51,410 nucleotides of DNA from a virus (IMGVR_UViG_3300031857_000280:1-51410), one strand, 5' to 3'. Positions 1-51,410 are shown, counted from the stretch's first letter. Translations and numbers: made by a program. The notes: a model not told the origin generated them from the sequence alone.

Positions 1-14
1 TCATGATGGAACTC

Positions 15-923
15 CTAGAAAGATTGTGAGAAGCCTACATAATCTTCAGCAAAGTAGCTGAAGTCGCAGTAGTCTTGCACCGACAAGAGCCCTACATCAG
101 GCACTGTGACGGATTCTACACGAGCTGTAGCGAAGAGCAAGACTTTTGCCTCTGCTGCAACCAGTGATTCAAAAAAAGGCTTTTCAGCCAGAAACACGGA
201 AACGTCGGCGGGGGTAACGCCGTGCGCCAGACTTTTGGCCCAGTCGATGAAATCGTTGTCTGCAACAGTTACCTGCTCTGTTTTGGGCAGGGAAGACACA
301 CGGGCGTCGGCGTCGGCCACTGTCACGTCGTCCGCAAAGGTGCGCAAGAACAAAAGCAACGTGGTCAGCGAGTCCTGCATTTCGATCGAGTCGGACAGGC
401 CCTTGAGCGCGGAAACCGTCTCGTCGTCGGCCATGCTAAACGTGTCAGCCAACGCTTTATTGGCCACTTTTGCGACTAAATCTTGCAGCGCTTGGTTGTC
501 TTGTAACAGCTTGAGCGCTGCTGTTGTCGTAGCATCGTTGACAAAAGTGACGTTAGAGATGCCCTTGGCAAAAGAATAAGTCGCCCCGTCGACAGCCTCA
601 GAGCCGTCGTTCATCGCAAAGCCGTCGGCCAAAACTTTAAGAGCCGCTACAGACGCGGAGTCAAGCGTCGTGTAGGCGTCAACCAGCGCTTTGGCTAAGT
701 CAAAATTTGACGCATCAAGCAACAATACGCTGTCGGGAATGAACTTAAAGCGCCCGGACGTATCCAGTATGGCACCAACGGCCAAGTCGATGTAGTTAAT
801 CCTCGCCGCGGGGAGCGCGTAAGCTACCGTTGCAGCAAGATCATCACTGACCGTGACAGCGGCGCGCAGCCGCACAATGGTTGTGGAGCTGGCGGTTGTG
901 TTGGGAACAACCTTAACGCCCAT
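15..923 (-). CDS. Tail fibre-like repetitive structural protein
   Basis: A 302-residue protein, last of the left minus block. From about residue 60 it is built of degenerate repeats of the type 'ALADTFSMAD-D', 'FADDVTVADADA', 'VTVADNDFIDWAKSL', as in fibrous phage appendages. The N-terminus (about 1-50) looks like a beta-rich attachment domain. The start ATG overlaps the stop of the upstream gene by one base (TGATG), so translation is probably coupled. No receptor-binding fold, chaperone domain or enzyme motif is visible. Position after the baseplate-like and adaptor genes supports a virion role; fibre identity is inference from the repeats. Confidence 0.55.
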   Translation of the reverse strand: MGVKVVPNTTASSTTIVRLRAAVTVSDDLAATVAYALPAARINYIDLAVGAILDTSGRFKFIPDSVLLLDASNFDLAKALVDAYTTLDSASVAALKVLADGFAMNDGSEAVDGATYSFAKGISNVTFVNDATTTAALKLLQDNQALQDLVAKVANKALADTFSMADDETVSALKGLSDSIEMQDSLTTLLLFLRTFADDVTVADADARVSSLPKTEQVTVADNDFIDWAKSLAHGVTPADVSVFLAEKPFFESLVAAEAKVLLFATARVESVTVPDVGLLSVQDYCDFSYFAEDYVGFSQSF

Positions 924-1255
924 CAGAAATCCTGTCGAATCTTGAACTTCAGCGAGTCGTAGACCGTCTGAATTTGACCGTCGGAGAACGTGATCTCGAT
1001 CTCGCCTTCATAGTCTCCAGGCTCGCCGGCGAGCATTTCAGGAGCCGTAGCAGGGTAGAACGCTACCACACCGCCAGAGCCGTTGGTCACCGCGCCGGTC
1101 ACAGTCGCCGTAAGAGTTTCAGCGCCAGCAGCGCGGAACTTCAAGAGCACCGTGGCCCCGGTAATGTTAATAGCCGCGCCAGTCGTGTCGTCTGTGATGG
1201 TGCAGACAATGGCTGGGCGCGTGTCATTGCGAACGAGGCGAATCTTTTCGGACAT
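923..1255 (-). CDS. BppU-N-like structural protein
   Basis: A 110-residue all-beta protein. The opening 'IRLVRNDTRPAIVCTITDD' and the later 'GDYEGEIEITFSDGQIQT' resemble the N-terminal Ig-like domain of phage upper baseplate proteins (BppU/DUF2479), which attaches receptor-binding components to the tail. The length fits that single domain. The ribosome-binding site AAGGA sits before ATG. It is followed by the fibre-like gene with a one-base overlap, consistent with a fibre attachment role. The assignment is by fold resemblance. Confidence 0.5.
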   Translation of the reverse strand: MSEKIRLVRNDTRPAIVCTITDDTTGAAINITGATVLLKFRAAGAETLTATVTGAVTNGSGGVVAFYPATAPEMLAGEPGDYEGEIEITFSDGQIQTVYDSLKFKIRQDF

Positions 1256-1264
1256 GGTGGTTCC

Positions 1265-1870
1265 TTACACAAACGGGCGCTGGCGCACCGTGAGCTGCAC
1301 GCCGCGATATTCGCGGATGCGTGTTTTTGTGACAGCCTGCTCGTACAGCGCCTTGTGCATGGTAGCAAGGTTCATGTCAGACCATTCTTTGCCCGGCATG
1401 ATGGCCAGCTGGGCCACTGTGCCGTTGACCAGAATATCAGCCCAGGTAGCGTAAATCCAGTCCTCGACACCGGTAGCGTCACGTGCGGGCTTGAGCACCG
1501 CAGAGACCTTCATCACAGCGCGCTTGTCTGGTGTGGGGAACACGCGAATCGTGCGGTCCGAATGAATCCAGTACAGCCGCGGTGAGCCGATTTCATCACG
1601 GCGTTCAAACGGAATCAGACGGAACTCAGTGCGATCGAGCTGCTGCTTGTCGAGCACCACGGCCAGCACGTCTTCGACTTCCGCCTCGGCGTCAAGGTCG
1701 TACTCAACCTGGTTCACGGCCAAGTAGATGGCGTCGATGTCGTCCTGCCACAGGTACGTCTTGGTGAAGAAGTCCCGTGCCGTCAACGCCAAATAGGTCT
1801 TGATGCTGGCGTTGGGGCAGCCAGGTAGGTGGGGGGTAATCAGCGGGAGAAAGTCGTCCCAGGTCTTCAT
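1265..1870 (-). CDS. Probable head-tail or tail adaptor protein
   Basis: A 201-residue protein directly downstream of a second adaptor-like gene, with a TAATG stop/start overlap. The opening 'WDDFLPLITPHLPGCP' and repeated Trp/Tyr/Arg-rich segments resemble small podovirus connector or gateway proteins, but no diagnostic motif can be named. In podoviruses, genes between coat and fibre form the short tail tube and gateway, and this location is the main support. Function is inference. Confidence 0.45.
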   Translation of the reverse strand: MKTWDDFLPLITPHLPGCPNASIKTYLALTARDFFTKTYLWQDDIDAIYLAVNQVEYDLDAEAEVEDVLAVVLDKQQLDRTEFRLIPFERRDEIGSPRLYWIHSDRTIRVFPTPDKRAVMKVSAVLKPARDATGVEDWIYATWADILVNGTVAQLAIMPGKEWSDMNLATMHKALYEQAVTKTRIREYRGVQLTVRQRPFV

Positions 1871-2547
1871 TATGCGGCTCCTGGCTGCGCTGCAGCCTCA
1901 GACTGACCCTTGATGCCCAGACCGTTCTGGAACGCTTGGTAGTGCGCCACGGCGCGCGCAGAGTTAGCCGACACCTCAGCGTCCTTGCTGTAGGCGCGGT
2001 ACATCACATAGTCGATGAGCACGTTGCCGAAGCTGTCGTCAATGCGGATAACCTCGGCCGTGGCTGGGTCGGCCAACTGTATTTCTGTCAGCGTGTGCGC
2101 AGCCGGCACCGACGAGTAGATGATCTCAAGCTGCGCGCCGACGGCCGCAGGCGGGTACACCAGAAACTCACGGGGTAGGCGGGGATCAAACGCGTAGCGC
2201 TCGATGGTCACCGCACCGGTGTTGCCGTACCACGAACGGTCCATGTCGTCGAGGGTCTGACGGGTGATGAGCTTGACCGGCGACTTGGTAGCGCTGGAAG
2301 CTACGTTGCGCACCACATCCAGTAACTGGGTAGCAGCTGCGAACGTGGAAGTGATCTGTTGGCGAGGGCCAGCTACGCATGCGTAGGTGCCTGTCTTCGC
2401 GTTGCTGTCAGGGCGGAAGATAACGATCTCGCGGTACGCGTCGTTAAGCCAGCCTTGCAGCTCAAGGACTGGCCACCGCACGCCGGTGGCGTCTTTCAAA
2501 AGCGTCTGGGCTTTCGAGATGACGTCGACAACTTTGACGGTGGCCAT
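1870..2547 (-). CDS. Phage adaptor protein (DUF6682-like)
   Basis: A 225-residue protein resembling DUF6682-type phage adaptors: an N-terminal helical part ('LLKDATGVRWPVLELQGWLN'), a central beta region with 'FLVYPPA', and a C-terminal helical stretch ('YVMYRAYSKDAEVSANSARA'). These adaptors attach below the portal as the first tail ring. It follows the coat genes and precedes a second adaptor candidate, as expected for a podovirus head-tail connector. Ribosome-binding site GAGG lies before ATG. Confidence 0.6.
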   Translation of the reverse strand: MATVKVVDVISKAQTLLKDATGVRWPVLELQGWLNDAYREIVIFRPDSNAKTGTYACVAGPRQQITSTFAAATQLLDVVRNVASSATKSPVKLITRQTLDDMDRSWYGNTGAVTIERYAFDPRLPREFLVYPPAAVGAQLEIIYSSVPAAHTLTEIQLADPATAEVIRIDDSFGNVLIDYVMYRAYSKDAEVSANSARAVAHYQAFQNGLGIKGQSEAAAQPGAA

Positions 2548-2563
2548 GGGTTACCTCGCAGAA

Positions 2564-2833
2564 TTATTCGGTGCCGAGGTCGATCTCGGGTTCAGCTGGG
2601 GTAGATTCTACAGCAGCAGGCTTTGCTTTGCGAGGGGTTTTGGAGGCGGACTCTTTGGGCTCTACGTCGACGGTGTTGTCTTCACGATCGGCCAGGGCCT
2701 TACCAGCTTCAGTAAAAACCAGCTCGGTGCCTTCAAACACGCCGATCACAATGGATTGGCCGCCAACGGTGGCGCGCGCTTTGTTTGCCAGGATTTGGCC
2801 GCCTACGCGGTCCATCAATTCTTGAATTGTCAT
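2564..2833 (-). CDS. Small hypothetical protein in the coat block
   Basis: An 89-residue protein not recognised by name. Residues 1-50 look folded (short helix then beta strands); the rest is a Lys/Pro/Ala/Glu-rich, probably disordered tail. A clear GGAG precedes ATG. It is the first gene after the terminator at 2848-2874, so it is either read through from the coat operon or has its own promoter that I cannot see. Confidence 0.6.
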   Translation of the reverse strand: MTIQELMDRVGGQILANKARATVGGQSIVIGVFEGTELVFTEAGKALADREDNTVDVEPKESASKTPRKAKPAAVESTPAEPEIDLGTE

Positions 2834-2847
2834 GCGTTACTCCAAAA

Positions 2848-2874
2848 GGTAAAAAGGGCCCCGTAGGGCCCTTT
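2848..2874 (-). terminator. Intrinsic terminator after the 110-aa coat-block gene
   Basis: On the minus strand a perfect 9-bp stem (AAAGGGCCC / GGGCCCTTT) with a four-base loop runs into a short T tract. It lies between the stop at 2888 and the next start at 2833. Confidence 0.8.
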
Positions 2875-2887
2875 CATTGTGCCACGA

Positions 2888-3220
2888 TTAGGCGCTGAGG
2901 ACAGCACCCCAGTTTTCGCTGCCCAAGCTGATATAGGTACCAGACATGTTGGCAGCCAAAGCCTTGGCGGCGTTAGCAGAACCGCCGTTGATCGCGCCAC
3001 CGGTAGCGGCGTACACGTTCAAAGAAGCAGCAGAAATGTTCACGATGTGAACGATGTCACCAACGGGACGCTCAGCAGGCAACTTAACACCGTCGCTGGC
3101 GGTGCCAGTGGTGACGACGTTAACAGCGCCGGTCAGCGCAGTAGCGCCGGCTTGAGTTTGGGTGGTACCGGCGGTAGCAGTAGCGTAGCCGCCGATGGAA
3201 CGAGCAAATTGAGTCGACAT
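2888..3220 (-). CDS. Small virion protein candidate (decoration-like)
   Basis: A 110-residue Ala/Gly/Thr/Asn-rich, beta-prone protein of low complexity, with a strong GGAG before ATG. It is flanked on both sides by intrinsic terminators and sits immediately downstream of the coat gene. Highly expressed head decoration or stabilising proteins often occupy this place. No family can be named from the sequence alone, so decoration is inference. Confidence 0.5.
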   Translation of the reverse strand: MSTQFARSIGGYATATAGTTQTQAGATALTGAVNVVTTGTASDGVKLPAERPVGDIVHIVNISAASLNVYAATGGAINGGSANAAKALAANMSGTYISLGSENWGAVLSA

Positions 3221-3235
3221 GGAATACTCCTAAAA

Positions 3236-3267
3236 ATGGAAGAAAGAAAGGGCCCTCGAAGGGGCCC
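3236..3267 (-). terminator. Intrinsic terminator after the coat gene
   Basis: On the minus strand GGGCCC, a six-base loop (CTTCGA) and GGGCCC are followed by TTTCTTTCTT, seven bases after the coat stop codon. It could uncouple coat expression from the genes downstream. Confidence 0.75.
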
Positions 3268-3273
3268 AGTTCA

Positions 3274-4275
3274 TCAGCTGGCGGAACCAACCTGTGCAAC
3301 GACCAGAGCTTCTGGCTTGACAGTCTTGCGACCGTACACAGCCAAACCGCGGACGATGTCGCCGAAGTCGGTCTGGTTGCGCAGAGGCTCAGTCTTGTTC
3401 ACGGTCATGGCGAAAGACACAGCGGCCTTTGTGCCAGCAACCATGGTGCGACGGGCTTTAGCGCTGGACACGGTACCGCCGGTAGCGGGATCGGTCAAAC
3501 CAGCAACCAAGGCCTTGCCTGCAGCGCCACGTGGCAACAGGTTCGACACGTAGACCGTGAAACGGTCCAACATACCGATCTTGCCGCTACGGATGGTCGA
3601 CTGAGCGTCGCCGGTGAAGTAGGCTTGAGCGATGTTCGACTGCATCAACAGGTGACGATCGAAGGGGCTGATTACCAACCAGCGGCCGTCTTCAGGCACG
3701 TTCTGCTCGTCCAACACGGTGGACATACGCAGGATACCCTTCAAGACGTTCTCAGGAGTGGCTTGGTCGATAGGAGTGACATCGGTGCCCAAGTTGTAGG
3801 CAGCAGAGATCGCACCAGCGGTGGCGCCTTCGTTAGCAGCAGCAGGGCCTTCGGTCACGAAGCTGTTGAAAAACACTTCGTTTTCGATGCTGATCTTCAA
3901 CTGCTTGGCAGCGTCTTCGGTGAACATGTTCATCAAGTTCATGTCGGACTGATAGGCCAACACGTCGTTGACTTGCACGCCGAAGTACTTGCCCTTATTG
4001 ACCTGCATGTCTTGGAAGATCGGGGTGGGAACTTCGTAGGACAGGTTCTGGCCAACGGTGTAGTCGCTGATGCTGATGGAAGGAGCCAAGCGGATACGGA
4101 TGGTATCGCCTTGGTTCTTCAGTTCACCTTCGTAATCGGTGTTGGCGATTTCCGACAACATCGTGTTCTGGTAGAACTTGGCCAGCAACTTGCCGGACCA
4201 CAGGGTGGGGATGAAAGCGCCGGAGTACGAAGGGTTCGTGTTGAACGGCGATTGGACGGGATAAACTGCAGCCAT
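3274..4275 (-). CDS. Major capsid protein
   Basis: A 333-residue protein with features of P22 coat-like major capsid proteins: an N-terminal arm, 'ENEVFFNSF' in the spine helix region, 'RWLVISPFDRHLL' in the central domain and a C-terminal 'FGDIVRGLAVYGRKTV'. It assembles the icosahedral shell around the scaffold encoded just upstream. It has the strongest ribosome-binding site in the block (AGGAGG, five bases before ATG) and its own terminator, both fitting very high expression. Genome order portal-scaffold-coat is canonical. Confidence 0.85.
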   Translation of the reverse strand: MAAVYPVQSPFNTNPSYSGAFIPTLWSGKLLAKFYQNTMLSEIANTDYEGELKNQGDTIRIRLAPSISISDYTVGQNLSYEVPTPIFQDMQVNKGKYFGVQVNDVLAYQSDMNLMNMFTEDAAKQLKISIENEVFFNSFVTEGPAAANEGATAGAISAAYNLGTDVTPIDQATPENVLKGILRMSTVLDEQNVPEDGRWLVISPFDRHLLMQSNIAQAYFTGDAQSTIRSGKIGMLDRFTVYVSNLLPRGAAGKALVAGLTDPATGGTVSSAKARRTMVAGTKAAVSFAMTVNKTEPLRNQTDFGDIVRGLAVYGRKTVKPEALVVAQVGSAS

Positions 4276-4319
4276 TTTGGCCTCCTAAAACAAATGTTGG
4301 TTGTGCTGTGTTCGTGGGA

Positions 4320-5291
4320 TCACGCGGTCACGCGACCTTCCATAAACGCAGCGTCGATTTCAGCTTCAAGTTTCTGTGCCTCGCTGTGCTGTCCGCGGCT
4401 CGCCAGTTGTGACGCCTTCAGGTACATCGACTGGACTTGAGAGTCCGTGTAGACCTTACCTTTTTGCGACGCTTGCGGGGCGCCTGTTGCACTACGAGTC
4501 GGCTGAATCTGGCGCTCAAGTTCGTCGGCTTTGGGCTTGTTTTGCTCTGCGGGACCCAATGTCTTTTTAAACAGGTCCACGTAGTATGCAACGCCTTCAG
4601 CATCGCCGGTCACATACGCTTGCTCGGCAACAGATTTGCGCGGGCCACGCAGCACCGGGTCAACTCCATTGAGCCAGTCAATCCAACGGGGGTCGGTATT
4701 AACCTGCTCGAAGTCTGGGACCAAACGGTACAGACGGGTCTCAAAGGACGCCTCAGTGACTTGGTTGCCGGTCGTGTTCAGCTGCTCGCGCAACTTGGCA
4801 TTCTCAGCTTTCATGTCATCAAGGTCCTTGCGGAACTCTGCTGCAACTTCACGTGCAACCTTGCGTTGGACCTCAATCAGGTCCGCTCCAAACGCTTGAA
4901 CATCATCATCAGTCACCAACTTCTCAGCAACCGCGGGCTTGGCTTCAGGCTTGGGGGCTTCGGCAGCTTTTTGGAGTGCATCCATACGCTGCGTCAACTC
5001 TTTGACCTGGGAGTGCAAGCGAGGAACTTCGGCGTCGTACATGCCCTTGAGGGTTTTGTACTTCTGCTCCCATTTCTCTTCCGCAACCACCTGTTCGGTT
5101 GGCTTTTCTGTCTTCACTTCCGGCTGAGGGTCCGGTTGATTGTTCTGGGTGTCCTCGACAGGCTGTGCCGGGGCAGGGTCAGAATCCGTGGGTTTCACCT
5201 CTGTAGGTGTTGGGTTCTGTTCCGCAGCCAGCTGCGCTTCGATTTTTTCCAGTTCCTTCAACTGAGCTTCTACTTGCCTTGGTAACGACAT
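4320..5291 (-). CDS. Scaffold-like capsid assembly protein
   Basis: A 323-residue protein directly upstream of the coat gene. It is Pro/Glu/Lys/Gln-rich and disordered over residues 20-85, followed by a long predicted coiled coil (about 90-180) and a helical, charged C-terminus such as bind coat subunits. I place the start at the ATG preceded by AAAGGA (seven-base spacing); a TTG seven codons upstream in frame is less likely. It should direct procapsid assembly and then leave. The assignment rests on composition and position. Confidence 0.7.
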   Translation of the reverse strand: MSLPRQVEAQLKELEKIEAQLAAEQNPTPTEVKPTDSDPAPAQPVEDTQNNQPDPQPEVKTEKPTEQVVAEEKWEQKYKTLKGMYDAEVPRLHSQVKELTQRMDALQKAAEAPKPEAKPAVAEKLVTDDDVQAFGADLIEVQRKVAREVAAEFRKDLDDMKAENAKLREQLNTTGNQVTEASFETRLYRLVPDFEQVNTDPRWIDWLNGVDPVLRGPRKSVAEQAYVTGDAEGVAYYVDLFKKTLGPAEQNKPKADELERQIQPTRSATGAPQASQKGKVYTDSQVQSMYLKASQLASRGQHSEAQKLEAEIDAAFMEGRVTA

Positions 5292-5366
5292 TACATTTCC
5301 TTTCAGCTCCAACTCCGTTTTAGGCTCCTACTGCGGTCTGCCCTTGCGTAATGGTTTGCTTACGGT

Positions 5367-5395
5367 TTAAAAACCCGGCTCAGATTTTGAGCCGG
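5367..5395 (-). terminator. Intrinsic terminator overlapping a stop codon
   Basis: On the minus strand CCGGCTCA / TGAGCCGG (8-bp stem, five-base loop) is followed by GTTTTT. The stop codon of the 81-aa gene lies inside the stem. It separates portal-side genes from the scaffold and coat genes. Confidence 0.8.
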
Positions 5396-5625
5396 TCGAG
5401 AGTCTCGCTTGATCCTTCGACCGCTGCGAGAAAATCTGTGAAGACCTCAGCCCTGCCTTGGAGTCTGTGGATTCGCGCAGGGTCTTCTGCGTAAATCAGC
5501 GCCGTCTTGGTCTCTTCCAGGCGAGCCCGGAGCAGTTCAAGCAGACTTTCAGACTCTGGCAGCTTGCATCGCTGTAAGGCGTGCATCTGCTGCCGGGTGG
5601 GCTTGAGGCCTAAAATAATCTTCAT
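5380..5625 (-). CDS. Small portal-adjacent protein
   Basis: An 81-residue helical protein between portal and scaffold. The pattern 'LESLLELLRARLEETKTAL' followed by 'IHRLQGRAEVFTDFL' resembles the small helical proteins often found beside podovirus portals, which have no assigned function. Its stop codon falls inside the terminator stem at 5375-5395. The upstream ribosome-binding site is weak. Confidence 0.6.
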   Translation of the reverse strand: MKIILGLKPTRQQMHALQRCKLPESESLLELLRARLEETKTALIYAEDPARIHRLQGRAEVFTDFLAAVEGSSETLDRLKI

Positions 5626-5659
5626 GTGGCGAATTCTATACTAACAAACGGGTTAGTTG

Positions 5660-7744
5660 TCAAACACCATTGGGTCGTGGCGACATCATGTTGCCTTCAC
5701 GACCACCGACCTGACTTCCGTCAGGCAGGATGTTTCGCGGTGCGGGGCCTTGCGTCATGCCTTGGCCACCGCCCTGCTGCATTTGACCAGCGATCGCCTG
5801 GAGCTGCTGTTGCAGCTGCCCAATAACCTGCTGTTGCTGCTGGATGGTGCTGATCTGCTGACGGTCAGGCACGATGCGGTCCACGTTGCCACTGAGGTTT
5901 CGAGCCGCGTCGCGCATGAGTTCGGCGATGCCGTCCATACCCACGACCTGCTGAGCCACCGGGCTGTTAAGCACCAGGGTCATGAACTCGTTGCGGCGGA
6001 TGGCTTCGGCTTCCTTGACCACCAGCGCTGAGGCGCCGCGGGCTACCACTTGGATGTCGCCCTTGAGGTCTGGGTCTTCCGAGTAGCGGATGTTGTCTTC
6101 GTACAAGCGCTCGATGGCCGGCACGATGATGTTGTGGTCGATGTTGTTGATGACCTGCTTGATGCCCTTGCCAGCGTTGCTGATCAGCATGGACAGGCCA
6201 GACGACGTGCGCGCAGCACCAGGTGTGTTCTCGCCCGACATGTAGCGCGGCAGCATGGTGTCCTCGTCGGCGCGCGCAGAGAACTTGTCGAACACCGCCA
6301 TGAGTTCGTTGGCATTGCTGTTGGGCTGGAAGAACTGCACAGGGGCCGAGCTGTCAGCGATCTCCGACTGCTGAAACTGCCAGATTTTCCAAGGGTACAT
6401 CTGGGTGATGTCTTCGCCTGGGGGCAGACGCGAGACGTTCACGCCGACTTGCGGGCCGGAGCTGATGCCCATGTTGTTGGCCAAGGCGCGCGCGGCCGAG
6501 TTCACCATGACTTGGGAGTCGCGGCACAGGTCTGGCACGCCCTTGCCTTCGATCTGGCCGGGGATGGTCTCGTAGGCCGTCACGTAGTACGGCTTGCGGC
6601 CCAGCGGGTCGTAGTTGAGCGATGCGCGAATCACGTTGTTGCCGATGAGCCACACCTCGCAGGGGTACGACAGCACGGGGTCTGGAATGTCCTTCTCAGA
6701 CATGCCCCACTCGCGCAGCGTCTTGCCTTCGATGTAGTCCCACAGCTGCAGGGCGTCGAGCAAGTCGGTCGTGAAGGTGGCCTCGGTGGTGTCCTTGCCT
6801 TCGGCTTCAGCCTTGGCGGTGTCGGTCCAGAGCCACTCGGTCAAACCGTATCCGCGGAACTCTGCGAGCACCGTGCGGATGGCGTCGTTGTTGTATCCGG
6901 GCACGTCGATCAGGGCCTGCAGCGACTCGGCGGTCATCTTGTGGCGCTCGATCACGAAGCCGTCTTGGATGTCCGAGGCCCACGGTGCCCAGTACAACAT
7001 GAACGGGTCAACGCGTTCCCACTCGTTGCGAATCTGCTCGACTGGCTCGAGCGTGCCGTTGTTCCACTTCATCGTCTTGCGCTTGCGCTTGACCGGGCCC
7101 TTGAGCACGGCGTACGGGAAGGTGACGATGTCTTCGATGAACTCGTTGAGCGCTTTGGTCCAGCCGCCTTCGGCCAGCTGGTCTTCCATCTTGCGCTCCA
7201 TGCGCTCGACGCGCACGGTGGCCTCTTCCTGGATACGACGCATGGCCGCGTCTTTCATCCGGCTGGCGATCTCGCGCAACTGCTCAGGTGTGGGCGTCTG
7301 CTGTCCTTGCTCCATGAGCATCTGCAGCTCTTGAGCCATTTCTTGCTGCAGGCCTTGCACCACGTTGTCGGGCAGCGTGGCTTCCGGCGTTGGGTCGATG
7401 CCCCAGGCCTTGTCCATGCCTTGGCCAGTCAGCGTGTCGCGCAACCAACTCGTGGCCGCACGGGACTTGACCGAGGTCAGCTGGATGTAAATCTCGGAGC
7501 CGCCTTGGCGCTTGATGTCCGCCAGCATCTCGGGATCGTACTCACCGTTGCGCTGACGCAGGCCTTGGAGCATCCGCTCCTCGAGGTCTCGCTTGCCGTC
7601 TTTGGCAGTCTCCCATCGCGAGCGCACGTGAGCGGCGAGGCCTTGGATGACCGGCTTGGCCTGCATCTCGTCGTTGCGACGTTTTGCTTGAGCCTCGAGG
7701 TCCGATGCGCGAGCGACGGGGATGAGTGCGATTCCTGTTGCCAT
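5660..7744 (-). CDS. Portal protein
   Basis: A 694-residue protein of podovirus portal size, encoded between the terminase side and the scaffold. Visible portal-like features are 'RMLQGLRQRNGEYD' near the N-terminus, 'DIVTFPYAVLKGPVKRKR' and 'WERVDPFMLYWAPWASDI' in the middle, and 'MGISSGPQVGVNVSRL' in the crown-stem region. A long Gln-rich C-terminus (about 630-680) probably forms the barrel. Twelve copies should form the DNA channel docking terminase. Ribosome-binding site AAAGG precedes ATG. Confidence 0.85.
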   Translation of the reverse strand: MATGIALIPVARASDLEAQAKRRNDEMQAKPVIQGLAAHVRSRWETAKDGKRDLEERMLQGLRQRNGEYDPEMLADIKRQGGSEIYIQLTSVKSRAATSWLRDTLTGQGMDKAWGIDPTPEATLPDNVVQGLQQEMAQELQMLMEQGQQTPTPEQLREIASRMKDAAMRRIQEEATVRVERMERKMEDQLAEGGWTKALNEFIEDIVTFPYAVLKGPVKRKRKTMKWNNGTLEPVEQIRNEWERVDPFMLYWAPWASDIQDGFVIERHKMTAESLQALIDVPGYNNDAIRTVLAEFRGYGLTEWLWTDTAKAEAEGKDTTEATFTTDLLDALQLWDYIEGKTLREWGMSEKDIPDPVLSYPCEVWLIGNNVIRASLNYDPLGRKPYYVTAYETIPGQIEGKGVPDLCRDSQVMVNSAARALANNMGISSGPQVGVNVSRLPPGEDITQMYPWKIWQFQQSEIADSSAPVQFFQPNSNANELMAVFDKFSARADEDTMLPRYMSGENTPGAARTSSGLSMLISNAGKGIKQVINNIDHNIIVPAIERLYEDNIRYSEDPDLKGDIQVVARGASALVVKEAEAIRRNEFMTLVLNSPVAQQVVGMDGIAELMRDAARNLSGNVDRIVPDRQQISTIQQQQQVIGQLQQQLQAIAGQMQQGGGQGMTQGPAPRNILPDGSQVGGREGNMMSPRPNGV

Positions 7745-7753
7745 GTTGTGCCT

Positions 7754-8311
7754 TTATGCGTCTTCGCTCCAGCGAGCCTTGAAGAGACCTGTTGCGGTTG
7801 TGTTGCCGATGTTAACGATGCGGACGTAGTACGTGCCAGCTGGAAACCCAGTAGGGAACTCCTCCCCACCATGCTGCCGAGTTGATTGATTTTCGTTGTT
7901 GCCAGCGTAAAGCAAGAACTTGTCCAGCGTGGTGCCCCCGGTGAGTGTGCCACCTGATGTCATTGTGGTGGTCGAGGCTCTTGCCGGCACTGTGCTTATG
8001 TTGTTCGTGCGCTGGATTGTCAACGCCGAATTGAACGTACCGCCCTCGGTGCCGCCACTAACAATCTCCACTGTGGTGTCAGATGTGACCATGTCGACAA
8101 AAAAGTCGCGCATGATGGTGTTCGACGTGAGGACCACCTTGATGACCAGTGTGGCGCCCTGAGCAATGCTCAAATCACGGAACGTGAAATACTGCCGGCC
8201 CTCGTTGAACGCTCGGCTCGACGGCTCGAATAGCATCACGCCTGCAGCGCCGTGCGCCTGCTCAAACCACCCTGTTCGGGGGTTGAGGTAGTTGGTCGTC
8301 ATGTTGCTCAC
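7754..8311 (-). CDS. Beta-rich structural protein next to portal
   Basis: A 185-residue protein between large terminase and portal. It is beta-strand-rich with many Thr/Asn/Gly residues; the C-terminal part ('FPAGTYYVRIVNIGNTTAT') looks like a jelly-roll or Ig-like strand pattern. The start is probably the GTG at 8311, because GGAG lies six bases before it; an ATG three codons later lacks a site. I cannot name a family. A head fibre or minor capsid role is possible. Confidence 0.55.
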   Translation of the reverse strand: MSNMTTNYLNPRTGWFEQAHGAAGVMLFEPSSRAFNEGRQYFTFRDLSIAQGATLVIKVVLTSNTIMRDFFVDMVTSDTTVEIVSGGTEGGTFNSALTIQRTNNISTVPARASTTTMTSGGTLTGGTTLDKFLLYAGNNENQSTRQHGGEEFPTGFPAGTYYVRIVNIGNTTATGLFKARWSEDA

Positions 8312-8363
8312 GTGGGACTCCCCGCTGTTTGATTCGCAGATTGTACCCCCGCAGAGGGCGCGG

Positions 8364-9884
8364 TCAAGTGTAGCGGTACGGCGCCGGCTTGACTTCCCGG
8401 CGTTTGTTCGCCGAGTCCAAGCCCACGCCTCGCACGTTCATGTCTATCACCGAGTCCGCGTACTGGTTGGCATCGTGCACGTGGGAGTACTCGTTCTTGT
8501 CGGGCTTGTCTTCCATCTCGCCGCTGCGCTTGATTTTGTACCGGTACCCGGACTTAAAGCCGCGGATGAGCATCGAGCACTTCGGGTCGATGAGGTACAT
8601 GGCCTTGCCCTCGACCTGCTGCATGAGCAGGCGCTCGACGGCCTGGATGCGCAACTCGGGCTTGTTGGACGGCGGCTTGACGCACCGGAACCCAGCGCGC
8701 TTGAGCGCGTCGACCAGCGTGAGCTCGTTGAGCTGCTGCTTCATGAAGCCGGCCGGGTCTGGCGCGCACACGAAGGTGCACCCCTGGAAGTTGTTGGCGA
8801 TGTACGGCTGCAGCTTGGTCGTGATGAAAGTCTCGATGCCCATGTTCTCCGAGGTAATCTCCCCCAGGGTCAGCACGCGCCCCCGCGGGTCACGCTGCTT
8901 GAACACGGCTGATGGCGTGCGGCCGAAGTCCACCCCGATCACGATGGTGTAGTCCTCTCCGCGGATGGGCCGCAGCTCCCCCTGAGCCACATGGAAATCT
9001 GGTACGAACGTCTTGTCGTACACCGGGGTGCCCGAAAGCGATCGGCCGTACTCGGAGCGCAGATACACACGTAGCCAGTCCTCGGTCTTGCCCGGGATCA
9101 AGTTGGGGTAGTAGTTCGGGTTGAGCACCTTGGCGTTGTCGGCCTCGAAGTTAACCAGCCACTCGTTGCCGTCCTTGTCCAGCTGGGGCTCCTCGGGGTC
9201 GATGACCAGCGGGCCTTGCATGGTATCCACGCTCACGAGCTTGTCGCCGAAGCGCTCGACCCAGGCGTCCTTGGTCAGGATAGCCGGCGGCTGCTTGTGG
9301 ATGCTCCAGTTGCTCGGCGGCTCTTCCATCTTGTCGTGCCACCACGTGTCCTCGTCTGGCATGTTGCTGTCGAACAACGCGCACGAGCGGGTGGGCCCAC
9401 CGTCCTTGGGGCTAGGGTATCGGTTCAGACGGCCGAGCAGGCCGTCGACCACCTCGCTGTGCAGCTCTCGGCTCTCGTTACCCCACAGGAATGTCGTCTC
9501 CAGCGACAGCGCCTTACGCACGTCGTCCGGGGTATCCAAGGCGATGAACAGCCACTCGGACTCCACCTTGGTACCGTCAGGCAGCCCAGCGATCAGGGTG
9601 AACGTCTTCTCCACGGCCTTCCACACACCGGCCTCGCCTGGCGGCAGCCAGTCGAACACCGTCTTTCTCGTGGTCAGCGCCAGCTGGTCGGCCGTGTTAC
9701 GCACGATCACCGCCCGAGTCTTGCGAACCCCCTTGACGTTGGGGGCTTGGCCACATGCCAGCCTGACAAGTTCGTGCACACAGGTCACAGATTTGCCGCC
9801 ACCGACTGGGCCGGCCAAGACCCGCACGTAGCTCTGGTCGAGCATGAACTCGCGTTGGGTGGGTGTGGGTTTGTAGGCGCTCAT
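8364..9884 (-). CDS. Terminase large subunit
   Basis: A 506-residue packaging motor. Residues 25-32 form the Walker A loop (GPVGGGKS). The segment 'ALDTPDDVRKALSLETTF', followed by 'LWGNESREL', matches the Walker B and coupling region of T7-like large terminases. The C-terminal RNase H-like nuclease begins at 'IVIGVDFGRTPSAVF'. It cuts concatemeric DNA and pumps it through the portal. It overlaps the upstream small gene by ATGA, with the candidate small subunit just before that. Confidence 0.92.
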   Translation of the reverse strand: MSAYKPTPTQREFMLDQSYVRVLAGPVGGGKSVTCVHELVRLACGQAPNVKGVRKTRAVIVRNTADQLALTTRKTVFDWLPPGEAGVWKAVEKTFTLIAGLPDGTKVESEWLFIALDTPDDVRKALSLETTFLWGNESRELHSEVVDGLLGRLNRYPSPKDGGPTRSCALFDSNMPDEDTWWHDKMEEPPSNWSIHKQPPAILTKDAWVERFGDKLVSVDTMQGPLVIDPEEPQLDKDGNEWLVNFEADNAKVLNPNYYPNLIPGKTEDWLRVYLRSEYGRSLSGTPVYDKTFVPDFHVAQGELRPIRGEDYTIVIGVDFGRTPSAVFKQRDPRGRVLTLGEITSENMGIETFITTKLQPYIANNFQGCTFVCAPDPAGFMKQQLNELTLVDALKRAGFRCVKPPSNKPELRIQAVERLLMQQVEGKAMYLIDPKCSMLIRGFKSGYRYKIKRSGEMEDKPDKNEYSHVHDANQYADSVIDMNVRGVGLDSANKRREVKPAPYRYT

Positions 9885-10150
9885 TTTTTCTTCAGGGTTG
9901 CGGCATTGGTTTTCGGGTCGTACTTGAAGTCCGACGGCTTGCGCTTGCCATCCGAGTACTTTGCCTCCCGGTCTTTGGCCCGGCCGTCGTTGCCGAGGTC
10001 CTGACGTTTCTTGCCTTCGGCCGTCAAGCTACCGTCGGCCTTGATGTGCCCACGTTTGACCAACAGCCCCTTGGCGATGTTCCCCGCACCTGCTTGGCCG
10101 CGGGCGGCGATCTGTCGGGTCAGACGTGTTTCGAGTTTGGACTTAGCCAT
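9881..10150 (-). CDS. Small basic hypothetical protein between terminase genes
   Basis: An 89-residue Lys/Arg-rich protein with a helical N-terminus and the later segment 'RGHIKADGSLTAEGKKRQ'. I chose the ATG at 10150 because AAGGAG lies eight bases before it; a longer frame to 10195 has no site and would overlap the upstream gene deeply. It overlaps that gene by 8 bp and the large terminase by 4 bp. A DNA-binding packaging accessory role is conceivable but unsupported. Confidence 0.65.
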   Translation of the reverse strand: MAKSKLETRLTRQIAARGQAGAGNIAKGLLVKRGHIKADGSLTAEGKKRQDLGNDGRAKDREAKYSDGKRKPSDFKYDPKTNAATLKKK

Positions 10151-10652
10151 TTGGAATCTCCTTGACGTCGACGTCGATCGCCGACTGAACTGCATTGTTA
10201 CTCAAGCTGATGCTCTGGCCACCGCCCAAGTCGATGCTGATCTGGAAACTTGGGCCCGAGTCGGTCTTTTTCTCGTCCTTGGCTTCCAAGCCGGCTGCCT
10301 TCATCAGGGTTTTGAGGGCCTCATGGGTCTGGCCAAAGCTGGCGTTGGGGTCCGCGGCCTGCAAATAGACCTTGTCTAGGAGCTCGCCGGCCATCCAGGA
10401 TGCCTTGGCCTTGAATGTGACCCCGTTGCGCTCAAATTCGGCCCGTTTGGCCGCTACCTGCAGCTGAAACCAGGGTTTGGCCTCCAGTTCGCGGTACTGC
10501 TCCACGGACAGACCATGGCGAGACGCCACGATGAGCTCATCTTCCATGCCCAAGGCCAGGGCCGCCACCATTTCATCGCTGATTTGGGGGAACGAGACCG
10601 TTTTTGGGGCGTATTCGAGCTCGCCGTCGGGGATTTCGGGCAAATTATCCAT
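10143..10652 (-). CDS. Candidate small terminase subunit
   Basis: A 169-residue protein. Residues 20-60 contain a helical segment ('DEMVAALALGMEDELIVASR') followed by 'HGLSVEQYRELE', compatible with an HTH-like DNA-recognition domain. Residues 60-120 are helical, as in small-terminase oligomerisation domains, and the tail is short and acidic/polar. Position one small gene before the large terminase and the length fit the family. No diagnostic motif exists, so this is position plus architecture. Its ATG overlaps the stop of the upstream RHH gene. Confidence 0.55.
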   Translation of the reverse strand: MDNLPEIPDGELEYAPKTVSFPQISDEMVAALALGMEDELIVASRHGLSVEQYRELEAKPWFQLQVAAKRAEFERNGVTFKAKASWMAGELLDKVYLQAADPNASFGQTHEALKTLMKAAGLEAKDEKKTDSGPSFQISIDLGGGQSISLSNNAVQSAIDVDVKEIPNG

Positions 10653-10794
10653 TTTGCTGGGCCTTTTCGAGGGCTTGGGAGTACTTTTCCAAGGCGATTC
10701 GGATCATTTCGGCCATGGGGATGCCCCGCTTTTGAGCGTAAAGGCGGTACTTTTCGACCAGTTCGTCGGGCAAAAATAGGTTGTGTCGCTTCAT
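10645..10794 (-). CDS. Ribbon-helix-helix DNA-binding protein
   Basis: A 49-residue protein found by reading the gap upstream of the small terminase candidate. 'KRHNLFLPDELVEKYRLYAQ' is a beta strand followed by helix 1, and 'GIPMAEMIRIALEKYSQ' is helix 2 of an Arc/CopG/MetJ-type fold. Such proteins dimerise and insert a two-stranded sheet into the major groove. It is the first gene of the packaging operon, next to the divergent control region with repeated sequences, so autoregulation is plausible. The last codons overlap the next ATG. There is no strong ribosome-binding site. Confidence 0.7.
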   Translation of the reverse strand: MKRHNLFLPDELVEKYRLYAQKRGIPMAEMIRIALEKYSQALEKAQQNG

Positions 10795-10816
10795 TTTTGA
10801 GGGTTTGTAACGTGTG

Positions 10817-10853
10817 TATGTGTATTGTACGGGGTTTTTTAATTTTTGCGCAA
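10817..10853 (-). promoter_or_regulatory. Possible sigma70 promoter of the minus block
   Basis: On the minus strand TTGCGC (10853-10848), an 18-bp A/T-rich spacer and TACAAT (10829-10824) would start RNA near 10817, about 23 bases before the RHH gene. The -10 matches consensus at 5 of 6 positions, the -35 only at 3 of 6. Confidence 0.35.
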
Positions 10854-10910
10854 CAAAAAGGTGTGTATGTCTATATGTTTGGCGTGCTGTATGAGCGACT
10901 GGTATACACC

Positions 10911-10952
10911 GGGCGGGCGGGGGGTGGGGGTGGGGGGCCTGTGGGGGGTGGG
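10911..10952 (+). other. G-quadruplex-forming tract
   Basis: The plus strand has 42 bases containing six runs of three or more G separated by 1-5 bases: GGGC, GGGC, GGGGGGT, GGGGGT, GGGGGG, then GGGGGGTGGG. This exceeds the usual four-run definition of an intramolecular quadruplex. It lies in the divergent control region. Confidence 0.7.
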
Positions 10953-10953
10953 T

Positions 10954-11023
10954 AAAGTAGAAACTTTGCCTATGTTGTAGAGCAAGCGAGTATACGAAAA
11001 GTAGAAAGTTTGCCTACGTTGTA
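10954..11023 (+). repeat. Two 26-bp direct repeats
   Basis: Copies at 10954-10979 and 10998-11023 match at 24 of 26 positions. Each reads AAAGTAGAAA, then C or G, then TTTGCCTA, then T or C, then GTTGTA. Start-to-start distance is 44 bp, about four helical turns, as expected for a protein binding the same DNA face. They are candidate operators. Confidence 0.75.
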
Positions 11024-11040
11024 AGTGGTATCGCCCACTT
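11023..11040. other. Short inverted repeat after the 26-bp repeats
   Basis: AAGTGG, a six-base spacer TATCGC, and CCACTT form a 6-bp stem directly abutting the second 26-bp repeat. No T tract follows, so it is not a standard terminator. Confidence 0.45.
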
Positions 11041-11254
11041 CGTCTCACGCTCATTAAAAAGCAATTTAGGTTTTTTGTGTCTATGCGGCGCATTGTGTTA
11101 TCACGCTTAGGGTTCATTCTCTCAAGCGTATGACGTGAATTGTCATGCATGGGCGTTAAGCAAGAATACCTGAATCTGGGACTTTATCATTAAAAATTTA
11201 TTCTTAGTAGTGTCGGTGTTAGGATGACCCTAATACTATGGACTACAATGTTTT

Positions 11255-11316
11255 GCGCTTTGAGTGAAGTAAGCGCCGGAATCGGGGGGATGATGCCTAG
11301 CAAGCTATGCCCCCCG
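11255..11316 (+). promoter_or_regulatory. Two hairpins in the leader of the first plus gene
   Basis: GCGCTT (11255-11260) pairs with AAGCGC (11271-11276). CGGGGGG (11283-11289) pairs with CCCCCCG (11310-11316) around a 20-base interior. If transcription starts upstream, both would form in the 5' leader RNA and could act as an attenuator or stability element. Confidence 0.5.
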
Positions 11317-11361
11317 CTTTAATCTGCATATTCAATCCTGAGTGTGCAGATACAAAGCCTC

Positions 11362-11380
11362 TCAATCACTTAATCAAGGA
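11362..11380 (+). promoter_or_regulatory. Leader motif copy 1 with ribosome-binding site
   Basis: TCAATCACTTAATCAAGGA lies six bases before the ATG at 11387. It is the first of five related leaders on this strand. Confidence 0.55.
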
Positions 11381-11386
11381 CTCAAA

Positions 11387-11821
11387 ATGTCAAACGCTCT
11401 CGCACTTTCCGTCATCAACAATGCCGAAGCCGGCAACATGGTCACCTTCAACGCCAAGGGTAAAACCGGCTCATTCGCTCGGGCCATTGCCTTCGCTAAC
11501 CGCGAAACCCGCAATATGCTCGCATCCGGCATGATGCTCAAGTATCTGCAAAACGGCCAGTATCGCCCCATCGTGAACGATATCCTGACCTGTGGCCTCG
11601 TGCCCAAAGCTAACGCCGACTGGGTTCGTGCCGGTATCCCTGAAACTGGCCCTGTGTCCAAGGACATCTTGGTGAACCTGTGCCGTCAAGTCAAGACTGT
11701 CATCGAATCCAAGCGCACCAAAGCCGGCGAGCCCGTCATGCTCAAGGGCGAAAAGCTTTTCATGTTCGGTTTCGTGTCTGCCATCGTGAACGACCAAGCC
11801 ACCGACACCATCGAAGCCTAA
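11387..11821 (+). CDS. First plus-strand gene, unknown function
   Basis: A 144-residue protein not recognised. The ATG at 11387 is chosen because AAGGA lies six bases before it. The protein is of mixed alpha/beta appearance, with a helical centre ('AFANRETRNMLASGMMLKYL') and a C-terminal helical segment, and has no signal peptide or membrane segment. As the gene nearest the divergent control region it is probably transcribed very early, when host take-over proteins are made; that role is inference. Confidence 0.65.
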   Translation: MSNALALSVINNAEAGNMVTFNAKGKTGSFARAIAFANRETRNMLASGMMLKYLQNGQYRPIVNDILTCGLVPKANADWVRAGIPETGPVSKDILVNLCRQVKTVIESKRTKAGEPVMLKGEKLFMFGFVSAIVNDQATDTIEA

Positions 11822-11854
11822 GCACCCCTGACCTGAGCACGTCACCAAACTGCT

Positions 11855-11875
11855 CACACCATTCAATCACCGGAG
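11855..11875 (+). promoter_or_regulatory. Leader motif copy 2
   Basis: CACACCATTCAATCAC followed by CGGAG precedes the ATG at 11882. The CATTCAATCAC core recurs before other plus genes. Confidence 0.55.
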
Positions 11876-11881
11876 TGCCCC

Positions 11882-12124
11882 ATGTATACCCTCAAAATCA
11901 TCAATGGCAAGCGCATTTGGGTATCCGATACCCTGACCCGCATCGACCCGTCCGAGCGTGCCCAAGGGCACATAGGACGCAAGCTCCAAGGTGGCGACCC
12001 GCCAGTGCCATACCGCAACGCTTGTTCCAAGTGGGCAACGTGCCCGACCAAGTGGGCCCGAGAACCATTCGCCAGTCGCCAAATCAGGGGCGAAGTCATG
12101 GCCGACCGCCGCGCCATGCAGTAA
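11882..12124 (+). CDS. Small hypothetical protein
   Basis: An 80-residue basic protein, start supported by CGGAG. An N-terminal beta hairpin-like stretch ('YTLKIINGKRIWVSD') is followed by a segment with two Cys five residues apart ('NACSKWATC'). Not recognised. It is the last gene before a gene-free, repeat-rich gap. Confidence 0.5.
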   Translation: MYTLKIINGKRIWVSDTLTRIDPSERAQGHIGRKLQGGDPPVPYRNACSKWATCPTKWAREPFASRQIRGEVMADRRAMQ

Positions 12125-12515
12125 CCAAAGTCTTACAGTTTTGTAATTAGCCAAGGTTTTGCTCTGTCTTATTATCTGCCTAATTATATACACACGTAAA
12201 ATGTTCAATGAAATCAACGAACTACCATTTATGATGTGTAAATAGTTAGTTCCTAATTAGACAATAAGACAATAAGACAGTAAATAAGAGCCTCCTCGTC
12301 TATAGAAAAATCTGAGCTTGGCAAGTGCTCAAAGACCTACACACCTTTCAACGCCCCAAAACCTGGCTGGTCCTAGCGGATTGGCTGTCTTTTGTCTAAT
12401 TGCTTATAAATCAACGACTTGCTGTAAGACAGCTTGCCCAACTCATCCGGACGACTTGTCTAATTACACGTTTTTTCCGCATTGTGAAAACATACACACC
12501 CAACTGGAGCCACAC
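12125..12515. repeat. A/T-rich repeat cluster, candidate origin or operator region
   Basis: This 391-bp gene-free stretch is richer in A+T than its surroundings. TTGTCTAATT occurs at 12392-12401 and 12456-12465 and inverted (AATTAGACAA) at 12255-12264. An 8-bp unit AGACAATA is tandemly repeated at 12259-12282 (third copy AGACAGTA). TGTCTTATT (12165-12173) is the inverse of the AATAAGACA inside that array. GCTGT-AAG-ACAGC at 12421-12433 is a small perfect inverted repeat. Iteron-like arrays in A/T-rich DNA are typical of replication origins and of repressor sites; the sequence cannot decide between them. Confidence 0.6.
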
Positions 12516-12830
12516 ATGAAGTCCATCTTGGCCACCATTGCCCGAGCCCGACTGACCCTTCAACGTGAGGAACTGCGACAACAAGTCCTCGCCCGACATA
12601 CACACCCGCCGACAATGAGTGGTGAGACGGCGGCGCAGTATTACATTTCTCGACCCGCAAAAGTAAACCCCCCGTCATTCAATCAATCACTTGGAGACCC
12701 CTATGGAAGAACCCACCACGACCATCAAACCCCGACCCAAGGCCAAGGACCTATACGAATCCTACATGGCACTTGCGAGCTTGCACCGCAAGACTGGCCA
12801 GACGGTATTGGAGATGCTCAGTCATCCTGA
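12516..12830 (+). CDS. Small basic hypothetical protein overlapping the next gene
   Basis: A 104-residue frame starting at an ATG with GGAG six bases upstream. The first 45 residues form a basic helix ('RARLTLQREELRQQVLARHT'); the rest is His/Pro/Gln-rich. The last 128 bp overlap the following gene in another frame, and the low-complexity tail there may be only the shadow of that gene. Not recognised. The start is well supported, the full length less so. Confidence 0.45.
   Translation: MKSILATIARARLTLQREELRQQVLARHTHPPTMSGETAAQYYISRPAKVNPPSFNQSLGDPYGRTHHDHQTPTQGQGPIRILHGTCELAPQDWPDGIGDAQSS
12676..12696 (+). promoter_or_regulatory. Leader motif copy 3
   Basis: CATTCAATCAATCAC with TTGGAG lies just before the ATG at 12703. 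Here the motif lies inside the upstream reading frame. Confidence 0.5.
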
Positions 12831-13005
12831 CTGCACCATGGCTCAGATGCAGGACTGCCACCGGGTCTTGTCCCACGTGACCAAACACCTGCTCGACAAC
12901 AAACAGCGGGTCATGTTGGCCATTGAGAAGGCTTCGGCCGACTCGGCCATGCGGCACATGATGCTGACCAAAATCCAGAACCACAGACTCTTCCCCAAGG
13001 ACTGA
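12703..13005 (+). CDS. Hypothetical helical protein
   Basis: A 100-residue protein, start chosen at the ATG with GGAG (six-base spacing) rather than a TTG four codons upstream. After a charged N-terminus it is nearly all helix ('LYESYMALASLHRKTGQTVL', 'SHVTKHLLDNKQRVMLAIEK') with regular His and Lys. No family recognised. It begins a dense run of small genes with short spacings. Confidence 0.6.
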   Translation: MEEPTTTIKPRPKAKDLYESYMALASLHRKTGQTVLEMLSHPDCTMAQMQDCHRVLSHVTKHLLDNKQRVMLAIEKASADSAMRHMMLTKIQNHRLFPKD

Positions 13006-13007
13006 CC

Positions 13008-13358
13008 ATGGAAACCCCACCCTATGAATCCATCACAGACGAAGAGGGCAAGGTGTTCTACCTCGTGCCTGAGTTACTGACCCTTGTCGCCGGAGAACTT
13101 GTGGACACCCTTGCCACGACTACGTGGCGTTCTCGTGGGCATCCACCTGGGTGCTCAGCGTGTCACTTCAACCGCAAGGAACGCCGACAGCCACAACACC
13201 CAAGCCGAGACCATCACGAGCACTGCAACTGCCCGGTGGGTGGCGTCATCAACGACTACAAGTGCGCCAGCACTAGGAATATCTTCGTCACCCCCAGAAA
13301 CCTCAAGCGATACCAAATCCGAGCTGTCACGGCTCGACTAACCGGAGAACTCAAATGA
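13008..13358 (+). CDS. Cys/His-rich hypothetical protein
   Basis: A 116-residue protein. The middle carries a cluster of metal-ligand-type residues ('GCSACHFNRKERR' and 'DHHEHCNCP'), which suggests a small zinc-binding fold. It starts two bases after the previous stop with AAGGA seven bases upstream, and ends in a 4-bp overlap with the next gene. Family not recognised. Confidence 0.5.
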   Translation: METPPYESITDEEGKVFYLVPELLTLVAGELVDTLATTTWRSRGHPPGCSACHFNRKERRQPQHPSRDHHEHCNCPVGGVINDYKCASTRNIFVTPRNLKRYQIRAVTARLTGELK

Positions 13359-13549
13359 CCATTACCCACCGATTCAACCCAACCGACCTCAAGTGCCAGC
13401 TGTTCGCTGACCGTGGCGACAACGTGGCCGAGGCCATGCAGTATGCCTACAAGCTGATTGAATCCCTGCCCAAGGGTGACCGAGCGGCCGCATACACAGC
13501 GCTGCACGTAGTCTTGAACACCATCTCGAACGCCTTGGAGGAGGCCTGA
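13355..13549 (+). CDS. Small hypothetical helical protein
   Basis: A 64-residue protein, translationally coupled at both ends (ATGA with the upstream gene, one-base TGATG overlap with the downstream gene). A predicted helix pair covers residues 20-62 ('VAEAMQYAYKLIESL' and 'LHVVLNTISNALEE'). Not recognised. Confidence 0.55.
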   Translation: MTITHRFNPTDLKCQLFADRGDNVAEAMQYAYKLIESLPKGDRAAAYTALHVVLNTISNALEEA

Positions 13550-13788
13550 TGGCTGATGACAGCTACCAAGAATCATACGACCCCGGCGACCTGTTCGAGC
13601 ACGAGCCAAGTGGCGCAGTGTTCAGAGCAGCACACGACAAGACTGACTCATGCGAAGGATGCGCTGGCAATGTCAGCAACCAGATGTGTGACGTCCTGCC
13701 CATTGGTTGCAACTTAGACCAAATCATTTGGAAACCCTTCAACATCGAGGCCAAGGTATTGGCCGTAACCCTCAGATTGGAAGAGTAA
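13549..13788 (+). CDS. Small Cys-containing hypothetical protein
   Basis: A 79-residue acidic protein. Four Cys in the middle (in 'DSCEGCAGNVSNQMCD' plus one more nine or so residues on) could bind a metal. It overlaps the previous gene (TGATG) and the next (TAATG). Not recognised. Confidence 0.55.
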   Translation: MADDSYQESYDPGDLFEHEPSGAVFRAAHDKTDSCEGCAGNVSNQMCDVLPIGCNLDQIIWKPFNIEAKVLAVTLRLEE

Positions 13789-13967
13789 TGACACCAACAG
13801 AAATCATGCTCGTCGTCAGCCTTGGGCTGTCACTGGCTTACGCATCGGTAGTGCGAACACAACGACACCGGATGAACATCATCATCCAGGCCATCTTGAC
13901 CGATGAACGCAAATACAAAGAGCTGCGGGCCCTCTATCTGGCCGCGCAACCCAAGGAGCTGACATGA
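13788..13967 (+). CDS. Small single-pass membrane protein
   Basis: A 59-residue protein whose ATG overlaps the previous stop (TAATG). Residues 5-21 ('EIMLVVSLGLSLAYASV') are a likely transmembrane helix, followed by a basic cytoplasmic tail with a helix. Start choice rests on the coupling. Function unknown; one of several tiny membrane proteins in this block. Confidence 0.6.
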   Translation: MTPTEIMLVVSLGLSLAYASVVRTQRHRMNIIIQAILTDERKYKELRALYLAAQPKELT

Positions 13968-14125
13968 CCGCCACCCTTCGCCTAACCATCGTCTTCACCA
14001 TCGTTGCAGGGGCCATAGCTGGCACATACCTGCTCGACGTCAACCCCTACTGGTCAGGCTTGCTCTACCTTGGGTCAGTCGCGCTGTGGTTCGCCCTCGA
14101 CGCAACGCCTCCCGGGGAGGAATAA
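13964..14125 (+). CDS. Small two-pass membrane protein
   Basis: A 53-residue protein, ATG overlapping the previous stop by 4 bp, with AAGGAG upstream. Residues 5-24 ('LRLTIVFTIVAGAIAGTYLL') and 31-45 ('SGLLYLGSVALWFAL') are hydrophobic helices. With the preceding gene it makes a coupled pair of membrane micro-proteins just before the MoxR-like ATPase. Function unknown. Confidence 0.6.
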   Translation: MTATLRLTIVFTIVAGAIAGTYLLDVNPYWSGLLYLGSVALWFALDATPPGEE

Positions 14126-14174
14126 CACCACTCACTTATGGCGCAGTAAGGCTGGCGTCAACCAACAGCCCCAT

Positions 14175-14192
14175 CATTCAATCACCGAAAGG
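14175..14192 (+). promoter_or_regulatory. Leader motif copy 4
   Basis: CATTCAATCACCGAAAGG lies six bases before the ATG of the MoxR-like ATPase gene, within a 72-bp gene-free gap. Confidence 0.55.
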
Positions 14193-14197
14193 CAATC

Positions 14198-15202
14198 ATG
14201 CGATTCTCACACATCAAAACTTCCGTGCTCGAGCAGTTCAAAGCACCACAGGGCAACAAGATTGTTCCGTTCATCTTGGGTGCACCCGGCGGTGGCAAGT
14301 CAGCCGTAGCCCGTGACATTGTCAGCAGCCTCGGCATCGAGCAATCCAAAGTCATCGAGTTCACCGCATCCCTGCGTGACCCTGTTGACGTGCTCGGCGT
14401 CCCAGACGTCAGTGGCGACTACACCCGCTGGGTCCCACCCCAAGAGTTCTTCCAGATTCGCAAAGGCCAAGGCCCATGCGCCCTCATCCTCGAAGAGTTG
14501 TCCGATGCCCCTGTCCCCATGCAGAATGCCCTGTGCGGTGTCATCTACGACCGCCGTGCAGGTAACTTGCAACTCTCGGACAACCTGTTCATCATCGCCA
14601 CCGGTAACCGCACCGAGGACAAGTCAGGCGCCAACCGCATCACATCCAAGTTGGCCAACCGCACTCGTCGCTTCGACTTCCAAGAGAACCTCGAGGACTG
14701 GACCGACTGGGCACTCGACAACGACATCGACCCTGTGCTCATTCAGTTCCTGCGTTTCCGGCCCGGCATGCTCTCCGACTTCGACCCCAACCGCTTCGCC
14801 AACCCAACGCCTCGCTCATGGGAACGTGTCGACCTCATCCCTGCGTCTCTCGACTCCGCACTGTTCTACGACAACGTGGCCGGTGAGGTCGGCGAGGGTG
14901 CAGCTGCGGAATACACGGGCTTCCGCCGCATCTACATGGGCTTGCCTGACGTTGACGCTGTATTGCTCGACCCCAAGGGTGCCGACGTGCCAGCCGACCC
15001 AGCTACGCTCTATGCCCTGACCGGTGCTATCGCTCGCAAAGCCACCAAGGACAACTTCGGCCGTGTCTCCGACTACCTCGGACGACTGCCAGTCGAGTTC
15101 AACGTCATGGCAGCACGTGACTCCATCAGGCTCCAGCCGGATATCAAGTCCTCCAAGTCCTTCCTCGAGTGGGCTTCCAAATACAGCGAGGTGCTCATGT
15201 GA
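14198..15202 (+). CDS. MoxR-type AAA+ ATPase
   Basis: A 334-residue ATPase. Walker A is GAPGGGKS (residues 28-35), Walker B is 'CALILEE' (about 94-100), sensor 1 is 'IIATGN' (Asn137), and an Arg-finger candidate lies in 'LANRTRRF'. MoxR proteins form hexamers that remodel or load cofactors into partners, classically a VWA-domain protein. The partner is encoded five genes downstream (16458-17564). The four small genes between them may be substrates or adaptors. The cellular target is not evident. Leader motif and AAAGG precede the start. Confidence 0.85.
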   Translation: MRFSHIKTSVLEQFKAPQGNKIVPFILGAPGGGKSAVARDIVSSLGIEQSKVIEFTASLRDPVDVLGVPDVSGDYTRWVPPQEFFQIRKGQGPCALILEELSDAPVPMQNALCGVIYDRRAGNLQLSDNLFIIATGNRTEDKSGANRITSKLANRTRRFDFQENLEDWTDWALDNDIDPVLIQFLRFRPGMLSDFDPNRFANPTPRSWERVDLIPASLDSALFYDNVAGEVGEGAAAEYTGFRRIYMGLPDVDAVLLDPKGADVPADPATLYALTGAIARKATKDNFGRVSDYLGRLPVEFNVMAARDSIRLQPDIKSSKSFLEWASKYSEVLM

Positions 15203-15477
15203 CCCTGCACTGGGAAATAGAGGACCTCGCCTTCTTCGGAGGGTCCTCCCGTGCCGGTGTCATCGTCCATGTTCTCAAGAAACGCAACGTCGTCCCGACA
15301 CCGGGCACTGACCTGACTGCGACATGGTATGTAGACACGGCCTACGTCACCAAGAAGGGGGAGCGCAAGTGGCTTGCGTTCTTCCCCACACACGCACAAA
15401 GTGCGAACGACAAGATGTTCCGCACCAAGAAAGCAGCCATGGCTTACGCCTTGGTCATCGTCCAACTCACTCAATGA
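15199..15477 (+). CDS. Hypothetical protein coupled to the MoxR gene
   Basis: A 92-residue protein. I place the start at the GTG at 15199, overlapping the MoxR stop by 4 bp (GTGA) with GAGG upstream. The N-terminal half is beta-rich with a Trp/Phe-rich surface ('WEIEDLAFFGGSSRAG'), and the C-terminus is a helix ('KKAAMAYALVIVQLT'). Not recognised. Coupling suggests a role with the ATPase; that is inference. Confidence 0.55.
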   Translation: MTLHWEIEDLAFFGGSSRAGVIVHVLKKRNVVPTPGTDLTATWYVDTAYVTKKGERKWLAFFPTHAQSANDKMFRTKKAAMAYALVIVQLTQ

Positions 15478-15486
15478 AAGTCAGAC

Positions 15487-15708
15487 ATGCAAATCAAAGA
15501 TGAACCCTACATCCTCGTGCAGTGCTATGGGTATCTCGCCATACCCTCCTCACAGTTCCCCGCTGTCATGAACTCCCTCGTGGTCGAGCGCAAATACAAA
15601 GACGGCAGCTACACCTTGCAGACCGAAGGCAAGCGTCCGGAGTTCATGGTGTGTGAGGCACAAGATGTGCGCGCAGCACTCACTGCGCACAAGCTGGAGA
15701 AATCATGA
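15487..15708 (+). CDS. Small hypothetical protein in the MoxR/VWA cluster
   Basis: A 73-residue alpha/beta protein ('YILVQCYGYLAIPSSQF', later 'DGSYTLQTEGKRPEF') ending in an ATGA overlap with the next gene. Not recognised. Confidence 0.55.
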   Translation: MQIKDEPYILVQCYGYLAIPSSQFPAVMNSLVVERKYKDGSYTLQTEGKRPEFMVCEAQDVRAALTAHKLEKS

Positions 15709-15923
15709 GCATCGCATCAGAAGTAGCCGCGCAGATAGAGGAGCTCGAGGATGAAGTCCACAGCCTCAATGTCCAGCTCGAGGACAAAGCCAAAGAGATT
15801 GAAGCGTTCGAGCATAGCTTGGAAGCCCTCGATGCAGACTACGACGATTTCATCACCTACGCAGAATCAATCACCCCAGGCATTCGACTTGCCTACAAAG
15901 CCCAGAAGGAGCTAACCAGATGA
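15705..15923 (+). CDS. Coiled-coil micro-protein in the MoxR/VWA cluster
   Basis: A 72-residue acidic protein. Residues 5-50 show continuous heptads ('QIEELEDEVHSLNVQLEDKA'), a probable dimeric coiled coil. ATGA overlaps on both sides couple it to its neighbours. It could be an adaptor bridging complex subunits; no direct evidence. Confidence 0.6.
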   Translation: MSIASEVAAQIEELEDEVHSLNVQLEDKAKEIEAFEHSLEALDADYDDFITYAESITPGIRLAYKAQKELTR

Positions 15924-16456
15924 AGAAGAGCCTATACACGCTCATGCGCACGGCCAACGTGCAAGGCATGACAACAACATTCTCAATCGAGCCAGACAGG
16001 ATTGGGCCGCGTGTCCGCAACAACGCAGTGCGCATGCTCAGAGATGGGTTCGTGCATGGTCGTGGCAACGCAGCCAACATTGCGCTTCGCATGTCGGAGA
16101 AGTTGAACGCACACATCCCGCATAACTACTACGGCGAGTCCATCCTCATGTTCGCCAACCCATACACAGCAGAGGGTGCAGACAAAATCGTTGAGCGGAT
16201 GCGGGCTTGCATCACTGCCGAACTGCTAACGGAGAACAGCGACTGGCGCCGAGAGCGACTCAAAGACGACCTAGCCAAGGCAGGTGAACTCTTTAGCAGT
16301 CGCAACTACATGCGGTTCTATGGCATGAACGTCTACGAGGTGAAAGAGTTCTTGGCGCCGCACATCAGGCAAGACGTCCGCGACAGGCTGGAGCAAGCAG
16401 CACAGATGCTGCTGGCCAGCGAACCCATCCACATCGAAACTTACAGGAGCAACTAA
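15920..16456 (+). CDS. Hypothetical protein preceding the VWA-like metallopeptidase
   Basis: A 178-residue, mainly helical protein with many Arg residues ('RIGPRVRNNAVRMLRDGF', 'MRACITAELLTENSDWRRER'). It is coupled to the coiled-coil gene by ATGA and followed one base later by the metallopeptidase/VWA gene. Not recognised. Tight packing implies joint expression with the AAA+/VWA pair. Confidence 0.6.
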   Translation: MKKSLYTLMRTANVQGMTTTFSIEPDRIGPRVRNNAVRMLRDGFVHGRGNAANIALRMSEKLNAHIPHNYYGESILMFANPYTAEGADKIVERMRACITAELLTENSDWRRERLKDDLAKAGELFSSRNYMRFYGMNVYEVKEFLAPHIRQDVRDRLEQAAQMLLASEPIHIETYRSN

Positions 16457-16457
16457 C

Positions 16458-17564
16458 ATGGCAGTCACCAACCTCGACAGAGCTCGCGTAGAGATTACGC
16501 TCAGCCACCCCTTCTTCGCCTCCATCCTCATGAAGCGCAAGATGCTCCCACGCACCGATATCAAGACAGCCGCTGTCGACCAGCGTGGGCAGATTTACTA
16601 CAACCCCGACTTCGTCGCCAACAAATCAGTCGGCGAGCTTGTCTTCCTGCTGTGCCATGAGGTCGGCCATGTCATCGGTCAGCATGCTTCCCGCCTTGGT
16701 AACCGCAACCACAAGAAGTGGAACATCGCCGGTGACGCATGGATTAACGACATGCTCCGTGCCGCCAATGTCGGCGAGTTCATCGAGGGCGGCGTCGATA
16801 TGCCCGGCTCCAAGGACGAGACCGTTGACTCCATCTACAACAAGCTGCCCGACAACCCTGACGGTAACGGCCCTGGCGGTATCGGTGACGACCTGCTCCA
16901 AGAAGGCAACCCACTGACACCCGAGGAGCTCGACAAGATAGACGCCGAGACCCGCGTCGAGATTGCCCAAGCTGCCCAAGCTGCCAAGATGCAGGGCAAG
17001 ATGCCAGCCGCACTCGAGAAGCTTGTCGCTGACCTCATCGACGTCAAGACCCCATGGCATGACATCCTCGAGCGTTACATGACCTCGCTGGCTCGCGGTG
17101 ACTACTCGTGGGCTCGACCCAACCGCCGCTTCGCTAAGACCGCATACCTGCCCAGCGTCGGCACGACACAGCAGATGACCTCCATCGCTATCCAAGTCGA
17201 TGTGTCCGGCTCCATCAGCCAGCGAGAACTCGCCTACTACAACGGCCACTTGAAGCGCATCGTCGAGCTGTGCAGTCCCGAGACCATCCACGTGTTGTAT
17301 ACCGACACCAATGTCCTCGCCCATGAGATCATCCCCCGCGGCGAGGAGTTCAACCTGTCCTTCCGCTCTGGTGGTGGCACTGACATGGAGGCTGGCTTCG
17401 ACTATCTGGCTGAGCAAGGTATCGAGCCCGACGTGTTCGTCTGCCTGACTGACGGCTACACAGACTTCAACGAAGCCAACGCTCCGGCGTATGATGTTGT
17501 CTGGTGCATCAGCACCGACGTCGTCCCGTCCTACGGCGTCCACATCCCCTTCCAGATGGAGTAA
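16458..17564 (+). CDS. Putative metallopeptidase with VWA-like domain (DUF2201 type)
   Basis: A 368-residue protein with two parts. Residues 1-130 carry a zinc-peptidase signature HEVGH (67-71) within 'FLLCHEVGHVIGQH', as in DUF2201-type N-terminal domains. A Gly/Pro-rich linker and a helical region follow. The C-terminal VWA-like domain has the metal-site motif D-V-S-G-S (248-252), then 'SGGGTDMEAGF' and 'FVCLTDGYTD'. Such proteins are genomic partners of MoxR ATPases. Whether it cleaves proteins or acts only as a scaffold cannot be read from the sequence, although the zinc ligands are intact. Confidence 0.82.
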   Translation: MAVTNLDRARVEITLSHPFFASILMKRKMLPRTDIKTAAVDQRGQIYYNPDFVANKSVGELVFLLCHEVGHVIGQHASRLGNRNHKKWNIAGDAWINDMLRAANVGEFIEGGVDMPGSKDETVDSIYNKLPDNPDGNGPGGIGDDLLQEGNPLTPEELDKIDAETRVEIAQAAQAAKMQGKMPAALEKLVADLIDVKTPWHDILERYMTSLARGDYSWARPNRRFAKTAYLPSVGTTQQMTSIAIQVDVSGSISQRELAYYNGHLKRIVELCSPETIHVLYTDTNVLAHEIIPRGEEFNLSFRSGGGTDMEAGFDYLAEQGIEPDVFVCLTDGYTDFNEANAPAYDVVWCISTDVVPSYGVHIPFQME

Positions 17565-17566
17565 TC

Positions 17567-17725
17567 ATGGCCACAGCACAGCAAGCAACCCAAGCTCTCA
17601 AAGACTTATCCCAGGCATACCGCGAGTTCCTGCAACTAGCGCACGATGCACTGGCCCCCGATGCAACCCCTGAAGAACGCAAAGCCATACGTGAACAAAT
17701 CAAACTGTTTATTGACGGCAAGTAA
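17567..17725 (+). CDS. Small helical protein closing the MoxR/VWA cluster
   Basis: A 52-residue Ala/Gln/Glu-rich helical protein ('ATQALKDLSQAYREFLQLAH'). The ATG at 17567 has GGAG five bases upstream. It is the last gene before a strong terminator, so it belongs to the same transcript as the AAA+/VWA genes. Not recognised. Confidence 0.6.
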   Translation: MATAQQATQALKDLSQAYREFLQLAHDALAPDATPEERKAIREQIKLFIDGK

Positions 17726-17744
17726 GCAACCTTCCCCCAACCAG

Positions 17745-17774
17745 ACAGGCCCCCAACAGGGCCTGTTTTAATTT
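17745..17774 (+). terminator. Intrinsic terminator ending the MoxR/VWA cluster
   Basis: ACAGGCCC and GGGCCTGT (8-bp stem, six-base loop) are followed by TTTAATTT. It lies 20 bases after the stop of the 52-aa gene. Confidence 0.75.
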
Positions 17775-17787
17775 CAAAGGAGCAGAC

Positions 17788-18144
17788 ATGGGCTACCGCT
17801 CAGAAGTGGCATTCGCCATTAAATTCCCCACAGCCGAGCAACGAGACGCGTTCACTGCAGTCATCAAGTTGGCCGCTGAACCGACCGAGTTAGGATGCCT
17901 CGCCGAATACACCAACTACGACGAGCAGACCTACACATGCCTCTTCACCGACGTCAAATGGTATCCAGACTACGACGACGTCAAGACACACCACAACCTG
18001 ATGGAGCGCGCTGTCGAAGACCATGAGGCCAGCTACCGCTTCATCCGCATCGGAGAAGATGGCAACGACGTAGAAGAGCAACACAACGGCGAGAACGTCC
18101 CGTGGGATATCGTCGAACTGCACCGCAGTGTCAGGATAGTGTAA
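17788..18144 (+). CDS. Conserved-looking phage protein, unknown function
   Basis: A 118-residue alpha/beta protein beginning 'MGYRSEVAFAI', an opening I associate with small uncharacterised phage proteins. It contains Trp/Tyr/Asp-rich strands ('DVKWYPDYDDV') and an acidic C-terminus. AAGGAG precedes ATG. It is the first gene after the terminator, so it needs read-through or an unseen promoter. Confidence 0.6.
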   Translation: MGYRSEVAFAIKFPTAEQRDAFTAVIKLAAEPTELGCLAEYTNYDEQTYTCLFTDVKWYPDYDDVKTHHNLMERAVEDHEASYRFIRIGEDGNDVEEQHNGENVPWDIVELHRSVRIV

Positions 18145-18165
18145 GCAACCATTCCCACAATCAAC

Positions 18166-18184
18166 CCATTCATTCACTCAAGGA
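18166..18184 (+). promoter_or_regulatory. Leader motif copy 5
   Basis: A variant, CCATTCATTCACTC followed by AAGGAG, precedes the ATG at 18192 in a 47-bp gap. Confidence 0.45.
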
Positions 18185-18191
18185 GATTCCT

Positions 18192-19028
18192 ATGGCACTG
18201 TCCATCGAATACATGCACCGACTCATGAAGACGGCCCGCCGCCCCACCGAGGGTAAACCCCTAGACAAAATCCGCGGCTTGAACTTTACGGCGCACGGCC
18301 ACAACATGCGCAACACCCGCCTGTTCCACATGGGCGGTGATCACTTCCAAGTCAGGACATGGCGCAACGTCATCGCCAATATCGTCGGCCAACCCGACGG
18401 TGACGTCCTCATCACTACCTACAACACGCAGAACTGGTGCACCAACACAACAGCCGAGCGCCTGTGCAGTGTTCTTGGTGTGCCTGTGTATCGCCGCTCC
18501 AACGCTATCCGGTGCGGTGGGTTCGCCAACTTCAAATGGGGTGACGACCAGCGGTTTATGCCGCCACTGTTCGAGGGCCAGAAGATTCTGCAGCGCGGCA
18601 CCCAGCTGTTCTGCCTCAACCCAGAAATCATGAACGACCAATCCCCCAAGCGTATTGGTGACATGCCCAAGGCCCGTGAGATTACCAAGTGGGTGCGCGG
18701 CCTCAAGAAGCACATGACCCTGCTGGCCAAGCTCGAGGCCCTGACATGGGCTGACGTGACGGACGCTCCACTGACGGCCAGCCGATACAGCGACCTGACC
18801 TACGGCGAGGAGATTACCCACGACACAGTGGTCAATTCCCTGCAGCTGTATATGTCCGAGAAGCTGGGCTTGTATCAATACAACCGCTTGCAGAAGAGCC
18901 CACGCATCAACACTGACAAGGTAGCTGACATCTGCAAATATGTCCGCCTGTCTTTGTATCATGCCAACGACGTCTACATCCGCGACACCCTCACTTACGA
19001 CAAATACTTCACAAAGGTAGAAGCATGA
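18192..19028 (+). CDS. Hypothetical protein, 278 aa
   Basis: A 278-residue basic protein with a strong AAGGAG before ATG at 18192. It has an aromatic, His/Asn-rich first half ('FTAHGHNMRNTRLFHMGG'), four or so scattered Cys, and a helical C-terminal half. No enzyme motif, signal peptide or membrane segment is visible. It is the largest unrecognised gene of the plus block and is coupled by ATGA to the next gene. Confidence 0.65.
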   Translation: MALSIEYMHRLMKTARRPTEGKPLDKIRGLNFTAHGHNMRNTRLFHMGGDHFQVRTWRNVIANIVGQPDGDVLITTYNTQNWCTNTTAERLCSVLGVPVYRRSNAIRCGGFANFKWGDDQRFMPPLFEGQKILQRGTQLFCLNPEIMNDQSPKRIGDMPKAREITKWVRGLKKHMTLLAKLEALTWADVTDAPLTASRYSDLTYGEEITHDTVVNSLQLYMSEKLGLYQYNRLQKSPRINTDKVADICKYVRLSLYHANDVYIRDTLTYDKYFTKVEA

Positions 19029-19201
19029 ACGCACCACTCACTCAGGGCAACCGAATCGACAAGATGACCGGCAAGTATGACGGCAAAGAGTTGCAACGCA
19101 ACCCTGGCATCACCGAAGACAGGTTCGAGGCATACAAGCTGCCGAGTATCGTCAACGGCAAGCGCGTCTATCCAAGAGGACACGATGCGCAAAAGAAGTA
19201 A
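19025..19201 (+). CDS. Small basic hypothetical protein
   Basis: A 58-residue Lys/Arg-rich protein with ATG overlapping the previous stop. It has the look of a short DNA- or RNA-associated protein but no motif. The following gene begins inside its last codons (17-bp overlap). Confidence 0.5.
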   Translation: MNAPLTQGNRIDKMTGKYDGKELQRNPGITEDRFEAYKLPSIVNGKRVYPRGHDAQKK

Positions 19202-19655
19202 GTATCGACCCAAGCCTGTGTTGTCCAACCCACTTGGCTACGTGGTGGAAAGCTCCACGCCACTGGTCGAGCACGGCGACTATGTTGTTGACTGGCAACT
19301 GCGGAACAACAGCGCCTTTGAGAAGCTGCTCAAGGGCATCGCCGATAAGAAGGACTTGAACAACCTGGTCGCGGCGAGGAACATGACTGAAGCCTTGATC
19401 GTGACCTTGGGTGGCAGGGACATTGACAGCATCTTGGAGCGCTCTGCTGTTGCGCTGATAGGCATCTGTGACCGCGGCAACGCTGGCAAAGGCGTGGCCA
19501 TGAAATCTGACGAGATGCAAGCCATGCGTGACTTGATGGGTCTGCACGATGAGTTGCTCGATGTAGTGACTGTTGGGCAGTTCGAGAAAGCCTTGGCGTA
19601 TGCCAAGAAAGAAATCAACGCTGGCCGCGTTGCCAGATTGAAGGACATCAAATGA
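19185..19655 (+). CDS. Hypothetical protein, 156 aa
   Basis: A 156-residue protein. The ATG at 19185 has GAGG five bases before it. The N-terminus is basic; the rest is helical with 'LILGICDRGNAGKG'-like central loop ('ALIGICDRGNAGKGVAMKSD') and a C-terminal helix pair. Not recognised. It overlaps both neighbours. Confidence 0.6.
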   Translation: MRKRSKYRPKPVLSNPLGYVVESSTPLVEHGDYVVDWQLRNNSAFEKLLKGIADKKDLNNLVAARNMTEALIVTLGGRDIDSILERSAVALIGICDRGNAGKGVAMKSDEMQAMRDLMGLHDELLDVVTVGQFEKALAYAKKEINAGRVARLKDIK

Positions 19656-19837
19656 ACCACAAAAGGTATGACCCCATAACCTACCGCTACCCACGCACTG
19701 TCGAGGAAGCGTTCGGTGAAGACTACGGCCCCATCGAGTGGCCCCAAGAACCATCGCTCTTGAAGTGGTGGGCTGACATCAGCGGTGCAGTGGCAATCGT
19801 CTGCACTTGCATCATCATTGTGAAGGTGATTGTATGA
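19652..19837 (+). CDS. Small C-tail-anchored membrane protein
   Basis: A 61-residue protein, coupled by ATGA overlaps on both sides. Residues 1-38 are polar and acidic; residues 41-61 ('WADISGAVAIVCTCIIIVKV') form a C-terminal transmembrane helix. Function unknown. Confidence 0.6.
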   Translation: MNHKRYDPITYRYPRTVEEAFGEDYGPIEWPQEPSLLKWWADISGAVAIVCTCIIIVKVIV

Positions 19838-20037
19838 ACAAATTCTGGATACTGGTAGCCGTGGCCTTGGCTGGTGTGCTGCACGTCATAGTGGTCGAGA
19901 ACGCCTACGACACGGGCTACGAAGACGCAGAGATGGCGCTGGGCACAACGGCAGAGCAGTGCCACAAATGGTGGTTCGGCGGCGAGAAACGCCACGAACA
20001 GGAACTCAAACAATTTTGCAAGAGGTGCGACATATGA
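19834..20037 (+). CDS. Small membrane-anchored protein
   Basis: A 67-residue protein. ATG at 19834 overlaps the previous stop. Residues 3-20 ('KFWILVAVALAGVLHVIV') form an N-terminal signal anchor; the rest is soluble and contains three Cys. It ends in an ATGA overlap with the Rap1a/Tai-like gene, suggesting a small envelope operon. Confidence 0.6.
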   Translation: MNKFWILVAVALAGVLHVIVVENAYDTGYEDAEMALGTTAEQCHKWWFGGEKRHEQELKQFCKRCDI

Positions 20038-20363
20038 AACACATCATCACGGCGCTGGCCCTTGTTGCCAGCACAACGGCATCGGCTCAGTTCTACAACG
20101 GCAATGACTTGCTTCAGCGAATGGACTCGGGAGAGCCGCACCACCAGATGCTGGCCATGGGGTATATCGCTGGTGTGGTGGACATGACTCGGGGTGAATA
20201 CCACTGCGCACCGTCCTCCGTATCTCTTGGTCAGGCCAGAGACCTTGTGCAAAACTCAATACGCAACGACCCTGCAAGTCGGCATCTCGGTGGCGCATTG
20301 CTTGTGACTTTGACGCTGATAGAGGTTTGGCCGTGCCCAAAAAAGAAAGGTGGCAACCTATGA
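20034..20363 (+). CDS. Rap1a/Tai-like periplasmic protein
   Basis: A 109-residue secreted protein. Residues 1-18 are a signal peptide ending 'TASA'. The mature part matches the Rap1a/Tai immunity pattern: 'GNDLLQRM' near the N-terminus, 'MGYIAGVVDM' (42-51), Cys58, 'VSLGQARDLVQNSI' and a closing 'HLGGALLVTLTLIEVWPC' (Cys101). The two Cys fit the family's disulfide. Known members block peptidoglycan amidase effectors of type VI secretion. In a phage it could protect against a cell-wall enzyme; that is inference. Confidence 0.7.
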   Translation: MKHIITALALVASTTASAQFYNGNDLLQRMDSGEPHHQMLAMGYIAGVVDMTRGEYHCAPSSVSLGQARDLVQNSIRNDPASRHLGGALLVTLTLIEVWPCPKKKGGNL

Positions 20364-20563
20364 CATCAAGAGAACAATTCGAGCAGGAGCATTTCAACAT
20401 CAGCCCCGCCAAAGTGGGCAAGCGCATCCCTGCGTTTTGGATTCACCAAGCCCCCAGTGCATGGCGCAAGACCGTGAAGTACTGGGCCGCGCTGATGCTG
20501 GGCTTTGTGTTGGGTGCTATCGGTGCGGGTGTGCTGGCTGTGTTTGTGGGGGTGGTGCGATGA
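20360..20563 (+). CDS. Small membrane protein
   Basis: A 67-residue protein coupled to the Rap1a-like gene by ATGA. Residues 43-65 ('YWAALMLGFVLGAIGAGVLA') form a C-terminal transmembrane helix after a basic soluble part. Function unknown. Confidence 0.6.
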   Translation: MTSREQFEQEHFNISPAKVGKRIPAFWIHQAPSAWRKTVKYWAALMLGFVLGAIGAGVLAVFVGVVR

Positions 20564-20853
20564 GAGACACGATTGAGATGGCCCGTGAGGCTGGCTTGTT
20601 AACTTGGCTAAAGCCCCCAGAAGACGTGATTGAACGGTTCAAAGCCTTTGAAGCCCTTGTCCGTGCTGATGAGCGAGAGCGCCTGTATGGCAAAGACATC
20701 GACACGCTGCTGTTTGAAGAGCACCGACTTGGTTTTGAAAAAGGCAGTCGCTCGGAGCGAGAGGCGTGCTACACGATTGCGAAGTTCAACCAATCCAATC
20801 ACTTGGAGCATCTGACCGCCGACCAGATCAAAGCAAGAGGAGAAACCAAATGA
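20560..20853 (+). CDS. Small charged helical phage protein
   Basis: A 97-residue acidic/basic helical protein with the element 'FEALVRADERERLYGKDID', which also occurs, slightly changed, in the 348-aa protein two genes downstream. This module is common in uncharacterised phage early proteins. Coupled on both sides by ATGA. Confidence 0.6.
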   Translation: MRDTIEMAREAGLLTWLKPPEDVIERFKAFEALVRADERERLYGKDIDTLLFEEHRLGFEKGSRSEREACYTIAKFNQSNHLEHLTADQIKARGETK

Positions 20854-21140
20854 CCAAACACACACCGGGGCCGTGGCACTACCGCGAAGGCCGCAACGGA
20901 GAATTCATCATCACTTGCGAGTCCGGTGGGTTCGCGCCGTTAGCGCGTGTTAAAGGCGACAAGCGTTCTACGCTTAAGAATGCCAAAGCAAACGCATGCT
21001 TGATGGCCGCTGCTACTGACTTGCTGGCTGCCCTATACGCCATGATGGACAACTGCTACGACCCTGACAGGGACGATGAAATCGTGCAAGCGTTTGATGC
21101 TGCCCGTGACGCAATAGCCAAAGCAGAGGGGTTCAAATGA
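20850..21140 (+). CDS. Conserved-looking phage protein with 'HTPGPW' opening
   Basis: A 96-residue protein starting 'MTKHTPGPWHYREGRNGEF', an opening recurrent in uncharacterised phage early proteins. It continues with 'KANACLMAAATDLLAALYAM', a helical segment typical of that group. Function unknown. ATGA overlaps on both sides. Confidence 0.65.
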   Translation: MTKHTPGPWHYREGRNGEFIITCESGGFAPLARVKGDKRSTLKNAKANACLMAAATDLLAALYAMMDNCYDPDRDDEIVQAFDAARDAIAKAEGFK

Positions 21141-22183
21141 AAACTGTATTTGAACTGATCGAAACCAACGGGTTAACCTTGCATGGTGACATTGAACACC
21201 TTGCTGAGCTTGTCCGTGCTGACGAGCGAGAGGCACTGCAAGCCGAGATCGAGCGCCTAAACAAAGCCCTGACGTGGGAACAGAACCGCGCTGGTCGCAT
21301 CGGCACACACGGCCCCGGATGCCACACATGGGGGCCAGCGCACTACGAGTGTTTGTTGCGTGAGCATGAGCGCTTGAAGATCGAAACCGCACTCAACAAG
21401 ATGGCAGAGGAGTCCCGCACCAGTGGCTTGAGGCTTGACGACTGGGACAAGATCGGCTGTGTGAACCACGACTGCGACAAGTGCAAGGCTGTGCAGGAGC
21501 CTTTAAGCGAACTGGAAAAAGACGCAGCAAATCTGCTGTTTGCGCTTCATGACGCTTGGCCCTATGTGCATAGACATTGCACGATTGAGTCAAAGAAAAA
21601 AGCGATTCAGGCGCTCATGGTTAAACACGGGGACTTTGCTGACCTCCAGCCAACCGCACCCCAACCCGCCCCTGTGAAGACTTACCACGATTTTAAGCCG
21701 TGGCCTGTTGCGCCTGTTCCTGACGGGCCTTACTCAGCACCCATCAAGGAACTCTGGCCTGTTGCGCCGAAGCCTTGGGTGGGGTTGAGTGAGGATGAAA
21801 TTAACAAGCTGCGGCACCTCGTCGATTGGACAGCGGAGTGGTCGTATGGCCGCTTTGCTTATGAGCTTGAGCGGTTGCTGCGCGAGAAGAACGCTCGCCT
21901 CCAGCCAGCCGCGCCTGAGTTTTATCACCACGTCGTAGAGAACGAAGGCGACTGGTCGGAGTGGGTCAACCCAGACAACGACAGCTACATGATGAAATGC
22001 TGTGACTGCGGACTGGTGCATGAAATGCAATTCAAAGTCGCCAAGTATTCAGATGGCGACGAGTGCGAGTTTGTTGGAGACCCGGACTTGCAGCCAGTGT
22101 TTAGGGCAAGACGCGCTGAGGAAGCATGGCAGGAAACAGCCACCCCACCCGCACCACAACCCGTCCAGGAGAAGAACAAATGA
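21137..22183 (+). CDS. Mosaic early phage protein, unknown function
   Basis: A 348-residue composite protein. Residues 1-50 carry 'HLAELVRADEREALQAEI', a module shared with the gene at 20560. A Cys/His part follows ('CVNHDCDKCKAVQEP', about 114-128). A Pro-rich linker has two similar units ('PWPVAPVPDGPY', 'LWPVAPKPW'). The C-terminal region contains 'MMKCCDCGLVHEMQF' (about 285-300), resembling a zinc knuckle with paired Cys. It looks assembled from short modules. Function cannot be assigned. Confidence 0.6.
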   Translation: MKTVFELIETNGLTLHGDIEHLAELVRADEREALQAEIERLNKALTWEQNRAGRIGTHGPGCHTWGPAHYECLLREHERLKIETALNKMAEESRTSGLRLDDWDKIGCVNHDCDKCKAVQEPLSELEKDAANLLFALHDAWPYVHRHCTIESKKKAIQALMVKHGDFADLQPTAPQPAPVKTYHDFKPWPVAPVPDGPYSAPIKELWPVAPKPWVGLSEDEINKLRHLVDWTAEWSYGRFAYELERLLREKNARLQPAAPEFYHHVVENEGDWSEWVNPDNDSYMMKCCDCGLVHEMQFKVAKYSDGDECEFVGDPDLQPVFRARRAEEAWQETATPPAPQPVQEKNK

Positions 22184-22377
22184 AAGTCCCCGAGGGCCAC
22201 AAGCGCGTCACGGTCCCCGTTGACCAAGGCATCGACAAGATCAAAGAGTTTATCCAACAACAGACAGGGGTCGAGATGACGTACGTGCAGATTTTCAACC
22301 ACCTGATCCACTTCTACATGAAGCACGCCGCCGAGCCCCGCACCAAGTGGGCGCCAATCTTTAAGGAGGACAAATGA
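22180..22377 (+). CDS. Small hypothetical protein
   Basis: A 65-residue protein coupled to the previous gene by ATGA. 'RVTVPVDQGIDKIKEFIQQQ' followed by 'EMTYVQIFNHLIHFYMKH' is a strand followed by two helices, faintly like a ribbon-helix-helix protein. Function not established. Confidence 0.55.
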   Translation: MKVPEGHKRVTVPVDQGIDKIKEFIQQQTGVEMTYVQIFNHLIHFYMKHAAEPRTKWAPIFKEDK

Positions 22378-22475
22378 ACTGGGAAAAACTACAAGAGATC
22401 ATTCTCTACGTCATTATTGCAACCGCGATGGTGGGTATTGCGTTTATGTTCACCATGCTTTGGATAGCCGTATGA
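22374..22475 (+). CDS. 33-residue membrane micro-protein
   Basis: A 33-residue frame preceded by a perfect AAGGAGG and overlapping both neighbours by 4 bp. Nearly all of it is one transmembrane helix ('IILYVIIATAMVGIAFMFTM'). The excellent ribosome-binding site and overlaps argue that it is translated. Function unknown. Confidence 0.55.
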   Translation: MNWEKLQEIILYVIIATAMVGIAFMFTMLWIAV

Positions 22476-22645
22476 ACATCGACGAAAAAATCTGGCCACT
22501 GCCAAACGCATTCAACATCCGCGAGGGCTCGCCGTTCGGCAGGTCTGAGGCGGTCGTCAAAGCTCTCAAGCGATCAGCCGAGAGTTCCAAGAAGGGCGTG
22601 AAAGTCGCCGCCAACCGTGAAGCCAAGAAAGGAAGGAAACCATGA
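22472..22645 (+). CDS. Small basic hypothetical protein
   Basis: A 57-residue protein with ATG overlapping the previous stop. The C-terminal half is strongly basic ('ALKRSAESSKKGVKVAANRE'). Could bind nucleic acid; not recognised. Confidence 0.55.
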   Translation: MNIDEKIWPLPNAFNIREGSPFGRSEAVVKALKRSAESSKKGVKVAANREAKKGRKP

Positions 22646-22857
22646 ATGAAAGAGAACTCGACTTTGAAGTTGCAGACCTCCGCTACGAACTCAAGCAAGC
22701 CAGAGCGCAACGCGACGCGGCGATCGAAGAGTCCATCAGGCTCAGGCATGCCCTTGAGCACATCTACGCAAAATGTGTTCTGGCCGTTCACGAGGGTGGA
22801 CCCTCGAGTGTTGCACGACATCTACATCAACACAAAGAAAAAGCAGCAGACAGATAA
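22642..22857 (+). CDS. Small coiled-coil hypothetical protein
   Basis: A 71-residue protein coupled by ATGA; AAGGA precedes. Residues 5-45 are a charged helix ('DLRYELKQARAQRDAAIEES') with heptad spacing. Not recognised. Confidence 0.55.
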   Translation: MNERELDFEVADLRYELKQARAQRDAAIEESIRLRHALEHIYAKCVLAVHEGGPSSVARHLHQHKEKAADR

Positions 22858-22884
22858 CCACAACCAACTTGGAGACGCAACGCT

Positions 22885-23526
22885 ATGACACCGCGTGAAC
22901 GATTCAATCAATTACCCGAGCGCGACCAACGAGCAATCCTCGACAAGCATCGAGACATCAACACAGACCACGACTGGTGGGACCACACGTACGAAAACTT
23001 CACGGTTGACATGGAAGCCAAGGGCATCGAAGTTGACCGTATGTTCTTCAGTGGCTTCTGGTCCCAAGGTGACGGCGCGAGCTTCCAAGGTCGCATCCGC
23101 GACTGGCCTGTGTTCGAGGAGCACCACAAGATCGGACTGCTGCCCATCCACATCGAGCACCTGGCTGACTGGGGGGCCGCCAACATAAGCACGAGCGGCA
23201 ACTACTCCCACAGCGGCACGATGAAGCTGACCTACGAAGCCCCGTGGCCGGATAGCCCAGACGACCACTACTTCATTGAAAGTTTTTGTCCGTACGACGA
23301 CGAGTTACGGATAGCCGTGTACATGTCAGAGTTCTGTAAGCTCGACTATGTATCCTTCGAGGAAGCTGTTATTGAAGCTTGCCGCGATCATGCGGACCAG
23401 CTGTACAAGGACCTCGAAGAAGAGTACGAATACCTCACATCCGATGAGGTGGTACTAGACACCATGGAAGCCAACGACATGTTGGTAGATGCAATTGAAT
23501 CAATCACAGAGGACGAAAATGCCTGA
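22885..23526 (+). CDS. Acidic phage protein with 'GFWSQGDGASF' motif
   Basis: A 213-residue acidic protein. The central 'FFSGFWSQGDGASFQGRIRD' is a motif I associate with a group of uncharacterised phage and plasmid proteins. The C-terminus is very acidic and helical ('LYKDLEEEYEYLTSDEVV'). GGAG is ten bases before ATG. Strong negative charge is reminiscent of DNA-mimic antirestriction proteins, but no specific match can be claimed. Confidence 0.6.
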   Translation: MTPRERFNQLPERDQRAILDKHRDINTDHDWWDHTYENFTVDMEAKGIEVDRMFFSGFWSQGDGASFQGRIRDWPVFEEHHKIGLLPIHIEHLADWGAANISTSGNYSHSGTMKLTYEAPWPDSPDDHYFIESFCPYDDELRIAVYMSEFCKLDYVSFEEAVIEACRDHADQLYKDLEEEYEYLTSDEVVLDTMEANDMLVDAIESITEDENA

Positions 23527-24007
23527 CCTTCAAACTGCACTTGCTGCACTTAAACTCCCCGCTCATTTCGATGACGACAACATGGTCGCTGCACCTGACG
23601 CAGCCCAAGAAATAAAAACCATCTCAGAGAACTACACCATGAGCAAACGCGCTACCGTATTGGAAGTCATACGAGATAACCCAGGTATACAGCGCCAACG
23701 TCTTGCGATAGTCGCCAAGGCGCGAGGTGTGGGTGTATCTTCCTCGCTCGCGTACATCAGCCAGCTGGTGCGCAGTGGCGACGTCATTGCAGATGGCGAG
23801 CCCGGGTCCCGCAGGTTCCGAATCAACGACGGAAGTCAAGTACCCGCAACACCTCGGCCTTATCGACGCAAAGTCAAGGCCGTGGCCAAGGCGCCCAAGG
23901 CCCCCAAGGTAGCACTCGCTCCCACCGTTGGCGCAGTCAACGTCAACAACCTCACCGTTATGCAAGCTAAGGAGCTCTATGAACAACTCAAAACCATCTT
24001 CGGATGA
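23519..24007 (+). CDS. Winged-helix DNA-binding protein candidate
   Basis: A 162-residue protein. The ATG at 23519 has GAGG upstream and overlaps the previous gene by 8 bp. Residues 42-100 resemble a winged helix: 'VLEVIRDNPGIQRQRL', 'GVSSSLAYISQLVRSGDV' (recognition helix) and wing 'GEPGSRRFRI'. A basic Pro/Ala/Lys linker and a small C-terminal helical domain ('NLTVMQAKELYEQLKTIFG') follow. It is a transcription regulator candidate just before the replication genes; target unknown. Confidence 0.6.
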   Translation: MPDLQTALAALKLPAHFDDDNMVAAPDAAQEIKTISENYTMSKRATVLEVIRDNPGIQRQRLAIVAKARGVGVSSSLAYISQLVRSGDVIADGEPGSRRFRINDGSQVPATPRPYRRKVKAVAKAPKAPKVALAPTVGAVNVNNLTVMQAKELYEQLKTIFG

Positions 24008-24161
24008 GCCAGACACCGATGCGCTACGACTCGTCCGTATCGAGACCAAACTCTCCAAGATCATGGTTGCCTTGGGTCTCGACCCCAACACCGGCAACGT
24101 CACCCGCAAGAAGAACCTCAACCAACCCCTGCACAACAGGACTCAATATGACCCACGCTAA
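23979..24161 (+). CDS. Small hypothetical protein
   Basis: A 60-residue protein starting inside the end of the winged-helix gene, with AAGGAG six bases upstream. 'ALRLVRIETKLSKIMVALGL' is a helix. It overlaps the next gene by 14 bp. Not recognised. Confidence 0.55.
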   Translation: MNNSKPSSDEPDTDALRLVRIETKLSKIMVALGLDPNTGNVTRKKNLNQPLHNRTQYDPR

Positions 24162-24444
24162 TACACCCACCTCAACCGAGACTATCCTCAACGAACGCGG
24201 CAACCGCTACGGCACCTTCGTCAGCAACGCCTCAACATCCCAGGCCCTCAAGCGCACCATGGCCGAGCACTTGGCCAAGCAAGGGCAGAAGCTGGACGAC
24301 GACCAGTGGGAAGCCATGGAGATGATCGCCCACAAGCTGGCTCGCATCATCAACGGTGACCCTGACTACCACGACAACTGGGCTGATATCGCAGGGTACG
24401 CCAAGCTCGTGGCCGATCGACTCGAAACAGGAAAGGAAGCTTAA
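24148..24444 (+). CDS. DUF6378-like phage protein
   Basis: A 98-residue protein with the pattern of DUF6378: 'NERGNRYGTF' near the N-terminus, a helix 'QWEAMEMIAHKLARIINGD', then 'DNWADIAGYAKLVADRL'. The family is common in phages and often lies near nucleotide or replication genes; its biochemical role is not established. Confidence 0.7.
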   Translation: MTHANTPTSTETILNERGNRYGTFVSNASTSQALKRTMAEHLAKQGQKLDDDQWEAMEMIAHKLARIINGDPDYHDNWADIAGYAKLVADRLETGKEA

Positions 24445-24445
24445 T

Positions 24446-24781
24446 ATGTCTGCTATCAACAACGCGTGGAACGCCGCCGGTGGCAGTTGCAGCACTACAG
24501 TGGGCGCTGGGCTTCAAGCTCAGACAAGCCCCATAGAGCAGGCGTATCAAGCCGCTCTGGGGCGTCACCATTCGCAAGTCATGCACGGCCTGTTCCCTGA
24601 CAACGTGGGCACCACAGTGTTCGACGGCCGCTTGATCGTCACCAAGGTGTGCAACGGCTACGTTGTGCAGTACGCCAGCTCGCCCAACAAAACTCCGGAC
24701 GTGTATGTAGAGGTTGACCTCGACGCAGTCAATGCGCGCATCCGTGCAATCATGACCGGCTTCAACTTGGAGAAACGATGA
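24446..24781 (+). CDS. Hypothetical protein coupled to DNA polymerase
   Basis: A 111-residue protein overlapping the polymerase start by ATGA. The N-terminus is Gly/Ser/Thr-rich; the C-terminal half is beta-rich ('VFDGRLIVTKVCNGYVVQYA') and ends in a helix. Not recognised. Coupling suggests equimolar translation with the polymerase. Confidence 0.6.
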   Translation: MSAINNAWNAAGGSCSTTVGAGLQAQTSPIEQAYQAALGRHHSQVMHGLFPDNVGTTVFDGRLIVTKVCNGYVVQYASSPNKTPDVYVEVDLDAVNARIRAIMTGFNLEKR

Positions 24782-26730
24782 AAATCGCCACGCTGGACTT
24801 TGAAAGCTACTGGTCAACGGACCACACGCTGTCCAAGATGAGTCCGACCGAATACGTCATGCACAAGGAGACGGAGATTCAGTCGGTGTCCCTCAAGATC
24901 AACAACGGCCCGACCCTAGTCGCCTTTGGCTACGACGACGTTGCGGAGTTGCTGGGCACCGTTGACTGGGCTGACTCCATGGCTGTGGGCCACAACATGT
25001 CTGGCTTTGACTCGATGATTCTGGCGTGGCGCTTCGGCATCAAACCCAAGATGTGGGCATGCACTGCGGCCATGGCGCGCCAACGGTACAGCAAGACCGG
25101 CGTCTACGTGGACGGCAAGTACCTCGTCGGCGTGTCGCTCAAGAAGCTGGCCGTTGAGTTGGGCGTTGGCCGCAAGCTCGATCTGGAAGCCACCAACACC
25201 AAGGGTAAGAAGCTCAAGGACTTCAGCCCCGAGGAACTGGCTGCCATGGCTGAGTACAACAAGGTGGACACCGACCTGTGCTACGAAATCTTCAAGAAGC
25301 TCTACCCTGAGACGCCCAAGCAGGAGATGCACCTCATCGACATGACGACTCGTATGCTGGTCAACCCCAAGCTGCGCGTGGACCTGCCGATGATCGACGC
25401 AGCCCTGGCCATGGAGCGAGACAACAAGCGCAAGTCACTGCATGCGCTGGCCAAACAACTCGGCGCTGCCACTTACGTGGCTGAAGCCTTGGAGAACGGC
25501 ACATCTATCGAGGAACAGGTTCGCTCTCAACTGGCCTCGGCCAAGAAGTTCGGTGACCTGCTGGTGAGCCTGGGCGTGGAAGTCCCCATGAAGCAGTCGC
25601 CCACCAACCCCGAGAAGATGACACCCGCGCTGGCTAAGACAGACGAGTCGTTCATCGCACTGCAGAACCACAGTAACCCACTGGTAGCTGCTGCTGCGCA
25701 AGCTCGCCTCGAAGTTAAGTCCACCATCCTGGAGACACGCCTGGAGTCATTCAAGCGTGCCGCTATCGCCTGCAAGGGTCTGCTGCCCGTGCCACTGAAG
25801 TACGCCGGTGCGGACACCACCGGGCGCTGGTCTGGTGAGCAGTACAACATGCAGAACCTGCCGCGCATCGACACCAAGAACCCCAAGGCGTCGGACGCTC
25901 TGCGCAACTCCCTCAAGGCCCCACCCGGGCACAAGGTTGTCGTGGCCGACTTGTCCGGCATCGAGCTGCGGGTCAACCACTTCTTGTGGCAGGTCCCGTC
26001 CAGCATGGAGCTCTACAAGCTAGACCCCGAGAAGGCTGACTTGTACAAGGTGTTCGCCGCCGCGCTCTACGACATCGCCAAGGATGACGTGGACAAGAAC
26101 CAGCGTCAGGTGGGTAAGGTCGCGCACTTGGGCCTGGGCTTCGGCGCAGGAGCCGCTACGTTCCAGAAGGTTGCCAAGCTGATGGCCGGCATCGACCTCA
26201 CGCTCGAAGAGTCCGAGAACATCGTGACCAAGTGGCGCACCGAGTACGCGGAGATTGTCCGCGGCTGGCGCCGGTTCCAAGACTGCTTGCCGTTCATCAG
26301 CGAAGGCCGCACCGAGGCGATCGACCCATGGGGGCTGTGCAAGACAGGGCACCAGCAGATTATCTTGCCGTCGGGGCGCAGCATCTACTACCCGTCCCTC
26401 GTCAAGGAGCGCGACGAGAACAAGACCGAATGGTGGTATGGCAACGGCCGAGCGCGCGCTCGCATCTACGCTGGGAAAGGCGTGGAGAACATGGTGCAGG
26501 CCCTGGCCCGTGACGTCATCGCAGAGCATGCCATCGACATGTACAAGCAGACGGGCAAACGCCCAGCACTCACTGTGCACGACGAACTGGTGTACGTTGT
26601 CAAGGAAGACGAGGCGGACGACACGCTCGACACACTCCAAGACATCATGCGCTCCGGAGTCAGCTGGTGGCCAGAGCTGATCACGTGGTCCGAGGGTGAC
26701 GTTGCGCACTCCTACGGCGCTGCAAAATGA
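24778..26730 (+). CDS. Family A DNA polymerase with 3'-5' exonuclease domain
   Basis: A 650-residue replicative polymerase. The exonuclease domain opens with D7-x-E9 ('IATLDFES'), then 'VGHNMSGFDSM' and 'YNKVDTDLCYE'. In the polymerase domain motif A is 'VADLSGIELR' (D391), motif B is 'RQVGKVAHLGLGFG' (R443, K447) and motif C is HDE (601-603). All catalytic residues are present. There is no 5'-3' exonuclease domain, as in T7-like phage enzymes. It heads the replication module. Confidence 0.93.
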   Translation: MKIATLDFESYWSTDHTLSKMSPTEYVMHKETEIQSVSLKINNGPTLVAFGYDDVAELLGTVDWADSMAVGHNMSGFDSMILAWRFGIKPKMWACTAAMARQRYSKTGVYVDGKYLVGVSLKKLAVELGVGRKLDLEATNTKGKKLKDFSPEELAAMAEYNKVDTDLCYEIFKKLYPETPKQEMHLIDMTTRMLVNPKLRVDLPMIDAALAMERDNKRKSLHALAKQLGAATYVAEALENGTSIEEQVRSQLASAKKFGDLLVSLGVEVPMKQSPTNPEKMTPALAKTDESFIALQNHSNPLVAAAAQARLEVKSTILETRLESFKRAAIACKGLLPVPLKYAGADTTGRWSGEQYNMQNLPRIDTKNPKASDALRNSLKAPPGHKVVVADLSGIELRVNHFLWQVPSSMELYKLDPEKADLYKVFAAALYDIAKDDVDKNQRQVGKVAHLGLGFGAGAATFQKVAKLMAGIDLTLEESENIVTKWRTEYAEIVRGWRRFQDCLPFISEGRTEAIDPWGLCKTGHQQIILPSGRSIYYPSLVKERDENKTEWWYGNGRARARIYAGKGVENMVQALARDVIAEHAIDMYKQTGKRPALTVHDELVYVVKEDEADDTLDTLQDIMRSGVSWWPELITWSEGDVAHSYGAAK

Positions 26731-26754
26731 TGTACCATTACTGAAAGCAAGTCG

Positions 26755-26790
26755 CCCCCACCATCAAATGATGGTTTGGGGGTATACCCC
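26755..26790 (+). other. Hairpin and palindrome between polymerase and nuclease genes
   Basis: CCCCCACCATC (26755-26765) pairs with GATGGT-tt-GGGGG (26770-26782) around AAAT, an 11-bp stem with a two-base bulge. The 12-bp palindrome GGGGTATACCCC (26779-26790) overlaps its 3' arm, giving a mutually exclusive fold close to the AAGGA of the next gene. No T tract follows. Confidence 0.6.
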
Positions 26791-26802
26791 TATAAGGACT
26801 CA

Positions 26803-27477
26803 ATGGCAAACCCACCCTGGACATACTCCCAACTCGACTCGTTTGAGAACTGCCCCAAGAAGTTCTACCACCTCAAGGTGGCTCGAGACATAGTTGAGCC
26901 GCCGACAGTCCACACCGAGTGGGGTACTCGGGTGCACACCGCACTGGAAGACTACGTCAAGGACGGCACCCCGCTGCCCGAAGGCATGACACAGTGGGAC
27001 GGCATCGCCGCCAAGCTCAAGGCCCTGCCCGGTGAGAAGCACACCGAAATCAAGTTCGCCATTGACGCCAACTTCCAGCCCTGTGACTGGAAGGGCTCGT
27101 GGTCCCGAGGCATCGCCGACTTGCTGGTCATCCACAAGGACAAGGCTCTGGTCGCCGATTACAAGACGGGCAAGCGCAAGCCCACCGAGCAGCTGGACCT
27201 GTACGCCAACTACGTCTTCCACCACTACCCAGAAGTCAACGTGGTGACCACGGGCTTCATCTGGCTCAAGGAGAAGAAGGTGGACTGGAACTCCGGACGA
27301 CCGGACAAACAACCGATCACCCGTGGGGAAGTGCCAGTGGTGTGGGCCGAGTTCCTCCCCCGTGTGAGAAAGCTGGAGTCTGCTTATGAAAGAGACAAGT
27401 GGCCAGCCAAAACGTCAGGCCTGTGTAAGGCTTGGTGCCCAGTATTGAGCTGTGAATTCAATGGAAGAAGGAAATAA
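26803..27477 (+). CDS. Cas4/RecB-like PD-(D/E)XK nuclease with Fe-S cysteines
   Basis: A 224-residue nuclease. Start is the ATG at 26803 (AAGGA upstream). 'WTYSQLDSFENCPKKF' is the typical N-terminal helix with Cys17; the active-site residues are D106 ('RGIADLLV'), D119 and K121 ('ADYKTGK'). A C-terminal Cys trio (208, 212, 217) completes a four-Cys set like the iron-sulfur site of Cas4/AddB. Phage homologues act in replication or recombination as exonucleases. There are no CRISPR genes here. Confidence 0.85.
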   Translation: MANPPWTYSQLDSFENCPKKFYHLKVARDIVEPPTVHTEWGTRVHTALEDYVKDGTPLPEGMTQWDGIAAKLKALPGEKHTEIKFAIDANFQPCDWKGSWSRGIADLLVIHKDKALVADYKTGKRKPTEQLDLYANYVFHHYPEVNVVTTGFIWLKEKKVDWNSGRPDKQPITRGEVPVVWAEFLPRVRKLESAYERDKWPAKTSGLCKAWCPVLSCEFNGRRK

Positions 27478-27478
27478 C

Positions 27479-27634
27479 ATGCACCTGCGTACCCTGACCG
27501 ACAAAGAAATTATCCGCGCTGTCCTCAACGGTCAGCCCACTGAGATGGAGAAAGAGCTGGCCACCCGCTTGGCGTACGCCAACGAGACCATCGAACGACT
27601 GGAAGACGAGGTCGACGATGGCCAATACTCCTGA
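27479..27634 (+). CDS. Small helical hypothetical protein
   Basis: A 51-residue protein; ATG at 27479 has AAGGAA upstream. 'EIIRAVLNGQPTEMEKELAT' and a second acidic helix fill it. It overlaps the VRR-NUC gene by 17 bp. Not recognised. Confidence 0.55.
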   Translation: MHLRTLTDKEIIRAVLNGQPTEMEKELATRLAYANETIERLEDEVDDGQYS

Positions 27635-27947
27635 AGGCAAGGTCAAAGACGCGGTCAAGGCGCTTCTCAAAGAGCGCCACGCGTGGTACTTCATGCCAGT
27701 ATCCAACGGCATGGGCGTGGTCGGAATCCCTGACATTATTTGCTGCTACCGCGGCTTATTTATTGCCATCGAAACCAAGGCCCCGGGTAAACTTCATACC
27801 ACCACACCCAACCAAAAACGGGTCATCAGCGCGATCAACGCGTCTGGTGGCATGGCCATCGTCGTCGACGATGTCTCCGCGGTTGTGGACCTGCTCGATA
27901 CCCTGGACCTGACCTACAAGGAGTGCCCAAATGGCTACGTCAACTAA
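27618..27947 (+). CDS. VRR-NUC domain nuclease
   Basis: A 109-residue single-domain nuclease of the usual phage length. The PD-(D/E)XK core is 'GVVGIPDIICCYRGLFIAIE' followed by 'TKAPGK', with catalytic D, E and K spaced as in VRR-NUC proteins. Family members cut branched or flap DNA structures. It lies between polymerase and helicase genes, fitting replication or recombination intermediates. Confidence 0.85.
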   Translation: MANTPEGKVKDAVKALLKERHAWYFMPVSNGMGVVGIPDIICCYRGLFIAIETKAPGKLHTTTPNQKRVISAINASGGMAIVVDDVSAVVDLLDTLDLTYKECPNGYVN

Positions 27948-28197
27948 GCAAAAACTCGCCTACCAAAAAGCCTACAACGCCCGACCAGAAGAAGTGGCCA
28001 AGCGTGTGAAGAACAACGCCGCGCGCCGCGAAGCGATCGCAGCTGGCAAGGCCAAGGTCGGCGACGGCAAAGATGTCGCGCACAAGAAATCTCTCGAGAA
28101 CGGCGGCGGCAACGGCAAAGGAAACACCGCCGTGCAGGACCGCAAAACCAACCGTGGATGGAGGAAAGGCAGTGGCTCATACAACCCAGACAAGTGA
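27931..28197 (+). CDS. HNH-like basic phage protein
   Basis: An 88-residue basic protein. 'RVKNNAARREAIAAGKAKVG', 'DGKDVAHKKSLENGGGNGKG' and 'TNRGWRK' follow the layout of small phage HNH-type proteins (D-x-x-H, GG, N, NR). The first catalytic position reads AHK rather than DHK, so activity is uncertain. It overlaps both neighbours. Confidence 0.55.
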   Translation: MATSTKQKLAYQKAYNARPEEVAKRVKNNAARREAIAAGKAKVGDGKDVAHKKSLENGGGNGKGNTAVQDRKTNRGWRKGSGSYNPDK

Positions 28198-28447
28198 AGA
28201 GTACTCAGCCATGCGGTACTGCCTTGCATGGAACCTAAAGCACACGCAGGGCCTGACGTACGAGAAAGCAGGGAAAGTTCTCGGGGTGACAACAGCTCGC
28301 GCAAGGCAACTAGCTCTCAAGTACGAGCGCGTGTGCCATCGCATCCAACGCGAGTTGGACTTGCAGGAGAAATCCTGGCTTCAAACATGGGGAGATCACG
28401 TTACAGGCGAAGCGGTTCACCTGAACGAATCACTTAATCAATGCTGA
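28172..28447 (+). CDS. Sigma-like helix-turn-helix protein
   Basis: A 91-residue protein. The GTG at 28172 is preferred because GGAGG lies seven bases before it; an ATG at 28211 has no such site. 'LTYEKAGKVLGVTTARARQL' is a sigma70 region 4-type helix-turn-helix, and the C-terminus is a long helix. It may bind DNA near a promoter or touch host RNA polymerase. It overlaps the helicase start by 7 bp. Confidence 0.6.
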   Translation: MAHTTQTSEEYSAMRYCLAWNLKHTQGLTYEKAGKVLGVTTARARQLALKYERVCHRIQRELDLQEKSWLQTWGDHVTGEAVHLNESLNQC

Positions 28448-30027
28448 TCATAAAAAATAAAAAAGCAGTCGTATTCAAACTGCGGCAACCAAGCCGAATC
28501 ACGACTGTTATCCCCACCGCGGTGACTATGAAACACGAAGGCCAAGACTTGGTCGTCGTCCCACACAGGCCCGATGAGACCCGGGTCTTGCGAAACCTTG
28601 GATTCCAAGTTCCGGACCCGATGCCGCTGTACTACGAGTGGCCCAAGGTCAGTGGACGGTACGACCCGTTCAACGCGCAGCGTGAGACATCCTCGTTCTT
28701 GGTCATGAACAGCCGCGCCTTCTGCCTCAACGGCATGGGCACCGGCAAAACCAACAGCGCCTTGTGGTCGTACGACTACCTGCGCAAGACCAAGCAGGTC
28801 AAGAAGATGCTCGTGGTGTGTCCGCTCTCCACCATGGAGCGCACCTGGGCCGACTCAGTGTTCAACACGTTCCCCCATCTGGACTGCACGGTCTTGTATG
28901 GCAGCCGCGACCGCCGACTCAAGCAGCTCAAGCAGGACGTGCACATCTACGTCATCAACATCGACGGCGTGGACATCATTGCCGACGAGCTGGCCAAACG
29001 GGACGACATTGACTTGATCGTGATCGACGAGCTGGCCTTGGCGCGCAACCAGTCCACCCGCCGCTGGAAGACCCTCAACGCCATCTGCAACAAGCAATCT
29101 CCCCGCCGCGTGTGGGGTCTTACCGGCTCACCGACACCGAACTCGCCGACCGACGCCTGGGCCCAGTGCAAGCTGGTGACCCCAAACAACGCTTTGGTGC
29201 CCAAGTATTTCAGCGCCTTCCGCGACCAAGTCATGCGCCAGTTCGGCCCGTTCAAGTGGGTGCCCCGCCCCGCGGCCACGGACATCATCTACAACATGAT
29301 GCAGCCAGCCATCCGGTTCTCGTTGGAGGACTGCACGGACTTGCCGGAGCAGATTCACGTGACTCGCGACGTCGAGCTGACCCCCGAGCAGGCCAAGGCC
29401 TACAAGGACATGATGTCCAAGCTCTCCACCGAGTACGCCGGTGGGCAGATTCTGGCGGTCAACGAGGCGATCAAGGCCAACAAGCTGGTCCAGATTGCCT
29501 GCGGCGTGGCCTACGGCATCAACGGCGAGGAAGTGGTTATACCGGCGACACCGCGCATCAACGTGCTCAAGGAGATCATCGAAGAGTCCGAAGGCAAGGT
29601 CATCGTGTTCGTGCCCCTGACCGGCGCGCTGGAGTCCGTAGCCGCTGAGCTGCGCAAAGAAACCACCGTGGAGATTGTCCATGGTGGCACGAGCAAGAAC
29701 GAACGCGACCGGATTTTCGGGGAGTTCCAGAACCTCGACGAGCCCCGGGTGTTGGTGGCCAACGCTGCGGCCATGAGCCACGGCCTGACCCTGACAGCCG
29801 CCACGACCATCGTTTGGTACGCCCCAGTCCACAGCAACGAGGTGTACGAACAGGCTTGCGCTCGGGTTCGCCGCCCGGGCCAGACCCGCTCAACGGTCAT
29901 CGTTCACTTGGCCGGCACGGAGGTGGAGCGCAAGATTTACAAGCGGCTGCAGGAGAAGCAGTCGATGCAGGGTCTGCTGCTCGACATGGTGAAAGACGAC
30001 CCAGAAAATTTGAAGGGGGGTGCTTGA
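28441..30027 (+). CDS. SNF2-type superfamily 2 helicase
   Basis: A 528-residue ATPase. Motif I is 'GMGTGKT' (K103), motif II is D-E-L (196-198) in 'DLIVIDELALARN', motif III is 'WGLTGSPTPNSP', and motif VI is 'QACARVRRPGQTRSTVIVHL'. The C-terminal RecA-like domain holds 'GKVIVFVPLTGALESV' and 'ANAAAMSHGLTL'. This is the short phage form used in replication or recombination (compare UvsW-like and SNF2 phage helicases). The start has no clear ribosome-binding site. Confidence 0.88.
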   Translation: MLIIKNKKAVVFKLRQPSRITTVIPTAVTMKHEGQDLVVVPHRPDETRVLRNLGFQVPDPMPLYYEWPKVSGRYDPFNAQRETSSFLVMNSRAFCLNGMGTGKTNSALWSYDYLRKTKQVKKMLVVCPLSTMERTWADSVFNTFPHLDCTVLYGSRDRRLKQLKQDVHIYVINIDGVDIIADELAKRDDIDLIVIDELALARNQSTRRWKTLNAICNKQSPRRVWGLTGSPTPNSPTDAWAQCKLVTPNNALVPKYFSAFRDQVMRQFGPFKWVPRPAATDIIYNMMQPAIRFSLEDCTDLPEQIHVTRDVELTPEQAKAYKDMMSKLSTEYAGGQILAVNEAIKANKLVQIACGVAYGINGEEVVIPATPRINVLKEIIEESEGKVIVFVPLTGALESVAAELRKETTVEIVHGGTSKNERDRIFGEFQNLDEPRVLVANAAAMSHGLTLTAATTIVWYAPVHSNEVYEQACARVRRPGQTRSTVIVHLAGTEVERKIYKRLQEKQSMQGLLLDMVKDDPENLKGGA

Positions 30028-30052
30028 CAATTCATCGCTATTCATCTATATT
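30024..30052 (+). promoter_or_regulatory. Near-consensus sigma70 promoter
   Basis: TTGACA at 30024-30029, a 17-bp spacer, and TATATT at 30047-30052 (5 of 6). The helicase stop codon TGA lies within the -35. Predicted start is about 30059, just before CAGGAG and the ATG at 30076. This is the best promoter in the window and would give the ssDNA-binding operon its own supply. Confidence 0.85.
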
Positions 30053-30075
30053 CACAACATCACAGGAGTTAATCA

Positions 30076-30462
30076 ATGAAAATTTCAGAAGCAGTTGGCA
30101 TTTACATCAAGCTGCGCGACAGCAAAGCGGCCATCAAAGCCGAGTATGATGCCAAGGTAGCGCCCATCCAAGAAAAGCTCGACCAGCTCGAAGTCAAGCT
30201 CTTGGAGGTATTCAACCAGTCTGGCATGGACTCCGTCAAAACGGAGTTCGGAACCGCGTACTCCACCGTGCGCACCAGTGCCAGCATCGCCGATCGTGAG
30301 GTCTTCATGGAGCATGTGAAGGCCAACGAAGAGTGGGCCCTGTTGGAGGTTCGCGTGTCCAAAACGGCCGTCGAGCAGTACCGAGAGTCCCACGATAACG
30401 AGTTGCCTCCAGGCGTCAATATCCGCGAAGAGCGGGTAGTCAACGTCCGCCGCAGCAACTAA
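30076..30462 (+). CDS. Conserved-looking phage protein preceding the ssDNA-binding gene
   Basis: A 128-residue protein first in the operon driven by the strong promoter. It starts with a charged coiled-coil ('AEYDAKVAPIQEKLDQLEVK') followed by a beta-rich part ('DSVKTEFGTAYSTVRTSASI') and a basic C-terminus. Similar small proteins often sit before phage single-strand binding or recombination genes. Function unknown. Confidence 0.65.
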   Translation: MKISEAVGIYIKLRDSKAAIKAEYDAKVAPIQEKLDQLEVKLLEVFNQSGMDSVKTEFGTAYSTVRTSASIADREVFMEHVKANEEWALLEVRVSKTAVEQYRESHDNELPPGVNIREERVVNVRRSN

Positions 30463-30486
30463 ACTACCCATCCCCAGGAGCTAAAT

Positions 30487-31401
30487 ATGAACATCATCCC
30501 ATTTGACCAATCCGGCAAACTGCCCGCGTTCCTCAAGTCTTTCGACATCGCAGCGCTCAACGCTGACCTGACCTCCCACGCTGGTGGCGGCTTCCCCGTC
30601 ATCTCCATCAAGGGCAAAGTTTTTGCCGTGGTGCGCGATGGCGAACGCGTCGTTCTGCCCAACCCCAAGGACCCAGAAAGCCCCGCAACCAGCATCGACG
30701 TGGTCTTGCTCAAGGCCAACAAGGGCACCAGCAAGGTGTTCTATCTCAAGGGCTACGACCCCAAGGACAGCGAAGGCGCCAAGCCTGACTGCTACTCTGC
30801 TGACGGCATTGCCCCAGCAGCCGATGCCCAGAACCCCCAGGCCAAGAAGTGCGCTACCTGCGCTCACAACCAGTGGGGCTCCCGCGTGACCGAGAAGGGT
30901 GCGACTAAGGGTAAGGCTTGCTCCGACACCGTGCGCATGGCCGTGGCTGCTGCTGGACAGGTCAATGACCCTATGCTGTTGCGTGTGCCCCCAGCGTCCA
31001 TCAAGGCCTTGGGTGAGTACGGCCAGATGTTGGCCAAGCGCGGCGTTGGCTACTCCATGGTGGTCACCAAGGTTGCCTTCGACCAAGAAGCTGAGTCCCC
31101 CAAGTTGACCTTCAAGCCCGTGGGTTTCTTGGACGACGCCGGCTTTGCCGAAGTGCAGGAAATGGTGTCCTCGGACTTGGTCCAGAACATCTTGGGCGCC
31201 AGCGCCATGGCAACCGAGTTCCAAGCTCCGGCCGCGCAAGCCCCCGAAGAAGCCCCAGCCCCGGTTGCAAAGCCAGCGGCCAAGGCCAAGCCTACTCCAG
31301 TGAAAGAAGACGCCCCAGCCCCTGTGGCCAAGGCTGCTCCAGCTGAAGTTGTGGAAGACGCCATCGACTTTGACCTCGGCGGCATCAGCTTCGACGACTG
31401 A
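30487..31401 (+). CDS. Probable single-stranded DNA-binding protein
   Basis: A 304-residue protein. The N-terminal half looks like an OB-type beta domain with an inserted Cys cluster ('KKCATCAHNQWGSR' plus a later Cys in 'GKACSDTV'), possibly zinc-binding as in T4 gp32. An Ala/Pro/Lys linker (about 245-285) leads to an acidic tail ending 'DAIDFDLGGISFDD', the hallmark of phage and bacterial SSBs that recruit partners. It has GGAG before ATG, shares the strong promoter and is followed by a terminator. Confidence 0.7.
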   Translation: MNIIPFDQSGKLPAFLKSFDIAALNADLTSHAGGGFPVISIKGKVFAVVRDGERVVLPNPKDPESPATSIDVVLLKANKGTSKVFYLKGYDPKDSEGAKPDCYSADGIAPAADAQNPQAKKCATCAHNQWGSRVTEKGATKGKACSDTVRMAVAAAGQVNDPMLLRVPPASIKALGEYGQMLAKRGVGYSMVVTKVAFDQEAESPKLTFKPVGFLDDAGFAEVQEMVSSDLVQNILGASAMATEFQAPAAQAPEEAPAPVAKPAAKAKPTPVKEDAPAPVAKAAPAEVVEDAIDFDLGGISFDD

Positions 31402-31478
31402 TAGGTTCGGGCCGAAAGCTGCTTCTGTGCGCTGGGGGTTCCCGGCGACGCAACACAGGGTAGTGAGTAGGCCCACCC

Positions 31479-31506
31479 GCCCCCTTTACCGGGGGCATTT
31501 CTTTTT
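31479..31506 (+). terminator. Intrinsic terminator after the ssDNA-binding gene
   Basis: GCCCCC and GGGGGC (6-bp stem, loop TTTACC) are followed by ATTTCTTTTT. It lies in the 114-bp gap before the primase-helicase and would make that gene depend on read-through. The rest of the gap holds nothing I recognise. Confidence 0.8.
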
Positions 31507-31515
31507 GGAGCGGGC

Positions 31516-34506
31516 ATGGGCACCCTAGAATTCTTAAACCTGATAATGCCGCAAGCCGGTGTACGGTTCGCCGTCATCTTCCGCGAGCACTATCCACAGC
31601 CCCAACACAGGGCGTTCGACGACAACGAGTCGCTGGCGAACTTTGTGCGCGAAATCACCGAGACGGAGCCCGAGGCTTCGGTCTACCACGCATGCGCCAC
31701 CTACAAACAGCCGTTCCTCGAGTCACAGACCGAGGAAGGCAAAACCCGCAAGAAGTACCGCGTCGCAGATAACTGGCACAAGGCCCAGTCGTTCTGGGTG
31801 GACATTGACTGCGGCCAAGAGAAGTTCGACAAGGGTCAGGGCTACCTCACCAAGGCAGACGCTGCCAAGGCCATCATGGCTTTCTCGGACCGAATCAGCT
31901 GGCCACGGCCTATGCTGGTGGACTCTGGCTATGGGCTCCACGCCTACTGGCCGCTGGACCGAGCGATCAACCATACCCTGTGGGGCGACATGGCGCGCGC
32001 CCTGAAATCGGCATTGGCTTACTGCGAGGTGATCGCAGACCCCACACGTACAGCGGACTTTGCGTCCATCTTGCGCCCAGTCGGCGCGAGCAACAACAAG
32101 CACGGCACGAGCAAGACCGTGACCGCCAAGAACACCGTGACCCCGGGCGACGTGGTCGCCATGGCAACCGCGCTGAAGTCCTTCGTGGTCGCCAACCCCG
32201 TCAAACAGATCGCCGAACCCAAGCGCACCCAGGTGGCCAACCTGGATTTGAACAGCGACCTTACAGCTCACTTACAAACGTACCCCGACCTGCCGGTGGA
32301 CGCTGACCTCATGGCCAGCCAGTGCAACCAGGTCTTTTTGGTCAAGAGCACCAAGGGTGACTCCAACTACGAACAGTGGCGCGGCGTCATCGGGCTGCTC
32401 AAGTTCAGCGAGAACGGCCGTAAGCTGGCCAAAGAGTGGAGCTCGGAGCGCGGCAACACCGGCCACAGCCAAGTGGACTGGGACATACGCTACGACACCT
32501 GGGAGTCGGGCCCCACCACCTGCGACCACTTCAAGAGCTGCAACCCGTCCGGGTGTTCCAACTGCCCCATGAACGGCAAAGTCAAGACCCCGCTGGTGCT
32601 TGGCCGCTACGCCCCTGAGAGCGTGGAGACCGTGGCCGAAATCGTGGACGACAGTGGCAGCACCGTGGAAGTGGAAGTCCCGGCCAAGCTCGAGGGTTAC
32701 GAGTGGGACGCCGATCGCAACATCCTGTACCGCAGCCTCAAGAACAAGGAAGGCGTGTTGGTCACCCACCCGTTCTGCAGCCAGAACTTTTACCCCACCA
32801 CCCGAATCCGTAGCGAAGACGGCACGTACCGCATCGGCATCCGCATCCACATGCCCAACAAGAAGGTGCGTGACATTGAAATGTCCTCCGAAGCCATGGC
32901 CAGCCAGACCGATATGCTGCGCGCCTTGGCCAAGTACGAGCTGTTTCAGACGAACCACAAAGACGCAGGCATCCACATGGCAGCTTACCTCCGCGACCAA
33001 CTCCAGTCTCTCAAGAGCAAAGTCGAAGAAGTCAACACCATGACCACCTTCGGCTGGAAGAACGACAACACCGGCTTCCTGATTGGCGACCGCCTGTATC
33101 ACAAGGACGGCTCGACCCGCAAGGTTCTGGTCGGCGGCAGCGCGGCCAAGTTCGCAGCTTCCCTGTTCACCCCCAAGGGCACGGTCGAGGGCTACGCCGC
33201 GGCGCTGAACTTCATGTACAACCGCAAGGGCGCCGAGCACTGGCAGTACGCCGTGTGCTCTGGCTGGGGTTCCATCCTGACACCGTTCTGCGAAGAGCTG
33301 TACAAGGGCCTGCTGGTGGCGCTGTACGGCGGTGACTCGGGCAAGGGCAAGACCACGGTCTGCTACGCCTCGCTGTTCGCGTTCGGTGACGCTGAGCGCA
33401 TGACCCTCAAGTCCAAGGAAGGCTTCACGTACAACGCGCTGTGGGCGTTCCTGGGTGCGTACAACAACGTGCCGGTGCTGCTCGACGAGTTCACCAATAT
33501 GGAGCCTTCCATGTTCTCCGACGTCGCGTACGGCGTGTCCCGGGGCGAAGAGAAGGTTCGACTGACGTCCAAGGGTGGCACCGTGGGTTTTGCCGACACG
33601 GCTACATGGAGATTGGCACCGTTCGTGACGGGCAACAAGGACTTCCACGGCCTGCTGGCAGCCAGCCAAGCCAACTCCCAAGCCGAAGCCGTACGCCTGA
33701 TCCAGATCAGCGTGGACCGCTACCAGCCAGTGTCACTGCACGAGGACGCCCAGATCGAAGCCGAGATGGTGCACCAAGCTGTAGACGGCATGAAGGCCAA
33801 CGCCGGATGCGCCGGGGAAGCCTTGGTCAAGTATGTCACCACTCACCAACGGCAGGTGGCGGACAAGGTGCGCAGTGCGCTCAACGACATGGTTCAATAC
33901 ATCCCCGGTACCAAATACCGGTACTACCGCAACCACGCCGCCTGTACGCTGACCATCGCTCAGATTGCCAAGGACCTGGGAATCATCGACTTTGACATCG
34001 AGGTGCTCAAGGAGTTCTCCATCAACCTGCTGCGCAACTTGGCCGAGACTGTCAACGAGACCAACACCGTGACTGTGGAAGATGCGTTCAGCCGCATGGT
34101 GTCTTCAATGGCCAACCGCATTGTGGTCACTGGCGAGTATCGCGACCGCCGCAGCACCTCCGGTGTGGAGACTCCACGCACTCGGGTTATGGGGGAAATC
34201 GCTGGCCGCTTCGTGCTGGGCAACAACCGTGGGAAGTCCGAGTTTGCCGGCTGGCTGATGCTGGCCCAGAAGGACGTGCGCGAATGGTGCGTGACCAACC
34301 GCACCGAGTACAACGCCATGCTCGACCACTTGGAGCGCGAGGGTGCCCTACTGCGCCGGTCGGAGAAGCTGACCCTGACCCGTGGGACAGACCTGCCCAC
34401 CATCCAAGCGCGCTGCATCGTGGTGGACACCCGCAAGCTGGACAAAGAGCACTTGACCCTAGTGGTCAACCAGTCCGATAACGAAGCCATGACAGGTGCT
34501 GTATGA
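31516..34506 (+). CDS. AEP-like primase fused to a DUF927-type helicase
   Basis: A 996-residue bifunctional replication protein. Residues 1-220 look like an archaeo-eukaryotic primase-like domain: 'FWVDIDCG' (D96, D98), 'VDSGYGLHAYWPL' and 'RPVGASNNKHG' (from R187). Then a Cys-containing segment ('FKSCNPSGCSNCPMNGK') may bind zinc. From about residue 385 the DUF927-like region begins, with Walker A 'GGDSGKGKTT' (605-614, K612) and 'VPVLLDEFTNM' as Walker B. It should prime and unwind at the fork. GGAG precedes ATG. Confidence 0.85.
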   Translation: MGTLEFLNLIMPQAGVRFAVIFREHYPQPQHRAFDDNESLANFVREITETEPEASVYHACATYKQPFLESQTEEGKTRKKYRVADNWHKAQSFWVDIDCGQEKFDKGQGYLTKADAAKAIMAFSDRISWPRPMLVDSGYGLHAYWPLDRAINHTLWGDMARALKSALAYCEVIADPTRTADFASILRPVGASNNKHGTSKTVTAKNTVTPGDVVAMATALKSFVVANPVKQIAEPKRTQVANLDLNSDLTAHLQTYPDLPVDADLMASQCNQVFLVKSTKGDSNYEQWRGVIGLLKFSENGRKLAKEWSSERGNTGHSQVDWDIRYDTWESGPTTCDHFKSCNPSGCSNCPMNGKVKTPLVLGRYAPESVETVAEIVDDSGSTVEVEVPAKLEGYEWDADRNILYRSLKNKEGVLVTHPFCSQNFYPTTRIRSEDGTYRIGIRIHMPNKKVRDIEMSSEAMASQTDMLRALAKYELFQTNHKDAGIHMAAYLRDQLQSLKSKVEEVNTMTTFGWKNDNTGFLIGDRLYHKDGSTRKVLVGGSAAKFAASLFTPKGTVEGYAAALNFMYNRKGAEHWQYAVCSGWGSILTPFCEELYKGLLVALYGGDSGKGKTTVCYASLFAFGDAERMTLKSKEGFTYNALWAFLGAYNNVPVLLDEFTNMEPSMFSDVAYGVSRGEEKVRLTSKGGTVGFADTATWRLAPFVTGNKDFHGLLAASQANSQAEAVRLIQISVDRYQPVSLHEDAQIEAEMVHQAVDGMKANAGCAGEALVKYVTTHQRQVADKVRSALNDMVQYIPGTKYRYYRNHAACTLTIAQIAKDLGIIDFDIEVLKEFSINLLRNLAETVNETNTVTVEDAFSRMVSSMANRIVVTGEYRDRRSTSGVETPRTRVMGEIAGRFVLGNNRGKSEFAGWLMLAQKDVREWCVTNRTEYNAMLDHLEREGALLRRSEKLTLTRGTDLPTIQARCIVVDTRKLDKEHLTLVVNQSDNEAMTGAV

Positions 34507-34548
34507 TGACACTGCTATTTGCCATGATAGCTCCTTGTGATGTTGCAG

Positions 34549-34573
34549 CCCGGGCTTCGGCCCGGGTCTTTTT
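34549..34573 (+). terminator. Intrinsic terminator with TTCG tetraloop
   Basis: CCCGGGC-TTCG-GCCCGGG is a perfect 7-bp stem closed by the very stable UUCG loop, followed by TCTTTTT. It ends the primase-helicase transcript 42 bases after its stop. Confidence 0.9.
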
Positions 34574-34585
34574 CGGAGGCGCAGC

Positions 34586-34777
34586 ATGAAACTCATACTG
34601 GACGCAAAGGGTTTGGCAGAAGCGCTGAGCATGCCCGTGGGCACAGTTCGCCAATACGCCAACAAGCAACCCCACAAACTGCCCCCACAAATGGAAACGC
34701 CCACCAGAAAGCTCCAGTGGGCGGTCAAGGACGTGGAAGCCTGGGTCGAAGCCCAGAGGCAAACACAGTCGGCTTGA
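34586..34777 (+). CDS. AlpA/MerR-like helix-turn-helix protein
   Basis: A 63-residue protein. 'MKLILDAKGLAEALSMPVGT' followed by 'VRQYANKQ' is a MerR/excisionase-type helix-turn-helix, and 'KDVEAWVEAQR' is the typical closing helix. Strong GGAGG precedes ATG. It is last on the plus strand, after a strong terminator and ending flush against the opposing gene. It may regulate late genes or bind DNA as in excisionases; no integrase is present. Confidence 0.7.
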   Translation: MKLILDAKGLAEALSMPVGTVRQYANKQPHKLPPQMETPTRKLQWAVKDVEAWVEAQRQTQSA

Positions 34778-34921
34778 TTACTTCATTGCCGTTTTCATGC
34801 ACTTGCCCATGGCCTTGCACTTAGCAGGGTTGGGGCAGCCTTTGCATGGCTTGAACGCGGCTGTTTTACCAGCAGCTTTTGCGGGGGCCTTGGCCATCAT
34901 CACTTTTTTACCGTACATCAT
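34778..34921 (-). CDS. 47-residue Cys-rich basic protein
   Basis: A 47-residue frame with GGAG six bases before ATG. It is Lys/Ala/Met-rich, and the C-terminal 'CKGCPNPAKCKAMGKC' puts four Cys at positions 26, 29, 35 and 41, suggesting a small zinc knuckle. Its stop codon abuts the stop of the opposing plus-strand gene with no spacer. It is last of a run of tiny basic proteins after the giant ejection protein. Confidence 0.6.
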   Translation of the reverse strand: MMYGKKVMMAKAPAKAAGKTAAFKPCKGCPNPAKCKAMGKCMKTAMK

Positions 34922-34940
34922 AAGAATCTCCAGTTGGGGG

Positions 34941-35174
34941 TTAGCGGAACTTCGCGGTCTTTGCAGCTACTTTTTTGGGTTGCGCTACAAACTGTTTCCC
35001 CGCAGCTTTGCCAGCGCGTTTCGCACGCGTTGTTGCAGCATATTCAGCAGGGCTAAGACTTTTAATCGCAGACTCAGGTAGATACCTTTCGCCCGTGTCA
35101 GATGATCGTTTTCCACTTTTGGTTCTCCAGTTTTGGTTGGTCCACTCTTTGAGGGATTTCTGAGGGGCTTTCAA
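34941..35174 (-). CDS. DUF5872-like basic protein
   Basis: A 77-residue Lys-rich protein matching the DUF5872 layout: 'KEWTNQNWRTKSGKRSSDTG', 'ERYLPESAIKSLSPAEYAAT' and a C-terminal 'KQFVAQPKKVAAKTAK'. The family occurs in phages and giant viruses without known function. The start appears to be a TTG overlapping the previous stop (TTGA); no ATG fits the family's N-terminus. Confidence 0.7.
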   Translation of the reverse strand: MKAPQKSLKEWTNQNWRTKSGKRSSDTGERYLPESAIKSLSPAEYAATTRAKRAGKAAGKQFVAQPKKVAAKTAKFR

Positions 35175-35353
35175 TCTCGGTACCCCCCGCCAGCGGCCTT
35201 ATATTTCTTGGCCACCAGCTGCGCTTTGCGGGCTGACCACTGGCCAGCGGCGGTGCCTTGGGTAGCAGCGGCTTTAACCTGGCTCACGATCTTCTTGCGA
35301 AGCTCGGGCTTGGTGTAGTTGCCGGCCGCATTGACCTTGGATTTATTTGCCAT
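35171..35353 (-). CDS. Small basic phage protein (KSKVNAAGNYT type)
   Basis: A 60-residue Lys/Ala-rich protein with 'KSKVNAAGNYTKPELRKKIV' and 'GQWSARKAQLVAKKYKAAGG', a combination I associate with small uncharacterised phage proteins. I start at the ATG giving MANKSKV; an ATG four codons upstream (35365) is possible. It overlaps the previous gene and the DUF5872-like gene. It has a likely nucleic-acid-binding charge. Confidence 0.6.
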   Translation of the reverse strand: MANKSKVNAAGNYTKPELRKKIVSQVKAAATQGTAAGQWSARKAQLVAKKYKAAGGGYRD

Positions 35354-35597
35354 CATCAAACCCATTGTTGGCTATGGAAAGTCTGTCAAGCTTGCGCTCA
35401 ATACGGTCGAAGCGGTCCATGAGTTGCGCCATGTCGGCGCGGAAATCTGTGCGGGTAATGTGGTCACGGGCCACTTCTTCCCGGGTGCGGTTGAGCAAGA
35501 TGCTGATGCGTTGCAGCTCAGCAAACTTTTCCTTAAGTACAAACCCTAAGATTGCGACGATGGCCGTCAAGCCCATGTTCCAAAGCATCATTTCCAT
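35343..35597 (-). CDS. Small membrane protein with coiled coil
   Basis: An 84-residue protein. Residues 4-22 ('MLWNMGLTAIVAILGFVLKE') are a transmembrane helix, and the rest is a charged coiled coil ('FRADMAQLMDRFDRIERKLD'). This layout resembles XhlA-like or spanin-like accessory proteins. I start at the ATG at 35597; a TTG five codons earlier lies inside the upstream gene. Confidence 0.55.
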   Translation of the reverse strand: MEMMLWNMGLTAIVAILGFVLKEKFAELQRISILLNRTREEVARDHITRTDFRADMAQLMDRFDRIERKLDRLSIANNGFDDGK

Positions 35598-35599
35598 GA

Positions 35600-35860
35600 T
35601 CAGCAGTTCCAAGCTTTGAGTGAGAGGGCCTTACGGGTAGGCTTGCCCTTCTCGTCTTTCATGGGCCCCGGCATACCGCTCATACGAGCGCAGAACGACT
35701 TGCGGCGCGCTGCGTCTTTCTCGTTTTTGGGGTTAGGCGCTGGGGGCTTAAGTCCTGGCTTGCCAGGGTTGGCGGCATTATAAGACGCGCGCCCCTTGGC
35801 GTTCAAGCCGCCTTTGGGGTCCTTGCCTTCTTTACGAGTCCAAGCTGCTGTCTTAGCCAT
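35600..35860 (-). CDS. DUF6321-like small basic protein
   Basis: An 86-residue protein resembling DUF6321: opening 'KTAAWTRKEGKDPKGGLNAK', centre 'RRKSFCARMSGMPGPMKDEK' and ending 'RKALSLKAWNC'. The two Cys and strong basic charge are typical. Function is unknown. It directly follows the giant ejection protein (3-bp gap); AAAGG precedes ATG. Confidence 0.7.
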   Translation of the reverse strand: MAKTAAWTRKEGKDPKGGLNAKGRASYNAANPGKPGLKPPAPNPKNEKDAARRKSFCARMSGMPGPMKDEKGKPTRKALSLKAWNC

Positions 35861-35862
35861 GA

Positions 35863-38800
35863 TTACCTTTCGACAATGTCCTCAACCATACCGCGGCTGG
35901 CACGGGTGAATTGTACCCCGCCAGCAGTTTCCCGTTCACGTTTTGATTGCTCACGTGGGGCTTTCAGCAGGTTGGACAGTGGCTGGCGCTTCAATCCGGC
36001 ACGAACTCGGGCTTCTTGCAGCTTGTTCCAGTCGGCGCGCGCCTCGGCTGCAGCTGCGGAGTCACCCTTGCGGATGGCTTGGCTGTAGTCGTTCTTGAGG
36101 CGGCTGGTACGGTCGGTGAAGCGCTGCTCGACGTCGCGTACTCGCTGCTGTTTCTCGTACATGGCGGTAATCTGGGCTGGCGGGATGCCAAGGGCCTGGA
36201 ACAAAACCTCCATGGTGTCGAGTTCGTCTGCTGGCAGGATGACGTCGTTGTTGCGACGGGTAGCCCCGTCGGTACCCAAGCGATAGGCCTTGATCATGTC
36301 GCCCAAACCCTTTGGCAACACCAGCTCCATACCCTTGAGGTAGTCGCCGTTGGCCAGCAAACCCAGACCGTCCACACCGCGCACCACCATGCCGCCGGAC
36401 GCGCCAGCAACCAAGGTGCCCAAGCCTTCGTAGAAGCCCGAGCGGGTGGTCAGGTCGGCATTGGAGAACGGCATGATCGAGAGCATGTTGCCCGCACCAA
36501 TCTTGCCCGAAACGTCCGCGCCACCCAAAGTTGGAACACCGCGCAAGACCATGTTGGCCAAGTCGTCGTCACCGATCAGCTTGCGGATTTCGTCGGTCAG
36601 GTCGAACGCTTCATCGTCGTCACCGAACACAGCGCCCAAGGCCCAAGCGACAGCTGCGTAGCCGGGCAAGCCCATGGCACCAGCCAGCACACCGGTGTGA
36701 GCCAAGCCAAAAGCCAAGGAACGCAAAGCCGCACCGCGCTGAGCGGGGTCAGAGTAGGCTTGCTTGATCATCTTGGCGTACCAAGTCAGCTGGATAAGCT
36801 GGAACTTGCGGAACTGCAGCGCGATACGGCCAAACGAGGTATTGAACGCCCGAGGCGCGTTAAAGCGGCTGTAGTCACCATGGGTCTCGAGCAAAATGCG
36901 CTCGGCGTAGTCGATGGCTTGGTCGGCGGTTGCGCCCTTCTTGGACATGGCCAGACGGTAAGCTGCAATAGCCGTGGACAAGCGGTTGATGGCTTCGCCC
37001 TTCTGGACTGCAGCGCGCAGACCCTTGTCCACAGAGTTCCATGCGGCGCCGAAGCGGCTCTCACCGTCCACCTTGAACTCACCCAGTTCGGTGTCGATAC
37101 CGATGTCCACGCGACCGCGGTTGACCAGCTGATTGATGGCGTTCTTCACGTCCGCTGGCACCTTGGTGAAATCCAGCTGCTTCATCAGCGAAGCCGACTT
37201 CATCATGGGGGCCAGCTCGCCGTAGGCCTTGAACAGCTCTGCGTTGACCTTGGCGTAGCTGTGATCACCCGCCATGGCAGGGACCGACATCATGAACGGC
37301 TGGGTCAAGTTCTGCAGGTAGTACGCTGGGCTGGTGGCCAAGAAGTACACCGACGACATGCGGGTGAGCTTGTCCAAAACTGGCGTGTTCGGAACTTCCA
37401 GCGAGTCAGCGTAGCGGCGCACAATCTCGTTGAGCACTTCGGACTTGCGGGTGCGGTCACCAGTCTTGGCCTCTTCGCGCATGCGGTTGAGGTCTCTGGA
37501 GACCTGCTCGCTGTACTGGAGCGAAGCCAAGAAGTTGGCGTCGGCGCGACCCTGGGTGCCAAACGAGGCGATCATGTCCACTTCACCGTCCACACCGCGG
37601 CGCTTCATTTCCGACTTGCGAGCACTGCCCTCGGCCAAAGCGTCCAGGTACATCTGGTTGATGATGTTGAGCAACGGGCCGGACTCTTTCTCGCCAGCCC
37701 TGACTCGGCTGTCCACGTTGGTGCGCAGCTTGGAGAGCTGCTGCAACGCGCCTTCGTTGGAGAACAACTCGTCGGTCACCGTGTCGCGCTCGGCCAACTG
37801 GACGTCACCGAAGCCACCTTGGTCTTGGAGCTGCTGCATCAAAGTGCGGCCGGCGTTCTTGCCGTCCACGAAAGACACGTGGTAGTCGTCACCGCTGGCT
37901 TGCAGTTTCTCGAGTGCCTTGGTGTCGCCGGCGGCTTCAGCAGCCAAGTACTTGGGTGACTTGGCGATGACCACGTAGTTGCCGTTGCGCTTGATAGGCG
38001 CGTATGGACGACCCTCGGTGATGGCGAACAACGACTCGTAGCGCTTGAGCGACAGCTTCTTGGCTGTACGCAGCTCGGCTTTCTCTTTGTCGGTCTGGGC
38101 AGCGGCGATCTGGGCGTCAAACACCGACGTGGTGTTGTCGATCACAACAGACTTCTTGCGAGCCAGCATGCGGTCACCATGGTCAAACATGGCCTCGATC
38201 AGCTTTCGCGACTCTTTGGACAGCGCATTGAAGCGCGCCTTCATCTCTGGGTCAGCCTTGGGGCCGTAGCCCCACTTACCCGTGCGGGTGGAGTCAAAAA
38301 TGAACCGGTTGACGCTGCCATCACCAGTACCGCGCTCGGCCTGGGGCACGTCGGCATACAGGTCCAACACAGCCTCAATGGCACGCTCCTCTTCGCGGGT
38401 AGCAAAGTCACGAGCGGACAGCGAGCGCAGCAAGTTGTCGGCGGACTTCAGGCCGAGGCTGGTAGCGCGCTTGACCAAGTCCGAGGTGAACATCACCTTG
38501 TCGAGGAACTTGCCACCGGCGTCGCTCAAGGTGCCCGCGATAATGTTTGCTGGCTGCTGCACCTGCTTGGGCAAACGGTTGATGTTGTTCAACCTAGTGC
38601 CACGGGGTTGGGCACGGGTAGCTTGGTTTACGCCTTCAGGGGCGTTCTTGCCGAACTTCATCCCACGCACCCTTGGAGCCGGACCTGTGCGTGGCATTTC
38701 CGTAAACTCAGGTTGCGCTGGGCGGTCTGCCTTACCAAGCATCCAATCAGGAGCGAAACGCTCTAAGTTCTGACGGCCAGCAGCGTCAAGGCCGGTTACA

Positions 38801-41800
38801 GCAGCAGGACGCAATGTTGTGTCGGTGCTAAACCGACCATGCTGCAAGAGCGCAAAAATTGATGGGCGCAACTGAGTAGCGTCGCTGCCGCTTAAGGCGT
38901 CAATGTCTCCACTCTCCAAGCGTTGCAGCACCGTGCGTTCAACACCGTTCAACGGAGCGCGTTCTTTGTAAGTCTCGAGCTCTTTATCAAGCGCAGCTTG
39001 GGCCTCTTCGCGTTTGCGGGTAGGGCCTTCGTTGTTCAGCAGGTTGTCACGAGCATCGCCCTTGAAAGCGTCCCACAACTTTTGCGGCACAAGCTCAAAC
39101 GAGCGCACAACTTTGCCGTTAACCACGAGGTCAACCACACGGCCACCTTCACGGTCGCGGAGTTCGGGGGCAGCCTCAGCCGATTCTTCAGTACCGAACT
39201 TCATGCGCTGACGGTCAGCTCCAGCTTGGGCGCCCACGCGGAAGATGTTCTTGTCGTCGAAGACAACGATGTTGCGCGTCTTAGGCAAAGACACCAAGCG
39301 GATGCCGTCGGCGTTTGCATTCAGCCATGCGAGCTGTTTGCCTTCGTAGGATTTATCGGCTTCTTTCTGCGCACGAACCCGATCTGCGGCGACATCTGCT
39401 TTGACCTTAAATCGGGCAGCGGAGTCGGCGTAAATCCCAGCGAGCATTTCCGCTTGCTTGGCAACTTTGGTTTCCAGTTCTGCTTTGACGTCGTCAATAC
39501 CGTTGCGCAGAACGTCCCTCAACAGGAGAAACTGCATGGTCTTGTCGGAGTCTTTGTCGCGGTACTTGCGCATCTGGTCACGCAGTTCGTCGCGGTTGTA
39601 AGTTTTTCCATCAAAGGAAACAGCGTCTGTAGCAGAACCGCGGCTGCGAGCATCCAAGAAGCGAATGCCGTCCAAACCGTTGGCCTGCAAGTAGTGGCTG
39701 GCTGCTTCGTGGAATTTACCTCGGCGGACAGCCTCGTCAAATTGTTTGTTCTGGCCCACTGGCAACGTCAATGCGTCGTTCATGATGAGCTCGCTCAACA
39801 AGCCAAGGCTATTTTCCCCGCTACCGATAAGGTCTTGGCCGGTCAGCTCTTCAACGTCTTTGTTGGTTCGGTCAGTGATTTCATCGGCGTGAGGGTCAAG
39901 CAACTCCATGAGTTTGTCAGCCACGTAAGGCGACTGCTTGATAACCGGCTTGTCGTAGTCCAGCATGCGCTCGTTGTCGACAGCGGTGTCGACGCGCATG
40001 AGACTGCCTTCTGGCACTACAAGCTCCCCAAAGAAAACTACCGTTTCCTGCTTACCCTGCGGGGAAATCAGGTCGAGGCTGTCTATACTGACTTGGCGCA
40101 CCGCGTCCGCCACATCACTTGCAAAAGACTTGTCGACCACTTGGCCAGCGCGCAGCAATACGCTTCGGTCCAAGGGGTGAATTACGTCTTCCGCAAGCTC
40201 CCACCCTTGGTAGTTAGCAAGCACGTCCATAACATTGAGGTCTGGGCGAGCGGTCTTTCGTCGGACATCAGCCGCCCAATACCCCTTGGCAATTCCAACC
40301 CGCTCGGCCAAGTACGTGCCCCAGCCATAAGCAGTTGCGCCTTCGCCCGACCCAATGAACTTGTTGCTGAAGTTGCGGAACGCAGCAGCCGTACCGTGCC
40401 AAGTGCCGGCGATCTCCAAGCGAGCAGCGCCGAAAGCCAAGTTGACAACGTCTTGCGAAGTCATGGACTCAGGCTTGACGCCGAGTGCGCGCGCCGCAGT
40501 CTTAAACGCTGCCCACAAGGTGCGGAACCAGTCACGCAACGGACCAGACTCTTTGCCGGCTGCTGTGGGGTCGATGCCAGACTCCATGGCTTCTTCGATG
40601 AAGTACGCCAACAACTCGGAGCGCTGGTCTTCTTTGGGGGTGCCCGCAGCCATGACGCGAGCCGCGGCAGCATTGGCCAACTCCGCCTCTGTGGAGCCGT
40701 CGTCTTTCTTTGCCCAGTCGAGGATTTGCTGAGTCAACTTGTCGTACGACTTTTTCGACAGCAGGTTTTCCAAGCCCAAGTGGGCCCCGACTTCGTGCAT
40801 GAACTTGGCACGGCCAGAGCCTTTGTTGATTCGGTTGGCAATCAGGTACGCACGACCGTTGGCGGCCACGCCGTAGGCTTGGTTCAACGCAATGCCGGCA
40901 CCTGCAATTTGGACGTCGCGATCGGGGTGGTTGAGCAGGTCCTGAATAGAGTCCACCACCAGAAGCTTGCGGCCTGGGATGTCAGCGCGAATGAAGGCTT
41001 TGATCTCAGCCAGCAGCTCCTTGGCTGTGTATGGTTTGCGCGCAGGTACGTCCATACCAAACTTGCCGTCGGACATCAAGTTGTTCACAGCAGCCAAGTT
41101 CAGGCTGTCGCGGTTGTTGAGGTCAGCCAGCTGATCTTGTTGGGCCTTGGTCAAGCTGTCAAACGTAGGAGCGCCGGGGATGCCGGCAGTGACTTCGGCG
41201 TAGCGCTCTTGAGTCGTCAGGACTTTGGCTTCTGTTTTGGCTTGACCTTCTGTGGCAGGCTTTTCGGCACGCCGTACTTGTCGGCCCACTTTTTGGCCAG
41301 TTTCGGCTTTTGGCTGAACAGGTACCCCTGCTGCGCTTGGCTTTTGAACGGCATTGATTTTCTCCAGTGGGGCCAGCTTAACGGACAGCTCACGCGTCTG
41401 GCCGTTTTGGAATTTGATGGTAGCTGTGGTTGCGTCGCCGTTGCCGGCGAACTTCTCGATGACGCCAGTGCCCAATTTGGGGTTGACCACGGTGTCGCCA
41501 ACTTCCAAGCCTTTGCGCTCGGCTTTTCGTTTGGCATCGGCTTCTGCCACGAGCTTCTCACGCAGAGCTTTTTCCTGTGCGCTGAGTTCGCCCTTTTCAG
41601 GTTTGGCTTCGCCCTTCTTGGCTTTCTTCTCCTCGATATCAACCTTGGCGGCTTCAACGCGCCCGGTGAGCTGAGCAGTCAGCGCTTGCACTTGAGCAGT
41701 AGCAGCATCCAGCGCTACGCTTGGGCCTTGGGCAGCCAGTGTGTCAACGATACGCTGGGCATCTTTTAACTGGGCGTCGAGCTTGAAGAACGCGTCGGCC

Positions 41801-44226
41801 GCAGGGTTGCCCTTGGAGCTTTCCTCTTGCCAGAAACGGCTGCTGTCCTCCACAAACCCGGCGTCCGGGCTAAGACCTTGAGCTGCCAACCCGGCACCAA
41901 ACACGTTGGGGTCGTTGACGGCGCGCTCGGCTTCGGCTTCTTGCTCGCGCTCAGCGCGCTCGGCAGTTTCGGGCTTGCGGGTCTTGCTGCGGTCAGCAAT
42001 GTCAAACGCATCCAGCACTTGCCCACGGGTCAAACCAGCAGCCTGGCCGGAGCTAACCAGCGTTTCGGTGTTGCCGATTTTTCTGATGGCAGCTGCGGTC
42101 ACACCATACTGAGTGGCCAGGGCTTGAATAACAGTCTCACTGACGCCTTGCGCAGAACCACGCGTAGCGGCCAAGTACGCCTCAAGAATCTGACGGTCAC
42201 GAGCAGGGTTGCGTGACTTGGCAAAGCGCGCTGCAAGAGCGGCCTCAATCTGGTTCTCGGTGGCAGTTTCTTCGTCAACCCGTTGACCGGTGGCTTCATC
42301 CTCGAGGGTAGACGCCAAGTCTTGTTGCCCGGTCATGGCAGCAATGTCCAAGCGGTTTTGCTCTTCCTCGGACAGGCCCATCACATCGGCCAAACGATCG
42401 ACTGTTGGGGCTGGGGTTATCCCTGCTGCGGCGGCAGCTGGTGCCGCTTGTCCTTGCGTTTCTGTTTGCTGGGCTTGAGGGGTCGTAGGGCCACTTGGGA
42501 TTCCTTGAGAAAGACCCACCACGGCCGGAGCCGCAGTGGGTAAAACCCCAGCGGGCTTTGGTACGCCGGGGACCTCGGAGACAACGGGAGCCGCTGCACG
42601 GCGGGAATTGATGACTGCTTCGTCCAGCATCTGGAGCGCACGAGTAAGCTGCTTCTTACCCATGGGGCGCTGGGCGGCAAACGTAATGACTGGAGACGCA
42701 ATGTCAGAGTCCAAGGGGATGCCGGCCTGCTCTATGGCGTCCATCAGCTGCAACGCAGGCGCCGTGGGCACAACACCCAACGTGTCCCGCAAGAACAAAG
42801 CCCGTGGGTCGCGCAGCGTTTGAGTAGCCGCAGCCTCTGCCACAGCCGTTTGACCTGGTTTGTCCTGAGTCAGGTCCAGCACGCCGTTCTGCATCTGGTA
42901 CAGCTCGCCGACGGTCAGCTCGCGCTCGATGCCGGTTTCTGGGTCAGCACCAAACTGGCCGCTAGGCTCGTTGAACGCGCCCTCAAAGTTCTTGACGTAC
43001 TTCTTGGGGTCAACCTTTTTGCGGGTCAAGCCAACGGCTTGGTTGATAGCCTGCGCGCTGGTGCGGCCTGGGGTCAGCAAATCTTGGTCCGACAGCTGTG
43101 CAGTCAGCCCTTCTTCGGAAACCATCTGGGCCAGCGTCTTGTCACGGTTGGCCAGGGCCTCAGCGTTAGCGCGCTCTTCCGCTTCACGCAGGGCTTCGGT
43201 GCGAGCGTCCTCAATCTGGAGCTGTTGCTCAAACCAAGCGTCGACGTTTTGGGGGGCGATGTTCTGGCGCTGCGCTTCCGCCATGACAGCATCAATGGCC
43301 TTCGCACGCACTTGTGGGTCGGTGTCTGCACCGTACAAAGCCTGCTTGAGTTCTTCGCTGCGGCGTGCGCGAATGGCGGAGCCGCCAAAGTTAAATGGGC
43401 CGAGCAGCAGGGCCATACCGAAACCAGCCTTGGCCGACTCCGCAGCAATTTGACCTGCGTCTTCAGGAGCGGCGCCATAAGCGCGCTCGATGTACTCTGT
43501 ACCCACGTCCTGAATGGCTTCCGTGGTTGGCTGAACTGCCAAGTTGGTTGCGTAGGCGCGAGCAAAAGGCGCCAGAACTCGGGTGTCTGTGAGTCGGTCA
43601 GCAACTTGGCCAGTTGTCTTAGCCCCAGTCAGCCCGCGAGCCAGCGGTGCAATCGTGCGCGCGCCAACAAAAGACGCAGCGGCTTCACCAGCGCCCTGCA
43701 ACAGGCCAACGCGACGAGCGGCAGCACTGGCCTCTTCTTCAGAAACACCTTGGGAAATGAGCTTTTCGTACGTGTCTTGAGCGCTGGAAGTGCCGAACAA
43801 TCCGCCAACGGCAAGAGGGGCAACCGCTTGGCCGCCGGGCACAAAGAACAAAGGCACCGAAGCCGCTACGGGGCCAAGGCCACGACCGCCGGCGACCAAC
43901 GCTTGACCAACAACTCCGCGGCCGCGCATATCTGGCTGCCAGCCGGGGGCGCGCTCTTCAGCGCTCTGAACCAAGGCTTCGCCAGTTTCGGGGGCAATGC
44001 CGGTGTATTTCAAACCCTGGCCGACCATGCGTGGCAAGTCCACGGCAATGCCGGCGCCAAACTGACGGGCCACCTCGGAAGCTGTGCCGCGAGGAGCTAC
44101 GCCAAACGCTGTCGAAACTTCTTCGACCGAAACCCCAGTCCGCTTAGAGACCTCACCAAGCACCTCGGAGTCACTTGCGTCTTGAAGTTCCGGGAATGCT
44201 TGGCGGAGTTTATTGAGAGCAGACAT
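35863..44226 (-). CDS. Giant polyvalent/ejection protein with ART domain
   Basis: A 2787-residue protein. Visible parts: hydrophobic Gly-rich segment (117-146); Ala/Glu coiled regions (350-880); a Tudor/KOW-like barrel (about 905-955, 'EVGDTVVNPKLGTGVIEKF'); a degenerate metallopeptidase-like region with HEVGAH (1144-1149); an ART-PolyVal ADP-ribosyltransferase-like domain (from about 1275: H1277-G-T, then 'GSGEGATAYGWGTY' 1292-1305); long helical regions; a conserved-looking 'YFLATSPAYYLQNLTQP' (about 2295); and hydrophobic helices near 2495-2530. Such proteins are packaged and injected. It is third in the ejection-protein row, like T7 gp16. Confidence 0.8.
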   Translation of the reverse strand: MSALNKLRQAFPELQDASDSEVLGEVSKRTGVSVEEVSTAFGVAPRGTASEVARQFGAGIAVDLPRMVGQGLKYTGIAPETGEALVQSAEERAPGWQPDMRGRGVVGQALVAGGRGLGPVAASVPLFFVPGGQAVAPLAVGGLFGTSSAQDTYEKLISQGVSEEEASAAARRVGLLQGAGEAAASFVGARTIAPLARGLTGAKTTGQVADRLTDTRVLAPFARAYATNLAVQPTTEAIQDVGTEYIERAYGAAPEDAGQIAAESAKAGFGMALLLGPFNFGGSAIRARRSEELKQALYGADTDPQVRAKAIDAVMAEAQRQNIAPQNVDAWFEQQLQIEDARTEALREAEERANAEALANRDKTLAQMVSEEGLTAQLSDQDLLTPGRTSAQAINQAVGLTRKKVDPKKYVKNFEGAFNEPSGQFGADPETGIERELTVGELYQMQNGVLDLTQDKPGQTAVAEAAATQTLRDPRALFLRDTLGVVPTAPALQLMDAIEQAGIPLDSDIASPVITFAAQRPMGKKQLTRALQMLDEAVINSRRAAAPVVSEVPGVPKPAGVLPTAAPAVVGLSQGIPSGPTTPQAQQTETQGQAAPAAAAAGITPAPTVDRLADVMGLSEEEQNRLDIAAMTGQQDLASTLEDEATGQRVDEETATENQIEAALAARFAKSRNPARDRQILEAYLAATRGSAQGVSETVIQALATQYGVTAAAIRKIGNTETLVSSGQAAGLTRGQVLDAFDIADRSKTRKPETAERAEREQEAEAERAVNDPNVFGAGLAAQGLSPDAGFVEDSSRFWQEESSKGNPAADAFFKLDAQLKDAQRIVDTLAAQGPSVALDAATAQVQALTAQLTGRVEAAKVDIEEKKAKKGEAKPEKGELSAQEKALREKLVAEADAKRKAERKGLEVGDTVVNPKLGTGVIEKFAGNGDATTATIKFQNGQTRELSVKLAPLEKINAVQKPSAAGVPVQPKAETGQKVGRQVRRAEKPATEGQAKTEAKVLTTQERYAEVTAGIPGAPTFDSLTKAQQDQLADLNNRDSLNLAAVNNLMSDGKFGMDVPARKPYTAKELLAEIKAFIRADIPGRKLLVVDSIQDLLNHPDRDVQIAGAGIALNQAYGVAANGRAYLIANRINKGSGRAKFMHEVGAHLGLENLLSKKSYDKLTQQILDWAKKDDGSTEAELANAAAARVMAAGTPKEDQRSELLAYFIEEAMESGIDPTAAGKESGPLRDWFRTLWAAFKTAARALGVKPESMTSQDVVNLAFGAARLEIAGTWHGTAAAFRNFSNKFIGSGEGATAYGWGTYLAERVGIAKGYWAADVRRKTARPDLNVMDVLANYQGWELAEDVIHPLDRSVLLRAGQVVDKSFASDVADAVRQVSIDSLDLISPQGKQETVVFFGELVVPEGSLMRVDTAVDNERMLDYDKPVIKQSPYVADKLMELLDPHADEITDRTNKDVEELTGQDLIGSGENSLGLLSELIMNDALTLPVGQNKQFDEAVRRGKFHEAASHYLQANGLDGIRFLDARSRGSATDAVSFDGKTYNRDELRDQMRKYRDKDSDKTMQFLLLRDVLRNGIDDVKAELETKVAKQAEMLAGIYADSAARFKVKADVAADRVRAQKEADKSYEGKQLAWLNANADGIRLVSLPKTRNIVVFDDKNIFRVGAQAGADRQRMKFGTEESAEAAPELRDREGGRVVDLVVNGKVVRSFELVPQKLWDAFKGDARDNLLNNEGPTRKREEAQAALDKELETYKERAPLNGVERTVLQRLESGDIDALSGSDATQLRPSIFALLQHGRFSTDTTLRPAAVTGLDAAGRQNLERFAPDWMLGKADRPAQPEFTEMPRTGPAPRVRGMKFGKNAPEGVNQATRAQPRGTRLNNINRLPKQVQQPANIIAGTLSDAGGKFLDKVMFTSDLVKRATSLGLKSADNLLRSLSARDFATREEERAIEAVLDLYADVPQAERGTGDGSVNRFIFDSTRTGKWGYGPKADPEMKARFNALSKESRKLIEAMFDHGDRMLARKKSVVIDNTTSVFDAQIAAAQTDKEKAELRTAKKLSLKRYESLFAITEGRPYAPIKRNGNYVVIAKSPKYLAAEAAGDTKALEKLQASGDDYHVSFVDGKNAGRTLMQQLQDQGGFGDVQLAERDTVTDELFSNEGALQQLSKLRTNVDSRVRAGEKESGPLLNIINQMYLDALAEGSARKSEMKRRGVDGEVDMIASFGTQGRADANFLASLQYSEQVSRDLNRMREEAKTGDRTRKSEVLNEIVRRYADSLEVPNTPVLDKLTRMSSVYFLATSPAYYLQNLTQPFMMSVPAMAGDHSYAKVNAELFKAYGELAPMMKSASLMKQLDFTKVPADVKNAINQLVNRGRVDIGIDTELGEFKVDGESRFGAAWNSVDKGLRAAVQKGEAINRLSTAIAAYRLAMSKKGATADQAIDYAERILLETHGDYSRFNAPRAFNTSFGRIALQFRKFQLIQLTWYAKMIKQAYSDPAQRGAALRSLAFGLAHTGVLAGAMGLPGYAAVAWALGAVFGDDDEAFDLTDEIRKLIGDDDLANMVLRGVPTLGGADVSGKIGAGNMLSIMPFSNADLTTRSGFYEGLGTLVAGASGGMVVRGVDGLGLLANGDYLKGMELVLPKGLGDMIKAYRLGTDGATRRNNDVILPADELDTMEVLFQALGIPPAQITAMYEKQQRVRDVEQRFTDRTSRLKNDYSQAIRKGDSAAAAEARADWNKLQEARVRAGLKRQPLSNLLKAPREQSKRERETAGGVQFTRASRGMVEDIVER

Positions 44227-44311
44227 GCGGTCCTCTATCAGGGTTGGGGTACCCCGCTATTTTGCACGAAAACTGGCTTAGAAACCACCAGTAAATCTGT
44301 CAGCTATCGAG

Positions 44312-45889
44312 TCATCGGCCCCCACCGACTCGCTCCGTTATAAATCGCTCCCGCTGGGCGTTAATTTGGTTTTCTAGGTTATTTGCGCGAACAGCCTCTC
44401 CGCTACGGCGGAGTTGGCGCACCGCGTCGTACGCTTGGCGCACCCGCGGGTCCTGCTCAAAGGCTGTAATAGCGGCTCGACGTACGCGGGTCTCAGCCTG
44501 CACGCCTGTTTGCTGCTGTGTAACGGCTTGGCCAACTTGTTCACGCGTTAACCCTGGCGTAGCCCTTGGTGCAGCTCCCGAGGTGGCCGTGGCCGGGCTA
44601 CCCGTTTTCTTGGATGCGTCGGCAGCGTTTGCCACCATAGCGTCAATAAGACGGTCCGCCGCAGATTTGTAGGGGATGCCAGCTGCTTCCGCCCGGGCGA
44701 TAGCCATGGCCTTCATGTACGTCAGTGGCTTGCCGGGTGCGTCTGGGTCTTCCATGCCGCTGTCGATCATGCCTTTGGCCATGGTGTTCAGCTCGGCAAT
44801 CGTAACCGGGCGAGGGGCCTTCTCACGTCCAGCAGTCAACCCCAACTGGGTATCCTTAAACGCTCCAGCTTCGGACGCAGCGATAGCGGCTTCAGTTTTG
44901 CGGATACCCAGCAACCATTCAGCCACGGTGTCTGGCTCAACGGCTTGTTTGTTGAGATATGCAGTGGCCTTGGCCTCAGAACTGAACTTCTCTGTGGAAA
45001 TGGTTTTGCCGTCTTGGCCAACAAAAGACAAGCTCACACTGCCGTCTTTGCCACGGGTAGTTTTTATACTGGTGGTGGGGTCAAAACGGTCGTCGGTGTT
45101 GAAAATGTTGACGAGGCCATCCAGGTTTTTCCCCTTGATGGTGTTCTTGACTTCAGCTTGGAACTGCTTGAGGTCGTTTTCCTCCAAGCCAGTGATGGTG
45201 GAAGTTACCTTCAACAGCTGGTCATCGTCGAGCTTGAACTGGCTACGAGCGGCGTCTTTGATTTCCTGCACCGTCGCATTGGGGTTCTCAGCGCGCCAAG
45301 CGTTAAGGTCGTCAATCTTTCTCTGCGATTCCGCAGCGCGCTCACGATCTTTTAGCGTCAACTCGCCCAATTTTTGTTGTTGGTCAAACTGGGCCTGAGC
45401 ACGTTTTTCTTGCGCCAGACTGCGCTGCTGTTCAAACGCACGAGTCTCAAGCTCATCAGCCTTGTCAACTTCCCCGTACTGGCGGTACACACCAGCCAAA
45501 CCCTGGACGCGCATGGGCTTTGCAGCCATCTCAGCTTCCCCACGCGTGCCGAAGTTCTGGGCGCGGCTGCCCACGGAGTAATCAGGAGCCGTCAGGCCTT
45601 GGCGGCGCTGGAGTTCGGCAATACCGGGGGCAAACTGGTTTTCGATGCGCGCAACCTCCTCTACAGAGCGGCCTTGCTCCAGCGCCTCCTGCCCAGCCTG
45701 CATTTGCAAGGCCCGCACTTGTTCAATGTTCTGCCCGAGCCCCTGGCCATAGGCACCCTCAGTAACACCATAGCGCTCGGACTCTTGGCCAAGTTGAGTT
45801 TTAAGTCGCCGTTGTTTGCTCTGATCGTAAGCGTCAAGGGCGCGTTGCGCTACTGCACTGCCGGATTGAAAACCTGCTGCCCATCCCAT
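44312..45889 (-). CDS. Internal virion (ejection) protein, gp15-like position
   Basis: A 525-residue soluble, mostly helical protein. The N-terminal part is Gly/Gln/Ala-rich ('GWAAGFQSGSAVAQRALDAY'), residues 60-200 are strongly coiled-coil, and the C-terminus is basic. The ATG at 45889 has AAGGAG six bases upstream; a longer frame to 45910 lacks support. It sits between the S74-containing protein and the giant protein, the place of T7 gp15. The function is inferred from order and composition. Confidence 0.6.
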   Translation of the reverse strand: MGWAAGFQSGSAVAQRALDAYDQSKQRRLKTQLGQESERYGVTEGAYGQGLGQNIEQVRALQMQAGQEALEQGRSVEEVARIENQFAPGIAELQRRQGLTAPDYSVGSRAQNFGTRGEAEMAAKPMRVQGLAGVYRQYGEVDKADELETRAFEQQRSLAQEKRAQAQFDQQQKLGELTLKDRERAAESQRKIDDLNAWRAENPNATVQEIKDAARSQFKLDDDQLLKVTSTITGLEENDLKQFQAEVKNTIKGKNLDGLVNIFNTDDRFDPTTSIKTTRGKDGSVSLSFVGQDGKTISTEKFSSEAKATAYLNKQAVEPDTVAEWLLGIRKTEAAIAASEAGAFKDTQLGLTAGREKAPRPVTIAELNTMAKGMIDSGMEDPDAPGKPLTYMKAMAIARAEAAGIPYKSAADRLIDAMVANAADASKKTGSPATATSGAAPRATPGLTREQVGQAVTQQQTGVQAETRVRRAAITAFEQDPRVRQAYDAVRQLRRSGEAVRANNLENQINAQRERFITERVGGGR

Positions 45890-45899
45890 AGTGTTCTCC

Positions 45900-46913
45900 T
45901 TAAACTTCAATCATCTCGATGCCGAGCAGGTCGTAATCCACGGCCTTGTAGCCGTTGGACATTTCTATAACCGCCTCCGGGAAGACTTTTTCCACATCGT
46001 CGGCCATGACGCCGAGGAAGCGGCGACCGTCGCCACCCTTGTACTCAAACTCGTAGAGCGGCAGCATGGTTCGCTCGTCGCGACCCACCAACTCGATGTT
46101 TTCTTTGAGGCGGCGGTCAGAAAGGTACGCGCCCCCAAGTGTCGCGCCAGCTCCCAGAACAGCACCGTACATTTCTTGTTGGCCCTTCATGCTCTGGCCG
46201 TACAAATCAGACTGAGAGCTAAGAATGTTGCCCAAACCGCTCTGGAGCATGTTGCGGCCGGAACCGATGGTATTTGCACCTTGGCCCATACCCTGCATGT
46301 ACTGGCCGCCGGGGGCCATAGCTGTCTGCATACCTGCGGAGCCCGCGCCAACAGAGCTGCCATACGCGCCAAGGGTCTGACCGGGCAAGCCGCGACCAAG
46401 AGCAGCAGCGTTGTACAGGCGGTTCATGCCTTCGCCTTCGGACTGCAAGCGGGAGCCGGTCATGGCGCCAGCGCGCATAGAAGCCGCGCCCAAGTCGTTC
46501 ATCCGCGCCATAGAAGCGCCAGAGCCAGGGGCTACGCCCATGCGTGCAAGGCCGCGGGCAGTTTGAGCCTGGGTGCTACCAAAGGCGCGGGCAGCGTCAG
46601 CAGCGGCTTGACCGGCCAACTGTTCCCGATACGCCCCGGTGTCAAACTCCTGCGCTCGTCGGACAAGGCCTTCCTCTACCGGGGCGAATGTTTCTAAGTA
46701 TCGTTCTCGGTCTTCTCGACCCATCTGCATGAGTTCGTTCTGGGTGGCAAACTGCTGATCAGCAGCGCGTTGCGCCAGTGGGCGCATTTCCTCGTACTGG
46801 CGTCTGGAGAAATCCAGTTGCTCACGGCCGAGGCCGGCCATGATCTCTGCAGACTCTTTACTGGCTGCCGCCATAGGGCCGTAGTCTGGTGGTGGTGCTG
46901 ATTTTCCGCCCAT
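45900..46913 (-). CDS. Virion protein with C-terminal S74 chaperone domain
   Basis: A 337-residue protein. The N-terminal 250 residues are Ala/Gly/Met/Gln-rich and helical, like ejection proteins of the T7 gp14 type. The C-terminal about 75 residues are a peptidase S74 intramolecular chaperone: S265-D266 in 'LSDRRLKENIELVG', then 'LPLYEFEYKGG', 'FLGVMADDVEKVFPEAV' and 'GYKAVDYDLLG'. S74 domains trimerise and self-cleave before the catalytic Ser, usually on spikes and fibres. The ATG at 46913 has AAGGAG upstream. Confidence 0.8.
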   Translation of the reverse strand: MGGKSAPPPDYGPMAAASKESAEIMAGLGREQLDFSRRQYEEMRPLAQRAADQQFATQNELMQMGREDRERYLETFAPVEEGLVRRAQEFDTGAYREQLAGQAAADAARAFGSTQAQTARGLARMGVAPGSGASMARMNDLGAASMRAGAMTGSRLQSEGEGMNRLYNAAALGRGLPGQTLGAYGSSVGAGSAGMQTAMAPGGQYMQGMGQGANTIGSGRNMLQSGLGNILSSQSDLYGQSMKGQQEMYGAVLGAGATLGGAYLSDRRLKENIELVGRDERTMLPLYEFEYKGGDGRRFLGVMADDVEKVFPEAVIEMSNGYKAVDYDLLGIEMIEV

Positions 46914-46915
46914 GT

Positions 46916-47332
46916 TTACTCCTTGCGCAGCCAACGACAAGTGTCGGGCCACATTACCAAAACGTGCATGTCGGCGCCCGGTGCGCCGTCCTTCATCACA
47001 AACTCTTCTTCAAACCCCAAGTGCTTGTCAAAAGCCAAGATGTGCGGCTCATTGGATGGCACCATACCTGTCAGTCGCTTGAGCTTGCAGTGGTTGAACG
47101 CATAGTTGCACACATGGTAGAACATTTCAACCAACAATTTCGTCCGCTTGCTTATAGCGATATGACATGTAGCGTTGGCTCCGTTGTAGTTGTTGATCAC
47201 AACCCCAGCAACGATCTGCCCATCAGCCTCAATCCCAATGGCGTAATACTCACCCCAGCTCCCGATATGCCCAACTTGCTGCGCGACCCATTCACTGACG
47301 GGCCCGGGTTGGTCAAATACGAGTTGTGCCAT
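46916..47332 (-). CDS. GNAT-like acetyltransferase
   Basis: A 138-residue single-domain protein with the GNAT strand order: 'YAIGIEADGQIVAGVVINNY', 'CHIAISKRTKLLVEMFYHVC', 'KLKRLTGMVPSNEPHILAFD' and 'KHLGFEEEF' (acetyl-CoA-pocket tail). The substrate is unknown. Similar genes often lie between lysis and ejection-protein genes in podoviruses and may modify a virion or host protein. No clear ribosome-binding site. Confidence 0.7.
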   Translation of the reverse strand: MAQLVFDQPGPVSEWVAQQVGHIGSWGEYYAIGIEADGQIVAGVVINNYNGANATCHIAISKRTKLLVEMFYHVCNYAFNHCKLKRLTGMVPSNEPHILAFDKHLGFEEEFVMKDGAPGADMHVLVMWPDTCRWLRKE

Positions 47333-47341
47333 GGGTGAGTA

Positions 47342-48007
47342 TTATGCCTGTACTCCAACGGCTAGTACAGCGTTGTAGCGCTTTTGTCGGTCCTCAAGAC
47401 CGATCGTGCCGCCGTTAATCTTTTTGGTCAATGCCACGAAGTCGCCGGAGTCAGCAATCGGACCGCACTTGTTGGTAGCCCAAAACCATGCGGCAGACAG
47501 GGACGCACCCCCAGGTGTCAGCAACAAGTCAGGGTTGGCCACCAAGTCCATGCCAAGGGCTTGACCACACCGGGTGTAGTTGTCCTTGCCGGTAAGCTGC
47601 TTCAAGCCACGGCCTCGGAACTTCCAGCCTTCGCCGGACTCGATGTTGCCGTTGGCCATACGGTTGGCGTAGACGGTGTTAGCGATCAGTTCCGGCTGGC
47701 GGTGCAGTGCCAAAGCGAACTTGTTGGGCTGGTTCTTGCCCTTGACCTTCACAGGCTTCTTGTCTGGGCCCATGACAGCAAAGCGACCGGGCCACACAGC
47801 GGCCATGGTGTCGGCCGAGTAGTTCAGGTTCTCAGTCAGGGTCTTGAATCCAGCGCTCTCGTGTGCACACTGGGCAATCCAGGCGGCTACTTGGCGTTCG
47901 GTGTTGATGCCGAAGCGTTCAAACGCAGCTTGCACGTGGGGGAGCCAGCGCTCAGCCAGCTCCTTGCTCACGCCGGCCGCAGTCAGATGGGCGATGGTTG
48001 GGGTCAT
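47342..48007 (-). CDS. GH19 chitinase-type endolysin
   Basis: A 221-residue single-domain lysozyme of the usual GH19 phage length. The catalytic Glu is E50 in 'WIAQCAHESAGF'; 'GEGWKFRGRGLKQLTGKDNY' (about 125-144) is the family's substrate-site segment; 'ASLSAAWFWATNKC' follows. It hydrolyses peptidoglycan at the end of infection. There is no signal peptide, so the holin just upstream (ATGA overlap) must release it. Confidence 0.88.
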   Translation of the reverse strand: MTPTIAHLTAAGVSKELAERWLPHVQAAFERFGINTERQVAAWIAQCAHESAGFKTLTENLNYSADTMAAVWPGRFAVMGPDKKPVKVKGKNQPNKFALALHRQPELIANTVYANRMANGNIESGEGWKFRGRGLKQLTGKDNYTRCGQALGMDLVANPDLLLTPGGASLSAAWFWATNKCGPIADSGDFVALTKKINGGTIGLEDRQKRYNAVLAVGVQA

Positions 48008-48525
48008 TTGATGGCTGCTTTCAGTTTGGCTTCTTCACTCTTGTCCTTGCTACCTTGGCTGCTGCCAAAATAATAAGAAAGGATTTGAGTCACAGCAGCA
48101 GACAACACACCCAAGATGTAGATCAGGATGTCTTTGGCTTCTGGCTGCACGTTCACGAAAATCAAAATGGTAAACAAAATGAACGACAGACCGACGACAC
48201 CTAGCGCCAAGAATGGCGTCACCACCTTGTTGATGTAGGGGGCTTTTTCGTTCGTGGCGATCTCGATCTCGCGGTTGCGAGCGCTGTCACGGTCCTTGGC
48301 GTCGATCTCAGCCATGAACTCTTCGTGCTTCATCGCGGCTTCTTGCAAAGACTTGGTGTCGTCATCGGTCATCTGATCTTCAGGCTTGAGCTTAATGCCC
48401 AGCTTTTCCTCAACAGCCTCGACGCCTTTTTCCATGACGGCATCAGCTACCTTGGGCAGGCCGCGCTCGATCAGGCCCGAGACGATGGACATCACGGCAG
48501 GGTTCATCAACAGTGCTGGCAACAT
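48004..48525 (-). CDS. Holin of the 3TM family
   Basis: A 173-residue protein resembling the GTA_holin_3TM group: helical N-terminus, charged middle ('RDSARNREIEIATNEKAPYI'), then transmembrane helices 'VVTPFLALGVVGLSFILFTI' and 'DILIYILGVLSAAVTQILSY', and the closing 'FGSSQGSKDKS' typical of the family. It should permeabilise the inner membrane for the endolysin. Start overlaps the upstream stop (TAATG). Confidence 0.8.
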   Translation of the reverse strand: MLPALLMNPAVMSIVSGLIERGLPKVADAVMEKGVEAVEEKLGIKLKPEDQMTDDDTKSLQEAAMKHEEFMAEIDAKDRDSARNREIEIATNEKAPYINKVVTPFLALGVVGLSFILFTILIFVNVQPEAKDILIYILGVLSAAVTQILSYYFGSSQGSKDKSEEAKLKAAIK

Positions 48526-48788
48526 TATTCGGACTCCTTCTTGTCTTCTGGGGCGTCGCCGCTAGAAGACTTTTTATTCATGGCCAACAGGGTGCCCAAG
48601 CTGCCGACGATGAACGTGGCGATGGGAGTGATCAGTTCAAAAAACTTGGCGTCGATAGGCGCCATGCCAGTCATAGGCTGAGTCACAAAGACCAGCGAGT
48701 ACAGCACCACAGCCATGATGCCCGTGAGGGTCAGGGCCAACGTGCAGCCGATGATGAAACGCAAGACGGTGTCGAGATCATTTTTCAC
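48525..48788 (-). CDS. Two-pass membrane protein, holin-like
   Basis: An 87-residue protein with two transmembrane helices (residues 9-32 'FIIGCTLALTLTGIMAVVLY' and about 51-69 'ITPIATFIVGSLGTLLAM') and a charged C-terminus, a class II holin or antiholin layout. The start is a GTG with GGAG six bases upstream. It overlaps the lipoprotein gene (11 bp) and the 3TM holin (one base). Confidence 0.65.
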   Translation of the reverse strand: MKNDLDTVLRFIIGCTLALTLTGIMAVVLYSLVFVTQPMTGMAPIDAKFFELITPIATFIVGSLGTLLAMNKKSSSGDAPEDKKESE

Positions 48789-48948
48789 TGGGTTCTCCGA
48801 TCAGATATTTGGTGCAAGTGCCATTGGCTTCGCACGCAGGGGGTTGGCAGGATGGTGAGTTGAAGTTCGCCGGGTCTTGACATGGGTACCTGAACGAATC
48901 AGAACACCCAGCCAGCACCAGCACAGAAAAAATAATCAGTGTTTTCAT
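48778..48948 (-). CDS. Small outer-membrane lipoprotein, spanin candidate
   Basis: A 56-residue frame. Residues 1-14 are a lipoprotein signal ending in the lipobox 'VLAGC' (Cys15). The mature part has five more Cys in 'YPCQDPANFNSPSCQPPACE' and 'ANGTCTKYLI', a pattern I associate with small lipoproteins in phage lysis blocks. It overlaps the upstream gene by ATGA and ends inside the GTG-start gene. A u- or o-spanin-like role in outer membrane disruption is inference. Confidence 0.7.
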   Translation of the reverse strand: MKTLIIFSVLVLAGCSDSFRYPCQDPANFNSPSCQPPACEANGTCTKYLIGEPSEK

Positions 48949-49406
48949 TCACGCCCTTTCGTAAGCGACCAAACAACCTCGACCATCCAGTAGATGACGT
49001 ACAACAAGCCGATCAAACAAGTTGTCCAAAACGCATTCATCAGCAAAGCCATGCGCCGCTCGCGCTTGGCGATCTCGATGCGCACACGTTCCTTCTCGGC
49101 CTCTTCACGTTTGCGCTTGGCATCCGACTGAAACTTAAGCCAATCCGTCCAAAGACCACCACGGCCTGAGTAAATCATCATCTGCTTTAGCTCTTCCTCT
49201 TGCTGCTTAAGCTGCTCGAGGGCAATGAACTCCTCAAGGTCACCGCGATCTGAGCCACCCTTGGCGTTGACTTTTTTCTGCAGTTCTGCTTTGCTGTCGA
49301 AGAACTGATACAGCGCCTGCCCCGCTTGGAGGATATCGCCCGAGTGTTGCACGGCCTCCTTGATAACAGCCATGGCTGCATTGGCGGCGGCAAGCTCGAG
49401 CAACAT
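48945..49406 (-). CDS. C-tail membrane protein with coiled coil in lysis block
   Basis: A 153-residue protein. Residues 1-60 are helical and Ala-rich, 60-120 a strongly charged coiled coil ('EQLKQQEEELKQMM', 'DAKRKREEAEKERVRIEIAK'), and 121-143 a C-terminal transmembrane helix ('NAFWTTCLIGLLYVIYWMVE'). It is directly upstream of the lipoprotein, so a partner role in envelope disruption is possible. Function not established. Confidence 0.6.
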   Translation of the reverse strand: MLLELAAANAAMAVIKEAVQHSGDILQAGQALYQFFDSKAELQKKVNAKGGSDRGDLEEFIALEQLKQQEEELKQMMIYSGRGGLWTDWLKFQSDAKRKREEAEKERVRIEIAKRERRMALLMNAFWTTCLIGLLYVIYWMVEVVWSLTKGRE

Positions 49407-49877
49407 TTATCTACCCAGTGGGTTTGTGGTTGCGCGCTTGAGGCCGGCCATCTCGTTGCGCAGCTGTGCAGCGATAGAGTCCAGCTCTTTCTTCAAGCTG
49501 TCAAGGCGGGTCTGCACTTCACGGTTCACCGACTCGGAGTTCACCACCGCGCTCTTGGCAGTGGACTGCGACTCACGGGCCAGCGCGACAGCGTTGGTCA
49601 AGTTCTCGGAAATGCGGATGAGCGCATCGGCCGTGGACAGTTGGCGCTCCTTGGCGGCTTTGAGTTCAATCTCGAGCGCGTTGACGCGGGTCTTGATCTC
49701 CGCGTCGTCGTATTGCTCCAAGGCCTCGACCTGCTCAATCGCCGTCATAGCCCTGTTGTAGAGGGTTACTCCATAGTATCCCCCCGAACCTAGCGCGCTG
49801 ATCACCGCTAATAGCCCGGTAATCATCATCGTTGGCGATAAGCTCAACGAGAAAGTCTTGCTGTCTTCGGATGTCAT
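49407..49877 (-). CDS. Membrane-anchored coiled-coil protein
   Basis: A 156-residue protein starting at the ATG at 49877 (M-T-S-E-D). Residues 16-36 ('PTMMITGLLAVISALGSGGY') are a transmembrane helix; the rest is a long coiled coil with 'NALEIELKAAKERQLSTADA' and 'VQTRLDSLKKELDSI'. An N-terminal anchor plus periplasmic coiled coil is the layout of inner-membrane spanins. The first 143 bp overlap the end of the upstream gene in another frame. Confidence 0.65.
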   Translation of the reverse strand: MTSEDSKTFSLSLSPTMMITGLLAVISALGSGGYYGVTLYNRAMTAIEQVEALEQYDDAEIKTRVNALEIELKAAKERQLSTADALIRISENLTNAVALARESQSTAKSAVVNSESVNREVQTRLDSLKKELDSIAAQLRNEMAGLKRATTNPLGR

Positions 49878-50730
49878 CGGGCATCTCCTGTGCAAAGGTC
49901 AAGGTTTCGATAATTGTAGGCTGAGGCGGCAAAGCCCCAATCATGGTCAGCCTCTGTACCAGCGCGGCTGCCCGCGCACCACTCCCCGCACTTTGAGCTG
50001 GTGCAGCTGGTGCCTGTGATGGGGCAGCGGATGGCGAATCGCTGCTGGTCGCCGGCGCTGGCTCGGATGAGGTTTCCGCTGGCTTCTCCGCTGGTGCTTC
50101 GGCCGGAGCCTCCATGGGGGCTGGAGGTGGCGGAGCAGGCGGCGCCGACATAGGACTCACTGGACTGACCGGTGACAGTGGGTTTGTGGGGTTGGTTACT
50201 GACTTGGTGCATGAATCACCCGTTAAGTTCCACTGGCCCCAGACCGCTTGGCCGTAGGGGTTGGGGCAGACGCTTTGGCGCGTGTAGTTTTTTTGCCCGA
50301 CGAAGCCGGCTTGGCAGGCTTCTGTTTTGGCTTCGCTGCTGGTTTGGCAGGTTGGCGGGTTCGGGGTGCAGTTGCTTTGGGTTTGCCAAGGTCCCCAGAC
50401 GGGCTGGCCGTAGGGGTCGGGGCAAGTACTTTGTCGGCTGCTGGTAACAGTCCCAGAGGTATTGGCAGGGCAACTACCCGACTGACTCTCGGTGCTGGTT
50501 TGGCAGGTAGGCGGGGGAGGCGGTGGTGGGGGTGGGGGGACGTAGTTTCCGCAGAAAAGGGATTGCCAGCTTGGGCTGTAGGCTCCGGGGACGCAGGCCC
50601 AGCAGTCTGAGTTGGCGACGCAATAGCTCTGCCCTTGGGCGTTAACCATCCACGGAGTCGTGCAAAAACAAGCCCAAGCATCACTTGGCTTCCACAGCAG
50701 CAGCAACAGGAGGAGTCCAATTCTTGCCAT
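49735..50730 (-). CDS. Secreted Cys-rich, proline-rich repeat protein
   Basis: A 331-residue protein with strong AAGGAG before ATG. Residues 1-20 are a signal peptide. A Cys-rich part, a run of ten Pro (about 65-74), then two ~47-residue repeats each with 'CQTS', 'QSTCPDPYGQPVWGPW' or 'QSVCPNPYGQAVWGQW' and regularly spaced Cys. A Pro/Ala/Ser/Glu linker (185-255) leads to a compact C-terminal domain ending 'RARFGGILWSNPLQQGYDGD'. Cys and signal imply export and disulfides. Role unknown; possibly tail-associated or an envelope protein. Confidence 0.6.
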   Translation of the reverse strand: MARIGLLLLLLLWKPSDAWACFCTTPWMVNAQGQSYCVANSDCWACVPGAYSPSWQSLFCGNYVPPPPPPPPPPTCQTSTESQSGSCPANTSGTVTSSRQSTCPDPYGQPVWGPWQTQSNCTPNPPTCQTSSEAKTEACQAGFVGQKNYTRQSVCPNPYGQAVWGQWNLTGDSCTKSVTNPTNPLSPVSPVSPMSAPPAPPPPAPMEAPAEAPAEKPAETSSEPAPATSSDSPSAAPSQAPAAPAQSAGSGARAAALVQRLTMIGALPPQPTIIETLTFAQEMPDDIRRQQDFLVELIANDDDYRAISGDQRARFGGILWSNPLQQGYDGD

Positions 50731-51148
50731 ACAACTCCTTGAACCGGTCAGGGGTTAAAGCCCACCATGCGGTGCGAGCAGGGTCACCAATCGAGCCACC
50801 GATGGGGCAGGGGCTACCACTCATCTCCATCGCATCCCACACGCGCTTGTCTTGGCACAGCATGGCAACAGCGGCCACCTTCAGACCTTGGTCAGACAGC
50901 GCCCGGGCGAGCTTGATGCGTTCGCAGTTGGCGTCCGTGATGGTCGTGCCGCCGGCAAAACCGATGACCGTGGAGCTGATCGCGCCTGAGACCGGGATGG
51001 CACAAATGTCGTTGCCCATGGCGTTGACCGACGGGGCCATGGCCGTTGGGGGCGGCTGACCTTTGTAGTTGATGGTCGTGTCTTGTGCGTAGGCCGTGGT
51101 GGCCAACACCATGAACGCAGCAAACAGAACGCGCTTGAAGGTACTCAT
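50681..51148 (-). CDS. Secreted hypothetical protein
   Basis: A 155-residue protein with a signal peptide (1-21, ending 'TTAYA'). The mature part has four Cys ('GNDICAIPVSG', 'NCERIKLAR', 'AMLCQDKRV', 'GSPCPIGG') and a helical 'LARALSDQGLKVAAVAML'. It overlaps the next secreted gene by 50 bp and the upstream gene by ATGA. The pair is probably expressed and exported together. Not recognised. Confidence 0.6.
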   Translation of the reverse strand: MSTFKRVLFAAFMVLATTAYAQDTTINYKGQPPPTAMAPSVNAMGNDICAIPVSGAISSTVIGFAGGTTITDANCERIKLARALSDQGLKVAAVAMLCQDKRVWDAMEMSGSPCPIGGSIGDPARTAWWALTPDRFKELYGKNWTPPVAAAVEAK

Positions 51149-51339
51149 TGGAGCCTCGCGGTGATGGCGTTGAGTCGAGTGATGACATCAGCAAGGGTGG
51201 CCGTAGCCGGCAAGGGCTGTAGCCTCTCCACGTTGCGCGCCTGGGCAGTGATGGAATCAAGGTTTTGCTTGACCGCGGCAGCAAACTGGTCCACCTCGAA
51301 CTGGCCAGTGTTCACGACTGGGATAGCAGACTTGTTCAT
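51145..51339 (-). CDS. Small hypothetical tail-block protein
   Basis: A 64-residue helical protein ('FEVDQFAAAVKQNLDSITAQ', later 'TLADVITRLNAITARLQ'). Its ATG overlaps the stop of the partial frame upstream. Heptad-like spacing suggests an oligomer. Not recognised. Confidence 0.55.
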   Translation of the reverse strand: MNKSAIPVVNTGQFEVDQFAAAVKQNLDSITAQARNVERLQPLPATATLADVITRLNAITARLQ

Positions 51340-51410
51340 CTGGATGCCTGCGCCAGTTCTACCACCGAGTCAGCGATGGTGACGTTGTAGATCGGAATCG
51401 ACGTCGTCAA
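51336..51410 (-). CDS. 5'-open small gene at the window edge
   Basis: Twenty-four sense codons and a stop, reading 'TTSIPIYNVTIADSVVELAQ', open at the right end of the window. At the left end (positions 17-1, minus strand) GGAG and then ATG at 4-2 follow the fibre gene stop. If the ends join, this is a short protein beginning close to that ATG; the literal junction is one base out of frame. Confidence 0.4.
   Translation of the reverse strand: MTTSIPIYNVTIADSVVELAQASR

Follow-up and report, generated by a model that had tools for sequence, protein, structure and literature searches.

The window analysed here is a virus record of 51,410 bases, and the locus of interest is a closely packed run of plus-strand genes. 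It opens with the gene for a MoxR-type AAA+ ATPase of 334 amino acids (14,198-15,202), a homologue of gp24 of phage N4. Its stop is overlapped by the GTG start of gene 2 (ATGTGA; 92 amino acids, 15,199-15,477), for which an alternative GTG start lies at 15,169, and gene 3 (73 amino acids, 15,487-15,708) follows after a spacing of 9 nt. ATGA overlaps join gene 3 to gene 4, which encodes a 72-amino-acid coiled coil (15,705-15,923), and gene 4 to gene 5 (178 amino acids, 15,920-16,456). One nucleotide past gene 5, with AGGAG upstream, is the ATG of a gene for a DUF2201 protein of 368 amino acids (16,458-17,564), a homologue of N4 gp25 that combines a HExxH metallopeptidase-like domain with a VWA/MIDAS domain. 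Gene 7 (17,567-17,725), coding for a helical protein of 52 amino acids, has its ATG 2 nt downstream and is followed on the same strand by an intrinsic-terminator-like hairpin with a U-rich tail (17,743-17,768). The 10-pair stem has a stability of -22 kcal/mol and a z-score of -3.03, with none of 200 shuffles equally stable; it was not among the results of a consensus terminator scan. A promoter scan gave no significant match (5 found versus 5.4 expected). The MoxR gene, small genes 2 to 5, the DUF2201 gene, gene 7 and the terminator form one tight unit, and we infer that MoxR to gene 7 are carried on a shared transcript. An initial annotation had described four tightly coupled small genes between the pair, then a fifth and a terminator; the overlaps and short spacings, and a hairpin of z -3.0, bear this description out.

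The ATPase matches phrog_1297 ('ATPase', 5.7e-66) and Pfam AAA_5, the latter at 22 bits, exactly at the cut-off. All features of MoxR membership are present: Walker A, Walker B, sensor 1 and an arginine finger. Walker A spans G28-S35 (GAPGGGKS) and Walker B E99-E100, at the residues first assigned to them; E99 stands in place of the usual D, as it does in about half of 118 MoxR family members, across which sensor 1 (N137) and the arginines R155 and R206 are almost invariant. A tblastn search found this ATPase in 700 phage records.

The DUF2201 protein, present in 525 phage records by tblastn, matches PF13203 (155 bits, 3.1e-45, cut-off 23.2), PF09967 (58.6 bits, 8.8e-16, cut-off 26.4) and phrog_1314 (7.8e-86), and Pfam divides it into an N-terminal putative metallopeptidase domain and a C-terminal VWA-like domain. 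Both sites that had drawn attention to this protein are intact: the zinc-ligand motif HEVGH occupies residues 67-71, and the VWA metal site D-x-S-x-S at 248-252 belongs to a complete MIDAS (D248-x-S250-x-S252, T308, D332). Profile comparison also gave weak matches to peptidases of the M48 and minigluzincin-like types (we take the MJ1213 and projannalysin entries to be minigluzincin), consistent with a zincin-type domain. The HNH endonuclease label attached to phrog_1314 and to many records was rejected, as Pfam gives just DUF2201_N, DUF2201 and a weak M48 peptidase match. No solved structure was found for the DUF2201 family, and no experiments on DUF2201 phage proteins were found in the literature.

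Residue conservation was assessed over 129 DUF2201 members of phage, plasmid and bacterial origin. The MIDAS residues D248, S250 and S252 are kept in all 129, T308 and D332 in 128, and H67, E68, H71 and D93 in 124-126. Three Paraburkholderia members have lost H67, E68, H71 and D93 all together and kept the MIDAS; because the four disappear jointly, the alignment suggests that D93 is the third ligand of a single metal site with H67 and H71. One Variovorax member also has a broken HExxH and an intact MIDAS. Proteolysis is therefore not needed in every case, and these four members speak for a chaperone that does without it: the DUF2201 N-terminal domain would be structural, binding a metal or the target, and the MoxR ring would remodel its target or insert a cofactor, as with NorQ-NorD. 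The MoxR-VWA pairs known so far are mainly chaperones. However, HExxH and D93 are intact in about 96% of the 129 members, from very diverse phages and plasmids, which exceeds what is expected of a purely structural domain, and we consider a role devoid of proteolysis rather unlikely.

Two protein searches of viral contigs yielded 79 relatives' loci. The MoxR-VWA order was conserved in all relatives tested: where the flank was sufficient, 18/18 MoxR genes were followed by a VWA gene, and 17/17 VWA genes were preceded by MoxR. We compared 54 gaps between the two genes, window included, with counts that do not represent independent events, since many of the contigs are close kin. A gap of 0.9-4.3 kb is present in all 54 and is almost wholly coding, on the same strand. 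Its contents vary, the most constant being a DUF3150-like protein (52/54). The gene-2-like family, with at least one gene in 43 gaps, recurs loosely and consists of variable proteins of 75-105 amino acids, usually next after MoxR; by profile comparison, the cluster of gene 2 itself (c3) is related to two others (c2 and c5). The gene 5 family (c1) occurs in 37 of the gaps, a short family of 65 residues in 17, and the sporadic gene 3 family (c7) in eight, some of which also hold the DUF3150-like gene. Gene 4 forms a singleton cluster found in the window only; it matches, weakly, many coiled-coil families and nothing else in Pfam and likewise in PADLOC, in keeping with the coiled coil originally read from it. 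The gene 7 family lies directly after the VWA gene in 38 of 55 loci.

These distributions bear on the proposal, made in the initial annotation, that the four proteins encoded between the pair serve as substrates or adaptors in a new machine of six proteins. The tight coupling of the genes agrees with it, as does the recurrence of gene 5 and of the gene-2-like family, but gene 4 is confined to the window and gene 3 is rare. Moreover, gene 5 is missing from 17 of the 54 loci, which do have the DUF3150-like protein; nothing separates the pair in N4 or in cyanophage S-TIM54 (where the MoxR and VWA genes overlap by 4 nt); and the protein that dominates the gap in relatives is absent from the window. 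A six-protein machine is thus very improbable. Genes 3 and 4, which fail to co-occur with the pair, are probably passengers in a variable slot. The original idea fares better with gene 5, which recurs: genes 5 and 7, whose co-occurrence with the pair is partial (37/54 and 38/55), are likely accessory factors.

Gene 5 is distinguished by its rate of change. In phage pairs whose VWA proteins are 75-85% identical, median identity is 77% for MoxR, 64% for the DUF3150-like protein, 36% for gene 7 and 26% for gene 5, and gene 5 identity goes down to 69% where the VWA proteins are still 95-99.9% identical. Because the family aligns across its length and the predicted fold is confident (pLDDT 88.9, pTM 0.81), we regard gene 5 as a real, fast-changing protein. 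The fold has no significant match in the PDB; there is one weak viral match besides, and the gene 5 proteins of the window and of a sister contig (L001) retrieved no further relatives as queries. A phage collection searched at the DNA level likewise contained no relatives, and bacterial genomes searched with a single window protein gave no match. Gene 5 may act as a variable component that sets specificity or regulates. Its divergence where the VWA protein is nearly constant could also reflect a counter-defence or host-takeover device, with gene 5 tracking changing host targets, and the unit is common to phages and plasmids, both of which need to establish themselves in a cell. On the other hand, the PADLOC models gave no defence-system match, only the coiled-coil matches of gene 4; gene 5 is missing from 17 of 54 loci; and its rapid change would also be consistent with weak constraint. 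We hold such a device to be quite unlikely.

The DUF3150-like protein of the relatives has about 291 residues. Its loci in viral contigs, where the flank is sufficient, have MoxR upstream in 47/47 cases and VWA downstream in 54/54. Its best match to PF11348 scores 22.2 bits, below the cut-off of 24.9, and E<=0.01 is reached in 2 of 17 members; we call it DUF3150-like only, because the cut-off is not reached. Its profile matches, at 99.7%, a protein annotated as DUF3150 that sits between MoxR and VWA in Synechococcus phage MinM2, and also, over the full length and at 99.8% (hhalign; residue-shuffled controls, 0.1%), the product of the middle gene of MoxR-X-DUF2201 operons carried by Burkholderiales plasmids. 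Among 33 Burkholderiales genome loci of this middle gene, MoxR is upstream in 28/28 and DUF2201 downstream in 32/32; in 28 of the 33, a VirB11-like secretion ATPase is encoded at most 5 kb away. The predicted fold of the DUF3150-like protein has no significant match in the PDB, and the literature searched contains no mention of DUF3150. It is not homologous to the middle genes of an Arcobacter plasmid or an Acinetobacter plasmid; nor does this protein or gene 5 have a homologue among the neighbours of the pair in N4, LIT1, CRP-7, phage G, Cassandra or TM27A.

A search of all six frames of the window found no DUF3150-like protein, and the sister contig L001 is also without it. Because these two, sisters in the tree (100/99), are nested in lineages that have the protein, the gene would most simply have been lost once, in their common lineage. 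Contig truncation is an unlikely cause, as colinear relatives place the gene in a region that the window covers and L001 lacks it too; replacement by gene 3 was rejected, since both co-occur in other loci. No DUF3150-like protein was found in the whole N4 genome either. Since the window's lineage has lost this part, the MoxR-DUF2201 pair must be able to function in its absence, as in N4. The standard unit of this phage group would consist of MoxR, variable small genes, the DUF3150-like gene, often gene 5, DUF2201 and, often, gene 7. We tentatively propose, with rather less than even confidence, that an AAA+ machine of mobile elements, common to phages and to plasmids that have type IV secretion, includes the DUF3150-like protein as its third core subunit, and that the window's lineage is a natural variant which dropped it and relies on the fast-evolving gene 5 and on gene 7 instead.

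The pair itself had been taken for undescribed, which proved incorrect. N4 gp24 and gp25 are core genes of N4-like phages (PMC4193335, PMC7650795), transcribed as middle genes (PMC4193335), and a pair of MoxR and a vWA protein fused to an N-terminal metallopeptidase is described, with a proposed role in virion assembly, in a report on group 2.2 jumbo phages (PMC7824862). The N4 genes are homologous to the window's MoxR and DUF2201 VWA genes and have the same order and orientation, but no gene lies between them. The jumbo-phage pair has the same domain make-up as the window's, and members from the large phages G and Cassandra align with the window's DUF2201 protein; that proposal, however, concerns two genes, with the DUF3150-like partner unmentioned in the available part of the report (PMC7824862), and the window's pair has a different genome position. 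On Burkholderiales plasmids and genomes, the operon MoxR, DUF3150-like, DUF2201 comprises homologous genes in the same order as in the window's relatives, but usually stands beside type IV secretion genes and has no genes 2-5 and 7, whereas the window is without the middle gene. As far as the literature searched shows, the new elements are the third partner and its plasmid relatives, the loss in one lineage, the fast-evolving companion and the likely metal ligand.

The wider genome separates the unit from the structural genes. At both ends of the window, the minus strand carries head, portal, terminase, lysis and tail genes and a DarB-like protein of 2787 residues; the plus strand, in the middle, carries DNA polymerase, helicase and primase, and the MoxR-DUF2201 unit lies on this strand, 7 kb before the DNA polymerase. 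The window is colinear with two long relatives of 63 and 60 kb, in comparison with which it is missing sequence mainly from the structural region. Neither the window nor any of three long relatives gave a match to T7-type RNA polymerase (PF00940), whereas N4 does; the match of the 2787-residue protein is to DarB-like proteins and not to a polymerase. Because N4-type RNA polymerases were not found, the window's phage is not N4-like (Schitoviridae).

This setting matters for the idea that the pair is a virion-assembly chaperone also processing structural proteins, as proposed in the jumbo-phage report (PMC7824862). A comparable role is partly shown for Acidianus two-tailed virus, in which the MoxR ATPase p618 binds the VWA protein p892, which stimulates it, and tail proteins (PMC4124505); this too is a viral MoxR-VWA pair, but unlike the window's it has no peptidase domain, and it belongs to an archaeal virus whose tail develops outside the cell. 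In addition, the S-TIM54 pair adjoins Hsp20 and virion genes, and certain N4-like phages have additional structural genes near gp24/gp25. In the window, however, the unit is on the replication strand, distant from structural genes; N4 gp24/gp25 are middle genes; and the operon with its DUF3150-like part also occurs on plasmids and in bacterial type IV secretion loci. With no virion in plasmids, and with the unit on the replication-gene strand, opposite the head and tail genes, virion assembly is unlikely to be its general role, though it is a serious competing explanation.

We consider it probable that the unit is a phage-encoded AAA+ co-chaperone/peptidase of the same type as N4 gp24/gp25, acting at an early or middle stage on an intracellular protein. 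Such a target is favoured by the distance from structural genes, middle transcription in N4 and presence on plasmids. The earlier reading of a MoxR/VWA pair in a phage is borne out, and remodelling or processing of a partner protein by this pair is plausible. To judge from its family, MoxR would most likely assemble into a ring driven by ATP, with the DUF2201 protein as its partner. The VWA/MIDAS domain would grip the target and the HExxH domain, whose metal is probably held by H67, H71 and D93, would cut or bind it; ATP cycles in the ring would reshape the DUF2201 partner, leaving the target remodelled or clipped, on the pattern of NorQ-NorD. From its position, the pair is probably made in the early or middle phase, and the target may be an intracellular protein of host or phage.

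The N4 gp24/gp25 pair belongs to the core of a whole phage family, with kin in jumbo phages, and D93, the members without a metal site, and the third partner with its natural loss offer specific mutants and comparisons to work with. Its association with type IV secretion loci on plasmids points to a task that phages and conjugative elements have in common, and not to the construction of virions. For the ring-VWA mechanism, cryo-EM of NorQD provides a precedent (PMC13036017). Like the window's pair, NorQ-NorD, RavA-ViaA, CbbQ-CbbO and midasin associate an AAA+ ring with a VWA/MIDAS partner; unlike it, they have no known HExxH domain, and their cellular targets are known. The closest relative of the window's MoxR protein with a solved structure is the midasin AAA+.

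The gap between the MoxR-type ATPase gene (14198-15202) and the gene for the DUF2201 metallopeptidase-VWA protein (16458-17564) is a general insertion place, since in the Roseobacter phage CRP-7 (locus L081) the pair is separated by seven other small genes, one of them encoding a MazG-like pyrophosphohydrolase. In the window's sister contig (L001) and in three further relatives (L048, L002 and L028), the same gap encodes proteins of a single cluster, c8 (166-212 residues), which by eye resemble an HNH-type homing endonuclease. The two genes overlap by 4 nt in cyanophage S-TIM54 (L084), where, unlike in the window, the pair adjoins Hsp20 and virion structural genes.

Many RefSeq and PHROGs entries, including phrog_1314, label the DUF2201 proteins themselves (N4 gp25 and its kin) 'HNH endonuclease'. 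In proteins so labelled, Pfam finds a metallopeptidase-like domain and a VWA domain; the label is a mislabel, and it is spreading. The HExxH motif is broken and the MIDAS intact in the DUF2201 proteins of three Paraburkholderia loci (L223, L224 and L225) and of a Variovorax plasmid (L099), which are natural variants devoid of the N-terminal metal site.

The 63-kb contig of the long relative G001 (L101/L104) carries, over about 3.9 kb at both ends, one and the same protein set, comprising structural genes and the capsid; its ends are therefore duplicated, or two genomes have been joined. On the minus strand of the window, a reading frame of 2787 residues (35863-44226) encodes a protein whose C-terminal third matches a DarB-like antirestriction family (1e-61).
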